Of a stretch of DNA of 57,644 nt, positions 1-57,644 are shown piece by piece. Origin of the DNA: SAR202 cluster bacterium bin22 (GTDB lineage: Bacteria > Chloroflexota > Dehalococcoidia > Lucifugimonadales > UBA3495); contig MPMM01000023.1 of assembly GCA_002238505.1 (NCBI GenBank), forward strand, positions 1-57,644, written 5' to 3'. The notes under the pieces are model-generated. The model worked only from the letters and a program-made list of their open reading frames with translations, was not told the origin of the DNA and searched no databases. Made by a program: the position numbers and the translations under genes. How positions within the stretch are numbered: position 1 is the stretch's first letter; every line of letters begins with the position of its first letter.

Positions 1-1432
1 AGATGTGCTGGTCAGAGGCTACGTAAATGAGGTGGTGATCAGCTGCGGCGCCGAGATCATTGCCAGGCACCCCCGCTCCTGCGAGAAGGACGACTTCGTC
101 CTCGATCCCATCCACTACCTGCCCCTGTTGGAACGGAAGACCGCCGCCCTGGACCAGGCCGCGCCCCTGCAGGGGTAGGCGAGTACCGGACGTTGCGCCG
201 CCTGCTGGAGTCCAGGATGGGTCGCAGGGGCAAGCGGGAATTCGTCCAGGTTCTGCGGCTCCTGGAAACCTTCTCTCACCAGGAGGTCCATTGGGCAGTG
301 CAGGACGCCCTGCGGCTGGGAGCCATCAGCTTCGACGCCGTGAAGCACCTGCTGCTGTGCCGTATCGAAGGACGACCCCCCAGGCTCGATCTGGACCTCT
401 ATCCCTACCTGCCCCATGTCACCGTCAAGACCACCAGCACCACGGATTACATGGCTCTGCTGCCGGGGAGGGCGGCATGACCAGCAAGTCAACGCTGCTC
501 CTGGAGCACCATCTCAAAGAACTACTAAAGGAACTACGGCTGCCCACCTTCCTCAGGGAGTACCGCAAGCTGGCCGCCCAGTGCGCCGCCGAGGGCACTG
601 ATCACCCTGACTACCTGCTGCGTCTCGCTGAACTGGAACTCATCGACCGTCACCAGCGCATGGAAGAGCGCCGCAAAGTCACCAGAGTCGTGCCGCCGGT
701 TTCCCCGCCGTAAAGAGGCTCGACACCTTCGACTTCCTGGCCATTCCTTCGGTGAACAAGGCCCTGGTCATGGAACTGGCCCGGTGTGAATACGTCGAGC
801 GGCGGGAGAACGTCATCGCCGTCGGCAACAGCGGCACCGGCAAGACCCACATCGCCCTGGGCCTGAGTCTGGCTACCTGCCAAAAGGGAATGTCGGTGGG
901 CTTCACCACCGCCGCCGACCTGGCCCACGAACTGTTGGAGGCCCGGGACGACCGTCGTCTGCTCAATCTGCAGCGGCAACTGGCCCGCCTCCGGCTGCTG
1001 ACCATCGACGAACTGGGCTTCGTTCCCCTCGCCACCACCGGGGCAGAACTCCTCTTCGAGGTCTTCAGCCAGCGCTACGAACGGGGCTCCCTCCTGGTCA
1101 CCACCAACCTCCCCTTCGACGAGTGGACCACAGTCTTCGGCTCAGAACGGTTCACCGGGGCGCTGCTGGACCGCCTCACCCACCACGTCCACATCCTGGA
1201 GATGAACGGCGACAGCTACCGGCTTAAGGGTGGCTGGCAGGAGGCCGCATCCCAGCAGACTGCCCAGAAGGCGTCTAGCCCCTGCCAGAACGGCTCCCCC
1301 TTACCCCCGGTCACTGCCCCGCGGCAGGACATTTCCCATGAGCAATTGGCGTGGACATTTATGCTGGCCAGTTACGTCAGGTGGTACACTTTCCTGCCGC
1401 CACAATGGTCCACTATTCCCCCGCCCTTGACA
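1..1432 (+). mobile_element. Right part of an IS21-family insertion sequence
   Basis: Both IS21 genes, istA and istB, are present in order and overlapping. Downstream of istB, 1350-1432 holds several related short stretches (gtggacattt, gtggtacact, atggtccact) and ends in TTGACA at 1427-1432. This resembles the multiple terminal repeats of IS21 ends. The left end lies before the window. The right end falls one base before the ATG of the DUF4157 gene. The exact border is inferred, because the left end and a target duplication cannot be seen. Confidence 0.6.
2..480 (+). pseudogene. istA: IS21-family transposase IstA, C-terminal part, frameshifted and cut by the window edge
   Basis: IstA is the DDE transposase of IS21-family elements and works together with the IstB ATPase. 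From base 2 the reading ends in HYLPLLERKTAALDQAAP and meets a stop at 176-178. The homologous C-terminus (YRTLRRLLESRMG, then LLETF, DALRLGAISFDAVKH, RIEGRPPRLDLDLYPYLP) continues in the next frame up to the TGA at 478-480. The break is therefore a frameshift near 170-180 rather than a natural end. The TGA overlaps the istB start (ATGA), the usual IS21 arrangement. The family assignment rests on the conserved C-terminal motifs. A sequencing error cannot be excluded, but istB is broken too, so decay is more likely. Confidence 0.8.
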
Positions 1433-1519
1433 GATGGCCGAAGCTTCCAACGTCCGGACCCGGCAGGTAGTCGAGCGGGCCGTCTCCGCAAGAGGCGGCG
1501 TAGTCGAACGTGGAATTGA
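477..1519 (+). pseudogene. istB: IS21-family helper ATPase IstB, frameshifted
   Basis: IstB is the AAA+ ATPase that assists IS21 transposition. The ATG at 477 opens MTSKSTLLLEHHLKEL and runs to MEERRKV. The frame then closes at 713, while the homologous sequence (FPAVKRLDTFDFLAIP, then VNKALVMELARCEYV) continues two bases out of phase, placing a frameshift at about 680-705. The downstream part has a Walker A (GNSGTGKTH), a Walker B-like LLTIDELGF and the family motifs TTNLPFDEW and RLTHHVHILEMNGDSYRLK. After DSYRLK the frame lacks the usual nearby stop and reads through the element end to 1519, so the C-terminus is also abnormal. The element is probably not autonomous now. Confidence 0.82.
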
Positions 1520-1796
1520 AAATGCCATCCGCCACGCCAGGGGCGGCGGTCGCTCCCTGCCCGGAACCCTGCGGGCAGAATTGGAACGCGCTTTCGGCGC
1601 CGATTTCAATGGCGTGAAAATCCATACCGGCCCCGTTCCCGATCGCCTGAATCACTATCTGGGGTCTGCGGCCTTCACTATCGGGAAGGACATATTTTTC
1701 AGGAAGGGATACTATCGGCCAGACAATAATCGCGGCCGGGAAATCCTGGCCCATGAGCTTACTCATGTAATCCAGCAGGGGCACGGCAAAGCCTGA
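1434..1796 (+). CDS. DUF4157 (eCIS core domain) protein
   Basis: This 120-aa protein is almost entirely a DUF4157/eCIS-core domain. A lead of about 40 residues precedes GRSLPGTLRAELERAFG, then DFNGVKIHTG, LGSAAFTIGKDIFF and the C-terminal HELTHVIQQG. The HExxH motif in HELTH is the zinc-metallopeptidase-like signature of the family. Family knowledge: DUF4157 proteins are enriched around extracellular contractile injection systems and polymorphic toxins and are often the N-terminal part of cargo. Here the protein stops just after the motif, so no toxin domain is attached. The ATG lies one base after the end of the IS21 remnant, so the native 5' end or promoter may have been lost, and no clear ribosome site is visible. 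The two large genes downstream fit an eCIS-linked locus. Confidence 0.8.
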   Translation: MAEASNVRTRQVVERAVSARGGVVERGIENAIRHARGGGRSLPGTLRAELERAFGADFNGVKIHTGPVPDRLNHYLGSAAFTIGKDIFFRKGYYRPDNNRGREILAHELTHVIQQGHGKA

Positions 1797-1914
1797 TTTC
1801 ATCTGAAAGCCTCTGAGCGGTGCAAGAAACCCTGGGGACTTGCCAGTTTCCCGATGCCAGCCTGACACCTATCTGAAATATCGGACCCGTTTCAGGGTCA
1901 CACAACCATAACCT

Positions 1915-4212
1915 ATGCCCGACACATTCAGTCTGAAGTTAACTCCATCAATCCTTGAAGTAATGCCTGGCCAGGAAGTTGAGGCATTGGTGGAAGTTGA
2001 GAACACTGGCCACATACTGGATGTCTATACTATAGAAGTTACCGGCCTCCGGCCGTCGTGGCCCAGCCTTTCCGAACGGAGCTTTTCCGTCTTCCCTGGT
2101 GACAGGGCTACCGTAGTTCTGGAATTGCACCCGCCGGACGAACCCAACACCATTGCTGGCACTTATGAATTTTCCGTTGAGGTGTCGTCCCAGTTCTATC
2201 CAGGGGAACATGTTTCCATATCAGGGCAGCTTGTGGTCCTGCCCGTTTACTCCTTCTTCCATGACCTGCATCCCTCCAGAGTGAAAGGCGCTGAAGGAAA
2301 GTTTACCAACACCATCAGTAACACCGGAAACGCCGACCTCAGTTTTAGCCTGCAGGGAGAAACTCCCGATGACTCTTGTGAATTTCTGATCCGGCCCAAC
2401 CCTGCGAGGGTCCCACCCCAGGAAACTTTGGAAGTCGCAATTCTTGCCAAACCCACCCGGCGTCGCTGGCTGGGGAAAGACAAGATTTTAAACATTACGT
2501 TCACTGTTACTCCCGAACAGGCCCCGCAAGTGGTGACTTTTGCCGCCCAGTTGGAAGCGATCCCCAGGGTGCGCTTATGGCACTTGGCGGCAACTGCAAT
2601 ATTTCTGGTGTTTCTGTCGATATTGGGCTATTCAGGCTACTGGGCTGCCTTCGAAAGGGAAGACCTCACGTATTTTAGACAGGAAACCTGGCCCGTGGAG
2701 CTAAAGACTTTTGGCGCTGCCCATGGGGTAGTTTATTCCATCCTCTTTCGCGTCCAGCCTGGGGAAGGTGTAGAGGAAGTCAGTCCCCTTCCCCTTCACC
2801 TGCGAGCAAGCGTGACTTGGCCGGATACTGGAGATGTACCGAAGAGCCTGGCGCTGATCCTCAGAGACCCTTCGGGCCATTGCTGGGAACACCGACATCT
2901 GGCAAGGACTGCCGGACCTGTACAGTTCCCCCTCTTCAGTGGCGGTACGCCATGCGGGAGCATCGAATTCAACAGGCTGCTGCTGGACCACGGCCATGAA
3001 CCGGTAAGGCCTGCGAAGTATGCACCCCAGATCGTGGTATTTGACGAAGCTATTGCGGATCACAGCCATGTACATATTGAACCGGTTGACCAGTATTGCG
3101 TCAGGAAGGATGGCACCGTGATTTTCGACGGCAAGAAACCCAGACTGGCTGCTGCCCACGGAACTTCTTCCGACGACGAAACTGACTACTGGACCATGTA
3201 CCTGATCAACAGCAACGACTACCAGGAATACGAGGAACCCCCCCAGGTCGCAATACGGCTGAAGGGCTCTGTCCTGGACAAGGGTAAAACCGTAAGGGAC
3301 AGAAATTACGAACTGCAGGTAATCGCAGTGCCAAGGGAGGGGACTCCTTTACCGGCCAGCGACGAAACCACCTGTGAGATTGAATGGGACGATCATGCGA
3401 GACTGGGAACAGACGGAAGGTTGATAGGAGGGGACATATACGTTAAGGGTCTGGAGTTTTGTTTAAGGTCAGACCCCAATTGTGAATCCGAGAGTGTCGA
3501 ACCGGAGTACACGCCTGAGGGCACGAGTGAACTTCACATCCTGAAGAATCATGCCGACCCATGCCTGAGGTTGGGTCAGGTACAACTTGACGAAGCTGCC
3601 CGGGGAAGTGTCGGCCCCGCTATGGTTTGCGGGGATCTCTTATGGGAGCAGGGCCAGGACGACACCGGCACGAGCGCCTTTGTAGTCCTCCGGGACCCCC
3701 GAGGCAATTGCTGGTCTACCCTTGAAAGCAAGACGGTGCAGGAATTAGACCAGCCGACGCCCTTCGCCTTTGAGATCGAGGAAGGCTTGCCCTGTGAGGA
3801 AGTTATTCGCGAGGAAGTGTTGTGGTACCTGATTAACTGGTTCCCTACTGATGGAGGCCTGCCCCGCTCCGCAATTTATAAATCACCGGTGGAGCCCCTG
3901 GTGAAGCTGTGTGTGGTAGATGCAACAGACGCAGAGTCTCACCTGGTATTCGAAGATACAACGGTCATTCCTCAGGTACGGCCCCATACTTATCCATCTA
4001 CAACTGAAGGTTGGCACCTGTTCGTCATCAACGGCTCAATCTACAACACCGAAGTTTCTGCGGGTCACGAGTTTGCCCCTCGCGTCTCCTTGCACGTCAC
4101 GGGAGACGAACGCTGGAGGGTAACTCTGGCTGACCCTGCTCCTTCGAGGAACGGAATGCCCAGCCCCATAGCGCCATGTTCGGAGAGTAACGGGGAGTTA
4201 TCCAGTGGATAG
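1915..4212 (+). CDS. Large membrane-anchored protein with Ig-like N-terminus, eCIS-neighbourhood type (paralog 1)
   Basis: 765 aa. Residues 1-110 and 112-215 look like two beta-sandwich modules (EVEALVEVENTGHILDVY, then FPGDRA, AGTYEFSVEVSS). One hydrophobic segment at about 221-243 (WHLAATAIFLVFLSILGYSG) follows, then about 510 residues. There is no signal peptide, so the N-terminal part is probably cytoplasmic and the C-terminal part outside. The C-terminal region contains two copies of one module: an LRASVTW or CGDLLW start, then ILRDPSGHCW or VLRDPRGNCW, then TPCG or LPCE, a third Cys (YCV or KLCV) and WTMYLIN or WHLFVIN. It is the tandem paralog of the next gene. Similar N-terminal Ig plus TM proteins, annotated hydrolytic protein, accompany Streptomyces contractile injection clusters (recalled, not searched). 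No catalytic motif was recognised. Confidence 0.75.
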   Translation: MPDTFSLKLTPSILEVMPGQEVEALVEVENTGHILDVYTIEVTGLRPSWPSLSERSFSVFPGDRATVVLELHPPDEPNTIAGTYEFSVEVSSQFYPGEHVSISGQLVVLPVYSFFHDLHPSRVKGAEGKFTNTISNTGNADLSFSLQGETPDDSCEFLIRPNPARVPPQETLEVAILAKPTRRRWLGKDKILNITFTVTPEQAPQVVTFAAQLEAIPRVRLWHLAATAIFLVFLSILGYSGYWAAFEREDLTYFRQETWPVELKTFGAAHGVVYSILFRVQPGEGVEEVSPLPLHLRASVTWPDTGDVPKSLALILRDPSGHCWEHRHLARTAGPVQFPLFSGGTPCGSIEFNRLLLDHGHEPVRPAKYAPQIVVFDEAIADHSHVHIEPVDQYCVRKDGTVIFDGKKPRLAAAHGTSSDDETDYWTMYLINSNDYQEYEEPPQVAIRLKGSVLDKGKTVRDRNYELQVIAVPREGTPLPASDETTCEIEWDDHARLGTDGRLIGGDIYVKGLEFCLRSDPNCESESVEPEYTPEGTSELHILKNHADPCLRLGQVQLDEAARGSVGPAMVCGDLLWEQGQDDTGTSAFVVLRDPRGNCWSTLESKTVQELDQPTPFAFEIEEGLPCEEVIREEVLWYLINWFPTDGGLPRSAIYKSPVEPLVKLCVVDATDAESHLVFEDTTVIPQVRPHTYPSTTEGWHLFVINGSIYNTEVSAGHEFAPRVSLHVTGDERWRVTLADPAPSRNGMPSPIAPCSESNGELSSG

Positions 4213-4268
4213 GGCATTTCATTACACGCGCCGACCAACCGGATACAGCCTGGGAAGTAGAATTTGTA

Positions 4269-6473
4269 ATGTCTGACCTGATAGGGGTTTCCTGTACTCC
4301 TACAGAAATGCGAGTGACGCCGGGCGAGGAAACCCTGGCTTTTGTGGAGGTGCAAAACCTCGGCAGGGTTGTGGATGCCTACGCCATCGATGTAGAGGGT
4401 TCAGCGTCCAGTTGGTTAACGCTGGGGCAAGAATCCGTTTCTCTCTTCCCCGGAGACGCTGAGTCTGTCGGACTAACATTCCACATTCCACCCGGCAGTG
4501 AAGCCCTGGCAGGAACTTACTGGTTGAATATCGCCGTCTCCTCCAGCGTGTTCCCTGGAGAAGAGACCACAGTGCAGCACTCCATACAGGTGGAACAGGT
4601 CAGAGACTACAACGCCAGGATTCGCCCCGAACTGGTCGCCGCCCCGAGGGGGGAGTATTCAATTTCGGTGACCAATTCTGGAAATATCGATATTACGCTG
4701 GACCTGGATGGCATCGACCCTGAAGGTCTTTGCAGGTGCGCATTCAATCCCAATCCATTGACGGTAGCCCCCGGGGAGTCCAATGATTCCAGGGTCCTGG
4801 TTCACCCCAGACGCAGGCCTATCGTAGAACCGGCCCGTCCGTACGACCTTACTATTAACCTGAATCCCCGGGAGCGTGGCGAACGCATTTCTCTGAACGC
4901 CCGATTGGAGGCTTCCCCTTTTGCCCGGAAATGGTATTTCCCTGCGGCTCTCCTGGTGCTTTTGCTGATGGCATGGTTCTCGTACTCCGTTTATTGGCTT
5001 GCACTGGAAAGAGACGACCTGACCTATCTTAGACAGGAAAAGTGGGATGATTTTTCAGAGACTGCCGCCGTAAAACACGGGCACATCGGGTCGTTTAACT
5101 TCGAGATCGCTTCGGTTCGGCACGGGCTTATACCCTCTCCACCTCCCATTGGCTTAAGAGGCAACGTAACTTGGCCGGACACCGGAGATGTGCCGCCTAC
5201 ATTAGGCGTAATTGTTCGCGACCCCGAAGGGAATTGCTGGGGACCTCTGTTGATTGACAAGACCGGCGACCCTTTCCACTTCCCGGTACACGACGGAGGG
5301 ATTCCCTGTCCCCAGCTCGAATATAAGTGGTTCCTGATGGACGTTTCGCAACCTGAAGAGCCCATCCCTGCCGAGTACATATCGGGAGTTCCCCTGACCG
5401 AGTATTGCGTCAGGGACGTCGAGAAAAATCCCGTAGCAAAATTCTTCGAGGACGGCAGCTTTCAAACGCCCTATCGATTGAGCGACGATTACAGCGGTCC
5501 AGCGACATCCTTAGCTGGGTTGCAGGCTCTGAGAGAGCAGATATGGGCCATATACGTGGTGAATCCCCATCCCGAAGGACAATGGCCTGTTGCACCGGAA
5601 ATTACGATCAACCTGAAAGCTGTCCCTCAGGAAGCCCACAGCTGGAAAAAAGACCAGACCTACTCCGTTGAACGGCTTGAACTGCCCCTCCCACAAGCCG
5701 TGGTACCTCGAGTGCAATGCGGCTGGGACATCGAAATGGACATCCCCCAGGAGGACGGCGGCCTGGAGCATGGGCTGATATACGTACGGAGATTGAATCT
5801 GTTACACCGGCCCCCAGGCGATGAGGCCGGCGGAGAGTTGGGGCGAGATACCGGCCACTATGGGTGTCCCAGGGAACGTGAAGATGCCCTGGAGTTACGG
5901 CTGCGCACCGTCTGTGGAGACGTCACCTGGGAACGCATCAGCACTGAAGAGGGCAACGTCACTGCTGACAATGTGTTCATCATATTGCGCCACAACACTG
6001 AAGAGGGGGCACGGTGCTGGAGCCGGGTCGAGCTTCACAGCTCACCTGACAGCGTTGGCACACCTTTCACCTTTGACCTGGTCAATGGTGGCCGCCCCTG
6101 CCATGAAAAACTGGCCGACCCCGAGCAAACTCTGTGGAATCTTATGAATTGGAACACCTTCGAGCCTGCCCGATACCAGGGCGTTCAGCCTCTGGTGAAG
6201 TTTTGCCCGCATGAGAGTGGCCAGGTTCTATTCGACCGGCACTCTGCGGTTCCATACTGGCTGTCTGACAGTTGGGAGCAAAACAGAACCCCTGGCTGGA
6301 CCCTCTATATCTTGAATCCGTCCCCCGACGCCGCACCCCCGAGAGTAACCGTCAAACTGAAGGGCGACCAGTTCTGGATAGCGCACCTACAGGAACTACC
6401 AAATACAACCCTGGGTGACACACCACTGGCGTCAGCCGGTTCTCGCAACTGTCCCGACCCTGTGCAAAATTAG
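4269..6473 (+). CDS. Large membrane-anchored protein with Ig-like N-terminus, eCIS-neighbourhood type (paralog 2)
   Basis: 734 aa, colinear with the previous gene over its whole length. The Ig-like part covers residues 1-215 (AFVEVQNLGRVVDAYAIDVE, then LFPGDAES, AGTYWLNIAVSS), and one TM segment sits at about 222-244. The shared ERDDLTYLRQEKW follows the membrane. Two copies of the cysteine module come next: GNVTWPDTGDVP, VRDPEGNCW, IPCP, EYCV, IWAIYVVN; then CGDVTWE, ARCW, RPCH, KFCP, WTLYILN. The gap to the upstream gene is 56 bp, so they are probably co-transcribed. It ends 70-80 bp before a convergent tRNA-Ala. A weak hairpin (6-bp arms CGTGCT and AGCACG at 6476-6492) follows the stop. 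The function is unknown. A structural or scaffold role next to an injection machine is inferred from context only. Confidence 0.75.
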   Translation: MSDLIGVSCTPTEMRVTPGEETLAFVEVQNLGRVVDAYAIDVEGSASSWLTLGQESVSLFPGDAESVGLTFHIPPGSEALAGTYWLNIAVSSSVFPGEETTVQHSIQVEQVRDYNARIRPELVAAPRGEYSISVTNSGNIDITLDLDGIDPEGLCRCAFNPNPLTVAPGESNDSRVLVHPRRRPIVEPARPYDLTINLNPRERGERISLNARLEASPFARKWYFPAALLVLLLMAWFSYSVYWLALERDDLTYLRQEKWDDFSETAAVKHGHIGSFNFEIASVRHGLIPSPPPIGLRGNVTWPDTGDVPPTLGVIVRDPEGNCWGPLLIDKTGDPFHFPVHDGGIPCPQLEYKWFLMDVSQPEEPIPAEYISGVPLTEYCVRDVEKNPVAKFFEDGSFQTPYRLSDDYSGPATSLAGLQALREQIWAIYVVNPHPEGQWPVAPEITINLKAVPQEAHSWKKDQTYSVERLELPLPQAVVPRVQCGWDIEMDIPQEDGGLEHGLIYVRRLNLLHRPPGDEAGGELGRDTGHYGCPREREDALELRLRTVCGDVTWERISTEEGNVTADNVFIILRHNTEEGARCWSRVELHSSPDSVGTPFTFDLVNGGRPCHEKLADPEQTLWNLMNWNTFEPARYQGVQPLVKFCPHESGQVLFDRHSAVPYWLSDSWEQNRTPGWTLYILNPSPDAAPPRVTVKLKGDQFWIAHLQELPNTTLGDTPLASAGSRNCPDPVQN

Positions 6474-6547
6474 ACCGTGCTCCCAAAGCACGTATCTCTG
6501 ATTTGATTCAATACCAGGGCTTCAATGGACGATGCTGGAAGTGGTGA

Positions 6548-6623
6548 TGGTGGAGGTGAGGGGATTCGAACCCCTGACCCCCTGCTTGCAAAGCAGGTGC
6601 TCTCCCGACTGAGCTACACCCCC
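6548..6623 (-). tRNA. tRNA-Ala (anticodon TGC), CCA encoded
   Basis: Read on the minus strand, the gene folds as a full cloverleaf. The 7-bp acceptor stem is GGGGGTG with CACCTCC (one G-T pair). The D-arm has TAGCTCAGTCGG, the anticodon loop is CTTTGCAAG with anticodon TGC, and the T-arm has GGTTCGAATCC. The terminal CCA is encoded (TGG at 6548-6550 on the plus strand). It sits convergent to the preceding protein genes. Confidence 0.95.
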
Positions 6624-6771
6624 ATTTGAGGACTTCCATTTTATCACGGCCTGCCAGCTTTAATCGATACGACTCTCATTCGACATACAACCCTTGAGCG
6701 GGTATTATATTGCCCAGCAAATCGGGCCATTTCCTGCGCCCGTGTCAACCTGTTTTGTTAAGGAGATTCAC

Positions 6772-7968
6772 ATGCGAGGAGTCGCAATAGTAGCGCCGGT
6801 CCGGACCGCCGTGGCCACCTTTGGCGGAGGGTTGCGTGGCGTATCTGCAGCCGATCTGGCATCTCTGGTAATCAAGGAATCAGTTGAACGCAGCGGCATC
6901 GACCCCGCAAAGCTGGACGATGTCATCCTGGGTTGCGGCTACCCGAGCGGCGAAAATCCGGCCATCGGTCGCCTGGCTGGCCTCAAGGCGGACCTGCCCA
7001 TCGAGGTGCCCGGCTACCAATTGGACCGCCGCTGTTCCTCGGGTCTGCAGGCGATCCTCAACGCCGCCATGCTGGTGCAGACGGAAAACGCCGATGCCGT
7101 AGTGGCCGGCGGCGTCGAGAGCATGAGCAATGCCGAATACTACGTCAACGAGGCTCGCTGGGGCGGCCGGTTCGGATCGCAGACCTTCCACGACCGCCTG
7201 GTGCGGGCGCGGGAGACCATCTCTCCGGAGGAGCGGTTCGGGTACATCTCCGGAATGGTGGAGACCGCCGAGAACCTGGCCAAGCAGTACGAAATTTCCC
7301 GCCAGGAACAGGATGAGTACGCCCTGCGCAGCCACCAGCGCGCCGTAGCCGCGGTGGAAGCCGGCAGGTTTGACCAGGAAATTGTGGGAGTGCCCATTCC
7401 CCAGCGACGGGGCGACCCGGTTGACTTTGTTAAGGACGAGAATCCCCGTGCCGACACCAATATGGAAGCCCTGGGACGCCTGCGGCCGGTGATGCCCGAC
7501 GGCACCGTCACCGCCGGAAACGCCAGCAGCCAGAACGACGCAGCCTCGGTGTGCCTGGTGGTGGCCGAGGACAAGGTGGAAGAACTGGGCGTAACCCCCA
7601 TGGCCTACCTGAGGGGCTGGGCCGTTACAGGTTGCCACCCCGCGTATATGGGTATCGGACCTGTTCCTTCAGTGAACAAGGTGATGGGCAAGATTGGCAT
7701 GTCCGTGGAGGACATGGACCTGATCGAGTTGAACGAGGCCTTCGCTGCCCAGGTGCTTTCTGTTTTGAGGGAGTGGAAACTGCCCAACGAGGACAACCTG
7801 AACGTAAACGGATCGGGCATTTCCCTGGGGCATCCCATTGCCGCCACGGGCGCCCGCATCCTGGCCACTTTGCTGCACGAAATGGAGCGGCGCGACGCTC
7901 AATTCGGACTGGAAACCATGTGCGTGGGAGGCGGTCAGGGCGTGGCCGCAGTCTTCGAACGGCGTTAG
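6772..7968 (+). CDS. Thiolase (acetyl-CoA acetyltransferase)
   Basis: 398 aa. Thiolases catalyse reversible Claisen condensation or cleavage of beta-ketoacyl-CoA in fatty-acid and related CoA metabolism. The N-terminal nucleophile is Cys88 in DRRCSSGLQAI. The C-terminal signatures are NVNGSGISLGHPIAATG (catalytic His) and CVGGGQGVA (second Cys). GGVESMSNAEYY is also typical. The ATG at 6772 is chosen because TTAAGGAG lies about 9 bp upstream. An upstream in-frame start at 6694 lacks a ribosome site and would add a non-homologous leader. Whether it is biosynthetic or degradative cannot be decided from sequence. The co-directional GMC oxidoreductase and nearby CoA-transferase suggest use of organic acids or alcohols. 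Confidence 0.93.
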   Translation: MRGVAIVAPVRTAVATFGGGLRGVSAADLASLVIKESVERSGIDPAKLDDVILGCGYPSGENPAIGRLAGLKADLPIEVPGYQLDRRCSSGLQAILNAAMLVQTENADAVVAGGVESMSNAEYYVNEARWGGRFGSQTFHDRLVRARETISPEERFGYISGMVETAENLAKQYEISRQEQDEYALRSHQRAVAAVEAGRFDQEIVGVPIPQRRGDPVDFVKDENPRADTNMEALGRLRPVMPDGTVTAGNASSQNDAASVCLVVAEDKVEELGVTPMAYLRGWAVTGCHPAYMGIGPVPSVNKVMGKIGMSVEDMDLIELNEAFAAQVLSVLREWKLPNEDNLNVNGSGISLGHPIAATGARILATLLHEMERRDAQFGLETMCVGGGQGVAAVFERR

Positions 7969-8121
7969 ACTTTCCTGTCCACGAATGGGCGGAAATACTC
8001 ACAAACAGTCTTTCATCAGAGAAAGAAAAAATAGTGGGAATCAGCGCTCATTCGTGGATAAAACAGCCTTTGTGGTTCTTCGTACCCCTTCGCGGGTGAC
8101 AAGTGAAATTGGGAGGGAAGT

Positions 8122-9717
8122 ATGGCAAACCGACACGATGAAGCCGATGTGCTGGTAATCGGGGCGGGCGCTTCCGGTGGCGCTTTTACCTGGAGCCTGA
8201 CCCTTGCTGGCATTAAGGTAGTCTGCCTGGAACAGGGTGGCTGGGTTCCGCTGGACGTTTTTTCCACCAGCGAACCCGACGCGCAAATTCACTGGCAGAC
8301 CGACTTCCATTCCAACCCCAATGTCCGTGGACTGCCAGAGGACTATCCGGTCAACGAGGACGAGACGCCCATCTCGCCTCTGATGTATAACGCCGTGGGC
8401 GGCAGCACTATCCACTGGGGTTCCCACTTTCCCCGATTCCATCCTTCGGACTTTGTTCTGAAGTCTCAGGATGGAGTGGCCGACGACTGGCCCATGACCT
8501 ATGCGGAACTGGAACCCTATTACGACCTCAACGACCGGCTGAACGGCGTTTCCGGCCTGAAGGGCGATACCGCATATCCGCCCAAGCCCGAGCGACCTAC
8601 TCCTCCGCTGTCCATCGGCAAAGGCGGGGAACTGCTGGCCAACGCCTTTAACAAGCTGGGTTGGCACTGGTGGTCTTCCGACAGCGCCATCGCCTCGGTG
8701 GAGTACGATGGCCGCCAACCCGACACCGGCGGTACCCTGCGGTCCCTGGCCAGCGCCGACATCATCTATTGGCCCAGGGCCATACGCCGGGGCGCCCGGC
8801 TGAAGACTTTCTGTCGTGTGCGGGAAATCCTGGTGGATCAATCTGGCCGGGCCACCGGGGCCCTCTATTACGACGCCAATGGCAACCTGCAGGAACAACG
8901 TGCCCGGGTAGTGGTACTTGCCGGTAACGGCGTGGGCACCGCACGCCTGCTGCTGAACTCCAAATCGGCCCTCTTCCCCGAAGGCCTGGCCAACAGCAGC
9001 GGACTGGTGGGCAAGAACCTGATGCACCATCCCTGCGGCGGCGCCATGGGAATCTTTGACGAATGGCTGGGTGGCGAGGCCGGCCCCCGGGGCAGTTCCA
9101 TGCTGAGCCAGGAGTTCTACGAGACCGACCTGAGCCGGGGCTTTGTCCGAGGGTATGACTTGCAGATTACCGGCGTTACCAGTTCGCCCCTGCCCACTGC
9201 CTTGGGAGGCATTCAGCAAGAGACCGTCCCCTGGGGACAGGACCACCACCGCGTCTTTGGCGAGCGGTTCGGCCACACCATCGGCATCACCGTCATGACC
9301 GAGGACTTGCCCGAGGAAAGCAACCAGGTAACTCTGGATCCGACACTCACTGACTCGCATGGCATTCCCGCGCCCAAAATTCAGTACACCGTCAGTGAGA
9401 ACACCGACAAGATTCTGGACCACGGTGTGGCAAGGGCAAAGGAAGTTCTGGAAGCCGCCGGCGCAAAGGAAGTCTATACTTCCCACATCCGCCGCAACGC
9501 TGGCTGGCACCTGCTGGGAACCGCTCGAATGGGTGACGATCCTACCAACTCGGTGGTGGACCGGTGGGGTCGGGCCCACGACGTACCAAACCTGCTCATC
9601 ATCGACGGCAGCATCTTCACCACAGGGGCCTGCATCAACCCTACGACGACTATCCAGGCCCTTGCCCTTCGTACGGCCGACTTTGTCAAGGGCGAAGGAA
9701 GCAGCCTTCTGGGCTAG
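8122..9717 (+). CDS. GMC-family FAD-dependent oxidoreductase
   Basis: 531 aa. GMC enzymes oxidise alcohols or sugars using FAD. The FAD Rossmann motif is at the N-terminus (DVLVIGAGASGGAF, residues about 9-22). GGSTIHWGSHFPRF is the second GMC signature. The C-terminal block has the catalytic His in GWHLLGTARMG (about 461) and IIDGSIFTTGACINPTTTIQ. The C-terminal catalytic pair would be His plus Asn. No signal peptide is present, so it is cytoplasmic. GGGAGGGAAGT precedes the ATG. A strong hairpin terminator follows at 9771. The substrate is unknown. The sugar-dehydrogenase-like layout resembles the cytoplasmic bacterial subgroup. Confidence 0.92.
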   Translation: MANRHDEADVLVIGAGASGGAFTWSLTLAGIKVVCLEQGGWVPLDVFSTSEPDAQIHWQTDFHSNPNVRGLPEDYPVNEDETPISPLMYNAVGGSTIHWGSHFPRFHPSDFVLKSQDGVADDWPMTYAELEPYYDLNDRLNGVSGLKGDTAYPPKPERPTPPLSIGKGGELLANAFNKLGWHWWSSDSAIASVEYDGRQPDTGGTLRSLASADIIYWPRAIRRGARLKTFCRVREILVDQSGRATGALYYDANGNLQEQRARVVVLAGNGVGTARLLLNSKSALFPEGLANSSGLVGKNLMHHPCGGAMGIFDEWLGGEAGPRGSSMLSQEFYETDLSRGFVRGYDLQITGVTSSPLPTALGGIQQETVPWGQDHHRVFGERFGHTIGITVMTEDLPEESNQVTLDPTLTDSHGIPAPKIQYTVSENTDKILDHGVARAKEVLEAAGAKEVYTSHIRRNAGWHLLGTARMGDDPTNSVVDRWGRAHDVPNLLIIDGSIFTTGACINPTTTIQALALRTADFVKGEGSSLLG

Positions 9718-9770
9718 TGACTGACACGTGACACCGCCATTCCGGTTGAGTGTCACATTATTGAAAAACT

Positions 9771-9804
9771 CAGGGACAACCTCAAAGGTTGCCCCTGCTT
9801 TTTT
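9771..9804 (+). terminator. Rho-independent terminator after the GMC gene
   Basis: A 12-bp stem (CAGGGACAACCT with AGGTTGCCCCTG, one G-T type mismatch) with a short CAA loop is followed by CTTTTTTG. It lies about 50 bp after the stop of the GMC oxidoreductase, and the T-run is on the plus strand. Confidence 0.85.
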
Positions 9805-9925
9805 GCAGAATTACCCGAAGGGATTGTCTGCCGATTGTCAAAAAGATATAGCTGTGTCGGATAGTTCGTTGATTGCCTGAAGGTTGATTGAAAGTGATCG
9901 GTATAGTTCCTTGACCGCCACAGCT

Positions 9926-10723
9926 CTACCTTCCCTCTCTTAAGTCCTCTATTTGACTCTCCAGGGTTCGGGCGCTGGCTGTGTCGCCGTCGGAAAGGCG
10001 GAAACACCGGTCCAGATAAAGCTGGGCCAGGCGTGAACCCCGGGAAGTAGTTTCTCTTGCGGCGGCCAGCAGGTTCAACACCTGGAACTCCTCGGGCAGA
10101 TGGCGCGAGAGGGCAGTTATTTCGTCGGTTACTTCGCCGGTCATATTGTCATCCCGACCCTCCTGGGCAAACTGCAGCTTTCCCAGCAGTCGTGACAGCT
10201 CTGCCAGTTTGTCCCTTTCGCTCATCAAGCCGAGCAGAACTTCGTTGACCGAGTACGAGGTATCGTCTTCAACCTCGCCGGCGGCCGTTGGAGCGGCCGA
10301 ATCCAGCGCTTCTGAAGGAGCAGCGCTGGCCAGGCCCTGCCGATCAAAGAATTCGGCACACAGGTCAGAGTAGGACTGAACTGCATCGGTAATCCCTTCC
10401 ATCATCCGGGGCAGGTCAAAGGAAAACATGCTGTTGGCGAAGACCAGGTCGTCGTCGCGCAGGTCGCTGAGCCTTTCCAGTTCGTTATGCCCGCTTATTT
10501 CCTCGGGCACCGGCGGCATGGCAAAGGCGGAAAAGTCGTTCAAAGGCATATTTCCCAGGTGGGAAGCCAGGAAGGGCGGAACGTATTTGCCAAAGTCTGC
10601 CTTGACCGGCAAGACTACGATGTAGCTGGCGTATAGCTTGTCCGGCTCCGTGTCCACCTTGAAGTAAACCAGGGCGTGGCCTTTGGGGCGCTGGGCATTC
10701 CCTCGTTCGAAGGTCAAGTCCAT
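9926..10723 (-). CDS. Hypothetical protein
   Basis: 265 aa, function not recognised. It begins MDLTFERGNAQRPKGHALVY, followed by a beta-rich section (ASYIVVLPVKADFGKYVPPF). A central acidic/Ala-rich linker (about 135-155) is followed by a helical C-terminal half rich in Leu and charged residues. No TM or signal segment is seen. The ATG at 10723 is preceded by AGGA at about 7 bp and is preferred over the adjacent TTG. It is transcribed alone, convergent to the GMC gene, and a promoter-like element lies upstream at 10802-10831. The codon pattern and absence of internal stops over 266 codons support a real gene. Confidence 0.75.
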   Translation of the reverse strand: MDLTFERGNAQRPKGHALVYFKVDTEPDKLYASYIVVLPVKADFGKYVPPFLASHLGNMPLNDFSAFAMPPVPEEISGHNELERLSDLRDDDLVFANSMFSFDLPRMMEGITDAVQSYSDLCAEFFDRQGLASAAPSEALDSAAPTAAGEVEDDTSYSVNEVLLGLMSERDKLAELSRLLGKLQFAQEGRDDNMTGEVTDEITALSRHLPEEFQVLNLLAAARETTSRGSRLAQLYLDRCFRLSDGDTASARTLESQIEDLREGR

Positions 10724-10801
10724 CAATAATTCCTGTAGCTGCGGCTATTCCCCTGAATATCCCTGCACCCTCCCAGATACCGCAACCTAATTGTACAGCT
10801 A

Positions 10802-10831
10802 ATTATAGGTTATACGCTGAAACCGGCACAA
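10802..10831 (-). promoter_or_regulatory. Sigma70-like promoter for the 9926-10723 gene
   Basis: On the minus strand TTGTGC (10826-10831) is followed after 18 bp by a perfect TATAAT (10802-10807). It lies about 80 bp upstream of the ATG of the minus-strand gene, in the divergent gap with the CoA-transferase. Confidence 0.5.
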
Positions 10832-10965
10832 TTCCGCAGGGAAGCGGGAATGTATCTCTTGTAGCGCTGCCCTGAGGAGCCACGGGATTGCAGCCAGCGT
10901 CGTATCCTGTATCATTGGCGCCAGACACAGCTTCATTTCCAGTTTTTCCAAGGAGCAGCATCAGC

Positions 10966-12372
10966 ATGACTGATTACACCCAATATGCTCTCAATGCTAT
11001 CCCCTGCCTGGACCCCAAGAGGTTCGGAGAGGTCGAGTTTACCGGTGGCCTGGATCCTATCCTGCCCACGCCCTTCCGCATAGGTTCTGCGGCGGCGGCC
11101 AGCCTGGCAGCCGTGGGGCTGGCCGTATCCGACCTGTGGGAACTGCGCACCGGCCACCGCCAGGAAGTCGGGGTTAATGCCCGGAGGGCGACAGCCTCTC
11201 TCCGCAGCAGTCGGTACATGACCCTGAATGGCCAACCGGCGGCGGGCGAGCGCAATGCCGTCATGGGGGTTTATCCGGCGAAGAACGGGCGGTGGAGCTA
11301 CCTGCACTGCAACTTTCCCAACCACCGGGAAGCCGCCCTTAGCGTTCTGGGCGTGGAAGAAGACAAGGACGCCGTTCGCGGGGCGGTAGCCCAGTGGGAT
11401 GCCAGGGAACTTGAGGAGGCCATCATTGCCGCGCGGGGAGCCGGAGGTATGGTCCGCACTATGCAGGAGTGGGCCCAGCATCCTCAGTCGGCGGCCGTGG
11501 CTTCGCTGCCTCTGTTGGAAATCGACAAGATCGGTGACGCCCCACCCCAGCCGCTGCCCGAGGGCGACAGGCCCCTTTCCGGCATACGGGCGCTGGACCT
11601 GACGAGGGTGCTGGCGGGGCCCACCTGCGCCCGTACCCTGGCCGAGCACGGCGCGGACGTGATGAAGATATCCGGCCCTCACCTGCCCTTTAACGAAGGT
11701 CAGGAATACGACACGGGTCACGGCAAGCTCTCGGCCCACCTGGACTTGCGCCAGGGGCAGGACATGGAAACCCTCAGGGACCTGGTCAGGGAGGCTGACA
11801 TTTTCTCCCAGGGGTACCGTCCTAATACGCTGGCCCAGCGGGGCCTGTCCCCCAGGGAACTGGCCGAGATACGTCCCGGCATCATCTACGTCTCCCTCTG
11901 CGCCTTCGGTCGCGTGGGCCCATGGGCCGAGCGGCGGGGCTTCGATACGGTAATCCAGACGGTCAGCGGCATCACCCACCGGCAGGGAGAAATGTTCCCC
12001 GGGGCAGAGCCGGGCCCCCAGTTCTACCCGGTGTCGGCCATTGACTATCTCACCGGTTACCTGATGGCCTATGGCGCTCTGACTGCGCTGGCCCGCCGCG
12101 CTACTGAGGGCGGAAGCTGGCTGGTGCGCCTTTCCCTGGCCCAGACCGGCCGCTGGCTGGTAGGACAGGGCCAGGTGCCTGAGGACGAACTCTCGGGCAT
12201 TCCAACAGACCTTTCTCCCGAGGAAATCGAGGCCTGGTCCACTGTCAGCGAAGTTCCCGGAGGCACACTGAAGCACCTGGCCCCAACTTTGGAGCTGTCG
12301 GCTACCCGACCGTACTGGGCCCGCCCTTCGGTGCCCCTGGGCTATCACGAGCCGTCCTGGCCCCAGCGTTAG
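10966..12372 (+). CDS. CaiB/BaiF-type (class III) CoA-transferase family protein
   Basis: 468 aa. Class III CoA-transferases move CoA between organic acids. The second half, from about residue 206, carries the family start (LSGIRALDLTRVLAGP, CARTLAEHGADVMKI), then FSQGYRPNTLAQRGL, ELAEIRPGIIYVSLCAFG and GFDTVIQTVSGI. The first half resembles a degenerate second CoA-transferase domain (TPFRIGSAAAASLAAVGLAV, WSYLHCNFPNHREAAL). This arrangement is seen in many environmental Chloroflexota and Proteobacteria proteins. The ATG at 10966 is chosen because AAGGAG lies upstream and the homology begins there. An in-frame ATG-less extension from 10888 is not supported. The substrate is unknown. Confidence 0.85.
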   Translation: MTDYTQYALNAIPCLDPKRFGEVEFTGGLDPILPTPFRIGSAAAASLAAVGLAVSDLWELRTGHRQEVGVNARRATASLRSSRYMTLNGQPAAGERNAVMGVYPAKNGRWSYLHCNFPNHREAALSVLGVEEDKDAVRGAVAQWDARELEEAIIAARGAGGMVRTMQEWAQHPQSAAVASLPLLEIDKIGDAPPQPLPEGDRPLSGIRALDLTRVLAGPTCARTLAEHGADVMKISGPHLPFNEGQEYDTGHGKLSAHLDLRQGQDMETLRDLVREADIFSQGYRPNTLAQRGLSPRELAEIRPGIIYVSLCAFGRVGPWAERRGFDTVIQTVSGITHRQGEMFPGAEPGPQFYPVSAIDYLTGYLMAYGALTALARRATEGGSWLVRLSLAQTGRWLVGQGQVPEDELSGIPTDLSPEEIEAWSTVSEVPGGTLKHLAPTLELSATRPYWARPSVPLGYHEPSWPQR

Positions 12373-12657
12373 ACCGGTTGTGGTTTGCCTGCCGGGAGCA
12401 GCAGTAATCGCTGGTATTTAACTTTGGAGGCCATTGGTAGAACCGGCTAATGGCGCTGCATTTGTGACGGTGGTTCCGGTTAGTTGGACGTCGTTCTTGG
12501 TCAGGTATTTAGATCCTTCGGCTTCGCCCAGGATGACAGGTCTGGTGGGTGACGGGGATTGAGTTGGCTGGAAGAAGGGCCCGGTTTACACGGCAACTCA
12601 ACCAATCCATAATATAGGGCCAGTGAAATACGAGCGACCACAGGAGGAGCTTTCCCG
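12373..12657 (+). other. Intergenic region before trpD, with one dispersed repeat
   Basis: No gene was seen in these 285 bp. A dispersed repeat copy (agatccttcggcttcgccca and following, 12511-12538) is present. A loose hairpin (AACCGG at about 12440 with CCGGTT at about 12475) and a GGTGGTTCC string recall a T-box end, but they are too weak to call. The trpD ribosome site (AGGAGGAG) is at about 12641. Confidence 0.5.
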
Positions 12658-13671
12658 ATGATCAGGGAAGCTATCGACATTGTAGTATCCGGCCACTCCC
12701 TCACCAGGGAGCAGGCCACCGAAGTTATGCAGGAAATCATGGAAGGGGAGGCAACCCCCGCCCAGTTGGGGGCCTTCCTGACCGGACTGCGACTGAAAGG
12801 GGAGTCCACCGAAGAAATCGCCGGAATGGCTTCAGTGATGCGGGAAAAGGCCCTGCGGGTCGATACCGTGGGGCCGTTGCTGGATGTGGTAGGCACCGGC
12901 GGGGATGGCAAGAACACTTTCAACATTTCTACTGCTTCGGCCTTTGTCGCGGCCGCCTGCGGGGCCCGGGTTGCCAAGCACGGTAACCGAGCCGCTTCCA
13001 GTTCCTGTGGGGCTGCCGACGTCCTTGAAGCCCTGGGCGTCAAAGTCGAGCTTACCCCCGAGGGTGTGGCGCAGTGCGTGGATCAGGCAGGCATGGGGTT
13101 CATGTTTGCCCCGGCTTTCCACCCTTCGATGCGGTACGCTGGACCGGTGCGGCGGGAAATCGGCATTCGCACCGTTTTCAACATCCTGGGGCCCCTTACC
13201 AACCCTGCTCGCGCCCAGTGCATGCTGCTGGGCGTAGCTTACGAGCAACTGGGTGGTTTGATGGCCGAGGCCCTTCGGCTGCTGGATGTGCAGCATGCCC
13301 TCGTGGTGCATGGCGCTGACGGCATGGACGAAATTACCCTGGCCGGACCGTCCTCGGTTTGGGAGGTCAAGGGAGGCCAGGTGAGCAACTGGACTATCGA
13401 GGTGGCAGACACGGGTCTGCCTTCCGCCAGTACTGACGACCTGCATGGCGGGACCGCCCAGGAGAACGCTGACACCATGCGCCGCCTGTTTCAGGGTGAA
13501 AATGGTCCCATACGCAACGCCGTGTTGCTGAACGGCGGCGCGGCCCTGGTAGCAGCGGACAAGGCGAGCGACCTGCGTTCCGGAATTGCAATGGCCGCTG
13601 AAGCCATTGACAGCGGCGCCGCCCTCTCCCGGGTAGATTCACTGGTGCAGGTCAGCCAGGCGGCGGGCTAG
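12658..13671 (+). CDS. trpD: Anthranilate phosphoribosyltransferase
   Basis: 337 aa, standard length. It transfers the phosphoribosyl group of PRPP to anthranilate, the second step of the tryptophan branch. The N-terminal helical domain is typical (LTREQATEVMQEIMEGEATP). The glycine-rich PRPP site is GTGGDGKNTFNIST (residues 79-92), followed by VAKHGNRAASSSCGAADVLE and the ILGPLTNPA motif. CAGGAGGAGC lies 8-12 bp before the ATG. It heads a co-directional series (two small unknown genes, trpC, trpF, trpB). trpE and trpG, which supply anthranilate, are not adjacent. Confidence 0.97.
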   Translation: MIREAIDIVVSGHSLTREQATEVMQEIMEGEATPAQLGAFLTGLRLKGESTEEIAGMASVMREKALRVDTVGPLLDVVGTGGDGKNTFNISTASAFVAAACGARVAKHGNRAASSSCGAADVLEALGVKVELTPEGVAQCVDQAGMGFMFAPAFHPSMRYAGPVRREIGIRTVFNILGPLTNPARAQCMLLGVAYEQLGGLMAEALRLLDVQHALVVHGADGMDEITLAGPSSVWEVKGGQVSNWTIEVADTGLPSASTDDLHGGTAQENADTMRRLFQGENGPIRNAVLLNGGAALVAADKASDLRSGIAMAAEAIDSGAALSRVDSLVQVSQAAG

Positions 13672-13717
13672 CGGAGCGGAGTGTCAAATACATTGGGAAG
13701 GGGGAGGGGGTAATCCC

Positions 13718-13978
13718 ATGGCAACAGCGGGAAGAGCTCAAGTGGAAAAGGCGCTCAGGTGGATTGAAGAGAACTGGGTAGGCCAGAAGGAGTGCGCTAT
13801 CTGCGGCAACAGCGGCTGGTTCATGGGCGAAGTGGTGGGAGAAATGCGGCAGATGAGTTCCAGGCCCAAATGGCTGCCCAACACCGGGCAGTCTTACCCG
13901 ATGATTGTGCTGTCGTGCGAGAACTGCGGCTACACCCTCCTGTTCAATGCCATAGTTCTTGGTGTAATGGAGGGGTAG
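13718..13978 (+). CDS. Small zinc-ribbon protein between trpD and trpC
   Basis: 86 aa. Two CxxC pairs (Cys26/Cys29 in ECAICG and Cys67/Cys70 in LSCENCG) about 37 residues apart suggest a zinc ribbon, and GYTLLFNAIVLG at the end is hydrophobic. The role is unknown. It starts 47 bp after trpD, with a purine-rich GGGGGAGGGGG upstream of the ATG. Its position inside the trp series suggests co-transcription, which is not evidence of a role in tryptophan synthesis. Proteins of this layout occur singly in many genomes (recalled). Confidence 0.75.
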   Translation: MATAGRAQVEKALRWIEENWVGQKECAICGNSGWFMGEVVGEMRQMSSRPKWLPNTGQSYPMIVLSCENCGYTLLFNAIVLGVMEG

Positions 13979-14075
13979 GGTTACCAATCCAGTTGCGGGG
14001 CGCAGCAGCGACCCATATGCTGATGAAGTTCCCGTAGAAACAGTGTCCGCCCGATAAATCGATTCAGTCGCTGCG

Positions 14076-14294
14076 TTGAATCCCGTTCGTTTTACCTGCC
14101 ACGCCCTGGACAAAGTCCAACTGATGGTGGAGCAGGGTTCTTCAGTGAACACAAGCGTCGTTGCAGATCTGCTTGGAAGCCCACATATTTTTTCAGTAGG
14201 TCACTCTGGCAGATTTGAGGAACGGGGAGCAAGAGAGTTTATTCTGAATTTGGAAACCAGTATGGTCAGAGACGAGGAGGTCTCTTTTTTCTGA
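14076..14294 (+). CDS. Small hypothetical protein directly upstream of trpC
   Basis: 72 aa from a TTG at 14076 to a TGA whose last base touches the trpC ATG. The pattern RFTCHALDKVQLMVEQG, then VVADLLGSPHIFSVG is loosely like DUF4258-type small proteins (RFTxHAxxR..., xxVxxxLxxPxxI), some of which are toxins, but the match is weak. No clear ribosome site precedes the TTG. The frame contains the trpC ribosome site (GAGGAGG). It could be a real small gene or a leader region of trpC. Confidence 0.4.
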   Translation: MNPVRFTCHALDKVQLMVEQGSSVNTSVVADLLGSPHIFSVGHSGRFEERGAREFILNLETSMVRDEEVSFF

Positions 14295-15101
14295 ATGCCT
14301 GACATTCTAGACGAAATAGTTGCCGCCAAGCGAGAGGAATTGGCCCAGGTCAAAGCCTCTGCTTCGCTGGCGGCCCAGCAGGACAGGATTGCGCAACGGC
14401 CAGCCCCTCTTAGCCTCGCCAGCGCTCTGCGGGGTGGACAGGTGCGGCTGATCGCCGAGGTAAAGAAGGCCTCCCCTTCCCGAGGATTGCTGTGCCCCGA
14501 TTTTGACCCTGTGTTGCTAGCCCAGACGTACTCCCAAAACGGGGCATCCGCCATATCTGTGCTGACCGACCCCCGGTTTCAGGGGGAACCGGCCCATCTG
14601 TCCAGCATTAAGGAGTCGGGCAGTTCCGCCGCCGCTCCGGTTCTCAGGAAGGACTTCATTTTCGACCCCTACCAGGTTTACGAGGCCCGGGCAATGGGGG
14701 CAGACACCTATCTGCTGATTGTTGCCATCCTTTCTCCGGCCCAGTTGACCGAATTGCTGACCCTGGGCAGAGAGTTGGGCATGGACTGCCTGGTTGAAGT
14801 CCATGACGAGGGGGAATTGCAGACTGCCCTCGACGCAGGGGCTGAAATTGTCGGGATAAATAACCGGGACCTGCGAACCTTCAAGACCGACCTGGCTACT
14901 ACCGAAGGGCTGGCTCCCCTGATTCCCGGGAACAAGGTGATAGTAAGCGAAAGCGGCATATTTACTGCGGAGCACCTGCAACAGTTGGGAAAACTGGGAG
15001 TTAATGCCGTGCTGGTAGGAGAAGCCCTGGTCACCGCGCCGGATACCGCGGCCAAGGTCCGGGAACTGACCGCGCCCATCCCCGCCGCGAGTCGTTCATG
15101 A
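14295..15101 (+). CDS. trpC: Indole-3-glycerol phosphate synthase
   Basis: 268 aa TIM-barrel enzyme that closes the indole ring of CdRP. Signatures are LIAEVKKASPSRG (residues 52-64, catalytic Lys), VLRKDFIFDPYQVYEARA, CLVEVHDEGEL, IVGINNRDLRTFKTDL and SESGIFTAEHL. These are all family-typical. GAGGAGG is 14 bp upstream of the ATG. Its end overlaps trpF by 4 bp (ATGA at 15098), indicating translational coupling. Confidence 0.97.
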   Translation: MPDILDEIVAAKREELAQVKASASLAAQQDRIAQRPAPLSLASALRGGQVRLIAEVKKASPSRGLLCPDFDPVLLAQTYSQNGASAISVLTDPRFQGEPAHLSSIKESGSSAAAPVLRKDFIFDPYQVYEARAMGADTYLLIVAILSPAQLTELLTLGRELGMDCLVEVHDEGELQTALDAGAEIVGINNRDLRTFKTDLATTEGLAPLIPGNKVIVSESGIFTAEHLQQLGKLGVNAVLVGEALVTAPDTAAKVRELTAPIPAASRS

Positions 15102-15787
15102 TCCATACCAAGATTTGCGGTATCCAGTGTACCGAGGACGCTTTGGTGGCATCGGAAGCTGGGGCTGACTTTATTGGCCTGGTGTTTGTGCCGGAGCGGC
15201 GCAGGCGCCTTGAAGTACCAGCGGCGGCGGATGTGGTCAGCGAGTTGCGTACCCTTGTCCCCGAACCTCCCAGGACGGTCGGACTGTTCGCCGACCAGCC
15301 TCTTGAAGAAGTGGTAAAAGTGATTTCCGACTGCCATCTGGAAATGGTACAGCTATGCGGCCAGGAGTCTCCGGAATACTGCCAGCAGGTCTCAGGCCGG
15401 ACGGGTGCGGAAATAATCAAGGTTCTTCATATACCTGCTTCGGAGACGATTGATACGGTTCGGGCCAGTGGCGGTATGCAGGCGCGAATTGCCCCATACC
15501 TGGAGGGCGGATGCCGGGTGACCCTGGACCGCCTGGTGGAAGGACTGCAGGGCGGAACGGGCCAGAGCTTTGACTGGCAGGTTGCCGCCGAGTTGTCCCG
15601 CCAGGGTTACCAGTTCCTGCTGGCGGGAGGCTTAACGCCGGACAATGTGGCTGACGCTGTGGAGCAGGTACAACCCTGGGGCGTGGACGTCTCCACCGGT
15701 GTGGAAACCGATGGCAAAAAGGACGAGAAAAAAATCCGGGCCTTCATCCGGAACGCCCAGCCCTCTGGCCGGGGATGCCAACCCTAA
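15098..15787 (+). CDS. trpF: Phosphoribosylanthranilate isomerase
   Basis: 229 aa. It isomerises PRA to CdRP. It starts with TKICGIQCTEDALVASEAGAD, where Cys in KICG is the catalytic cysteine. FIGLVFVPERRRRL, LCGQESPEYCQQV, AGGLTPDNVADAV and GVDVSTGVETDGKKD are family motifs with the catalytic Asp near the phosphate site. It overlaps trpC by ATGA. The gene order C-F-B is conventional. Confidence 0.96.
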   Translation: MIHTKICGIQCTEDALVASEAGADFIGLVFVPERRRRLEVPAAADVVSELRTLVPEPPRTVGLFADQPLEEVVKVISDCHLEMVQLCGQESPEYCQQVSGRTGAEIIKVLHIPASETIDTVRASGGMQARIAPYLEGGCRVTLDRLVEGLQGGTGQSFDWQVAAELSRQGYQFLLAGGLTPDNVADAVEQVQPWGVDVSTGVETDGKKDEKKIRAFIRNAQPSGRGCQP

Positions 15788-15904
15788 GGAATGGGACAAA
15801 CCTGGTTTCGCAGTTTCCCTTCCCGACCATTGGGGCCAGCATCATGAAAAGTAGCTGCAATTTTATCCTGTTATCCTGTCCTTCTATTTGAATGAAAGAG
15901 GTAA

Positions 15905-17119
15905 ATGACCGTGACCGTTTCTGAATCAACGGTATGGCCCGACGGGCGAGGCAGGTTCGGCGAGTTTGGGGGCAAGTTCGTGCCCGCCACCCTGATGGCA
16001 GCCCTGGAGGAACTGGAAGAAGCCTACACTGAAGCAAAGCAGTCTGAAGAGTTTCAGAGCGGTCTTTCATCCCTGCTGCATCACTACGCCGGACGTCCCA
16101 CTGCCCTGTACTTTGCGGAAAACCTCACCCGCCATTGCGGGGGCGCTCGAATTTATCTGAAGCGGGAAGATCTGGCCCACACCGGCGCCCACAAGATTAA
16201 CAATGCCCTTGGCCAGGCCCTGCTGGCGAAACACATGGGAAAGGAGCGCATCATCGCCGAAACGGGAGCGGGTCAGCACGGTGTTGCCACCGCCACGGTC
16301 TGCGCCATGTTGGGGCTCCAGTGCGTGGTTTACATGGGCGCCGAGGATATCCGCCGCCAGGCTTTGAACGTTTTTCGCATGCGACTGCTGGAGGCAGAGG
16401 TTATTGCCGTGGAGTCGGGAACCCGCACGCTGAAAGACGCCATCAATGAGGCTATACGCGACTGGGTTACCAATGTCGAAACCACCCACTACCTCATCGG
16501 CAGCGCCGTTGGCCCCCATCCCTATCCCATGCTGGTGCGGGACTTCCAGTCCGTCATCAGTCGAGAAGCGCGGGCTCAAATTCTGGAGGCCGAGGGTAGG
16601 TTGCCCGACTACGTGGTAGCCTGTGTAGGTGGCGGCAGTAACGCTATAGGCACTTTTTGCGAGTTCATTGGAGACGAGGATGTAGCCCTGGTCGGGGTGG
16701 AGGCGGGCGGCGAAGGGGTGGAAACCGGCCGCCATTCGGCAACTCTCAGCGCCGGCCGACCCGGGGTGCTGCACGGGTCCATGTCCTACCTGCTGCAGGA
16801 CCAGCACGGCCAGGTTCACGAGACCCACAGCATTTCCGCAGGGCTGGACTACCCGGGCGTGGGACCCGAGCATAGCTACCTGAAGGACGCCCACCGGGCC
16901 GAGTACACCTCGGTTACCGACAGCCAGGCCCTGGAGGGCTTTCACCTGCTATCCCGCACCGAGGGAATAATTCCCGCGCTGGAACCCTCCCACGCCGTTT
17001 ACCACGTGGCCGAACTGGCCCGCAGCCTGCCGCAGGACAAGATTATCCTGATGTGCCTCAGCGGCCGGGGCGACAAGGATGTGCCCACTGTGGCCGCTGC
17101 CGCAGGTATTGAATTCTAG
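15905..17119 (+). CDS. trpB: Tryptophan synthase beta chain
   Basis: 404 aa PLP enzyme condensing indole with serine. The PLP lysine is Lys97 in [13 protein letters not shown]. The phosphate-binding loop is [28 protein letters not shown] at the start and [11 protein letters not shown] at the end are typical of TrpB1. AAAGAGGT precedes the ATG. trpA is not found downstream, where serA (supplying serine) follows instead. TrpB1 normally needs TrpA to make indole, so trpA is expected elsewhere in the genome. Confidence 0.97.
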
Positions 17120-17222
17120 CTGGCAAGCCACGGCTGAACGCGACTTCAGATTGTTGACTACTCCGGCCTGCTAAAGCGGCCGTACCCTCCCCATTGTCTG
17201 ATTTTCTACCCGCTTAGCCCGG

Positions 17223-17247
17223 TTGGTGTATCATTAAGTGACACCAA
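17223..17247. promoter_or_regulatory. Inverted repeat upstream of serA, possible operator
   Basis: Perfect 7-bp arms TTGGTGT and ACACCAA are separated by 11 bp, ending 23 bp before the serA ATG. The centre-to-centre distance of about 18 bp suits a dimeric repressor. The regulator is unknown. The repeat could also occur by chance. Confidence 0.35.
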
Positions 17248-17270
17248 TTGGTAAGGACAGGTTCGTTTAT

Positions 17271-18848
17271 ATGCCGAAAGTTTTAGTATCTGATCCCATA
17301 GCCCCGGAAGGGGTTGAACTGCTCACTTCCAGGACGGAAGTTAAGGTGAAAACTGGGCTTAAGCCCGAGGAATTGATCAAGTCAATAGAAAATTTCGATG
17401 CCCTGGTTGTCCGCAGCGAAACCAAGGTAACTCCCAGCGTCATCGAGGCGGGCCAGAATCTCAAGGTAATCGCCCGCGCCGGAATTGGCGTGGATAACAT
17501 TGACCTCGCCGCCGCTACCAATGCGGGCATTGCCGTGGTTAACGCTCCCATTGGAAACACCGTGGCCGCCGCCGAGCATTCCCTGGCGCTGATGCTGTCC
17601 CTGGCGCGCAATATTCCGCAGGCCTACCAGTCGTTGAAGCAAGGCGAGTGGCGGCGCAGCGCCTTTATGGGCGTGGAGGTGCGCAACAAGTACCTGGGCG
17701 TTGTTGGCCTGGGACGGGTGGGTTCCGAAGTAGCCCGACGGGCTGCCAGTTTTGGGATGCACCTGCTGGGTTATGATCCCTTTGTAGGGGCCGATTATGC
17801 CCGCCGGCTGGGCGCGGAACTGCTGCCCCTGGATGAACTTTTGGCCAGGGCGGACTTTGTAACCCTGCACACTCCGCTTACTCCTTCCACCGCAAACCTG
17901 ATTGGCGCCAGGGAACTGGGCCTGATGAAACCAGGCGCGCACCTGATAAACGTGGCTCGCGGCGAGTTGATTGACGAAGACGCGCTCCTGGAAGCCCTGA
18001 ATGGAGACCACCTGGCCGGGGCAGCCCTGGACGTGTTTATCCAGGAGCCACCGCAAAATCGAGCCCTGGTGGCACATCCCAGGGTGATGGCAACGCCCCA
18101 TCTGGGCGCATCCACCCGGGAGGCCCAGCGCGAGGTTGCTATTGAGGCTGCCGAGCAGGTGCTGGCGGTGCTGGATGGCAAGCCGGCCCGCAACACGGTC
18201 AACGCTCCCTTCATGGCATCGGAGTCCCACGAGTTGCTGTCTCCCTTTATCCCCGTGGGCACCCTCCTGGGCAAACTGTTGACCCATCTGGCCCAGAACC
18301 AGTTTGTGGGGGTGAACATCTCGTACGAGGGTGAAATTGCCCAGCACGACACCATTATGCTCAAGTCGGCGGTGCTTGCCGGAGTGCTGACTCCGGTTAC
18401 GTCAGAACAGGTCAACTTGATCAATGCTCCCGTGCTGGCGCAACAGCGTGGGTTGAGCGTCACCGAGCACAAGTACTCCGAGGCACACGAGTACACCAGC
18501 CTGCTGACGGTTACCCTGGCCACCAGCAGCGGGGAGTTTACCCTGGCGGGGACATCCCTGCGCAACGAACCCCACATAGTCAAGGTCAACGACTACTGGC
18601 TGGACCTGCCGCCGTCGGCCCCCTATATGCTGTTCGTGGACAACCGGGACCAACCCGGGTCCATTGGCGCGGTGGGTACCATAGCCGGTCGCCACAACAT
18701 CAACATCAGCTTCATGGAGGTAGGTCGCCTGAACCTGCGGGGCCAGGCAATGATGGTGCTGGGGCTGGATGATCCCGTGCCTGCCCACGTCCTGGACGAG
18801 ATCAAGGCCCTGCCTCACATTTCGGATGCGCACTTGGTGAAGCTCTAG
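17271..18848 (+). CDS. serA: D-3-phosphoglycerate dehydrogenase
   Basis: 525 aa, long (type I) form. It oxidises 3-phosphoglycerate in the first step of serine synthesis. It starts MPKVLVSDPIAPEGVELL. The substrate domain has VVRSETKVT and IARAGIGVDNIDLAAAT. The NAD motif is GVVGLGRVGSEVARRA, followed by NVARGELIDEDAL (catalytic Arg), IQEPP and TPHLGAST (catalytic His). An intervening domain and a C-terminal ACT domain (LFVDNRDQPGSIGAVG to ISDAHLVKL) follow. The ATG at 17271 gives the canonical 525-residue length. A GTG at 17238 would add 11 non-homologous residues. The adjacency to trpB links serine supply to tryptophan synthesis. Confidence 0.96.
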   Translation: MPKVLVSDPIAPEGVELLTSRTEVKVKTGLKPEELIKSIENFDALVVRSETKVTPSVIEAGQNLKVIARAGIGVDNIDLAAATNAGIAVVNAPIGNTVAAAEHSLALMLSLARNIPQAYQSLKQGEWRRSAFMGVEVRNKYLGVVGLGRVGSEVARRAASFGMHLLGYDPFVGADYARRLGAELLPLDELLARADFVTLHTPLTPSTANLIGARELGLMKPGAHLINVARGELIDEDALLEALNGDHLAGAALDVFIQEPPQNRALVAHPRVMATPHLGASTREAQREVAIEAAEQVLAVLDGKPARNTVNAPFMASESHELLSPFIPVGTLLGKLLTHLAQNQFVGVNISYEGEIAQHDTIMLKSAVLAGVLTPVTSEQVNLINAPVLAQQRGLSVTEHKYSEAHEYTSLLTVTLATSSGEFTLAGTSLRNEPHIVKVNDYWLDLPPSAPYMLFVDNRDQPGSIGAVGTIAGRHNINISFMEVGRLNLRGQAMMVLGLDDPVPAHVLDEIKALPHISDAHLVKL

Positions 18849-18888
18849 TTCTTGGTCCTGGACTAATTTTGGCGTGTGGTATGCTACT

Positions 18889-18911
18889 GAGGCCGGGTTT
18901 AACCCGGCCTC
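18889..18911 (+). other. Stable hairpin between serA and the reductase gene
   Basis: Nine-bp arms GAGGCCGGG and CCCGGCCTC enclose TTTAA. No U-tract follows, so it is more likely an mRNA-processing or attenuating hairpin than a full terminator. The next gene starts 28 bp downstream. Confidence 0.4.
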
Positions 18912-18938
18912 AGGTTCAATATAGAGGAGAAAAGCATC

Positions 18939-19988
18939 ATGGCGGAGAAGATTGCGATTATGGGAGCCGGGGCCCTGGGAAGCTACGTGGGAGCTTTTCT
19001 TACCCAGGCCGGTGAGGACGTCACCTTTATTGATATGTGGCCCGAGCACGTGGAGACCATGCGGGAGCAGGGTCTGCGGGCCAGTGGCAGCCAGGGCGAC
19101 TTTACGGTGCCGGTCAAGGCCATGCACCTGACCGACGCCCAGGGCATAACCGAGCCATTTGACTTTGCCTTCATCGCAATGAAGTCCTACGACACCGAGT
19201 GGGCTACCCACTTCATCAAGCGGTACGTGAAGCCCGACGGTTACTTCGTCTCCCTCCAGAACTGCTGGAACGACCCGCTCATCGGCGAGATTGTGGGCCC
19301 CGAACGGGAGATGGGCTGCATTGCCTCCCACATTGAGGTAGCCCTGTGGGAGCCCGGCCACGTTCTGCGAGGCGGCGCCCCGGGCCGCGACCACGGTCAC
19401 GTTGTGTTCCGCGTGGGCGAGCAGTCAGGACAGGTTACGGCCCGCAGCGAGAGCGTCGCCAGCAAGCTGGACAACATCGACGCCGCCTATGCTACCGACA
19501 ACCTTTGGGGTGAACGGTGGGCCAAGCTGTGCCAGAACGGCATGGGCAACGCCATCTCCGCCATGACTACCCTGGGATCCCAGGACATGGCCCAGGATGC
19601 ACGGTTCCGCAACATCCGCATTCAGCTGGCCAAGGAAGGGGCCCAGGTGGGCCTGGCCCAGGGCCTGAACGTGGTGGCCATCAACGGCATCCCGGCCCAG
19701 ACCTGGGCCGATGCCGACAAGGGCGAGGTTTTCGAAGAGCTGAATGGCATCATGAGCCAGGCGGGAGGGCGGGTTAACTGGCTGGCATCCATGGCCCAGG
19801 ACGTGCACAAGGGCCGCCATTCTGAAGTGGACTTTATGAACGGCCTCATCTGCAGCAAGGGTCGGGAGACAGGCGTGCCAACTCCCTTCCACGATGCCAT
19901 TGTTGAGACCATGCACGGCATTGATGACGGCTCTCTGAAGCCCGACCCCTCGAATGTCGAGTTGATTGTCAAGGCTGTGGGGATGTAA
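18939..19988 (+). CDS. Ketopantoate reductase family (PanE/ApbA-like) oxidoreductase
   Basis: 349 aa. The N-terminal NADP Rossmann motif is KIAIMGAGALGSYVGAFL. FAFIAMKSYDTEW and SLQNCWNDPLIG match the ApbA N-terminal domain. The C-terminal helical domain has RWAKLCQNGMGNAISAMTT and EVDFMNGLICSKGRETGVPTP, where Glu/Asn in the SEVDFMNG segment align with the family's catalytic region. AGAGGAGAAAAG precedes the ATG. Distant PanE-like proteins often act on other 2-oxoacids, so the pantothenate role is not assured. A small unknown gene follows after 55 bp. Confidence 0.85.
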   Translation: MAEKIAIMGAGALGSYVGAFLTQAGEDVTFIDMWPEHVETMREQGLRASGSQGDFTVPVKAMHLTDAQGITEPFDFAFIAMKSYDTEWATHFIKRYVKPDGYFVSLQNCWNDPLIGEIVGPEREMGCIASHIEVALWEPGHVLRGGAPGRDHGHVVFRVGEQSGQVTARSESVASKLDNIDAAYATDNLWGERWAKLCQNGMGNAISAMTTLGSQDMAQDARFRNIRIQLAKEGAQVGLAQGLNVVAINGIPAQTWADADKGEVFEELNGIMSQAGGRVNWLASMAQDVHKGRHSEVDFMNGLICSKGRETGVPTPFHDAIVETMHGIDDGSLKPDPSNVELIVKAVGM

Positions 19989-20043
19989 GCAGCCAGGTCC
20001 AGGAGTCCGGGGGATACACCAGCACTCGCGGGAGGTGGTTCCC

Positions 20044-20514
20044 ATGTTCATTAAGGTTGAACCGGCCGGGTTCTTTATGTACACGGTGCAGTTGATCTTT
20101 GACCCTGCTCTTCCCGACTCGGAGGACCAGGAGGTACGGGACTACCTGACCGACCATGAGCTGGAGCCCCGCTACGAGTACCAGACTGAGGTTGAGGGCC
20201 GTCCCTGCGATGTGCTGCAGTTCGGCGGGTGCTACCTGGGTCGGCACCTGCAGTCGGTGGGCCAGATCCAGCGGCACGCGGTAGAGGTGGAACTGCTGAC
20301 TGCCCAGGTGGAGGAACACCTTACCGCCCTGGAGTTGCCCGGAGTCTCCGGTGACGAGGCGGCGGATGCCCTGCGCCGCAAGGAGACGGTGGCGACCCTG
20401 GTATCGGAACTGCACCAGGAGTCGGCGTTCCAGGCCGACGAGAACGGTGAACTGGTGGCCACCCTGGGGCGGGACGAGGTAAGGGAGGCAGTGCTAAGGT
20501 TGCTGGGGGAGTGA
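20044..20514 (+). CDS. Hypothetical protein
   Basis: 156 aa, not recognised. It starts MFIKVEPAGFFMYTVQLIFD at ATG 20044, preceded by GCGGGAGGTGG. It is acidic and Leu/Glu-rich, with LLTAQVEEHLTALELPG and a helical C-terminus ending REAVLRLLGE. No TM or signal is seen. It follows the PanE-like gene by 55 bp on the same strand and may be co-transcribed. Confidence 0.7.
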   Translation: MFIKVEPAGFFMYTVQLIFDPALPDSEDQEVRDYLTDHELEPRYEYQTEVEGRPCDVLQFGGCYLGRHLQSVGQIQRHAVEVELLTAQVEEHLTALELPGVSGDEAADALRRKETVATLVSELHQESAFQADENGELVATLGRDEVREAVLRLLGE

Positions 20515-20535
20515 ATGTCCGGATGGCTAAGCTAA

Positions 20536-21063
20536 TTGCAGGAATGCTATGGACACATTGTTGCCACACCACGGGGGTTTGGTTGTTTGCTCGATAACGC
20601 TGGTAGCATCGCCAGCGTAGCGGGTGCTGTCGTATCGGGTGTTGCACTAGTCATTGCCATATACCACATATTAAAATTGAGGGGAGAAACTCGTGCAGCT
20701 AGAGCGGCTGCGGAAGAGGCCCAAAGGCTAGTCAGGCGGGAGACAACCGGTACGGATCTGACCAGATTAAATGGGCGCCTTCAGGGTCTGGTCGACTTAC
20801 TTCGAAGCGGTGACAGGGAACGCGCTCTCGAACGTTTTCCCGACATCAGGAACTTGTTCACAGATATACGCCGACATCACCCCAATTTGACGCTGTATCA
20901 TCGCAGCCAAATTCAGGAATCGATTGCGACATTAAGAAATATGCAGAGTGAACTGGAGTCGTTGCAAGACGAAATTCCAGTTGAATTGAGAACCAAAATT
21001 AACGATGATTTAACTGATTTCCAAGCAAATTTGCTTGTAGAACTAGAAGACCGTCTCGAGTAG
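20536..21063 (+). CDS. Hypothetical protein with one TM segment and coiled coil
   Basis: Up to 175 aa. One hydrophobic segment (ASVAGAVVSGVALVIAIYHI, about 26-45) is followed by a charged helical region (LRGETRAARAAAEEAQRLV) and a coiled-coil-like remainder (HRSQIQESIATLRNMQSEL). The start is uncertain: a TTG at 20536 is the longest option, and a TTG near 20587 would begin just before the membrane segment. It is AT-richer than its neighbours. The next small gene starts 20 bp after it, making an unknown two-gene unit in an otherwise metabolic region. Confidence 0.55.
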   Translation: MQECYGHIVATPRGFGCLLDNAGSIASVAGAVVSGVALVIAIYHILKLRGETRAARAAAEEAQRLVRRETTGTDLTRLNGRLQGLVDLLRSGDRERALERFPDIRNLFTDIRRHHPNLTLYHRSQIQESIATLRNMQSELESLQDEIPVELRTKINDDLTDFQANLLVELEDRLE

Positions 21064-21082
21064 TTGCCCTTTGGAGGACGGA

Positions 21083-21433
21083 ATGCCTGGACAGGGATTG
21101 AACGAAGTAGCCAGCGAACTGTTGCGCCGGTCTAGGGATGGGAAAATCCCTTGGAAGCAGACTAGAAGGGACAGCGAATATCGGGTGAGCTTTCCGGATG
21201 TATCCCTTGCCATTTTTTGCGCTTCGGGGCACTATCGACTGGACCTGATCAATGAAACTGGTTCAGTTATCGAGAGCTTGGAATATAGCCCGCTGTCGAT
21301 ATTTACCCAAACTGGAAAACGAGATGAGCTAGAATCCAGAAGCAAAACTCTGAAAGAAATTTACGACTTAGCCGAAGCTCATGTTCAGGAAGAGGTTGCT
21401 CAGAGAGCTCTACAATACCTCAAGCAGGCCTAA
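21083..21433 (+). CDS. Hypothetical protein
   Basis: 116 aa, function unknown. The ATG at 21083 is preceded by GGAGG at 5 bp. The N-terminus is basic (ASELLRRSRDGKIPWKQTRR). A beta-rich centre follows (YRVSFPDVSLAIFCASGHYR, then LINETGSVIESLEYS), with a helical end (LKEIYDLAEAHVQEEVAQRA). The layout resembles small single-domain proteins of accessory cassettes. It is paired with the upstream TM/coiled-coil gene and convergent with the AAA ATPase gene (13 bp apart). Confidence 0.6.
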   Translation: MPGQGLNEVASELLRRSRDGKIPWKQTRRDSEYRVSFPDVSLAIFCASGHYRLDLINETGSVIESLEYSPLSIFTQTGKRDELESRSKTLKEIYDLAEAHVQEEVAQRALQYLKQA

Positions 21434-21445
21434 GTCTCCCTCCCC

Positions 21446-22861
21446 TTACCTCCTGTAGGTGTAGCCTTGGGGGGTGCGCTCGCAGTTGAGGCGGCGGTTG
21501 AGGTGCAGGCCTTCCAGGACGAACTCGACGGCCGAGGCCTGGAGTTCCGGGCGGGGGTCGTCGGTGATGAGGGCCACCGCTTCCGTCAGTCCCTCCACTT
21601 CTGAAGCCATGGGCAGGTAGTCGCCAGCCGGCTTGTCGCTGCCCGTCTCCGCCTGGCTGCCCAGGTCAAAGGCAGTAACCACGTCGTCCATGGCGTCCAC
21701 GTCAAAGTAGCGGCCGAAGACCCGCAGCACGGCCCGCTTGGTCAAGTCCTCCATCACCCGGTCCTCGCGTCCCTCCTCGAAGGTTTCCAACTCGATTTTG
21801 CCGCCGAAGGAGGCGGATATGTAGGGCAGGTCGCTGATGCGGGGGCAGGCCACCGTATCCCCGGCGCGGATGGCGCGGCGGACGGCGTTGCTGAGCAGGG
21901 TTTCGTAGTTGGCGATGGAGACGCGGACGCTGACGCCGGAGCGCTGGTTGATCTCGTTGCTGGAGCGGGCCTGGGCGGTAATCTCGGCCAGTATCTCCTT
22001 GATGTACTGGGGTATGACCAGGTTGTCCTCGTCCATGAAGCGGGCGCGCTCCTGGTCCATGATGGTGATCTCTTCCTCGATGTGGCGGGGGTAGTGGGTG
22101 TGAATCTGGGAGCCGTAGCGGTCCTTCAGCGGGGTGACGATGCGGCCCCGGTTGGTGTAGTCCTCGGGGTTGGCGGTGGCCACCACGTAAACGTCCAGGG
22201 GCAGGCGGATGCGGTAGCCCTTGATCTGGACGTCGCGCTCCTCCATCAGATTGAAGAGGCCGACCTGGATGCGTTCGGCCAGGTCTGGCAGTTCGTTGAT
22301 GGAGAAGATGCCGCGATTGGTGCGGGGAACCAGGCCGTAGTGAATGGCCAGTTCGTCGGACAGGTGGCGGCCCTCGGCCACCTTGATGGGATCGACTTCA
22401 CCGATAAGGTCGGCGATGGAAATGTCTGGGGTTGCCAGCTTCTCGGAGTAGCGGTCCTCGCGGCCGATCCACTCGATGCCGGTATCGTCGCCGGCCTCGG
22501 CGACGGAGTCGCGGCAAGCCTGGCAGATGGGATTGAAGGGGTCGCAGTTTATCTCGCAACCGGCGATTTTGGGAATGGCCTCGTCCAGCAGGTTGACCAG
22601 GCTGCGGATGAGGCGGGATTTGGCCTGGCCGCGCTCGCCCAGGAGGATGACGTCCTGGCCGGCGAGGATGGCGTTTTCCAGTTGGGGAATGACGGTGTCC
22701 TCAAAGCCGATGATGCCGGGGAAGACGATTTCCTCGGAGCGCATTTTCTGCACCAGGTTGTTGCGCATCTCCTGGCGGACGGGCAGCACCTTGTAGCCGC
22801 TGTCGCGCAGTTCACCGATAGTCGCGGGCCGGTTTGAGCCCAACTGGGTAATTGAGGTCAT
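21446..22861 (-). CDS. MoxR/magnesium-chelatase-like AAA+ ATPase with cysteine cluster
   Basis: 471 aa. The Walker A is GERGQAKS (residues 75-82, Ala in place of the usual Gly/Thr spacing). Walker B and the sensor region are FSINELPDLAERIQVGLFNL, DVYVVATANPEDYTNRGRI and LKDRYGSQI. A cysteine group (Cys102, 106, 113, 116 in GCEINCDPFNPICQACRD) sits between Walker A and B and could bind metal. ChlI/BchI-type ATPases pair with a VWA-domain protein to remodel or insert metal, but no VWA partner is next to it. CGGAGGAAAACA precedes the ATG. It is annotated magnesium chelatase in similar genomes, but chlorophyll synthesis is not indicated here. Confidence 0.88.
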   Translation of the reverse strand: MTSITQLGSNRPATIGELRDSGYKVLPVRQEMRNNLVQKMRSEEIVFPGIIGFEDTVIPQLENAILAGQDVILLGERGQAKSRLIRSLVNLLDEAIPKIAGCEINCDPFNPICQACRDSVAEAGDDTGIEWIGREDRYSEKLATPDISIADLIGEVDPIKVAEGRHLSDELAIHYGLVPRTNRGIFSINELPDLAERIQVGLFNLMEERDVQIKGYRIRLPLDVYVVATANPEDYTNRGRIVTPLKDRYGSQIHTHYPRHIEEEITIMDQERARFMDEDNLVIPQYIKEILAEITAQARSSNEINQRSGVSVRVSIANYETLLSNAVRRAIRAGDTVACPRISDLPYISASFGGKIELETFEEGREDRVMEDLTKRAVLRVFGRYFDVDAMDDVVTAFDLGSQAETGSDKPAGDYLPMASEVEGLTEAVALITDDPRPELQASAVEFVLEGLHLNRRLNCERTPQGYTYRR

Positions 22862-23410
22862 TGTTTTCCTCCGTGGCCAGACAAAGGATTTGTAGCTACA
22901 AGACAGTCAGGCCAGTATAGCACAGGGGGAATGGCCCTCAACCCTGGTCCTCTCTCCCTTACCCCCTGCCCCTCGCCCATGCCCTCACCCCCGGCCCCTC
23001 TCCCATAGGGCGAGGGGGGAATTTTGTTTTTTCCTGTTATTTCCTTTCATTTCCAGTTGTTTTGTAGCTGGGGGCGGGGGTGGGTGACAGGGTGATGACA
23101 GGGTGATGACAGGGTCGCCCGCCGTTTCCCAGCTTGCCCAGCAGCGGGGGTGGAAGGGGTGGCCTTCGCCCCCGGCCCCTCTCCCATAGGGCGAGGGGAG
23201 AGTTTGGTTTTGATGTTGGTTGCGGTTGGCTGGGCATGAGTTGTGGCATGGATTCTAGATCCTTCGGCTGCGCTCAGGATGACATGGTTTGGTGGGTGGC
23301 CCTCACCCCCGGCTCCTCTTCCGATGGGGCCAGGGGGAACTCTTTATTATGGTAGGGGAGTGTCAGCCTGGGAGTAAAGGGGTGGTTGGCCGGGGATTTG
23401 GGGGCCAGGG
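22862..23410. repeat. Repeat-filled intergenic region
   Basis: 549 bp without a gene. Three copies of a GC-rich inverted repeat (core CCCCTCTCCCATAGGGCGAG) lie at 22982-23021, 23168-23203 and, diverged, at 23299-23338. An 11-bp tandem GTGATGACAGG sits at 23092-23113, with a partial third unit before it. A copy of the dispersed ccttcggctgcgctcaggat repeat is at 23257-23284. These look like REP-type elements. Confidence 0.75.
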
Positions 23411-26338
23411 CTACAAAGGGGGCTGCATGATGAAGGTGGCGTCCTTGGGGCGGGCCTTGCCGCCGTGGACGGAGGGTTCGTTGCACCATTTCTGGGCCAG
23501 GCGGCGGACGCCCTGGTAGATGGACTCGTCGAAGCCGAGGAGATCGCAGATAACACGGTAGTCGAGAAGGGCACGGTTGGGGTCGGCGTCGGCAAGGTAG
23601 GCGGGCATGAGTTCCTTGTCGCGGAACTCCTCGAATATTTTCTCGGCTTCGGCCAGTTGTTTGTCGGTGAGGGTGCGGAAGTCAAGGACGGGAAGCGTTT
23701 CGGCGGAGCGAATGGTAAGGCCAGCCTTGCTAGATTGTTGACGATTTGAATGCCACCACCAACAGAGAAGCCCAATTGTACTATTGCCCCAAACTGCAAA
23801 TGTCTTCTCGAAATCGCTATTGTCGAAGATTACATTTGGCCATACCCGTCCGCCTACAGATGGCTGGTCTGTGAAGGCCACCGCTAATGCCTGAGACCCA
23901 AAGGTAAAGTCGAGATTCAAGTGGAGTCGGGTGGCGGTATTCCAGACCGTAGTAGCCTTTTCCTCTAGCCCAGGGCGAACCTGCAAAGATGAATCCGGTA
24001 GACAGACGATTTTAGTTTCCTTCTTCGCATCGTGGTTCCACAGAGCAGGATAAGTAGCAGTTGGTGATGCAGGTAATTTGGCGAACGGTCCGCGAGGAGC
24101 AGCCCCAATAATATCCAGGTGATACGTTCCCAGTTTTCCGACGCAAGACAGCTCTGCTACGTTGACCTTAAGTCCCTCGGGCCTTGCAGGAAGCCAAAGT
24201 TGTGATTGAGCGAGCGAATACGCAACTTGGGCCAACGTATAGTCTCTGACCCGAACGGCACCCCACGATGTCCCTATACTTTCTTCTGTAGTGGTTAACA
24301 TTTCGCCTATGAGACCTTCACCCAGCATCACAGCGGTACCACCGTAAGGACCGTCTTCAATTCTACGAGCATAATCATTGGCGATAATGGTATTTGAGGT
24401 AACCCAAGCACTGCCTGAATTTATAGGCCGGCAAGTTAGTGATATAAATGTCGGTCTTTGATTATCGAAGTTCGTATTGTGAGCCTTGTTCGCTATCACC
24501 AAACACTCTGCCATACCTGTATCGGATGAGAAAGACATATCCTTTCCGTTGGCTGCAATGCTAAATACCGATATGTTGCAGTAGTGTCCTGACAGCATCT
24601 CACGAAATCCCGACCATGCTGTGCCACTAGCGGCGGTTAGCGGTAACACTAGGGCGAGAACACCGCCCGGTTTAAGTTTCTTGTCAGCAAGATGAACAAA
24701 GGCAGTGGCAAGTCCAGCGTTGCCGTGGTAACTACCTCCGAGCTTGAAACTACCCAGTCTATTTGCCATGTCTTTTTGGTCTTGGTCAGTTGCTTCGAAA
24801 GCGGCGAAAGCGGCGGCAACTGCATCGGCTGTCGCGCCTTCCCGAGTGACGTTACGAGTAAACGGAGGGTTCATTATTACGATATCGAACCCGGCATCGG
24901 CAATATCCACATTTACATGCGCGGCGGTTTCCTGACCAAAACTACCGGTTTGCAAAGCTGGATCGCTGGTATTAAACAGGGTCTGTACTTGGGAACCTTG
25001 CAAGAGTTCCAGAGAGCCGATTTTCACTGACCCGTCTCTTTGGCGTCCGTACGGCATGGTGTAGAGGTGGGCCTGTTCGAAATTAACGTTGGGCTGGATT
25101 CCAGAGAGAGTGGAACCGGTGATGTGGATGGCCGAAGGCATCACGTCGCAGCCATAGAGCACGTCTTCCATCATCACGGAGTGCAGAGCCGCCATGTCGC
25201 CGCCGGCCAGTTCGTGTCGGGCGGCAATCTGGTCGTAAACCGCCGAGAGAAGAGCGCCGGTGCCGCAGGCGAAATCGCCAACCCGGAGCTTGCCCAGGGC
25301 CTCGGCATCGCCCCAGTCCACGCCTTCGAGCTTGGCCACGGCCAGGCGGGCCAGCAGGGTCGCCGAGGCGGGGCGGGTGTAGAAAGTGGCCAGGTATTTG
25401 CGGTCGGCAATCAGGCGCTGGAAAATGCGGCCAGTAAGGTCGTGAGCGTTGCCCACGCCGGTGGCGTTGACCTGGCGGGCGGTGGGAAGCAGGGCCTGTA
25501 AAATCGCGGCGGCATCCTCTGACTGCAAGTTAGTGAGAATGTCCTTGGCGATGGAAAAAATAGGGTAGAAGTCGTAGTCCAGGATTGTGCCCCAAGCTTT
25601 CAGGGTGGCGTCCTGTAATTTGGCCGCCTTGCCGCCGCCCAAGAGCAACAGGGGATTGACATCTTCAAGCATCCCGGCGATACGCTCGTGAAAGACTAGG
25701 GCGTTGGCGAGAATGGCGCAGGCCATGCGGCGGGTCTGGGGAACGTCGGACATGCCCAGAAGTCTTGCGATTTTGGCGGACAGGTGGGCGCGTGTCTCGG
25801 CCATTTTGTCCAAGATTTTGGCTGCATCCTCGATGCCCGTTTCCAGAATATCGGTGGCTTGTTCTACTTCCTTCTGGGGGACGGAAACCAGCCTGACCAG
25901 GTCAGCCAGGTCGGTAACGGAGCCCTGGAGCCAGCCGGATGCGGGGAAACGTGAGCAATCTTCGTATAGGACGCAGTAGGAGAGGGTAGTTTCCAGCAGC
26001 TTTTCCTGAAGGTTGCCGGCCGTTTCCAGGGACAGGGGATAGCGCACGGCCACCGATGCTTCAATGGTGCGAACTTCCCCGTTTACCTTCAAACCGAGCC
26101 TCTCCCGGGCATCATCCTCGGCTTCGGGGGCGGGCTCAAATTCGGCCTCGACGGTGACGGGGGAACGGCCGGAGGCGGTTACCAGCACGTCGGCGTGGCG
26201 GCCGGGGTGTTCGGGGAAGGTGTTGGTGTGCTCGGAAAGGACGGTGCAGGTGGGCATCATGCTTTTGAGCAGGTTGCCCAGGGCGATGTTGACGTTGGGT
26301 TCCATTTGCTTGGGGGTGGTCATCGGCGCTCTTACCAT
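23411..26338 (-). CDS. Large N6-adenine-type DNA methyltransferase, possibly type IIG/BREX-like
   Basis: 975 aa. The SAM motif I is VGDFACGTGALLSAVYDQI (about 345-363) and motif IV is IMNPPFTRN (about 489), an N6-adenine methylase NPPF. TRPASATLLARL upstream matches the helical lead seen in type I HsdM and IIG enzymes. The N-terminal part (HADVLVTASGRSPVTVEAEF) is a beta-rich section that might be a nuclease-like fold, but no clear PD-ExK set is visible. The C-terminal 400 residues are a specificity-like region with local AT-richness. The start is ATG 26338 or 26323, and neither has a strong ribosome site. No HsdS/HsdR or BREX/DISARM partner is adjacent. Confidence 0.85.
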   Translation of the reverse strand: MVRAPMTTPKQMEPNVNIALGNLLKSMMPTCTVLSEHTNTFPEHPGRHADVLVTASGRSPVTVEAEFEPAPEAEDDARERLGLKVNGEVRTIEASVAVRYPLSLETAGNLQEKLLETTLSYCVLYEDCSRFPASGWLQGSVTDLADLVRLVSVPQKEVEQATDILETGIEDAAKILDKMAETRAHLSAKIARLLGMSDVPQTRRMACAILANALVFHERIAGMLEDVNPLLLLGGGKAAKLQDATLKAWGTILDYDFYPIFSIAKDILTNLQSEDAAAILQALLPTARQVNATGVGNAHDLTGRIFQRLIADRKYLATFYTRPASATLLARLAVAKLEGVDWGDAEALGKLRVGDFACGTGALLSAVYDQIAARHELAGGDMAALHSVMMEDVLYGCDVMPSAIHITGSTLSGIQPNVNFEQAHLYTMPYGRQRDGSVKIGSLELLQGSQVQTLFNTSDPALQTGSFGQETAAHVNVDIADAGFDIVIMNPPFTRNVTREGATADAVAAAFAAFEATDQDQKDMANRLGSFKLGGSYHGNAGLATAFVHLADKKLKPGGVLALVLPLTAASGTAWSGFREMLSGHYCNISVFSIAANGKDMSFSSDTGMAECLVIANKAHNTNFDNQRPTFISLTCRPINSGSAWVTSNTIIANDYARRIEDGPYGGTAVMLGEGLIGEMLTTTEESIGTSWGAVRVRDYTLAQVAYSLAQSQLWLPARPEGLKVNVAELSCVGKLGTYHLDIIGAAPRGPFAKLPASPTATYPALWNHDAKKETKIVCLPDSSLQVRPGLEEKATTVWNTATRLHLNLDFTFGSQALAVAFTDQPSVGGRVWPNVIFDNSDFEKTFAVWGNSTIGLLCWWWHSNRQQSSKAGLTIRSAETLPVLDFRTLTDKQLAEAEKIFEEFRDKELMPAYLADADPNRALLDYRVICDLLGFDESIYQGVRRLAQKWCNEPSVHGGKARPKDATFIMQPPL

Positions 26339-26433
26339 GGGATTGAAGATGGGGGAAGTATAGCAGGGGGTTGCGGGGCATTGTAGGGGGAAGTGTCAGT
26401 GAGGTGGTTACAGGTCGGGGTGATATTGGCATG

Positions 26434-26468
26434 GAGCCAGGGCAGACACACAGGTCTGCCCCTACGGG
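26434..26468. repeat. Dispersed inverted repeat
   Basis: GGGCAGACA, four bases, then GGTCTGCCCC and tacgggagg form a short palindromic element in the gap upstream of the methyltransferase. It resembles the other taggggc-type dispersed repeats in this window. Confidence 0.5.
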
Positions 26469-26507
26469 AGGTTGAGGCTTTTGGGCTGGGGGCAGGGGGA
26501 GATGGTG

Positions 26508-26714
26508 TCACCAGTTGTTGGCCATTACGACCATCAAGAGGGCGAAGATGGCGAGGAAGGCGGCGCCGACCGCCAGGACGCAGCCACATCTCACGCCCTT
26601 GTTACCACCAATTTTCTCGACCAGCCAGACCACTCCCACGACCACCAGGACTAAGAAGCTGGCGATCAGCAGCAGAATCAAAAGCTGGGGTAGTCCGATG
26701 GGGCTAATTCCCAT
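26508..26714 (-). CDS. Small two-TM membrane protein
   Basis: 68 aa with two hydrophobic segments (LPQLLILLLIASFLVLVVVG at about 8-27 and LAVGAAFLAIFALLMVVMAN at about 47-66) joined by a basic loop (EKIGGNKGVRCGC). The function is unknown. No obvious ribosome site precedes the ATG. The codon-consistent hydrophobic pattern is the support. It is divergent from the YCII gene. Confidence 0.5.
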   Translation of the reverse strand: MGISPIGLPQLLILLLIASFLVLVVVGVVWLVEKIGGNKGVRCGCVLAVGAAFLAIFALLMVVMANNW

Positions 26715-26846
26715 GCCGAAATATTATCATAGCCCGGCGCCGGCGCTGTGGTGATGGAATGACTGTGCCTTCGCCCCTTATCGTGTATTATTGCCGGTGT
26801 CCAGCCACTTCATGGAGCTGCGACTATTGCCGGAGGATGGAACATT

Positions 26847-27275
26847 ATGCGCGTAATGGTGCTGGTGAAGGCCACCGTTGACAGCGAGGCCGGGACGATG
26901 CCCTCTACTGAGCTGGTGGAGGCCATGTTCAATTTCAACGAGGAACTGGTAAAGGCCGGAATTATGCAGGGCGGCGATGGCCTGAAACCGTCTGCAGAGG
27001 GGAAGCGGGTTGCTTTTGATGGCGACAGCCGCACGGTAATTGACGGGCCCTTTCCCCACACGTCGGAACTGGTGGCAGGCTACTGGCTGTGGGAAGTTCG
27101 GGACATGGACGAGGCCCTGGAGTGGGCGCGGCGGTGTCCAAATCCCATGCCGAGGCCCAGTGAACTGGAGATTCGCCCCCTGTACGAAATTGCCGACTTT
27201 GGCGATGCCGTGACGCCGGAACAGGCCGAACAGGAAGGGCGGCTGCGGGAAGAGCTGGAGAGACGGCAGGGCTGA
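26847..27275 (+). CDS. YCII-related (DGPF-domain) protein
   Basis: 142 aa, ferredoxin-like fold family. MRVMVLVKATVDSEAG, MFNFNEELVKAGIM, and the DGPF signature in TVIDGPFPHTSELVAGYWLW identify it, with MDEALEWARRCPNP after. DGPF proteins often sit beside ECF sigma factors, but here there is none. The C-terminal tail (AEQEGRLREELERR) is helical. GGAGGATGGAAC precedes the ATG. Its role is unknown. It may form a unit with the next two genes. Confidence 0.88.
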   Translation: MRVMVLVKATVDSEAGTMPSTELVEAMFNFNEELVKAGIMQGGDGLKPSAEGKRVAFDGDSRTVIDGPFPHTSELVAGYWLWEVRDMDEALEWARRCPNPMPRPSELEIRPLYEIADFGDAVTPEQAEQEGRLREELERRQG

Positions 27276-27327
27276 ACCCGTATTCCGGTATTCCGGCACC
27301 GGACATTCTGCTACCTGGAGCAACGCC

Positions 27328-27888
27328 ATGACCACCACGGAACCGCTGCCCCGAGGGGAAATTATCCAGCAACTGGATGGGACGTACGAACTGTTTGCCC
27401 TGCCGGTGGAGGAGGAGACTTTGCGGGGCGTGCTGATGGACTGCCTGGCGGAGTGGGAACACGTGCGCATCGGGATGCTGGTGCCCGGGGCAGTGTGGGA
27501 GATCAAGCCGCCCTGCCAGCCACGGACCGGGTTCCTGGACGGATACCTGACGGTGGACTTCGAGGAGTGGCACCTGCACCTGTGCATCGGGGAGTCGAAG
27601 GCGGCGCCGCCGGAAACGGCAAGGCTGCGGCGCACCGCGCGGGCGGAACTGTACCGGAGGCTCAACCCGGACCACCAGCCGACGTCGTGGGGGTTCCGAC
27701 TGTTCAACGGCGGCGGCCAGCAGCAGATTACGGTCCTGCTGCCCAATCCGCACCTGGACGACCGGCAGAATTACATGGACAGCCCGGACTGGGACCGCCT
27801 GTACTTGTGGGACCGGCTGCGGGAGAAGTACCTGGGCCAGGGAGCGGATTCGGTGGACCGCTCAGCCCCGAGGTTTTTCCATGGCTGA
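27328..27888 (+). CDS. Conserved hypothetical protein overlapping the FhuF-like gene
   Basis: 186 aa, not assigned to a family I can name. Conserved-looking features are LFALPVEEETLRGVLMDCLA, WEIKPPCQPRTGFLDGYL, HLHLCIGESK, WGFRLFNGGGQQQITVLLP and DWDRLYLWDRLREKYLG. No TM or signal is seen. The reading overlaps the next gene by 8 bp, a sign of coupled translation, so a role with the Fe-S/siderophore-type protein is inferred. The start is ATG 27328 with CTGGAG upstream. Confidence 0.75.
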   Translation: MTTTEPLPRGEIIQQLDGTYELFALPVEEETLRGVLMDCLAEWEHVRIGMLVPGAVWEIKPPCQPRTGFLDGYLTVDFEEWHLHLCIGESKAAPPETARLRRTARAELYRRLNPDHQPTSWGFRLFNGGGQQQITVLLPNPHLDDRQNYMDSPDWDRLYLWDRLREKYLGQGADSVDRSAPRFFHG

Positions 27889-28717
27889 CGCGACGCAGGG
27901 AGGCCATCCCCTGGCGGACAGCATGGCCCGGGCAGGCGCGCTGGGCGGTTTCTTTGCTCTGCCCCAGCAGCAAACCGGGGACCCGGACTGGATGACCGCC
28001 CGGGAACTGTTCCAGGGAGATGACCAGCGCCTGGGGGGGCTGGTGGCGGCGTACGGCCAGCGGGCGTGGGACAGCAGCAACCGGCATGTGGCGGGCTCGG
28101 CCTTCCTGGTGGCGTATCTGAGCCGGGTGGTGTTTCCGCTGGTGGGCCAGTACGTGCTGGAGCAGAGGGTTCCGGACGTGTCGCTGGATAACCTGGCCTT
28201 CCACTGGAATGGTGCGGCGATTGACGCCACGGGTCTGGTCCGTTTGAAATTTGCGGCCCTTCCAGATGATGCCGCGGCAGACCATGCAGACGTGGTGGTG
28301 ACTGCCGGTGGGCCCGCCCTGTACGACCAGCTTAAGGCGTGGCTGTTTGAGGACAATCTGGAGCCGGTGATAGAGGCCCTGCGTCGGGCCGCGGGGGCCA
28401 GTGTCAAGGTGTCTTGGAACGCCGCCGCTGCCGCTTTTTCGCAGGCATTGAACCGGCTGTATGCCACGGAAGCCGCCCGAGAGCGGGTGGTCGAGGCAGC
28501 GGAGGCTGTATTTGTTGACCCGGATTCGCCGGTCAGCGGGCAGCTTACGATGGAAGAGTTTGAGCATGGGGAGCGCAGCGGCTTTTTCTCGCGCCGCCGG
28601 GGATGCTGCCTGTGGTGGCGGTCGCCCCGGGCTAACGAATACTGTTCTAACTGCATCCTGCTGCCCAGGGAGGAACAGGACCGGCGGTTCAGGGAGATGC
28701 TGGAAGGGGTGCGGTAA
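27881..28717 (+). CDS. FhuF-like (2Fe-2S) ferric-siderophore reductase family protein
   Basis: 278 aa. The C-terminal cysteine motif Cys242-Cys243-x11-Cys255-x2-Cys258 (RRGCCLWWR, then YCSNC) matches the unusual [2Fe-2S] ligand set of FhuF, which reduces iron in ferric siderophores at the inner membrane. Upstream, SAFLVAYLSRVVFPLVGQYV and LFEDNLEPVIEAL fit the helical FhuF body. It overlaps the previous gene by 8 bp. No siderophore transporter is next to it. The assignment rests mainly on the cysteine motif. Confidence 0.75.
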   Translation: MADATQGGHPLADSMARAGALGGFFALPQQQTGDPDWMTARELFQGDDQRLGGLVAAYGQRAWDSSNRHVAGSAFLVAYLSRVVFPLVGQYVLEQRVPDVSLDNLAFHWNGAAIDATGLVRLKFAALPDDAAADHADVVVTAGGPALYDQLKAWLFEDNLEPVIEALRRAAGASVKVSWNAAAAAFSQALNRLYATEAARERVVEAAEAVFVDPDSPVSGQLTMEEFEHGERSGFFSRRRGCCLWWRSPRANEYCSNCILLPREEQDRRFREMLEGVR

Positions 28718-28918
28718 GGGGGAGAAGAAGGGCAGGCGGCCGGATTTTGTCTCAAGATCACCTGGTGTCATTTTGGTGACTTGCAGGGGCGACCTCTGGA
28801 AGGGTATCAGCCCTTGCCCTGCCTTCTGTCGCAAGGGACAAGGGGATATTGAAAGGGAATCCAGAGTTGCCGAAGGGTTGGCGGGCGCGGGGGCATTAGT
28901 GAAGAGCGAGGTAGTGGC

Positions 28919-29797
28919 ATGACATCGACATCCAGAGCTTTGGAAGGCAGGATAGCCATTGTTACCGGCGCGGCCAGTCCCATTGGCATGGGCCGCTCCA
29001 TAACCACCGGGCTGGTGAGGGCCGGGGCCAGGGTGGCCATGCTGGATATCAACGAGGACTGGCTGGATGAAACGGCCAGCGTAATGCAGGAAATTGGCGG
29101 CGACGATGCGGTGCTGCCAATTGTGGCCGACGTTACCAGTCCGGATTCGGTGGGGCAGGCGGTGGAGCGCACGGTCAACGAGATGGGCGGACTGCACATC
29201 CTGGTGAACAATGCCGGCATCAACCTGCGGTCGGGCGGGTTTACCAACCCGGGAGAAGAGGGCCGCCGGACTGACTTCTGGACGATGGACCCTTCGGGAT
29301 GGCTGCGGGTGATTGCGGTCAATCTCAGCGGGCCCTTCCTGATGTCCCACGCGGTGGCGCCGTACATGATTGAGCAGGGCTTCGGGCGGATTATCAGTGT
29401 CACCACCAGCATGGATACCATGTGGCGCAAGGGCGGCGCGCCCTATGGTCCGTCCAAGGCGGGACACGAGGCGCTGGTGGCGATAATGGCCCAGGATTTG
29501 GAAGGAACCGGGGTTACGGCCAACGTGCTGACCCCGGGCGGGGCCACGGCGACCAACATGGTGATACCGCCGGGCGGGACCAGCGCGCGGACGCTGATAC
29601 AGCCGGAAGTGATGCAGGCTCCGGCAGTGTGGATTGCCTCGGACGAGGCTGGCGACTGGAACGGGCGGCGGATCATTGCCTATTACTGGGACGAGTCGCT
29701 GCCGCTGGAGGAACGGCTGGAGAAGTGCGGGGCGCCGGCGGCGTGGCCGCAGCTTGGGCTGCAGGCGGTGCACCCGGACTGGTACAGCCAGGGGTAG
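28919..29797 (+). CDS. Short-chain dehydrogenase/reductase
   Basis: 292 aa classical SDR. The cofactor motif is VTGAASPIGMGRS, followed by LVNNAGINL. The active site Tyr-x3-Lys is YGPSK, with the preceding Ser in SVTTSMD. DVTSPDSV suggests NAD(H) preference through an upstream Asp (MLDINEDW). The C-terminal extension WIASDEAGDWNGRRIIAYYW is typical of a subgroup with unknown substrates. The ribosome site is GCGAGGT. There is a gap of 201 bp after the FhuF-like gene with nothing else recognised in it. Confidence 0.9.
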   Translation: MTSTSRALEGRIAIVTGAASPIGMGRSITTGLVRAGARVAMLDINEDWLDETASVMQEIGGDDAVLPIVADVTSPDSVGQAVERTVNEMGGLHILVNNAGINLRSGGFTNPGEEGRRTDFWTMDPSGWLRVIAVNLSGPFLMSHAVAPYMIEQGFGRIISVTTSMDTMWRKGGAPYGPSKAGHEALVAIMAQDLEGTGVTANVLTPGGATATNMVIPPGGTSARTLIQPEVMQAPAVWIASDEAGDWNGRRIIAYYWDESLPLEERLEKCGAPAAWPQLGLQAVHPDWYSQG

Positions 29798-29836
29798 AGC
29801 CCGCCGATGGCGCAGTGGTTAAGCGCGGCTCGCCGG

Positions 29837-31258
29837 TCAGGGAACCAGAGGTTCGCCCACCAGCGACCAGTAGGGGACGGCTACCAGGAAGAGGACCGCG
29901 ATGGCGACGGCGGTCATGACCAGGGCCCACCGGAAGATTTCAGGGTTTCGGATGTTGGCCTGCAGGAATATGAAGACAGAGGCGGTCCCCGCTGCGCTGT
30001 AATAGACCAGGGAGTCGCCCACCACCACCACGGCCATGCCGCAGACCAGGGGATTCAGGCCCAGGGCCTCGCCGCTGGCCATAGCCACGGGAATGACGAA
30101 GGCCAGGTAGCCGGCAATGTTGGGCATCAACAGCCGCACCACCGCCGCGCTGACGGCCAGAGCCAGCAGGATCAGGAGGGGACTATCCTGAACGGCGGTA
30201 GTCCCGCTGACCAGGGTCTCCGAGAACCAGCCAGCCGCCCCGGTGACTACGAGGGTATGGGCCAGGGACAGGGATGTGGCGATGACGAAGAAGTTGGTCC
30301 AGCCCAGGTTTCGTTCAAAGTCCTGCCAGGTGAGCAGCCCGATCTTGGGCATCAGGATCAGGACCATGGCGACCAGGGCCGGCACCGCCGGATGCAGCCC
30401 GTGGGCGAAGTCGGTGAACCAGAGCATGGCGGTGGCCAGGACGATGAACCCGGCCCGGTATTCCACTGCATTCACCGGGGTCCGGTCAAGGTCCACGGCG
30501 CTCTGGGAAACGTCCAGCCGGAAGCCGCTGCGGTAGAGCACGAACAGGATGGCGCCGCCAACGATGAGGTTGCAGTAGAAGGGAACACTCATCAGGATGA
30601 ACCAGCCCGTCCAGGAGAAATCGCCCAGCAGGGCCGAGGCGACCACAGGGGTAATGCCCCCGGCCAGCAGGGCCGTTGAACCCAGCCGGTTCATGGTTCC
30701 CAGGGCCATCATCAAGGCCCGGTAGTACTTGTGCTCCTGGGGAATTCCCCAGCGGGCCAGTACCTGGGCGTAGATGTGCACCATGATGGCGCCCCGAGTG
30801 CTGGCGGACGGCAGGGCGAAGGTAAGCAGGGCAAAGGAAAGCAGCATCTGGACGTACAGCAGGCCCGGCTTGCCACCGGCTCCCTTGATCAGAAAGGTGG
30901 CCATCCGCTCGGCGAGCCCCGACCGCTGCACGGCAAGGCCGATGGTGAGGATGCCGATCAGGAAGTAGGAAACGGGCTGGGAAAAGCCGTAAAGTCCCTC
31001 GGTAATCCCGGGTACGGCGCCCACCACCACCAGCAACAGCACCCCCAGCAGGCCGGTTACCGATATGGGAAGGGCCTCGGTGGCCCAGAAAACGACGGCC
31101 AAGGTCATTACCGCCAGGGCCCTCTGCCCTTCGGGAGAGAGGCCCTCGGGAGGCGGCATCAGCAGGATTACGAGGAAAAGCAGGACTCCGGCTCCAATCT
31201 TGACGACGGACAGCCATTCCAGGGAATCCCAGGCGGTGCGAAGTTGTGCGGTAAGCAT
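29837..31258 (-). CDS. SLC13/DASS-family anion permease
   Basis: 473 aa membrane protein with about 11-12 hydrophobic segments. DASS transporters import dicarboxylates, citrate or sulfate with sodium. The signatures are the N-terminal LAVMTLAVVFWATEALPISV and GLAVQRSGLAERMA, the first repeat TFALPSASTRGAIM (an SNT-like motif with an S-x-S-T pattern), and the second repeat LLMPNIAGYLAFVIPVAMA. The substrate cannot be told from sequence. It is convergent to the SDR (39 bp apart). Its promoter region runs into the repeat block. Confidence 0.88.
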   Translation of the reverse strand: MLTAQLRTAWDSLEWLSVVKIGAGVLLFLVILLMPPPEGLSPEGQRALAVMTLAVVFWATEALPISVTGLLGVLLLVVVGAVPGITEGLYGFSQPVSYFLIGILTIGLAVQRSGLAERMATFLIKGAGGKPGLLYVQMLLSFALLTFALPSASTRGAIMVHIYAQVLARWGIPQEHKYYRALMMALGTMNRLGSTALLAGGITPVVASALLGDFSWTGWFILMSVPFYCNLIVGGAILFVLYRSGFRLDVSQSAVDLDRTPVNAVEYRAGFIVLATAMLWFTDFAHGLHPAVPALVAMVLILMPKIGLLTWQDFERNLGWTNFFVIATSLSLAHTLVVTGAAGWFSETLVSGTTAVQDSPLLILLALAVSAAVVRLLMPNIAGYLAFVIPVAMASGEALGLNPLVCGMAVVVVGDSLVYYSAAGTASVFIFLQANIRNPEIFRWALVMTAVAIAVLFLVAVPYWSLVGEPLVP

Positions 31259-31427
31259 AGCGGCGGTTTGCCGGTTGACGGCCCCGTGGCCCTGTTCCGG
31301 CAGGGGACCTGTTGTCTAGTCCTTTCCTGGACCCGTGGACCATGGAAGGTCAGGGGCATTCCGGTAACAATAGCGGTATTGAGGGAAACAGGCAAGGGAT
31401 GGGGTTTTGCGGCGGTGGGTATTGCAG

Positions 31428-31740
31428 TAGTTCGGATTCTCCCCGAACCGTAGGGGCGCACGGCCGTGCGCCCCTACCCGGGCGTCATATCTGGTTCGGC
31501 TACCATAGTCGACAGAATGGCGATGCGCGTCCCACCCTGGTTTTGGTTCCCTTGTAGTGGCTTGTGGCGAGGATTTGAGGCCCTTCGGCTGCGCTCAGGG
31601 CGACATGGTTTGGGCTCAGGGTTACATGGATTGGGGGCTTGGGGCGATGTGGTTTGGATTCCGGCTCAAGGCCGGAATGACGATACAGATTTGCCAGTCA
31701 TGATTTCAAACCTGTTGGCCTACCAGTGTTTGGGTGGCAA
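31428..31740 (+). repeat. Modular repeat unit, copy 1
   Basis: 313-bp unit. Module a is a hairpin with GTTCGG and CCGAAC arms (31430-31447). Module b is a perfect 28-bp palindrome at 31450-31477 with centre CACGGCCGTG. Module c is cttcggctgcgctcaggg near 31582-31600. Module d is an inverted repeat ggattccggctcaaggccgg at 31659-31678. The first 187 bp recur without indels 313 bp downstream. No coding potential was seen. Confidence 0.85.
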
Positions 31741-32010
31741 TAGTTCGGATTCTCCCCGAACCGTAGGGGCGCACGGCCGTGCGCCCCTACCCGGGAGCCA
31801 TGTCTGGTTCGGCTACCATAGTCGACAGAATGGCGATGCGCGTCCCACCCTGGTTTTGGTTCCCTTGTAGGGGCTCGTGGCGAGGATTTGAGGCCCTTCG
31901 GCTGCGCTCAGGGCGACATGGTTTGGGGGTTCAGGGCGACAAGGTTTGAGCGCTTGGGGCGACGTGGGTTGGGGATTCAAGGCGACGTGGTTTTGGGGGT
32001 TCAGGTCCGC
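31741..32010 (+). repeat. Modular repeat unit, copy 2 (tandem)
   Basis: 31741-31927 matches 31428-31614 almost base for base with no indel. Only a few substitutions are seen, such as gggcgtcatatc against gggagccatgtc. After 31927 short gacaaggtttg / gacgtgggttgg / gacgtggtttt near-repeats (about 25 bp each) continue to about 32005, just before the deacetylase gene. Confidence 0.8.
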
Positions 32011-32112
32011 GGGTGCTCTGGCCAGTAGCCCGCTGCAAGACTTGGAGCGCTTCACCCGGAACTGGCTGTCTTCGTGTATATTCGTCTGGTAAAAACCGGG
32101 GGAGAAATTGCC

Positions 32113-33237
32113 ATGCCCAATGCTGCCTTTGTTTACGACGATGCCCTGTCCCAGCACGTCCTGCGGTCCGACCATCCCATGCGTCCCGTGCGCCTGCGGC
32201 TTGCCTACGAATTGCTGTCGGCATACGGGGCTTTTGACGGCGAAACATCCCGTCTCATCAACCCCCGGTCAGCAACGGAGGAGGAACTGGAGTGGGTCCA
32301 TACGCCCCAGTACATCGCGGCAGTCAGGGCGCTGAGTTCCGGCCTTGCCACGGAGCGGCCGGAGAGATTTGGCTTTGCCGCCATGGGGGACAATCCCGTT
32401 TACCCGGGGATGTACGATGCGGCAACCCTGAGTTCGGGGGCAACGCTGGTGGCGGCGGAACTGGTGGCGGCAGGGCGCGTGGACGTGGCATTTTCCATTT
32501 CCGGCGGGCTTCACCACGCCGCGCCCACCCATGCCTCCGGGTTTTGCATCTTTAACGACCCAGCAATTGCCATAAAGTATTTCCTGGAACGGGGAATGCG
32601 GGTGGCCTACGTGGACGTGGATGCCCATCATGGCGACGGCGTACAGGATGTCTTCTACGGCGACGACCGGGCGCTGACCATATCCATCCACGAATCGGGG
32701 AGCTACCTCTTCCCGGGTACGGGCTTTGTTTCGGAATCGGGAACCGGCGAAGGGGCCGGTTATTCGGTGAACATTCCCCTGTATCCCTACACCGAGGATG
32801 AGCCTTACCTGTGGGCCTTCCGCGAGGTGGTCCCGCCCCTTATCCGGGCATTTGCGCCGGATGTGCTGGTAACTCAGCTGGGTATCGACAGCTACCACTC
32901 GGACCCGATAACGCATTTGCAGCTTACATCCCGGGGCTATGTGGACATAATTCGGGAATTTGCCGCGCTGGGCCTGCCCTGGCTGGCATTGGGCGGGGGA
33001 GGTTACGACATAGGCGCCGTGGCCCGCTGCTGGACGCTGGCCTATGGCGTAATGCTGGGTACGGAGTGGCCTGACCGAATCCCCGAGGCGGTAGCCGGTC
33101 AGTACCTGTCACCGAATTTGCGGGACACGGTAGCCCTGGAGGTGCCGGACAACGTGCGGCAGGAGGTAAGGCGGTACGTGGAGGATGGCGTGTCGGAGTT
33201 ACGAAGGGAGGTGCTTTCCCGGCACGGGTTGGGGTAG
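32113..33237 (+). CDS. Histone-deacetylase family protein (AcuC-like)
   Basis: 374 aa. Zn-dependent deacetylases of this family remove acetyl groups from lysines, such as on acetyl-CoA synthetase, or from polyamines. All family motifs are present: GLHHAAPTHASGFCIFND (His-His dyad), DVDAHHGDGVQ (Asp and His metal ligands), TISIHESG, QLGIDSYHSDPITHL (third metal Asp) and LALGGGGYD (catalytic Tyr). The ATG at 32113 follows GGGGAGAAATTGCC and starts at the family N-terminus. An upstream start at 32074 has no ribosome site. The gene stands alone between repeat blocks. AcuC identity is not assured without an acs neighbour. Confidence 0.9.
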   Translation: MPNAAFVYDDALSQHVLRSDHPMRPVRLRLAYELLSAYGAFDGETSRLINPRSATEEELEWVHTPQYIAAVRALSSGLATERPERFGFAAMGDNPVYPGMYDAATLSSGATLVAAELVAAGRVDVAFSISGGLHHAAPTHASGFCIFNDPAIAIKYFLERGMRVAYVDVDAHHGDGVQDVFYGDDRALTISIHESGSYLFPGTGFVSESGTGEGAGYSVNIPLYPYTEDEPYLWAFREVVPPLIRAFAPDVLVTQLGIDSYHSDPITHLQLTSRGYVDIIREFAALGLPWLALGGGGYDIGAVARCWTLAYGVMLGTEWPDRIPEAVAGQYLSPNLRDTVALEVPDNVRQEVRRYVEDGVSELRREVLSRHGLG

Positions 33238-33408
33238 GGGGGATCGTTCCTGCCAGGGGTGGCAACCCAACGGTTTGATTCAGTTGTTGCAGGATCCAAC
33301 TGCATACTCAGGGGAGTAGCGCTTTAAGGAAATTGGCTTCTTGGAGGAATTGGAGAATCTGGACACCGTTCCGCAAGGAAGGTTTTGGACCTGCAACGGG
33401 ACTGTCGG

Positions 33409-33640
33409 CAGGGATTTGAGGCCCTTCGGCTGCGCTCAGGGCGACATGACCTCATTGCAGAGAGGCTGCCCCTTTGGCTGCGTTCAGTGCGACGTGGTTG
33501 GCTTGGTGGGCGAGGTGGCTGGATTCCGGCTTTCGCCGGAAAGACGGTTGGACCCCAATCCATGATTACGATGCTGTTGACGTACTAAACCAAAGCCACG
33601 GTGAACACTACATCGAGGGTACCTGGCATTCGAGTGGTAG
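33409..33640 (+). repeat. Modular repeat unit, second half only
   Basis: This begins at module c (gaggcccttcggctgcgctc) and contains the string gacatgacctcattgcagag, module d (ggattccggctttcgccgga at about 33524-33543) and a tail catgattacgatgctgttga. The same order recurs 393 bp downstream (33803-33985), so the two copies form a tandem of a longer (about 393-bp) version of the unit. Confidence 0.75.
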
Positions 33641-33985
33641 TGGTTCAGATTTTGCCTGAACCGTAGGGGCGCACGGCCGTGCGCCCCTACCCGGTCGCCA
33701 TATAAATTCGGCTACCATAGTCGATAGAAAGGCAATGGACATACCGCCCCGGGGTTGGTTCAGGCAGGCAGCCCGTTCGGTTCCCTGGTAGTGGTTTCCG
33801 GCGAGGATTTGGGGCCCTTCGGCTGCGCTCAGGGCGACATGACCTCATTGTAGAGAGACTACCCCTTTGGCAAGCTCAGGGCGACGTAGTTGGTGGCCAG
33901 GGCGAGACGGCTGGATTCCGGCTTTCGCCGGGAAGACGGTTAAACCCCAAGCCATGATTACAATGCTGTTGAACTACTGGAAATC
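33641..33985 (+). repeat. Modular repeat unit, complete copy
   Basis: All modules are present in order: the hairpin with arms GGTTCAG and CTGAACC (33642-33662), the 28-bp palindrome (33663-33690), module c (33812-33832), a short variant containing tttggcaagctcagggcgac, module d (33913-33935) and the tail catgattacaatgctgttga. Its hairpin arms carry a paired G-C to A-T change relative to copies 1 and 2. The stretch 33238-33408 before the block shows no gene. Confidence 0.8.
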
Positions 33986-34032
33986 AACCGATAACCGCTT
34001 AGAGAGCCCAGCAGGTGGTTAAATTGAAAGGC

Positions 34033-34066
34033 ACAAAAAAGACCGGCCCCTCAAAGGGGCCGGTCC
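34033..34066 (-). terminator. Terminator of the small gene at 34090
   Basis: A GACCGGCCCC stem pairs with GGGGCCGGTC around a TCAAA loop, with TTTTTT following on the minus strand (34035-34040 read as A on the plus strand). A CTTTT on the other side may also make it act bidirectionally. Confidence 0.85.
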
Positions 34067-34089
34067 GCTTTTGGTAATTCAGTTGTGAG

Positions 34090-34371
34090 TTAGTTGACCT
34101 GGTGTTCACCGGACAGGATGTCCCTGGCCGTGTCGCCAACGTTGGACTCCAGGCAATCCCGGAAGGTGCTGTAGATGGACTTCTTGATGGCTTCAATCAT
34201 CCAGGCTTCATAGTCCGGGTCGGTCTGGTAGGTGTTCTTGAGAGCAGTGAGACGCTCCAGCAAGCTCAGGTAATGGTACTGCAGCGGCGTCACAGTCTGC
34301 TGAACACCATCAATGACGAAGGTGTTCTCGGTGTTTATCACTTCCTGCCCCGCACTCTCTGAACCAGTCAT
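34090..34371 (-). CDS. Small hypothetical protein downstream of dnaK
   Basis: 93 aa, unknown. It is acidic and helical: VTPLQYHYLSLLERLTALKN, then DYEAWMIEAIKKSIYSTFRD. No TM is present. It starts at ATG 34371 after AGAGGGGT. It is 117 bp downstream of dnaK on the same strand and has its own terminator at 34033. A good minus-strand -10 (TATAAT, 34441-34446) lies in the gap but the -35 is poor, so it may be read from its own promoter or from the heat-shock operon. Confidence 0.7.
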   Translation of the reverse strand: MTGSESAGQEVINTENTFVIDGVQQTVTPLQYHYLSLLERLTALKNTYQTDPDYEAWMIEAIKKSIYSTFRDCLESNVGDTARDILSGEHQVN

Positions 34372-34488
34372 TTTGTGTACCCCTCTACCAGAATGTCGGA
34401 AAATAGGGCCGAACTATCGGCGCTATTGCATCACATACCTATTATATCAGATTGGCCGGCTCCACGTAGCTTTACCAGCCAGGGAAGT

Positions 34489-36384
34489 TTAGACTTCTCT
34501 GAACTCGCCTTCCACCGTGTCGCCGCCATCGTCGTCGCCGCCCATGCCCGCGTCACCGGGAGGCGTACCGGCGGTCTGCTGGCCGTACACTGCCTGGCCC
34601 ACACGCTGCAGGGTGTCGTTCAGGTCGTTCATGGCGGTCTGCATCTCGGCCACGTTATTGGCGGCCACCGCCGATTTCAAGGTGGCTATCTTTCCTTCCA
34701 CTTCGGTCTTCAGGTCTTCGGGCACCTTGTCGGCGTTCTCCTGAAGCAGCTTTTCGGTGCTGTACACCAGGGAGTCCGCCTGGTTCCTGGTCTCCACCTC
34801 GGCGCGGCGGCGCTGGTCCTCTTCCTCGTGGGCCCGGGCGGCGTCCACCATGTCGTCAATCTCGTCCTTGGAGATGCCGGAACTGGGCTGGATGACGATG
34901 CGCTGTTCCTTGCCGGTGCCCTTGTCCTGGGCGGAAACGCTGAGGATACCGTTGGCGTCGATATCGAAGGTGACGTCCACCTGGGGTACCCCCCGGGGCG
35001 CGGGGAGCAGGCCGTCGAGGATGAACCGGCCAATGGACTTGTTATCCCCGGCCATGGGCCGCTCGCCCTGGAGGACGTGAATGTCCACACTGGTCTGACC
35101 GTCGGCGGCGGTGGTGAAGGTTTCGGTCTTCTTGGTGGGGATGGTGGTGTTCCTGGAAATCAGGGTAGTCATGACGCTGCCCAGGGTTTCCAGTCCGAGG
35201 GTCAGCGGGGTGACGTCCAGCAGGACGATGTCGCCCACCTCGCCGCCGAGGACTCCTGCCTGAATGGCCGCGCCCATGGCTACCGCCTCGTCGGGGTTTA
35301 CGGAACGGCTGGGTTCCTTGCCGAAGAGGGACTTTACCTTTTCCTGCACGGCGGGCATGCGGGTCATGCCGCCCACCAGGATGACTTCATCGATTTCGCT
35401 GGCCTGCAACCCTGCGTCGGTAATGGCCTGGCGGCAGGGACCGCCGGTCTTGTCGATCAGGCCGCTCACCAGCTGTTCCAGCCGGGCGCGGCTGAGGGGC
35501 TTGACCAGGTGCTGGGGGCCGCTGGCATCGGCGGTGATGAAGGGCAGGTTAATCTCGGTTTCCAGGGTGCTGGAAAGCTCGATCTTTGCCCGTTCCGCTG
35601 CGTCGCGAAGCCGCTGCAGAGCCATGCGGTCGGTGGCCAGGTCGATACCGGTTTCCTGGCGGAATTCCTGGATCAGCCACTCGAGGATCTGCTGGTCGAA
35701 GTCGTCACCGCCGAGGTAGGTGTCACCGTTGGTGGACTTGACCTCGAAAACGCCCTCGCCCATCTGAAGGATGGTAATGTCGAAGGTGCCGCCGCCCAGG
35801 TCGAAGACGGCGATGGTGGCGTCCTCGTGGGTCTTGTCCAGGCCATAGGCGAGGGATGAGGCTGTGGGCTCGTTGATGATGCGCAGCACGTCCAGCCCGG
35901 CGATGGTTCCGGCGTCCTTGGTAGCCTGGCGCTGGGCGTCGTTGAAGTAGGCGGGAACGGTAATCACCGCCTGGCTGATCTTCTCACCCAGCTTGGCCTC
36001 GGCGTCCTGGCGGATTTTCTGCAGGACGAAGGACGAAATCTGCGGGGGCGCATAGGACTCTCCCGCCATTTCCACGTGGGCATCGCCGTTGCCGGCCTGC
36101 ACCACCTTGTAGGGGAGCTTGCCGAGGGCGCCCTGTACTTCGCCGTCGGAGAATTTGCGGCCCATGAGTCGCTTTACGGAGAAGATGGTATTCTCCGGGT
36201 TGGTCACCGATTGCCGCTTGGCGACCTGGCCGATGTAACGTTCGTCGCTGCGGGGGTTCACCGCCACCACCGAGGGGGTAAGGCGTCCGCCTTCCGCGTT
36301 TTCCACGACTACGGGTTCACCCGCGTCGATAACCGCAGCTACCGAGTTGGTGGTCCCCAAGTCTATTCCCAGAACCTTTGCCAT
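34489..36384 (-). CDS. dnaK: Chaperone protein DnaK (Hsp70)
   Basis: 631 aa, full length. ATP-driven chaperone working with GrpE and DnaJ. The signatures are [17 protein letters not shown] (phosphate 1), [34 protein letters not shown] and the substrate-domain [20 protein letters not shown]. The C-terminus is EGEFREV rather than the EVD(x)K tail but similar. GAAGGAGCAC precedes the ATG. It is the third gene of the hspR-grpE-dnaK operon (79 bp after grpE). dnaJ is not next to it. Confidence 0.98.
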
Positions 36385-36463
36385 TTCCGTGCTCCTTCGC
36401 TTCTTTTCGATGCTGAAATTAGAGGTGCAATTAAACCTTAACCAATCAAAAAAGGGTTGGGGC

Positions 36464-37036
36464 CTAGCGGGCCACTACAACCTGGGCTGCCTGGATAACC
36501 CGGTCCCGCAGGCGGTAGCCGTTGCGCACGGCCTCCACGACGTAACCGGAGGGTTGCTGGTCGGAGTCCACGATAGCCACTGCTTCGTGCTGCAGGGGGT
36601 CGAACTGGACTCCTACTGTGTCGATCCGGGTAAGGCCTTCGGACTCCAGGACGCCGTGGGCCTTGCGGTGAATAAGCTTCACGCCTTCTACCCAGGAGTC
36701 ACCGGCGTCTCCGTTGCCGAGGTGGTTGATGGCGAGTTCCAGTTCGTCCACCACGGGGAGGAGGTTGATTATCAGGCGGCGGTTGGCGTCCTGGCGCAGG
36801 GTGGCCTGATCTTCTTCGGTGCGGCGGCGGAAGTTGGCCAGTTCCGCCTGGGCCCGCTGGACCTGTTCCCGGGATTGGCCCAGTTCGTCCCTTGCCTCGT
36901 CCAGGTTCTGCTGGAGGATGATTACCTGATCCTCGGCGGGCAGGGAGTCAAAATCCACAATGGATTCCTGGGTTTCCGGTTGCGAGTCGTCCGGTTCGGG
37001 GACCGGGATCTCACTGTCGTTATGGCCGTTTGTCAT
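36464..37036 (-). CDS. grpE: Nucleotide exchange factor GrpE
   Basis: 190 aa. It releases ADP from DnaK. A long N-terminal coiled coil ([20 protein letters not shown], then [16 protein letters not shown]) is followed by the beta domain ([14 protein letters not shown], then [20 protein letters not shown]). The ATG at 37036 is preceded by AAAGGTGA, which is favoured over a TTG at 37054. It is separated by 48 bp from hspR and 79 bp from dnaK on the same strand, one operon. Confidence 0.96.
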
Positions 37037-37084
37037 AAGGGGGTCACCTTTCAAAATAGAGAGAATTCCAGAATGTCCAATGCC

Positions 37085-37627
37085 CTAGCCTTCGTCGTCC
37101 GGCAGGTTGAGGTTGCGGAACAGCTGGGCCATGGCGGGCTCGACTATTGGTTCTACTTCGGTGCCTTCCGAAACCGTTTTGAGGTATTGCTTGAAGCCCT
37201 GCAGGTTTTCCACCAGGTTCAGGGCAAATTCAACTCCGGCCAGGTTGAGGCCCAGGTGTTCCATCAGGTGCCGGATCAGGAAGACCTTGCGTATGTCTTC
37301 GCGGGAGTAGAGGCGCAGCATACCGACGGTGCGGCCGGGGTTTATCAGGCCCAGCCTCTCGTACTTGCGCAGGGTCTGTGGGTGCATGTCGAGGATCCGG
37401 GCGGCGACGCTGATGATGTACACGCCCTCGATTCCGGCCCCAAACTCGTCCGACCTGCCGTTGCCGTTGGCGTTTCCGTTGTCGACGGGGCTGGTTTCCG
37501 TGTGCTGAGGCTGGTGGGCAGGCTCAACGCTGGCCGAGGACGGTGGGGGCGGCGGAACAGAGAATGAGTCCGCATTACGCGTGTCAACCAGGTCTGAATC
37601 AACCCAAACTCTAAACCTCTGGTACAT
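37085..37627 (-). CDS. hspR: MerR-family heat-shock repressor HspR
   Basis: 180 aa. The MerR-type winged helix at residues 69-137 ([46 protein letters not shown]) matches HspR, which binds HAIR operators and is held by DnaK as corepressor in Actinobacteria. Unusually it has a 65-residue N-terminal extension, Pro/Asn/Gly-rich ([18 protein letters not shown]) and probably disordered. The C-terminus is helical ([16 protein letters not shown]). It is the first gene of the operon. Its promoter and dyad operator lie at 37682-37720, which supports autoregulation. Confidence 0.93.
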
Positions 37628-37681
37628 TGCTTTCCCTCCCGGGACTGCCGCTCGTGAAAAGAAGAACTAATTACAATCAAT

Positions 37682-37710
37682 ATAATAAGCCTTGACATTA
37701 GCCGTGTCAA
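37682..37710 (-). promoter_or_regulatory. Promoter of the hspR-grpE-dnaK operon
   Basis: On the minus strand a perfect TTGACA (37705-37710) is followed after exactly 17 bp by TATTAT (37682-37687). The operator dyad covers the -35 and part of the spacer, about 65 bp upstream of hspR. Confidence 0.8.
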
Positions 37711-37711
37711 C
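37691..37711. promoter_or_regulatory. HAIR-like HspR operator
   Basis: TTGACA (37692-37697), seven bases, then TGTCAA (37705-37710), extended by C at 37691. The known HAIR consensus is CTTGAGT-N7-ACTCAAG, with the same spacing and the same TTGA/TCAA half-sites. It contains both -35 elements of the divergent promoters. Confidence 0.75.
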
Positions 37712-37720
37712 ATTTATTAT
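37692..37720 (+). promoter_or_regulatory. Divergent promoter for the small zinc-ribbon gene
   Basis: On the plus strand TTGACA (37692-37697) is followed after 17 bp by TATTAT (37715-37720). It mirrors the minus-strand promoter, with the same -35, spacer and -10, so one operator should repress both directions. The next plus-strand gene starts at 37790. Confidence 0.75.
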
Positions 37721-37789
37721 TTTCTCGCAATATTAAGTGTGAAGCGATTGCTTACAAAGGCCCGGCGGCCGCAAAGGAGGTGAGTCGCC

Positions 37790-37978
37790 ATGCTGAAACT
37801 GAAGGGATGCCCCAAGTGCCAGGGAACCCTGAACCTGACTTCCGATATGTACGGACGTTACATCAACTGCCTGCAATGCGGGTTCAGTCGGGATCTCCCG
37901 GAAGTTCTCCCACAGGCAACGGTTGCTGCACCTGCCGCTCATCCGGAAGTTAAGGAACCGGTGCGAAAGGCGGCCTAG
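37790..37978 (+). CDS. Tiny zinc-ribbon protein divergent from hspR
   Basis: 62 aa. Cys7-x2-Cys10 (KGCPKCQG) and Cys27-x2-Cys30 (INCLQCG) form a probable zinc ribbon of about 25 residues, followed by an Ala/Pro/Glu/Lys tail (VAAPAAHPEVKEPVRKAA). It has a very strong ribosome site (AAAGGAGGTGA) and a consensus promoter sharing the HspR operator. A hairpin follows at 38021. Function unknown. The promoter layout predicts heat-shock control, possibly as a redox- or unfolding-sensing partner. Confidence 0.8.
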   Translation: MLKLKGCPKCQGTLNLTSDMYGRYINCLQCGFSRDLPEVLPQATVAAPAAHPEVKEPVRKAA

Positions 37979-38020
37979 AAGGCGGCCGGAATTCCGGAAC
38001 AGAATAGGGGGGCGATAATC

Positions 38021-38058
38021 AGGGGCTGCCAGTGATGGAACTGGCAGCCCCTGAAGCT
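38021..38058 (+). terminator. Hairpin after the zinc-ribbon gene
   Basis: Thirteen-bp arms AGGGGCTGCCAGT and ACTGGCAGCCCCT enclose GATGGA, followed by GAAGCTTTG. The stem is strong but the T-run is short, so the efficiency is uncertain. Confidence 0.6.
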
Positions 38059-38198
38059 TTGTGCAGCCGTTGTTGGGTGGGATGCGGCAACCTGCGAGGG
38101 TCCTGGCACATTGAGATGTTTGTATTGATGGTTAGCGAGATTTCGCTCCCGGTCACCCGGTCAAAGAGATGTGTGGTCCTCACGCCAGGAGTTGGAGC

Positions 38199-38942
38199 CT
38201 ACTGGCCGCCGATCGATTCGAACCGTCCCACATACTCGTGGATGCCTTTCTCCCGGGGCAGCCTGGCGAAGGCCATTGATTCGGGAAGGACGATGCCTCC
38301 CGAGAAGACCATTTTCATGGCGTCCTCCACGGTGAGGTCGGTCTCAAAAACGTCGTCTTCCACCATTATCGCCATATTGCCGGAGGTGGGGTTGGGAACG
38401 GTAGGGACGTAAACCACGACGAGGGATGTGCCGGTGTCGGCGCAGACGGCCCGCCCGGTTACGAAGCCCAGGGCGATCATCCCGTCGCGGGGCCACTCGA
38501 TGAAGACCACGCGGCTGAAGCGGTACTGGGACGACATGACGGCGGCAACTGTCTGGGTAAGGCCGTAGATTGAGCCCACTACCGGCGTGCCGTTGAGGAC
38601 TTTCCCGGTTATATCGAAGGACTTCCTGCCGAGGCGCGAGGCAACGGCCAGCCCGGTAAGGTAGAAGAGGCCGGCAAGGACAATCAGGCCCACTCCGGTG
38701 AAGGTGAGGCCGCCGATGTAGGGCAGGTCCCAGGGGATAAACTTGACCAGGGGGTGAACGAAACTGTCGGCGTAGCCAATTATCAGTGCCAGAACCAGGA
38801 TGGTGACCAGCAGCGGAAACAGTTCCATGAGACCGCTGATGGTTCTTCCCTGTATGTGGCGCTCGAGGCGGCGGGCAAAGCCCATTCTATGGCCGGAATC
38901 TACTATACGCTCGGGCGAATTGTTGTTCGCAATATCTGCCAC
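38199..38942 (-). CDS. DUF502 family membrane protein
   Basis: 247 aa with two TM segments (MELFPLLVTILVLALIIGYA and GGLTFTGVGLIVLAGLFYL). The family motif is VVYVPTVPNPTSGNMAIM. The N-terminal RLERHIQGRTISGLMELFPL and C-terminal DLTVEDAMKMVFSGGIVLPE are also typical. The function of DUF502 is unknown. A GTG at 38942 is chosen because AGGAGGT lies 4 bp upstream. A longer start at 38987 would add 15 residues without a ribosome site. It is convergent with the zinc-ribbon gene. Confidence 0.88.
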   Translation of the reverse strand: MADIANNNSPERIVDSGHRMGFARRLERHIQGRTISGLMELFPLLVTILVLALIIGYADSFVHPLVKFIPWDLPYIGGLTFTGVGLIVLAGLFYLTGLAVASRLGRKSFDITGKVLNGTPVVGSIYGLTQTVAAVMSSQYRFSRVVFIEWPRDGMIALGFVTGRAVCADTGTSLVVVYVPTVPNPTSGNMAIMVEDDVFETDLTVEDAMKMVFSGGIVLPESMAFARLPREKGIHEYVGRFESIGGQ

Positions 38943-39096
38943 AAATACCTCCTGGAATGCCTGTGTACCCGGTGCTGCGACAGCCACCGTTAACCGTTAA
39001 TGGAAGTTTAACTCTTACCGGTATTCGCCAGGGGCGAGTCTTTCTACATGGGCCAAATGATACAACATACCGCTGTTTATGGATATAAAATATCCA

Positions 39097-39126
39097 TGAA
39101 AAGGCCCCGGCCAATACGGCCGGGGC
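39097..39126 (-). terminator. Terminator of the molybdopterin oxidoreductase gene
   Basis: On the minus strand AGCCCCGGCC and GGCCGGGGCC flank GTATT and are followed by TTTTC. It lies about 35 bp past the stop of the 39160-39849 gene. Confidence 0.8.
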
Positions 39127-39159
39127 TCGAAGGGTTCTTTAGGGGACAGGCGCCGTGGG

Positions 39160-39849
39160 TTACCTGGTAAGTTCGGGCCAGAACCTTTCTTCTTTCCAGG
39201 GGTCGGCGTTGTTGTTGTAGCCGCGTTGTTCCCAGAAGCCAGGCGAATCTTCCAGCATCAGTTCCAGGCCGTTAATCCACTTGGCGCTCTTCCAGGCGTA
39301 GCGGCTGGGGACGATGAGGCGAAGGGGCCAGCCGTGGTCCTTGCCCAGTTCGGCGCCGTTGTGGCGGTGGGCCAGGAAGCCTTCCTCCAGCACCATTTCC
39401 AGGGGGAGATTGGTGGTATAGCCGCCAAGGCAGTGGGCCATGACGTATTTTGCCTGGGGCCTTACGCCGGCCATTTCAAGGACGGCAGCGGCTGGTACTC
39501 CCTCCCAGGTCTGGTCGAGGGCGCTCCACTGGGTGACGCAATGGAAATCGGCATCCAGGGTAACCCAGTCCAGTTCGGTGAACTGCTTCCAGCTCAGGGT
39601 TATTTCCTGGTCCACCACGCCGAACACCCGGAAAGTCCAGAGGCTGATGTCCACCTCGGGCCTGGAGCCGTAGGTAAGTACCGGAAAGCGCTTGCTGAGA
39701 AACTGGCCGGGCGGGACGCGTTCACCCTGGTCGGGGGCCTCCTTAACCTGGTCGGGGCGTTTCAATCCGAATTGCGGTTCCAATTTATTCAACCACCTGT
39801 TTATTGACTGGGTTATGCGGGAAGTGCTGGAGGCCATATTAGTTTTCAT
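39160..39849 (-). CDS. Sulfite-oxidase-like molybdopterin-dependent oxidoreductase
   Basis: 229 aa, one oxidoreductase_molyb domain (SUOX/YedY superfamily). The Mo-coordinating cysteine is Cys104 in DADFHCVTQWS. LDQTWEGVPAAAVLEMAGV, VMAHCLGGYTTNLPLE and HGWPLRLIVPSRYAWKSAKW are the family motifs. No Tat signal is seen, so it is probably cytoplasmic, unlike YedY. The start is ambiguous between ATG 39849 and 39837, and neither has a strong ribosome site. The substrate is unknown. The adjacent selD and moeA genes fit a cofactor-supply neighbourhood. Confidence 0.88.
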   Translation of the reverse strand: MKTNMASSTSRITQSINRWLNKLEPQFGLKRPDQVKEAPDQGERVPPGQFLSKRFPVLTYGSRPEVDISLWTFRVFGVVDQEITLSWKQFTELDWVTLDADFHCVTQWSALDQTWEGVPAAAVLEMAGVRPQAKYVMAHCLGGYTTNLPLEMVLEEGFLAHRHNGAELGKDHGWPLRLIVPSRYAWKSAKWINGLELMLEDSPGFWEQRGYNNNADPWKEERFWPELTR

Positions 39850-39994
39850 CCATTGGAGTGTCAAACGGGTGCGTTGCCGCTGGTATGACCGGGGTGATCG
39901 CGCCTTGACGTTCGTTGGTTTCGTTTATCAATTGTAAGCTGAAGCGCGACCGCAGTTACCGGTAGGGGCAGAGGTGGGGAAGCAGGAGGACAAG

Positions 39995-40029
39995 CAACCC
40001 CGCAGCCACCGTGACGGGCTGCGGGGTTG
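39995..40029 (-). terminator. Hairpin after selD
   Basis: Twelve-bp arms AACCCCGCAGCC and GGCTGCGGGGTT with a 9-nt loop sit just after the selD stop. On the minus strand GCTTG follows, with a weak T-run. Confidence 0.55.
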
Positions 40030-40036
40030 TGATGGT

Positions 40037-41083
40037 CTATGGATTGGCGATTATGGTGCCAGCAGGCCCGTCGGTTATGCGGCCGACCACGCAGGCACAG
40101 GGCGTCCCGTGGGCCGTTAACTCCGCCAGGAGTTGCTCTTCCTTGTCTCCCGCGACTGACATCAACAGGCCGCCGGAGGTCTGAGCGTCACACAGGAGCA
40201 ACTGGTCGTTGTCGGTCAGGTCCGGGTGCCAGCGCACAGTGTCGGCCACGCTGTCCCGGTTGCGGCCAGTGCCGCCGGGGGCGATGCCCTGCTCCAGCAG
40301 TTCCCAGGTTCCGGGCAAGGTGGGCACCTGGCCCAGGTTGATTTCGGCGCAGACGCCGCTGCCCTTGACCATGGACTTGAGATGGCCCATAAGGCCAAAG
40401 CCGGTAATGTCGGTGCAGGAGTGGACGCCCACCTTGGTCATAGCCTCGGAGGCTGAACGATTCAGGGTGGCCATGGCGTCAACCGCTCCCTGGAGGACGT
40501 CGGCGTCAACCCGGCCCTGCTTTCCGGCGGTGGTGATTATGCCGGTGCCCAGGGGTTTGCTGAGAATGAGGGAATCGCCGACCCTGGCGCCAGCGTTGGT
40601 GGTCTGCTTGCCCGGCTCCACAATGCCCACGACCGACAGGCCGTACTTGGGTTCGGGGTCGTCCACGGTGTGGCCGCCCACGATGAGACAGTCGGCTTCG
40701 GCGGTCTTGGAGTAGCCTCCCCGCAGGATTTCGCCCAGGATACCCTTGTCCAGGGCTGCCGGAAACCCGCAGATATTGAGGGCGACCAGGGGCTTGCCAC
40801 CCATGGCGTAAACATCGCTGAGGGCGTTGGCAGCGGCGATGGCCCCGAATTCGAAGGGATCATCCGTTATGGGCGGGAAAAAGTCCACCGTCAGGATGAG
40901 GGCCGTCTCGTCGTTGATGCGGAAGACGGCGGCGTCATCGCCGGTTTCGGTGCCTACCAGCAAGTCGGGATGGGAAAGCTGGGGGAACTGGCTCAGGACC
41001 TGTACCAGGTCCTCAAGGCTGATCTTGGCCGCTCAACCGGCGCAGTGGGAAAGCTCGGTCAGGCGGATTTCGCTGCTCTGCAT
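40037..41083 (-). CDS. selD: Selenide, water dikinase SelD, a selenoprotein (in-frame UGA = Sec17)
   Basis: 348 aa counting the UGA as selenocysteine. SelD makes selenophosphate from selenide and ATP for Sec-tRNA and selenouridine synthesis. From ATG 41083 (CAGGAGG upstream) it reads MQSSEIRLTELSHCAG, UGA at 41033-41035, then AAKISLEDLVQVLSQF, continuing into LVGTETGDDAAVFRIND and the usual SelD body (NALSDVYAMGGKPLVALNI, GGHTVDDPEPKYGLSVVGI, HSCTDITGFGLMGHL, CDAQTSGGLLM). The UGA falls exactly where SelD has its catalytic Cys/Sec (HCAG-U-AAK; GCGC in E. coli). A SECIS-like hairpin follows. A naive call would start at TTG 40963 and lose 40 residues. The Sec machinery (selA, selB, selC) is not in the window. 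Confidence 0.95.
40991..41014 (-). promoter_or_regulatory. Candidate bacterial SECIS hairpin in selD
   Basis: On the mRNA, about 19 nt after the UGA, AGGACCT pairs with AGGTCCT around a GGTAC loop (positions approximate). A 7-bp stem with G and U at the start of the apical loop, 20-30 nt after UGA, fits the known bacterial SECIS requirements for SelB binding. Confidence 0.7.
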
Positions 41084-41279
41084 GGGGCCTCCTGTGGGGC
41101 TGGGCAATTCGTGGGGCTACCTAATGGATTGTAGCATAAAGGGGCAGGACGCCCGGAACCAGCCGAAGGGAGGTAAGGATGAGCATCGGGTACACATTTG
41201 GTCCAGCGCGGGGAAGTTCGCGATGCGATGCACGCTGATGGGTCCAACCCTCGCGGCCGAGGCGCGCCAGGCACACCCC

Positions 41280-43235
41280 CTAGCCGATCTCGGCCTGGAC
41301 CTGGCCCATACGGCTGATGTCGTAGCCCCCCAATTCATGCACGGCCTGGCGGAATTCCTCGCTGATCAGCAGAGCGAGCAGAGGCTGCAGCAGGTCGCTC
41401 TCGTAGTGGGTCCTGGGAATAACGAGGTCGTACTGCTCGTTGGCCAGCGGGATGAATTCCAGACCCAGGGCGCGGGCCGCGCTAAGTATGCCGAGACCCA
41501 CGTCGGCGGATCCGCCGCTTACGGTTGCCGCCACCGCCAGGTGGCTGAACTCCTCCCGCAGGTAGCCGTTGACGGCTTCGGGGTCGGCGCCCATTTCCCC
41601 CAGCTTGTAGTCCAGCAGAACCCGGGTGCCGGAGCCGCGCTGCCGATTAACAAAGGTGACGTCGGGGCGCATGAGGTCGGAAAGGGAGTGAATGCCGGAG
41701 GGGTTGCCCGGCCTGACCATCAGGCCCTGGACTCTTCCTACCAGGTTTACCAGAACCACCGGAAACTGGGGCAGGTAGCGCTCGATGTAGGAAAGGTTGT
41801 ACTTCCCGGTGGTCTCATCCAGGAGATGGGAGCCGGCCAGGTGGGCCTCGCCGCGCCGGAGGGCTATCAGACCGCCCAGGGAGCCTATGTGTGAAGAGGA
41901 GAGGTTGGCCCCGAAAGGCGCCCGCCGCAGGAAGCTGGACATCAGGTCCAGGGTAAGGTCGTGGCTGCCGATGGCGACTATGGTGTTTTCAACCTCCGCC
42001 AGGGGCCGCAACAGTTCAACCGCTACTTCGGCGCCAGCTTCCATTCCCTCGGAGAAGCGGGGTATCTTCACCAGGCCGTCGGCGCGGACCAGGGACATTA
42101 TTACCCCCGCGCCCCGCTGAACCGGCGTGGCTACCATTCTCTCGCCGACGCGGCCCAGCTTGACCCGCAGGAATTCATCCTCGCCGGTGGATGACGTGAC
42201 TTTGCGCGTAATTTGGGCGTGGACTATGGGACGCTGGCCGCCCCGGGCCTGGCCCAGCCACCGCGCGATAAGGGGCTGTAGCAGCAACTCGGCGGTGAGC
42301 ATGGTGGATACCGGGTACCCGGGCAGTCCGACGAGAGGCTTGCCGCGGGCCAGCCCCAGCACCACCGGGTGGCCGGGGCGAACGGCAATGCCGTGGACCA
42401 GCAACTCTCCCAGTTCTTCGACCACCAGGGCGGTGTAGTCCTCGGAGCCAGCGGAAGAACCGGCATTGATGATCACCAGGTCGTGGGTCTTCAGGGCCTC
42501 AATGGCGGCGTCCCGAATAGCCACAAAGTCATCGCGGACCGGGTCCACGACCGTAGCGACTGCGCCCCACTCTTCCAGTTGGGCGGACAGCATTATGGAG
42601 TTGAACTCCACGATGTCTCCGGGCTGCAGGTCGGTACCCACGGGCACCAGTTCGTTGCCGGTGGGAATGATGGCCACGGAGGGCCGGCGGCGGACGGACA
42701 GGTGGGCCAGGCCGGCGGCGGCACAGGCGCCCAGGTCTGCGGGAGAAAGCTGGTGGTTTTCGGTAAGCACCAGTTCCGTGGCGATAATGTCCTCGCCCAG
42801 GGGACGTACGTGCTGCCAGGGGGCCACGGGGTCCATTATGCTGACGTGGTTTTCCCCCACCTTGTGCAGGTGCTCGACCATGATTACCGCGTCGAAGCCG
42901 GAGGGCATGGGGTCGCCGGTATCCACCCACACGGCCTGCTGCCCGGGGTCGTTGACCGCCAAAGTAACGGGAGAGGTTTCGGTGGCGCCGGTGGTATCCG
43001 CGGCGCGGACGGCGATTCCGTCCATGGCGGCGGCATCGTAGTGGGGAGATGACTTGGCGGCCCAAACCGGCCCGGATGTTACCCGTCCCCGGGCCGTGGC
43101 CACCGGAACAACTTCGGGAGGCATGGCCTCCAGCAAGCCGGCGTCACGAAGGGCGGTGTAAAACCTGTCCCGCGCTTCTTCCAGCGGGATGTCGGAAAGG
43201 TAGTAGCGTCGCTGGTTTGGCTGGCCCAAGGTCAA
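41280..43235 (-). CDS. MoeA-type molybdopterin molybdotransferase fused to a C-terminal PBP-like domain
   Basis: 651 aa. Residues 1-410 are MoeA, which inserts molybdate into adenylated molybdopterin: PHYDAAAMDGIAVRA, DTGDPMPSGFDAVIMVE, VAIIPTGNELVPVG, INAGSSAGSEDYT, LVGLPGYPVSTM. Residues about 430-645 are a periplasmic-binding-protein/LysR-substrate-like domain (AIGSHDLTLDLMSSFLRR, FVNRQRGSGTRVLLDYKLG, ADVGLGILSAARALGLEFIP), similar to the molybdate-binding-type fusion known in several archaea and bacteria. The start is TTG 43235, overlapping the HAD stop (TTGA), so the genes are coupled. The fused domain could sense or hand over molybdate or tungstate (inference). Confidence 0.9.
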   Translation of the reverse strand: MTLGQPNQRRYYLSDIPLEEARDRFYTALRDAGLLEAMPPEVVPVATARGRVTSGPVWAAKSSPHYDAAAMDGIAVRAADTTGATETSPVTLAVNDPGQQAVWVDTGDPMPSGFDAVIMVEHLHKVGENHVSIMDPVAPWQHVRPLGEDIIATELVLTENHQLSPADLGACAAAGLAHLSVRRRPSVAIIPTGNELVPVGTDLQPGDIVEFNSIMLSAQLEEWGAVATVVDPVRDDFVAIRDAAIEALKTHDLVIINAGSSAGSEDYTALVVEELGELLVHGIAVRPGHPVVLGLARGKPLVGLPGYPVSTMLTAELLLQPLIARWLGQARGGQRPIVHAQITRKVTSSTGEDEFLRVKLGRVGERMVATPVQRGAGVIMSLVRADGLVKIPRFSEGMEAGAEVAVELLRPLAEVENTIVAIGSHDLTLDLMSSFLRRAPFGANLSSSHIGSLGGLIALRRGEAHLAGSHLLDETTGKYNLSYIERYLPQFPVVLVNLVGRVQGLMVRPGNPSGIHSLSDLMRPDVTFVNRQRGSGTRVLLDYKLGEMGADPEAVNGYLREEFSHLAVAATVSGGSADVGLGILSAARALGLEFIPLANEQYDLVIPRTHYESDLLQPLLALLISEEFRQAVHELGGYDISRMGQVQAEIG

Positions 43236-44011
43236 GAGAGTTCACCCCGTTCACTTAGGATGTAGTTGGAGTATGGAACGGATGATGCGGTCTGGCATGG
43301 CGGGTGGGGTGGGAAGGGAGGTTGGGGGTGGGGCTGGGGGTGGTTGTTGGGGGAAACGCCGTCCCCCCGCCAGTCCACCCAGATACCAAATATTCCCACG
43401 GCCTGGGCGCCGCCCACGTCGGCATAGAGGTTGTCGCCCACCATCCAGGCCTCGCTGGGAGACACACGCAGGTTTTCCAGCGTTTGCTGGAAGATGCGGG
43501 GGTCGGGTTTGGCTGCGCCGAATTCGCCGGCGATCAGCACCGATTCAAAACAGGGTTCCAGTCCCGCCTTCACGACCTTGGCGCGCTGGCCCTCGGAGTC
43601 TCCGTTGGTAATCAGGCCCAGCCTGACACCACGGTCGCGGAGGGCCTGCAGGAGGTCCAAGGCGCCGGGGATAACTTCAACGGCGGCCGACTTCAGCTTC
43701 TGGTAGGCGGCCGACATTTCTTCCTTAAGAGGGTCATCGTCCATCCCGAACCGTTCGAAGGCCATGGACAACAGCTCCCAGCGGGCCCGGCTGAGGTTCA
43801 TGCTGCCCTTCCGGATTCGCTCGGGGTCGGACCAGTACCAGCGCCGGATTTCCTGGATTGCGTCGGACAGGTCTTCGGGGTCTGCTACGGGCAAACGGCT
43901 GGCAAAGTCGTGGCAGACCTGGCGAAAGCACCTACCCGCGGCTACGTCGTCGGACAGGATGGTGTCGTCCATATCGAAAATGATGGCCGGTGGCAACTCT
44001 GGATTCTGCAC
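43232..44011 (-). CDS. HAD-superfamily hydrolase
   Basis: 259 aa. The motif I nucleophile is in IIFDMDDTIL (DxDDT), motif II in LGLITNGD, the motif III lysine in AAKPDPRIF and motif IV in MVGDNLYADVGGAQAVG. The cap is helical (C1 type, as in the YjjG/NANP group). It is a phosphatase of unknown substrate. The C-terminal 40 residues are Pro/His-rich low complexity (NNHPQPHPQPPFPPHPP), an odd tail. The gene lies between the two moeA genes and overlaps the fusion moeA start, so it is probably in their operon. The gap to the upstream moeA stop is 39 bp. Confidence 0.9.
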   Translation of the reverse strand: MQNPELPPAIIFDMDDTILSDDVAAGRCFRQVCHDFASRLPVADPEDLSDAIQEIRRWYWSDPERIRKGSMNLSRARWELLSMAFERFGMDDDPLKEEMSAAYQKLKSAAVEVIPGALDLLQALRDRGVRLGLITNGDSEGQRAKVVKAGLEPCFESVLIAGEFGAAKPDPRIFQQTLENLRVSPSEAWMVGDNLYADVGGAQAVGIFGIWVDWRGDGVSPNNHPQPHPQPPFPPHPPCQTASSVPYSNYILSERGELS

Positions 44012-44050
44012 TGCTTACTCTTGCCTGCTCCTGTGGAGTTTCATCATGGA

Positions 44051-45298
44051 TTAAAACAGCGTGACCGTTACGGTCTCGCCGGCATAGAGGCCGGCTTTGT
44101 CCAGCGGAACCTGAACGAGGCCGTCAGCACGGATGAGCGTAAAGATTAGGTTGGACTTGCCGAATACGGGTTCGGCGACCAGTTCTTCAGCGCCGTTGTC
44201 TCCGTTGCGCCTGAGCCGCACTGGAACGTAATCCTCGCGGCCGGAGGCTGAAGCCAGGTCGCGGTCCAGTCGCGCCGCAGTCCTGGCCGGTTCAGGGATC
44301 GCCAGGCATCCGGCCAGTCGGTAAATAACCGGCCGGACCAGCAGGTCGAAGACAATCATGGCGGATACCGGGTTTCCGGGCAGGCCAAAAACGGGCTTGT
44401 CCGCCACCATTCCAAGGATGGCCGGCTTTCCCGGACGGATGGAGAGGCCGTGAACCAGCACGCCGGGCTCGCCCAGGGCGTTGATGATGTCGGCGGTCAT
44501 GTCCCGGCTGCTGACCGAACTGCCCGCGGAAAAAACCAGCGCGTCGGAGTGCTCCAGACCCCGACGCGCCGCTTCCAACTGGGTTTCGTAATTGTCAGAG
44601 ACTATGCCGAGCGGAACGGGTTCGCCACCGTCCCGGAGAATCTGGGAAGCGATGGAATAGCTGTTAACGTCCCGGATCTGGCCAATGGCCGGCTCTCTAT
44701 CCGGTGAAACCACCTCGTCGCCCATGGACAGGACCGCAATCCTGGGGCGACGGGCCACGGGGGCGCTGGTAATGCCCAGGGCAGCAAGCCCGCCGATATC
44801 CTGCGGCCGCAGCAGGCGCCCGCGAGGCAGGATTGATTCTCCCTCCCGAACATCTTCGCCGGGCTGGACCACGTTCTCGCCCGGGGCCACTGGCCGGACC
44901 ACCTCTATGGTGTCGGCGTCAACCTGCTGGGTGTTCTCTACCATTACGACTGCGTCCGCGCCGCCGGCCAGCATGCCGCCGGTATAGGTTCCGGCGGCTT
45001 CTCCCAGGTTTACGGATACCCCGGGGGCTCTACCCATGGGGACTACGCCAACAACGGAAAAGTAGGCCGGCAACCCCTCGGTGGCGCCGAAGGTATCGGC
45101 GGCCCGGAGGGAATAACCGTCAACGGTGGAGCGGGGAAAGGTGGGGAGGTCCTGCCGGGAGACAAGGTCTGTGGCGGTGACTCGGCCGAGGGCTTCGTGT
45201 ACCGGCACATCCTCGCAGGCGGGGGCGGGCGATGGCAATACTTCGAGCAAAGCTGCCAGAGCCTGTTGCGGCGGAAGAACGTTGAAGAATTCCGGCAT
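44051..45298 (-). CDS. moeA: Molybdopterin molybdotransferase MoeA
   Basis: 415 aa, standard length without the extra domain. The motifs are FPRSTVDGYSLRAADTFG, GGMLAGGADAVVMVENT, IAVLSMGDEVV, FSAGSSVSSRDMTADI and PVFGLPGNPVSAMIVFDLL. It acts in the last step of molybdenum cofactor synthesis. It is the first gene of the moeA-HAD-moeA(PBP) set. Two divergent MoeA copies are common when both Mo and W enzymes are made or when one MoeA serves a special cofactor form (family knowledge). Which copy does what is not known here. Confidence 0.93.
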   Translation of the reverse strand: MPEFFNVLPPQQALAALLEVLPSPAPACEDVPVHEALGRVTATDLVSRQDLPTFPRSTVDGYSLRAADTFGATEGLPAYFSVVGVVPMGRAPGVSVNLGEAAGTYTGGMLAGGADAVVMVENTQQVDADTIEVVRPVAPGENVVQPGEDVREGESILPRGRLLRPQDIGGLAALGITSAPVARRPRIAVLSMGDEVVSPDREPAIGQIRDVNSYSIASQILRDGGEPVPLGIVSDNYETQLEAARRGLEHSDALVFSAGSSVSSRDMTADIINALGEPGVLVHGLSIRPGKPAILGMVADKPVFGLPGNPVSAMIVFDLLVRPVIYRLAGCLAIPEPARTAARLDRDLASASGREDYVPVRLRRNGDNGAEELVAEPVFGKSNLIFTLIRADGLVQVPLDKAGLYAGETVTVTLF

Positions 45299-46098
45299 GG
45301 TGAAATTATATGCCCTGCAAGGTGGGTATTAAAGTCAATTGCGAAAGTTCACGGAAAACACATAAGTATTGGCTATAGCGCTTTGCATTCGGTCAATTTT
45401 CCGGTGGACTTCATAGCTATGCCAGGGCAGTTTGAAGGGTTTTGACGAAGAGAGTACCCGATGGATGGAAGAGGCGCCATTCAGGCGACTCGGGCCAATT
45501 CGCGGAAGAAGAACCGGGTCCTTCACGGGGTATGGCTACTGGGCAGGTTCTGTCGCCGGAAGAGTGGCCAGCCAGCCGTCACCCCTGCCAGGGGAGTCCC
45601 GTAGCGTTAGCGTTCTTGTTCCGCCAGCGGTGTTTCTCGGCAAACTGTGCTGCCACTAACGGGTTTCCACTAACAGGCCAACAGGTTTGAGCCAACCGGT
45701 CCGAAATGATGCCTGCTAAATCTGTATCGCCACTCTGGCCCGGAGCCGGAATCCAGAGCCCCGCTTGTGCCATGCAGTTGACCTTTCGCAACCTGCCTGG
45801 ATTCCGGCGCAAGGCCGGAATGACGGTTACACCCCAACCCTTCATTGCAATGGTGTTGAACAACTAACCCCTGACCCTTCTGCTTCGCCCGCATGAGCGC
45901 CAAGCATCGGCGACCGCTGTAAGTTGCCTTGCAAGCATTAGTACCTCTTAATCCGCTAACAGTTTCCATAAAGTTGCACGTATACTTGCTGCGCCCTGGC
46001 CACCCTGTGTAAGCCGTAGCTGCGTCGGCGTTTCCGGAAGGTACAAACGAGGGCAATTTAGCCATAACCGTGAGTCGATAGAGGAGGAGGATAGGAAA
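45299..46098. repeat. Intergenic region with inverted and direct copies of repeat modules
   Basis: About 800 bp without a convincing gene. 45668-45756 holds an inverted copy of module d plus tail: read on the minus strand, ggattccggctc, then gcgatacagattt and caaacctgttggcc match 31659-31720. 45801-45872 holds a direct module d (ggattccggcgcaaggccgg) and a tail like 33945-33980. Upstream and downstream I see nothing reliable. GAGGAGGA before 46099 is the ribosome site of the next gene. Confidence 0.65.
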
Positions 46099-47388
46099 AT
46101 GATACCCACAGGCAACTTATTGAGGTTGGCCGGAATTGCCCTTGCCCTGGTGGCTCTTGTTGGAGCGTCCCTGTTCCTGCCCTGGGGCGCCCCAGCCCAG
46201 GCGCAGGCGGTTGTTCCATCAACGCCCACCAATCTGGAACTGGAGCTATTCAGTGGAAACGATACCGACGGGTACGTGGCGGTACTGAAATGGAACTACG
46301 ATGACGCCGACGATGGCTACCTTCTGGAGAAGCGCCTTGATGTCGGCGGAGAGTGGATATGCGTCGTGGCCGGCGGATACCCCGATGGCGACACAATCAG
46401 CATCAGCACTCTCAGGGACGGCAGGCTGACACCTGCGGGTGAATGGTATTTCCGGGTGTATTCCATCAATGAACAGACCTTTTCCTACATAGACGAGGTC
46501 ACCTGCGATGAGAACGCAGCCTATGGTTACGTTCGAGACCCCGATGACGATGAAGGTTATACCTTCAGCGCTGCCGCCGAAGTGGGGCCATTTACCTTTT
46601 CAGACCCGGCCGAAGCGACGGTAGCAAGCCTGGACACTCCCACTAACTTTAAGGTGGACAGCGCGAGGCACGGGCGGGTGAGGCTGGCCTGGGATCTGCC
46701 CGATGACAACGGGAGGACCATTGGCTACATTCTGAAACGTGAATACCTGGGTACTGGCGGGGTTAACCAGTGCATCTTCTGGCCGAAGAGCCTGTGGACA
46801 GGCTTCACTGACCGGTTCGTATCGGCTTACGACACCGCCAATGATGCCAACAAGTACCTCTATCGCCTGTACCCCATAAGCGAGGAATACGAAAGGTTAA
46901 ACTCAAACGGTGATCTTGTCTGCGAAAGTGAAGACCCGGAGAGCACGCCGGCCGAGGCAACCGCTACCCTGACCACCTCTTCCACGATAGGTGTGGTAAA
47001 CGGGAAGCTGGCTCACCTAAATCCCGGCGCTCCCCAAAACTTCCGGTACTACGCCTACTTCAGCAACCTTTCGGGCGTTGGTTCGAAGGTAGTAGTCGCG
47101 TGGAACGTCGTACGACAAATACCGGCATACCAGTTGCGCTACAAGGACGACGACCCCATGTCGGACTGGACCGTAGTTACCCTGGATTCCATGCATTTCC
47201 CCCAGATGTGGGGCGCGCTCGGAAGAGGTGACTATGTGCAGCCAGCCAACTACTGGGTCTCTCCCGACGCCGAATTGACTGGCGGCACCACCTACACCTT
47301 CCAGGTCGGGTCCTGCGACAATACCGACTGCGACAACGTAACCTGGAGCGATGCAGAGGAGATCGAGGCAGCTCCGGACCCCAGCTAA
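46099..47388 (+). CDS. Secreted fibronectin type III-like protein
   Basis: 429 aa. The N-terminal signal peptide (LLRLAGIALALVALVGASLF, then probable cleavage after AQA near residue 35) indicates export. Three FN3-like modules follow: TPTNLELELFSGNDTDGYVA with WEYFRVYSIN-type strands, TPTNFKVDSARHGRVRLAWD with YILKREYLG, and GAPQNFRYYAYFSNLSGVGS with YQLRYKDDD. No anchor, sortase or catalytic motif was seen. GAGGAGGATAGG precedes the ATG and a strong terminator follows. It may be a surface or matrix protein. Confidence 0.8.
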   Translation: MIPTGNLLRLAGIALALVALVGASLFLPWGAPAQAQAVVPSTPTNLELELFSGNDTDGYVAVLKWNYDDADDGYLLEKRLDVGGEWICVVAGGYPDGDTISISTLRDGRLTPAGEWYFRVYSINEQTFSYIDEVTCDENAAYGYVRDPDDDEGYTFSAAAEVGPFTFSDPAEATVASLDTPTNFKVDSARHGRVRLAWDLPDDNGRTIGYILKREYLGTGGVNQCIFWPKSLWTGFTDRFVSAYDTANDANKYLYRLYPISEEYERLNSNGDLVCESEDPESTPAEATATLTTSSTIGVVNGKLAHLNPGAPQNFRYYAYFSNLSGVGSKVVVAWNVVRQIPAYQLRYKDDDPMSDWTVVTLDSMHFPQMWGALGRGDYVQPANYWVSPDAELTGGTTYTFQVGSCDNTDCDNVTWSDAEEIEAAPDPS

Positions 47389-47442
47389 TCGGTCATCCGG
47401 GCCAGCTTTGGCTCGACACAGGGAATTGAGAGGCCAGGCAAC

Positions 47443-47483
47443 GGGCGCTGAAGGTTAACAACCTTCAGCGCCCGTCTTTGTTC
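47443..47483 (+). terminator. Terminator after the FN3-like gene
   Basis: Fourteen-bp perfect arms GGGCGCTGAAGGTT and AACCTTCAGCGCCC with an AAC loop are followed by GTCTTTGTTCT. Confidence 0.85.
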
Positions 47484-47544
47484 TGTAGTATTGCCCACGC
47501 CAGGACAGCGGCGCGTGGAGTACCGGACCCGTACGGGTTCAGGA

Positions 47545-47940
47545 CTAGTTGGTGGACTGGCTGTCGCCGCTCCCGCCGCGCATGGCGGAAAGCAGGTCGG
47601 CCAGGGCGGTGGCCAACTGGCGGGGGCGTTCCGCGTACTCGGGGGTGGGATACCATTCGTAGTCAAAGCTGCGGAGCACGTCGCCGTCGATGCTGCAGCG
47701 GAGGCTGGAAACGATGACGCGGAAACCCACGGTGTTGGTTGCCTGCTCCGCCAGTTGCTCCAGCACCACGTCGGGGCAGTTGTAAATCACCAGGAAGCCG
47801 CCCTCGCGGTTGCCGTCGGTAACCCGGGCCCGGAAAACCTGGCCAACCTGGTCCAGGTCAACTATGGTGAAGGACTGCTCGGCGCGGCCATAGTCGGGCC
47901 AGCCGATGTTAATGGTTTCGCCAATCTGTCTGTTACGCAC
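47545..47940 (-). CDS. Hypothetical protein
   Basis: 131 aa, not recognised. It is a beta-rich soluble protein: EQSFTIVDLDQVGQVFRARV, then GFLVIYNCPDVVLEQLAEQA, TVGFRVIVSSLRCSIDGDVL and DYEWYPTPEYAERPRQL. The C-terminal tail is Gly/Ser-rich (MRGGSGDSQSTN). It is transcribed alone and convergent with the FN3-like gene. The terminator at 47443 may serve both. Confidence 0.65.
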   Translation of the reverse strand: MRNRQIGETINIGWPDYGRAEQSFTIVDLDQVGQVFRARVTDGNREGGFLVIYNCPDVVLEQLAEQATNTVGFRVIVSSLRCSIDGDVLRSFDYEWYPTPEYAERPRQLATALADLLSAMRGGSGDSQSTN

Positions 47941-48513
47941 TAACTTTCCTATCGCTCATTGTCGGGCTTCCCCTCATTCTGGACCGCATTATCGTATCCT
48001 CTAAACGAGAAGTAATCCACCGCGAGTTGGTTCACCCGGGCGATGGGATGTAGGAGGGTCGTGCTCTGCCCAGAGTCCAGTTGGGATAGACTACACCCGG
48101 TAGTCCTGTTCCGCTCCTTTTGACTGCTTCCGGTGTGGGTTTTAGATCCTTCGGCAGGCCCAGTATGACATTACTTGTGCCCTGCGGAGGGGTTTCAGGG
48201 GGGATTTGAGGCCCTTCGGCAAGCTCAGGGCGACATAACTTGTGCTAGGCGAGGGTGTGCACAGGAGGGATTTGAGGCCATTCGGCAGGTCCAGGACGAC
48301 CTTCATCGATTTCTGAGAGACTCTGCGCAGTCTCCGGTCGAGCCAGAGAGGAACTGTCCTGACTTCCTTGCAGCTTCCTCAGACGTCCGATCCGGCGGCA
48401 ACTACGCCTGATCAGATGAACGAGGCCGGGGTTGGGCGCGCAACTGGGAAGTGCTAGAATTAGCCGGCTAATACCGGACCGCCCGTGGGCGTCCGTCGCA
48501 AGGAGATTTCCGG
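47941..48513. repeat. Intergenic region with dispersed repeats
   Basis: No gene was seen in 573 bp. Three copies of the ccttcggc-a/t-gc-ctcagg type repeat are present in tandem-like order at 48144-48170, 48202-48236 and 48267-48300, about 60-65 bp apart, each preceded by tttgagg or tttagat. AAGGAGA before 48514 belongs to the next gene. Confidence 0.7.
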
Positions 48514-48939
48514 TTGACCAGCACCCCCGCGCAACCTTACCTAAAGTACGCTCTGTTTTGTCGGGACACGGAAACCGATTCCGACGACGACCTTACCTTC
48601 AAGGGAGTAATTGACCTGGTGGAACTGCCCCCTCCGGCGGAACCGCCCGGGCCCGAGACGCCTTTTCTGGCGCAAGTGGACGTGAATCTTGCCTTTTGCA
48701 TTGCCGGGGCTTCTCCCGGAAACCATCACCTGATGGTAGCCATCAAGGCCCCGGGCATACCCCTGGATACGCCGCCCCCGCAGGCCATCGAATGGGAGGA
48801 GGACATCCTCTTCCAGCGTTGGATAAAGACGTTCCGCATTCCGGTGCAGCGGGCGGGCACCCACGTCGCAGCCATTCTGCTGGACGGTGAACCCCTGGGC
48901 GAGGCCAGCTTTATGGTCCGTTTCAAGGAATCGGAATAG
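48514..48939 (+). CDS. Hypothetical protein (DUF6941-like pattern)
   Basis: 141 aa. TTG start at 48514 with AAGGAGA 9 bp upstream. PYLKYALFCRDTETDSDDDL, then LTFKGVIDLVELPPP, DVNLAFCIAGASPGNHHLMV and a final GEPLGEASFMVRF give a beta-sandwich-like pattern, seen in proteins such as the DUF6941 group. That assignment is tentative. No signal or TM is seen. Confidence 0.7.
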   Translation: MTSTPAQPYLKYALFCRDTETDSDDDLTFKGVIDLVELPPPAEPPGPETPFLAQVDVNLAFCIAGASPGNHHLMVAIKAPGIPLDTPPPQAIEWEEDILFQRWIKTFRIPVQRAGTHVAAILLDGEPLGEASFMVRFKESE

Positions 48940-48962
48940 ACCGGGGCAACTGGACGCTTTAA

Positions 48963-49217
48963 TTGATAATTCCGGCCGCCATAGTGCTGTTCATACTCTT
49001 TGCCGGAAGCTATTTCGGGGCGCGCCAACTGGCCCTGCGGAAGAACCGCCAGCCAAACCTGGTAATCCTGGTTGGACTGCTGATAGGCATAGTCGCGTTC
49101 GGCATAATCTGGGCGGTGAGCACCGTTTTTGGCGGGCCTTATGCCCGGCTGGTAGCCATCGGGGTTTTCGCGGTAATGCCGGTGGTGGCGGCGGCGGTTG
49201 TTCCGGCAAGAAATTGA
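48963..49217 (+). CDS. Small membrane protein
   Basis: 84 aa with three hydrophobic segments: IIPAAIVLFILFAGSYFGAR, NLVILVGLLIGIVAFGIIWA and LVAIGVFAVMPVVAAAVVPA. TTG start at 48963 with no clear ribosome site, 23 bp after the previous gene. The function is unknown. Confidence 0.6.
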   Translation: MIIPAAIVLFILFAGSYFGARQLALRKNRQPNLVILVGLLIGIVAFGIIWAVSTVFGGPYARLVAIGVFAVMPVVAAAVVPARN

Positions 49218-49283
49218 CGCCCCTATCGGAATTGGACCCTTAATCAGGAACAAACTTGCCAGCAAAGCCACCTGGAGAGAGCC

Positions 49284-50327
49284 ATGAAGGCGATGGTAAT
49301 TCACCAGTTTGGTGAACCGGAAGTAATGCAGTGGGAGGAAACCCCCACACCCCAGCCCGGGCCGGGCGAGGTACTGGTCAAGGTCCACTCGGTGTCGGTG
49401 AATCGCACACTGGACCTGCAGGTGCGGCAGGACGGCGGCGGGTACGGCGCAATTCTGCCCCTGGTCCTGGGGAACGACCCCGCCGGCGAGGTGGTGGATC
49501 TGGGCAGTGGCGTTAACTCGCTTCAGGTTGGCGAGCGGGTGGCAATTTCCCAGGGCATTCACTGCGGCGCCTGCGATCCCTGCGGGGCCGGCGAAAACTT
49601 CCAGTGTGTTAACCGGCGGATGCTGGGAATCCACCTGTGGGGCGGATACGCCGAATACCTCAAGGTTCCGGCGTCCAACTGCGTACCAATCCCCGCCGGG
49701 CTGTCATATGGCGAAGCAACGGTGGTAGCCAGGCACTTTCCCCTGGCCATAGCCCAGACCCGGCTGACCAATTTGCAGGCCGGAGACTGGGCCCTGGTGA
49801 TGGGGGCATCCGGCGGCCTGGGCAGTTGCATCGTGCAGGTAGCGCGCAACATAGGCGCCAACATCATCGCCGGCGCGGGCGCCGACGAACGGGTGGAGGT
49901 AGGAAAGGCCCTGGGCGCGCACCACGGAGTCAATTACCGTCGGGATGATTTGGAAGCCGAGGTTATGCGCATTACCGGAGGTCGGGGAGTTGATGTGGTC
50001 TTCGAAAACATCGGGGACCCAGTCCAGTGGGACCGGGCTTTCAACAGCATGGCTCGCGGAGGCAGGCTGGCAACGGTCGGCGCCCACGGAGGCGGAATGG
50101 TTACCCTCGACCTGAAGAAGCTGTACCAGCGCCGGCTGCAGGTAATGAGCGGCCTGGGCGCCGAGGGCCGGGCCGAACTGGAAGAGTCGCTGGAGCTTAC
50201 GGCAAAGTGCGAATTACGGGTGTTGATTGACCGGACCATACCCCTGTCCGAGGCGGTGGAAGCCCACCAACTGGTGGACAGCAATGAACCTTTGGGCAAG
50301 GTAATTCTTGACCCGACCCTGGGATAG
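49284..50327 (+). CDS. Zinc-type MDR alcohol dehydrogenase/quinone reductase-like protein
   Basis: 347 aa medium-chain dehydrogenase. The cofactor site is VMGASGGLGSCIVQVARNIG. The structural-zinc cysteines are in GIHCGACDPCGAGENFQC. The usual catalytic-zinc Cys and His are not seen: VNRTLDLQVR replaces the C-R-T-D type and GNDPAGEV replaces GHE. It probably lacks the catalytic zinc and behaves as a reductase of enones/quinones. GAGAGAGCC precedes the ATG. The end GKVILDPTLG is family-typical. Confidence 0.9.
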   Translation: MKAMVIHQFGEPEVMQWEETPTPQPGPGEVLVKVHSVSVNRTLDLQVRQDGGGYGAILPLVLGNDPAGEVVDLGSGVNSLQVGERVAISQGIHCGACDPCGAGENFQCVNRRMLGIHLWGGYAEYLKVPASNCVPIPAGLSYGEATVVARHFPLAIAQTRLTNLQAGDWALVMGASGGLGSCIVQVARNIGANIIAGAGADERVEVGKALGAHHGVNYRRDDLEAEVMRITGGRGVDVVFENIGDPVQWDRAFNSMARGGRLATVGAHGGGMVTLDLKKLYQRRLQVMSGLGAEGRAELEESLELTAKCELRVLIDRTIPLSEAVEAHQLVDSNEPLGKVILDPTLG

Positions 50328-50425
50328 GGAGTTCCAGGAGAGGCCGGCAAGCCAGGCCAGGTCGAGCGAGTTCGGGAGAAAGCAGCGATGCTGACGTCAT
50401 CCAGTCCGGGCTCTTGCGAGGCAGA

Positions 50426-50599
50426 ATGCACCTGAAACATATGCTGTGGATTGGAATACCGCTCCTGGGCATTGTGATCTTCTCGGCGATGCAGGCCTGG
50501 GCTCCGGGACGCTTTTCCGGGGCCATTGCCCTGGTGATAATGGTGGCTTTCCTGGTCATAGTGTTCGCGTTGCGGTTCAGAAAGACTTTTCACGACTGA
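50426..50599 (+). CDS. Small membrane protein
   Basis: 57 aa with two hydrophobic segments (MLWIGIPLLGIVIFSAMQAW and GAIALVIMVAFLVIVFALRF) and a basic tail RKTFHD. ATG 50426 (GAGGC upstream) or the ATG at 50441. It sits between the MDR gene and cinA on the same strand, 13 bp before cinA. The function is unknown. Confidence 0.6.
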   Translation: MHLKHMLWIGIPLLGIVIFSAMQAWAPGRFSGAIALVIMVAFLVIVFALRFRKTFHD

Positions 50600-50612
50600 A
50601 AGGAGTTTTGTT

Positions 50613-51104
50613 ATGCCAGACCTGACTTCGGTGTCAGAATCGGTGGGAGCCCTGTTGAAGGAAACCGGGGAATCATTGTCCGTTTCGGAATCAAGCTGCG
50701 GCGGCCTGATATCGGCCACGCTGGTGGCAGTGCCCGGGGCCTCGGCCTACTACGTGGGAGGCTCGGTGGTTTACACCCGTACCGGCCAGCAAGGGCTGCT
50801 GGGCGTGCCGGAATCGGCCATGGAGGGCATACGCGCCAGCAGCGAACCCTATGCCCAGCTTAATGCCCGCACCATCCGCGAACGGCTGGGCACCACCTGG
50901 TCGGTGAGCGAGACTGGGGCCAGCGGTCCCACCGGTAATCGTTATGGCGATTCCGCCGGCCATGCCTGCATAGCAGTGTCCGGCCCGGTTGAGAAGGCCA
51001 TAACCGTGGAGACGGGGGACCCGCACCGGGAAGCCAATATGTGGGTGTTCGCCAAGGCGGCCCTGGACCTGCTGGAGGAGTGTGTGCGGGAGTCCAGGGG
51101 TTAA
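50613..51104 (+). CDS. CinA-family protein, nicotinamide-nucleotide amidohydrolase type (PncC)
   Basis: 163 aa, the stand-alone C-terminal CinA domain. PncC deamidates NMN to NaMN in NAD recycling. The signatures are SLSVSESSCGGLISATLVAV (SxES substrate loop), YYVGGSVVYTRTGQQGLLGV and SVSETGASGPTGNRYGDSAG. The family usually reads AESCTGG, whereas here SESSCGG differs slightly. AAAGGAG precedes the ATG. Confidence 0.9.
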   Translation: MPDLTSVSESVGALLKETGESLSVSESSCGGLISATLVAVPGASAYYVGGSVVYTRTGQQGLLGVPESAMEGIRASSEPYAQLNARTIRERLGTTWSVSETGASGPTGNRYGDSAGHACIAVSGPVEKAITVETGDPHREANMWVFAKAALDLLEECVRESRG

Positions 51105-51142
51105 GGGAGTTTAACCGGGAGGACACTCCCCTGACAGAAGGC

Positions 51143-51180
51143 AAAAAGATTGCGGGGCAGTCACAACAGACTGCCCCGCA
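51143..51180 (-). terminator. Terminator of the VOC gene (bidirectional)
   Basis: Twelve-bp arms TGCGGGGCAGTC and GACTGCCCCGCA flank ACAACA, and on the minus strand ATCTTTTTG follows. It is 30 bp past the VOC stop and may also stop cinA transcripts. Confidence 0.8.
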
Positions 51181-51210
51181 GCTTATTCGCTGTAGCGAAA
51201 GTGTCCGGCT

Positions 51211-51678
51211 TTAGTCGGCAGACGCTTCTTCCAGCACCAGGGGCTTGGCTACGCCACCGTTCTGGTGGAGCCATTCCTTGGCCTCGTCGTGGAGCATATC
51301 AGCGAAAACTTCGATGCGATTGCCGTCGGGGTCGAAGAAATAGATGCTCTGGCTCATAACATGGTCCATGGTGCCGTCTATATCTACGCTGTTGGATTTG
51401 AGGTGCTGGTAGTAGTCCTTTAGTTCCTGCTCGCCGCCCTCGATCTCCAGGGCAATGTGGTTCAGGCCCAGGTGGTTCTTCTCCAGCTTGTCGGCCGGCT
51501 CGCGGAAGGGGAACAGGGCGATGTCGTGGTGTTCCTTTCCAAAGGACAGGAACGCCATGTTGCGCTCGGTGCTGTGGCTGACGACTTCCATGCCCACGAC
51601 CCGGGTGTAGAAGTCAACGGAAGCGTCAACGTCCCGGCAGTTCAGGACTATATGCTGCAGGCGGTTGATTCGCGCCAT
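51211..51678 (-). CDS. VOC-family (glyoxalase/dioxygenase-like) protein
   Basis: 155 aa, two beta-alpha-beta-beta-beta modules. The likely metal ligands are His in LQHIVLNCRDVDASVDFYTR, His in NHLGLNHIALEIEGG and Glu in YFFDPDGNRIEVFAD. The DPDGNRIE motif is diagnostic. Family members include dioxygenases and isomerases, and the substrate is unknown. CTGGAGGTAC precedes the ATG. It is divergent from tRNA-Ile. Confidence 0.9.
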   Translation of the reverse strand: MARINRLQHIVLNCRDVDASVDFYTRVVGMEVVSHSTERNMAFLSFGKEHHDIALFPFREPADKLEKNHLGLNHIALEIEGGEQELKDYYQHLKSNSVDIDGTMDHVMSQSIYFFDPDGNRIEVFADMLHDEAKEWLHQNGGVAKPLVLEEASAD

Positions 51679-51812
51679 GGTTGTACCTCCAGTGAACGAT
51701 TTCGGGCATAATATCAGAAACCGGGTTCCTTCGCTACCGTGGCCGCTGGCGCAAATCTGCCGAAAACTTTACGTGGACATTGCCGATGGCACTACGTCCC
51801 CGTCTTGCTGCC

Positions 51813-51841
51813 TTGATTGGCGCCCACAGGCTTGTTATAAT
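51813..51841 (+). promoter_or_regulatory. Promoter of tRNA-Ile
   Basis: TTGATT (51813-51818), a 17-bp spacer and a perfect TATAAT (51836-51841) lie 32 bp upstream of the tRNA 5' end. Confidence 0.75.
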
Positions 51842-51873
51842 TCTCGAGCTTACTCAAAAGCGCCCCCCTTCGT

Positions 51874-51950
51874 GGGCCTGTAGCTCAGGTGGTTAGAGCG
51901 CGGTCCTGATAAGACCGAGGTCGTTGGTTCGAGTCCATCCAGGCCCACCA
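51874..51950 (+). tRNA. tRNA-Ile (anticodon GAT), CCA encoded
   Basis: The cloverleaf is complete: acceptor stem GGGCCTG with CAGGCCC, D-arm TAGCTCAGGTGGTTAGAGC, anticodon loop CTGATAA (GAT), T-arm GGTTCGAGTCC, and terminal ACCA. A tyrosine-integrase gene begins 57 bp downstream, so its 3' end is a likely attachment site. Confidence 0.96.
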
Positions 51951-52007
51951 AAACACGGTTTTCAGATACAAAATTGACGGCTTTAAGCTCCCGGGTGCCA
52001 CCGATGT

Positions 52008-53069
52008 ATGTCCGTCAAAAAGGTTTCTGACCTCAGTCCTAAAGAAAATCTCCGTCTTCGCGACGCCGGCCGGCGTTTCATCAACAGCTACCGGGCCTCT
52101 AACTACCAGGAAAGCTACGTGCGGAGCCTGGAGGAGACCATCGCCTACCTGGCCCTCTACTCCGAGGAGCACGGCTGGCCCACCGTTCCCCACATCACCA
52201 CCGAGCACCTGGAGGAGTACTTCGCCTACTCCCGGACCCGGCAGAAGGGCTACGGGCAGCGGAAGTCCGAGAAAGGCCAGACCCCCTCCTCCAGCTACCT
52301 GAACCGCCAGTACCGGCAGCTGCACTGCTTCTGGGGCTGGATGGCCGATCCCCAGCGCCGGCTGGCTGCCGAGAACGTCCTGGACGTCATGAGGGCGCCC
52401 AGGGTGGAGGAGAATATCGTCCCCACCCTCTCCGATGATCAGCTTGCCGACCTGCTGGCCCTGGTGAACCCCAAACTGGCCCGGACCCGCAAGGACGCCT
52501 TTCGCCTGAAGCGAAACAACGCCCTGCTGTACCTGTTCGTCGATAGCCCTGGCCGCCTCCGGGAGATCGCCACCATGCAGGTGGACGACGTGATCCTGGA
52601 TGAGGAGAAAGTCCGGGTCATGGGCAAGGGCCGCCGCCAGCGCTTTATGCCCATCGGTCCGGCCGCGCAGCGGGCGATGCAGGACTACCTTGAGGCCAGG
52701 GAGACCCTGGCCCCCCTGACCCAGGACCTCTGGGTGTCGGAGCAGGGTAGGGCCCTGCGGTCCGACTGGATCTCCTCGCTGCTCAAGAGGTTGAAGAAAC
52801 GGGCAAAAATCTCTCGCCTGCATCCCCACATGTTCCGCCACACCTATGCCATGGACTCCCTGCGGAAGCAAATGCCGGATGAGGTGCTCAAGATTATTGG
52901 GGGCTGGAAGAAAATCCCGGACACCTACTTCAGAACGCTGGGATTCGACGACGCCGCGGAATTCCACCGAAAAATGAGCCCCGGGGACCGGTTGTCGCAA
53001 CAGACCAGAACCCGGAGAAAGAAGGGACCCGGCGGGGACAAGGGCCCCGGGCCCAGGGGGCGGCTGTAG
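52008..53069 (+). CDS. Tyrosine recombinase/site-specific integrase
   Basis: 353 aa. The N-terminal SAM-like DNA-binding domain (YQESYVRSLEETIAYLALYS) is followed by the catalytic domain with Arg (DSPGRLREIATMQVDD, about 182), the HxxR box (HPHMFRHTYAMDSLR, about 277-280) and the nucleophile Tyr (DTYFRTLGFDD, about 306). The C-terminus is basic (RTRRKKGPGGDKGPGP). It begins 57 bp past tRNA-Ile in the same direction, the usual arrangement for an integrating island. No excisionase was seen. Confidence 0.9.
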   Translation: MSVKKVSDLSPKENLRLRDAGRRFINSYRASNYQESYVRSLEETIAYLALYSEEHGWPTVPHITTEHLEEYFAYSRTRQKGYGQRKSEKGQTPSSSYLNRQYRQLHCFWGWMADPQRRLAAENVLDVMRAPRVEENIVPTLSDDQLADLLALVNPKLARTRKDAFRLKRNNALLYLFVDSPGRLREIATMQVDDVILDEEKVRVMGKGRRQRFMPIGPAAQRAMQDYLEARETLAPLTQDLWVSEQGRALRSDWISSLLKRLKKRAKISRLHPHMFRHTYAMDSLRKQMPDEVLKIIGGWKKIPDTYFRTLGFDDAAEFHRKMSPGDRLSQQTRTRRKKGPGGDKGPGPRGRL

Positions 53070-53433
53070 TAATCGCTGAGAGCGGAGCCGGCGCCCGGCA
53101 TAAGCCACCGGTAATCCCGCCCACCGGCGCCGCAGGCTGCGGAGTACCGCGGGAACCGGGATAAGCCGTTAGGTAAAGCGGCCGCGGGACCCTGATCAAG
53201 ACGATTGCGCAGTTAACCGCCCATGGCCAGCTTCTCGAACCGCGTCCGGGTCCGTCGTACCCTTCGGCAAGCCCCGAATGAGCGGAGAGGCCTGACTGCC
53301 TTCCACCCCACAATTGTCCTGGCCTGGTGGATGCCGCCCCTGTTCTGAATTTCGCTTTTTCGCTATACTCTCTGCTGGATCAGGCCATGAGCCACGGCGC
53401 CCAGCCGGGGCCCGGTTCTTTATTGGAGTATTG
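53070..53433. other. Gap without a recognisable gene
   Basis: The region between the integrase and the tnpB fragments shows no sustained coding pattern. A partial dispersed-repeat string (acccttcggcaagccccgaa) lies at about 53260-53278. Nothing else was identified. Confidence 0.4.
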
Positions 53434-53580
53434 GTGGAAGCGCACGTCGTATACCAGTTCAGGGCCTACACGAACCGGCGCGGATATGCGCGCATTGACG
53501 AAGTCCTGGCCCAGCACCGGGACCTCTACAACGCCGCGCTGCAGGAACGCAAATGGGCATGGGAATGGCAACTGAAGGGC
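53434..53580 (+). pseudogene. tnpB: TnpB (IS200/IS605-type OrfB) N-terminal fragment
   Basis: From a GTG at 53434: AHVVYQFRAYTNRRGYARID, then EVLAQHRDLYNAALQERKWAWE. This matches the N-terminal helical domain of TnpB RNA-guided nucleases (YRxYPT, LYNAALQER). Homology stops at about 53570, where the reverse strand begins to carry the C-terminal half of a TnpB. Confidence 0.75.
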
Positions 53581-54330
53581 AGCGTTGCCGTCCCATTACA
53601 GCAGGGACCCACAGCCCTGGCAGAGCCATGTCCGCAGGTCCAGGGTCAGTTGCCGCCCTAAACTCCGCACTGGTGGCAGAGTTGGCTTGAAGGGAGATGC
53701 CCGTCGCCTTTGACCATCTGGCCACCGCGCCAAGCTGCCTGGTATTCCAGTTGACGCAGAAACTCTCCAGTGGCCAGGTCTGACGCCTTGCGTCCCCATC
53801 GCCTCTGCCAGCACCGGAGGCACGGGGCTATCCACCAGGATGGTGCGGGCGCCGGCCGTGATTCGGTAGGACAGTTGGTGCAGGAAGTCCTTGCGGATAC
53901 TTGCCATCATGCGGTGTCCCTTGCCGACCGCAAGCCTTGCCTTGCGTCAGTCCTTGCCGCCCTTCTTCCGACGCGATACTCTCCGGTTGGCCCGACGCAG
54001 GGACCTGGGGCCCTCCGGTGTGGTCCCGGGGTGACCACCTTCTTGATGGTGCCGCCGGGATGTGCGATGGTGGCGAAGTTCCTGGGCCCCAGGTCGATAC
54101 CCACGGCGCCTTCACCGCAGTGACCAGGGTAGTCGCCCACACCGATGCTTACCCGGACTCTGTCATACCAGCGCCCACCAGATTCACGTATCCGGCACTC
54201 GCGGATTTCCCGGCCAGACTAACGCAGGAGTTCCTCTGTCCTGACTCGACCGCCGGTCTTCGCTGGGAGCGTCAGGACCTTCCCGACCATAATGAGCTTG
54301 CCAGAGTCGACCTTAGCTAATGCAACGCCT
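53568..54330 (-). pseudogene. tnpB: TnpB middle and C-terminal fragment, inverted and frameshifted
   Basis: On the minus strand, in changing frames, the order is GKVLTLPAKTGGRVRTEELL, then EGAVGIDLGPRNFATIAHPG (RuvC-I region with catalytic Asp), MMASIRKDFLHQLSYRI, ARTILVDSP, and the zinc finger CHQCG (another frame), TWLCQGCGSLL, then a stop and DGNAAL (RuvC-III region). Several frameshifts and stops make it non-functional. It joins tail to tail with the plus-strand N-terminal fragment, as if an internal segment had been inverted. Confidence 0.75.
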
Positions 54331-54377
54331 GCGTGGTTGTAGAATCTGGGGCGAACGGTCCAAAAGGTACCACAACA

Positions 54378-55747
54378 TTATTCCATTTGGCAGGTGGGAG
54401 GTGGACTGCTGCTGTCCCATGTCCCGTTAAGTCTGACGGTTATATTCGCTTGGTCAAAGTCGGGTCTGTCACTATATCGATTCTGGTTGTGATAGGGCCT
54501 GATGGAAATCCGTGTTTGAGGTTCCCGACTCATAAATATGGTGTTAGCCAGTCTGCGAATTTTATTTTCGTCTCCCATCAGAAAATGTATCGTAAGTATA
54601 TTTACCTTGTTTGTCTCTCTTTGAGCGACCAGCTTGTAGAACGAGTAGGCGTCGTTGCAGAGCCTGTAAGTTGACGAATCCGTGTCGGTCAGCACGCCCA
54701 CATTGAAATCCAAGGTGACTACTGGCACATTGATTTCATTCCAACCTGGACTGTTAATCTCCGCCAAGGTTCGGAGTGGTCGTTCGACATCCCATGAGTC
54801 CAGCTCGGTTTCCAATGCCAATGGGTCTGCAAAGCTCCTATAAATAAAGCGAGCCTCTGGACCTAGGGCCACGAACCCCACATGGCTTGGATACTCGACA
54901 GATGTTTTTCCATTGCAAGGTTTAGATAGGTTGGAACCCTTGACTGCCTCGTAGCAGGCGGCGGCTTCGGCATCATCTGCGTCTTCAAAAAAATCAGCTA
55001 CCACCAATTGGCTTCCACGGCCTGGATATTCGGCTATCGCAATGTCATAGAGGAGTCTCTCTGAACCTGCTTGTCCCAGCGGGACATAGACCATGTAGAA
55101 TTCCTTCCTTCCCTGCGAATCTTCGAAGATCTGTATTTCAGGGGGCGGTTCCCCGTTGTTGCTAGTTTCAGTCTCAACCGGAGGGGACATGGGACTGGCA
55201 GGTGGCTGGGCTGCTTTCCACGTCGCCGAAGGAAGGGTTGTCCGCAGGGAATCTGCATTCGAATCCTGGGCTTCGGGTCTTGAGCTTGGGGAGTTAAGCC
55301 CTTCAGTAACAACCGGAGCGGGCGTGGAACTGGCTGGTGACCAGTCGGGCGGTTGCTGGAGGCCGGACCGCCCTTGACGTTGCCAACGGCAGGGTTGGTG
55401 GCGGGGATTCTGCCCTGGAATCCTGCGTCCCAGGGTCGGGATCAGGGGAGTCGCCCTCCGGGAAAATTGCGGCCAGCAATATCCCGGCAAAGAAGGCACC
55501 GCCAATCACCAGAATCTTCTGCATTGTTGTCAGCTCATTCCACCAGTTCCTGACGCGTCCTAACGGTGGCGCCGGATTCGGCGGACTGGGGGCGTCAATG
55601 GCGGGAGGAGTAGCTTCGCTTGCCGACTGGCCCCCCCGGGGTCAGCGGGTGGTTGGCGGGTTGTTCATATTGCAGGGAGCGGCCGCAACCCGGGCAAAAC
55701 CTGGCCTCTTGACGATGCTCTCGCCCACAGTCCTGACAGAACGGCAT
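54378..55747 (-). pseudogene. Zinc-ribbon/TM protein split by two frameshifts
   Basis: From ATG 55747: MPFCQDCGREHRQEARFCPG, with CGRSL following (zinc ribbon, two CxxC). The frame is lost at a run of seven C (55631-55637, G7 in the coding sense). One frame over it continues QSASEATPPAIDAPSPPNPA, then RVRNWWNELTTMQKILVIGG with a TM segment (ILVIGGAFFAGILLAAIFP) and a Pro/Ser linker. A second shift in the linker (about 55330-55390) leads to the long frame to 54378 with a folded C-terminal domain (IQIFEDSQGRKEFYMVYVPL, ARFIYRSFADPLALETELDS, VTLDFNVGVLTDTDSSTYRL). The function is unknown. It is a pseudogene, a phase-variable gene or a sequence with errors. Confidence 0.65.
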
Positions 55748-55770
55748 TGCGGAATTCCTTAGAAACTATC

Positions 55771-56118
55771 TCAAAATGGCAAGGCTCCAGTGACGGCGGT
55801 AACCAGGTAAGGGCCTTGCCGATTTTCTTGGTCTGGAGGGACCACTGGCACAGAACCGTTGGTTCCGGCCAACGGTTTAGTTTTGTCCATGCGGAGGGAT
55901 TCTAGCAGTTGGGCTGGATGCCCGCCAACGGTGAGTGTGAAACACCGGTCCGGGGCGTCAACGTCACGGCCCTTTGGGTAAGGGGTGAAAGCTATGTTGC
56001 TTATCCTTGCAATTGCACTCCCGTCGTTCGGTTTGGTGCTGGATATATCCCCCTTTACATTGGTAATCCAGTATGGCCACCCCTTCTTCATGCGCATCCA
56101 GGGTAAATACGATAACAT
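55771..56118 (-). CDS. Hypothetical protein
   Basis: 115 aa, unknown. The sequence GDISSTKPNDGSAIARISNI, then APDRCFTLTVGGHPAQLLES and PVVPPDQENRQGPYLVTAV has no recognised motif. The start at 56118 lacks a clear ribosome site. It directly precedes the zinc-ribbon gene on the same strand (23 bp). It may be real but is weakly supported. Confidence 0.4.
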   Translation of the reverse strand: MLSYLPWMRMKKGWPYWITNVKGDISSTKPNDGSAIARISNIAFTPYPKGRDVDAPDRCFTLTVGGHPAQLLESLRMDKTKPLAGTNGSVPVVPPDQENRQGPYLVTAVTGALPF

Positions 56119-56306
56119 CGGCGACGAAGGGCAGGATGGTCATTACCTCTTCACTCTAGCTATGAAGACGTTATCGCAAGCATTCAGTGGGAGGGGTCCA
56201 GATTTCGAGCCGACGTAGGGGCTCACCACCACGTTACCTTGGCGGTAATGCTGCCTGAGGCTTCCGCCACCCGGTTTCAGAGGCATCCCCCTTCCCCTTC
56301 CTGCCT

Positions 56307-56663
56307 TCAGTACCTTCGCACCTTAACCGGCACCAGCCGCTTGTTGTGCAGGTCCACGGCCAGGCGCGCTGTTTGCAGTGTGATTCTTCCCAGTTGGATT
56401 GCTTCCCACTCTCCCCCGAATATCACCCGGGTGTACTCTTCGTCGCCTTCCAGTCGGATCCTTGCCCAGCCCGTGTCGCAGGAGACCAGTTGGCCGTCGG
56501 CCATCTCGGTGACTACTGTGCCGGTCACCGGCACCCCCAATCTCTCGAGCAGCGCCCTGGGCAGGGTGGTGAAGTCGCGGGCGGTATCCACCGTGGATTC
56601 CACCTCCTCGAAGGTTTCCCCATGGACGTTGGCCACCCCTATGGTTACGCTGAAATTTCCCAT
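56307..56663 (-). CDS. Retropepsin-like (clan AA) aspartic protease family protein
   Basis: 118 aa. VESTVDTARDFTTLPRALLE aligns with the retropepsin-like motif VDTGA-x-x-T-x-LP, with catalytic Asp26 kept but the usual DTG changed to DTA. TEMADGQLVSCDTGWARI and VIFGGEWEAIQLGRITLQTA continue the fold. Small bacterial proteins of this kind are common and mostly uncharacterised. ATG 56663 has GGGAGAGG upstream. A longer start at 56690 would add 9 residues. Confidence 0.75.
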   Translation of the reverse strand: MGNFSVTIGVANVHGETFEEVESTVDTARDFTTLPRALLERLGVPVTGTVVTEMADGQLVSCDTGWARIRLEGDEEYTRVIFGGEWEAIQLGRITLQTARLAVDLHNKRLVPVKVRRY

Positions 56664-57024
56664 TGGCCTCTCCCTGTTAAGGTTAAGCACTTCCCATTCC
56701 TCTCCTGCTGGCCACCGCGTGAGGCGTCGGTCGGCCCGCTGCAGCGACTATTCCGCCGATCAGCGCCGTTGATCCTCTGGTGGCGGCCCTGAGGTTATCG
56801 GCTTTTTGCCGGGCGGCCACCCAGCTACTGCCGGAGGCATGGGATCCCGGGGCAGGATAAACTATGGAGCGTCGCGGCAGGCGTCAGCCCGTCTTGGGAC
56901 CCCTCGGAAGCCGATCCTCATGAGAGGCATTCCTCCCCGGACGCCCCTGCCTGTCGGGTCGGGACTCAGCTGACAGGCGATTTTCGCCCGAGCTCCAACC
57001 ACAGAGTTGTCCCCCACTCAAGGT
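56664..57024. other. Gap with no recognised feature
   Basis: About 360 bp between the protease-like gene and the HEAT-repeat gene. I see no sustained reading frame, repeat or clear hairpin in it. Confidence 0.4.
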
Positions 57025-57644
57025 TCAGCTCGCCTTCTCCTGTTCTTCCAGCCTTTCCAGGGCCTGTCCTGCCGCCTTCCTGACCCCTTTCTTAATGTCG
57101 TCCAGGGCCGCGGTCAGCGCAGGGACGGCAGCCTGGTCTCCCAGCAAGCCGAGACTTCGGGCAGCACTTTTACGCACTTTGCCAAAAGGATCCCGGAGCG
57201 CCGCCATGAGGGGCCCCGTGGCGCTGCCGTCTCCCAGGTAGCCCAGGGCGACGGCAGCCCTCCGGCGCCGGTCCCGGTCCTCGTGGCCCAGCCATTCCAC
57301 CATGTTGGGTGCCGTTACGGTGTCACCCAGCCGGGCGAGAACCATGGCGGCGTGGCTGACCATATCCATGGGGTAGGCATCTTCCACCGCCTGCCTGAGG
57401 GCCGGCATTGCCCGGGTGATTCCGTTTGCGCCCAGCAGCCTGGCGGCCCTCCAGTCCATCCCCTTGGAGTAAGGCTGGTTCACCTGTCTTATGACGGCGT
57501 CCTCCGCCTCCCTGCCACCCAGTTTGAGAAGGGCGCCCGGGGCGCCCCGGTCTCCCCAGCGCTCCATGGCCTGGATCAAGATCGGCACCGCGCTGGGGTC
57601 TCCCAACTCCTCCAGCACCTCGATGGCGTCCAGGCGAAACTTGG
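57025..57644 (-). CDS. HEAT-repeat (PBS-lyase-like) protein, 5' end beyond the window
   Basis: At least 205 residues. The frame is open to the window edge (KFRLDAIEVLEELGDPSAVP precedes the first possible internal start). HEAT-like repeats of about 31 residues occur: DPSAVPILIQAMERWGD, NGITRAMPALRQAVED, DTVTAPNMVEWLGHEDRDRR, DGSATGPLMAALRDPFGKVR, DQAAVPALTAALDDIKKGVR. Such scaffolds bind proteins or act as phycobilin-lyase-like domains. No catalytic role can be read here. Confidence 0.8.
   Translation of the reverse strand, partial: KFRLDAIEVLEELGDPSAVPILIQAMERWGDRGAPGALLKLGGREAEDAVIRQVNQPYSKGMDWRAARLLGANGITRAMPALRQAVEDAYPMDMVSHAAMVLARLGDTVTAPNMVEWLGHEDRDRRRRAAVALGYLGDGSATGPLMAALRDPFGKVRKSAARSLGLLGDQAAVPALTAALDDIKKGVRKAAGQALERLEEQEKAS

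Follow-up and report, generated by a model that had tools for sequence, protein, structure and literature searches.

A selD gene with a conserved in-frame UGA and a covarying SECIS-like hairpin in a SAR202-type Chloroflexota lineage with numerous candidate selenoprotein genes

Selenophosphate synthetase (SelD) containing selenocysteine (Sec) is already a well-known selenoprotein family, accounting for 38 of 285 bacterial selenoproteins, and the commonest bacterial selenoprotein is the Sec-containing formate dehydrogenase (PMC1794560). In the GOS marine selenoproteome the dominant families include SelW-like proteins with a CxxU motif, SelD, peroxiredoxins (Prx) with TxxU, Prx-like proteins with UxxC, PrdB with UxxC, AhpD-like proteins with CxxU, and deiodinase-like proteins (PMC2398784). 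The GOS data consist of metagenome reads (PMC2398784), whereas the genome described here, from a SAR202 cluster bacterium, carries candidates for these same families together in a single Chloroflexota genome.

We analyzed a window of 57,644 nucleotides (contig MPMM01000023.1) that includes a selD gene, encoding a predicted selenide water dikinase, on the minus strand at positions 40038 to 41083. This gene resembles known Sec-SelD genes (TIGR00476) in the fold of its product, in the position of the catalytic Sec, and in the presence of a SECIS element just downstream of the UGA codon, such that its occurrence is in itself unsurprising. Unlike most Sec-SelDs, it carries the motif in the CxxU form (HCAGU, within HCAGUAAK), which is seen in about 5.6% of the single-domain Sec-SelDs from the GOS marine data (PMC2398784). 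A further difference is that the second cysteine of E. coli SelD, two residues beyond the catalytic position (GCGCK), is replaced by alanine (GUAAK).

A sequence-only reading of this DNA had noticed that the selD frame is interrupted by a UGA at the presumed active site, a position at which SelD proteins carry either Sec or Cys. Indeed, from the ATG at 41083-41081 the frame reaches TGA at codon 17 (41035-41033, minus strand) and then stays open for 331 codons up to a TAG, yielding 348 amino acids when codon 17 is read as Sec. The translation matches the SelD model TIGR00476 with 391.9 bits over residues 7-314, an equivalog-level match against a curated cut-off of 125, and includes both the AIRS and the AIRS_C domains. 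Its closest solved chain is 3u0o (E 1.3e-76), which we take to be E. coli SelD. In the alignment proposed by that reading, Cys17 and Lys20 of 3u0o fall on U17 and K20, reproducing the catalytic arrangement of Cys or Sec followed by Lys.

One could argue instead that translation truly begins at an internal TTG at 40963, which a mechanical open reading frame finder reported as the start of a 308-residue protein, and that the upstream UGA simply terminates a short frame that has nothing to do with selD. Such a protein would lack the catalytic loop, and residues 1-46 are conserved as protein sequence across the family and also in SelD of the E. coli type. Moreover, reading the sequence directly reveals a ribosome-binding site, AGGAGG, a few nucleotides upstream of the ATG at 41083 (approximately 41088-41093, minus strand). 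We therefore consider an internal start very unlikely, and favor the full-length frame with UGA at codon 17.

Comparison with relatives yields the same picture. Among 50 family genomes, including that of the window, all 47 that cover this part of selD have UGA at codon 17; the remaining three are incomplete genomes (56-78%) that do not include the UGA-containing part of the gene. The TGA-bearing family homologs reach down to 52% identity, and their frames are otherwise full-length and intact in nearly all cases. TGA is thus family-wide, whereas the same codon is TGC or TGT in the Cys-containing homologs of distant organisms (Myxococcus, Phycisphaerae), the pattern used to recognize a bacterial selenoprotein gene. 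Because the source assembly is a draft in 58 contigs, a Cys codon misread as TGA during sequencing or assembly, or a dead selD pseudogene, might have been entertained. Given that the TGA recurs at the same codon in every covering family genome, that nearly all frames are intact, and that the adjacent hairpin is conserved, we regard such an explanation as already refuted by independent genomes and would assign it only a vanishingly small probability.

The hairpin was also noticed in the sequence-only reading, and its geometry is exactly as described there: 7-bp arms AGGACCT and AGGTCCT surround GGTAC, with the stem beginning 19 nt past the UGA. An additional inner G-C pair extends the stem to 8 bp (AGGACCU-G-GUA-C-AGGUCCU; 40995-41013, minus strand), leaving GUA as the apical loop, at a spacing of 27 nt from the UGA. 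Published constraints for bacterial SECIS elements require a loop of 3-9 nt, a G as its first or second nucleotide, a spacing of 16-37 nt, and an energy of at most -7.5 kcal/mol (PMC13188914). When these constraints are applied to the selD hairpin, its spacing of 27, loop GUA, and energy of -11.6 kcal/mol all lie within them. The minimum free energy z-score is only -1.6, which is not exceptional for the base composition, and thus the energy by itself proves nothing.

A Watson-Crick stem of 8 bp or more, in an allowed position and with a loop that opens with G, is found after 5 of the window's 1448 TGAs (0.35%). A strict contiguous-stem test is passed by 5.8% of TGAs. A fold-based SECIS test was dropped, as 60% of random TGAs pass it and it provides no discrimination. 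The encoded peptide, EDLVQVL, itself favors the stem: all eight pairs form in 8% of synonymous recodings, or in 16% when these are weighted by codon usage.

The firm evidence for this putative SECIS element is comparative. In each of the 42 distinct family sequences, seven or more of the eight pairs are retained, with a G at or beside the loop start. Compensatory changes occur within the family at two pairs, from G-C to A-T at positions 24-40 and from C-G to T-A at positions 27-37 (counted from the T of TGA). The observed pairing of the stem across these 42 sequences (0.973) exceeds that of all 1000 permutations of synonymous codons, the maximum of which is 0.967. Sec-containing homologs outside the family are 64% paired in the same exact register, and those lineages may place their SECIS hairpins differently.

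If UGA is decoded as Sec, then the rest of the machinery should be encoded elsewhere in the genome, and the sequence-only reading had proposed a search for selA, selB, and selC. Targeted family searches of the source genome (4.39 Mb, 97% complete) recovered each of them. Specifically, selA scores 541.7 bits (Pfam SelA, 1.1e-134), and selB matches TIGR00475 with 348.3 bits over positions 2-580 of 581 and carries SelB-wing_2 and SelB-wing_3, winged-helix domains of the type that binds SECIS elements. A tRNA-Sec with anticodon TCA scores 67.5 bits, and 43 of 49 family genomes have a tRNA-Sec above the Rfam cut-off, some with scores near that cut-off. Secondary tRNA-Sec matches of at most 49 bits were set aside because all 14 control genomes also produce such matches, with scores at or under the cut-off. 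The selA, selB, selC, and selD genes are thus found together in one genome, as expected for the Sec-decoding trait. The selenouridine synthase YbbB was also sought in this genome and was not found.

These components bear on another explanation, in which UGA throughout the genome has come to specify one of the standard amino acids (Trp, Gly, or Cys) rather than Sec. Many genes of the genome do read through UGA, as such a reassignment would require. However, UGA still terminates other genes, for example selA and the gene at 43232-44011 of the window, and the in-frame UGAs fall at redox-active Cys positions. The five families scanned showed no UGA at non-redox positions. With selA, selB, and tRNA-Sec also present, we judge reassignment to be highly improbable.

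The open frame, the conserved UGA, the covarying hairpin, and the genomic selA, selB, and selC genes can all be read directly from the DNA. From these features we infer both the insertion of Sec and the enzymatic activity of the product. The gene almost certainly encodes a selenophosphate synthetase with Sec at catalytic residue 17, inserted via SelB and the hairpin, and the organism very probably makes Sec, as the sequence-only reading had surmised. We hypothesize that SelB carrying Sec-tRNA-Sec binds the hairpin located 3′ of the UGA during translation, such that Sec is inserted at codon 17 and termination is avoided. The full-length SelD would then produce selenophosphate from ATP and selenide, and SelA would use selenophosphate to convert Ser-tRNA-Sec to Sec-tRNA-Sec. 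The charged tRNA would in turn serve the synthesis of SelD and of some 14 further redox proteins that contain Sec.

The suspicion that additional genes are truncated by misreading of UGA also proved well founded, in that 14 further candidate genes with UGA at a redox-active position were found in the genome, or 15 when selD is counted. For these 14, hairpins were screened only, and the covariation test pertains to selD alone. They fall into peroxiredoxin, SelW-like, deiodinase-like, PrdB/GrdB-like, and AhpD-like classes. One TGA each is present in nine AhpC/TSA-family matches, one CMD match, and two SelW-like genes. The redox contexts comprise TxxU in peroxiredoxins, UPYC, three tandem UxxC, two UINC, CRYU, and CVPU twice. 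The two PrdB/GrdB-like genes carry UPLC and UPRC directly beyond the point where the Pfam GRDB match ends. SelW-like genes are present in 48 of 49 family genomes, with TGA in every one among the matches listed. In the window itself, 17 TGAs lie in a UxxC or CxxU context, and by eye only selD resembles a real protein.

None of the candidates is a formate dehydrogenase. The genome encodes four molybdopterin oxidoreductases of PF00384, none of which has a TGA within the match, and thus the Sec-containing formate dehydrogenase appears to be absent. Our literature search, whose coverage was incomplete, returned no work linking SAR202 with selenoproteins, although texts on SAR202 with an isolated mention of selenocysteine exist; it therefore seems that the abundance of selenoproteins in this lineage has not been described. 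We tentatively propose, while recognizing that the idea could well prove wrong, that this SAR202-type family as a whole is rich in selenoproteins, has not been described as such, lacks Sec-containing formate dehydrogenase, and is a substantial source of the selenoproteins in marine metagenomes. In that case the Sec-containing SelD would be required for the production of every one of these selenoproteins, its own included. Peroxiredoxin, SelW, and PrdB selenoproteins have been seen in ocean reads, and the lineage is a candidate for the organisms that encode them. More generally, a marine Chloroflexota lineage appears to decode UGA as Sec, in which case standard annotation would cut about 15 genes of this genome at their active sites. 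Such truncated gene calls affect any metabolic reconstruction of SAR202.

Several individual loci deserve mention. The deiodinase-like gene, which is one of the nine AhpC/TSA matches (PF00837, 5.6e-31), carries UGA at its redox site, here in a member of the Chloroflexota (G000:C53:465940-466359; L156:857-1639). In both PrdB/GrdB-like genes (L163:162-1358 and L164:306-1295), the GRDB model (PF07355) stops precisely one residue short of the Sec UGA, as though UGA-truncated proteins had been used to construct it. A thioredoxin-like gene with UINC (G000:C16:784022-784345; L154:756-1457) has no SECIS-like hairpin even by a loose test, which makes the decoding of its UGA uncertain. The other UINC gene (G000:C16:535498-535812; L155:855-2411) encodes a 519-residue thioredoxin-like protein fused to NHL repeats, a candidate fusion selenoprotein. 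Three tandem AhpC/TSA-type genes (G000:C53:20800-25000; L153), each with an in-frame UGA in UxxC, are followed by nearly identical hairpins with the loop AGUUG located 16 nt after the UGA, and are candidates for a cluster of paralogous selenoprotein genes.

Finally, the immediate surroundings of selD (39160-45298) include molybdenum genes, all on the minus strand. These encode a sulfite-oxidase-type molybdopterin oxidoreductase (39160-39864; Pfam Oxidored_molyb, 5.4e-40), a MoeA for molybdenum cofactor insertion fused to a PBP-like domain (41280-43235; Pfam MoeA_N, MoCF_biosynth, MoeA_C, and PBP_like), and a second MoeA identified by Pfam (44051-45298).
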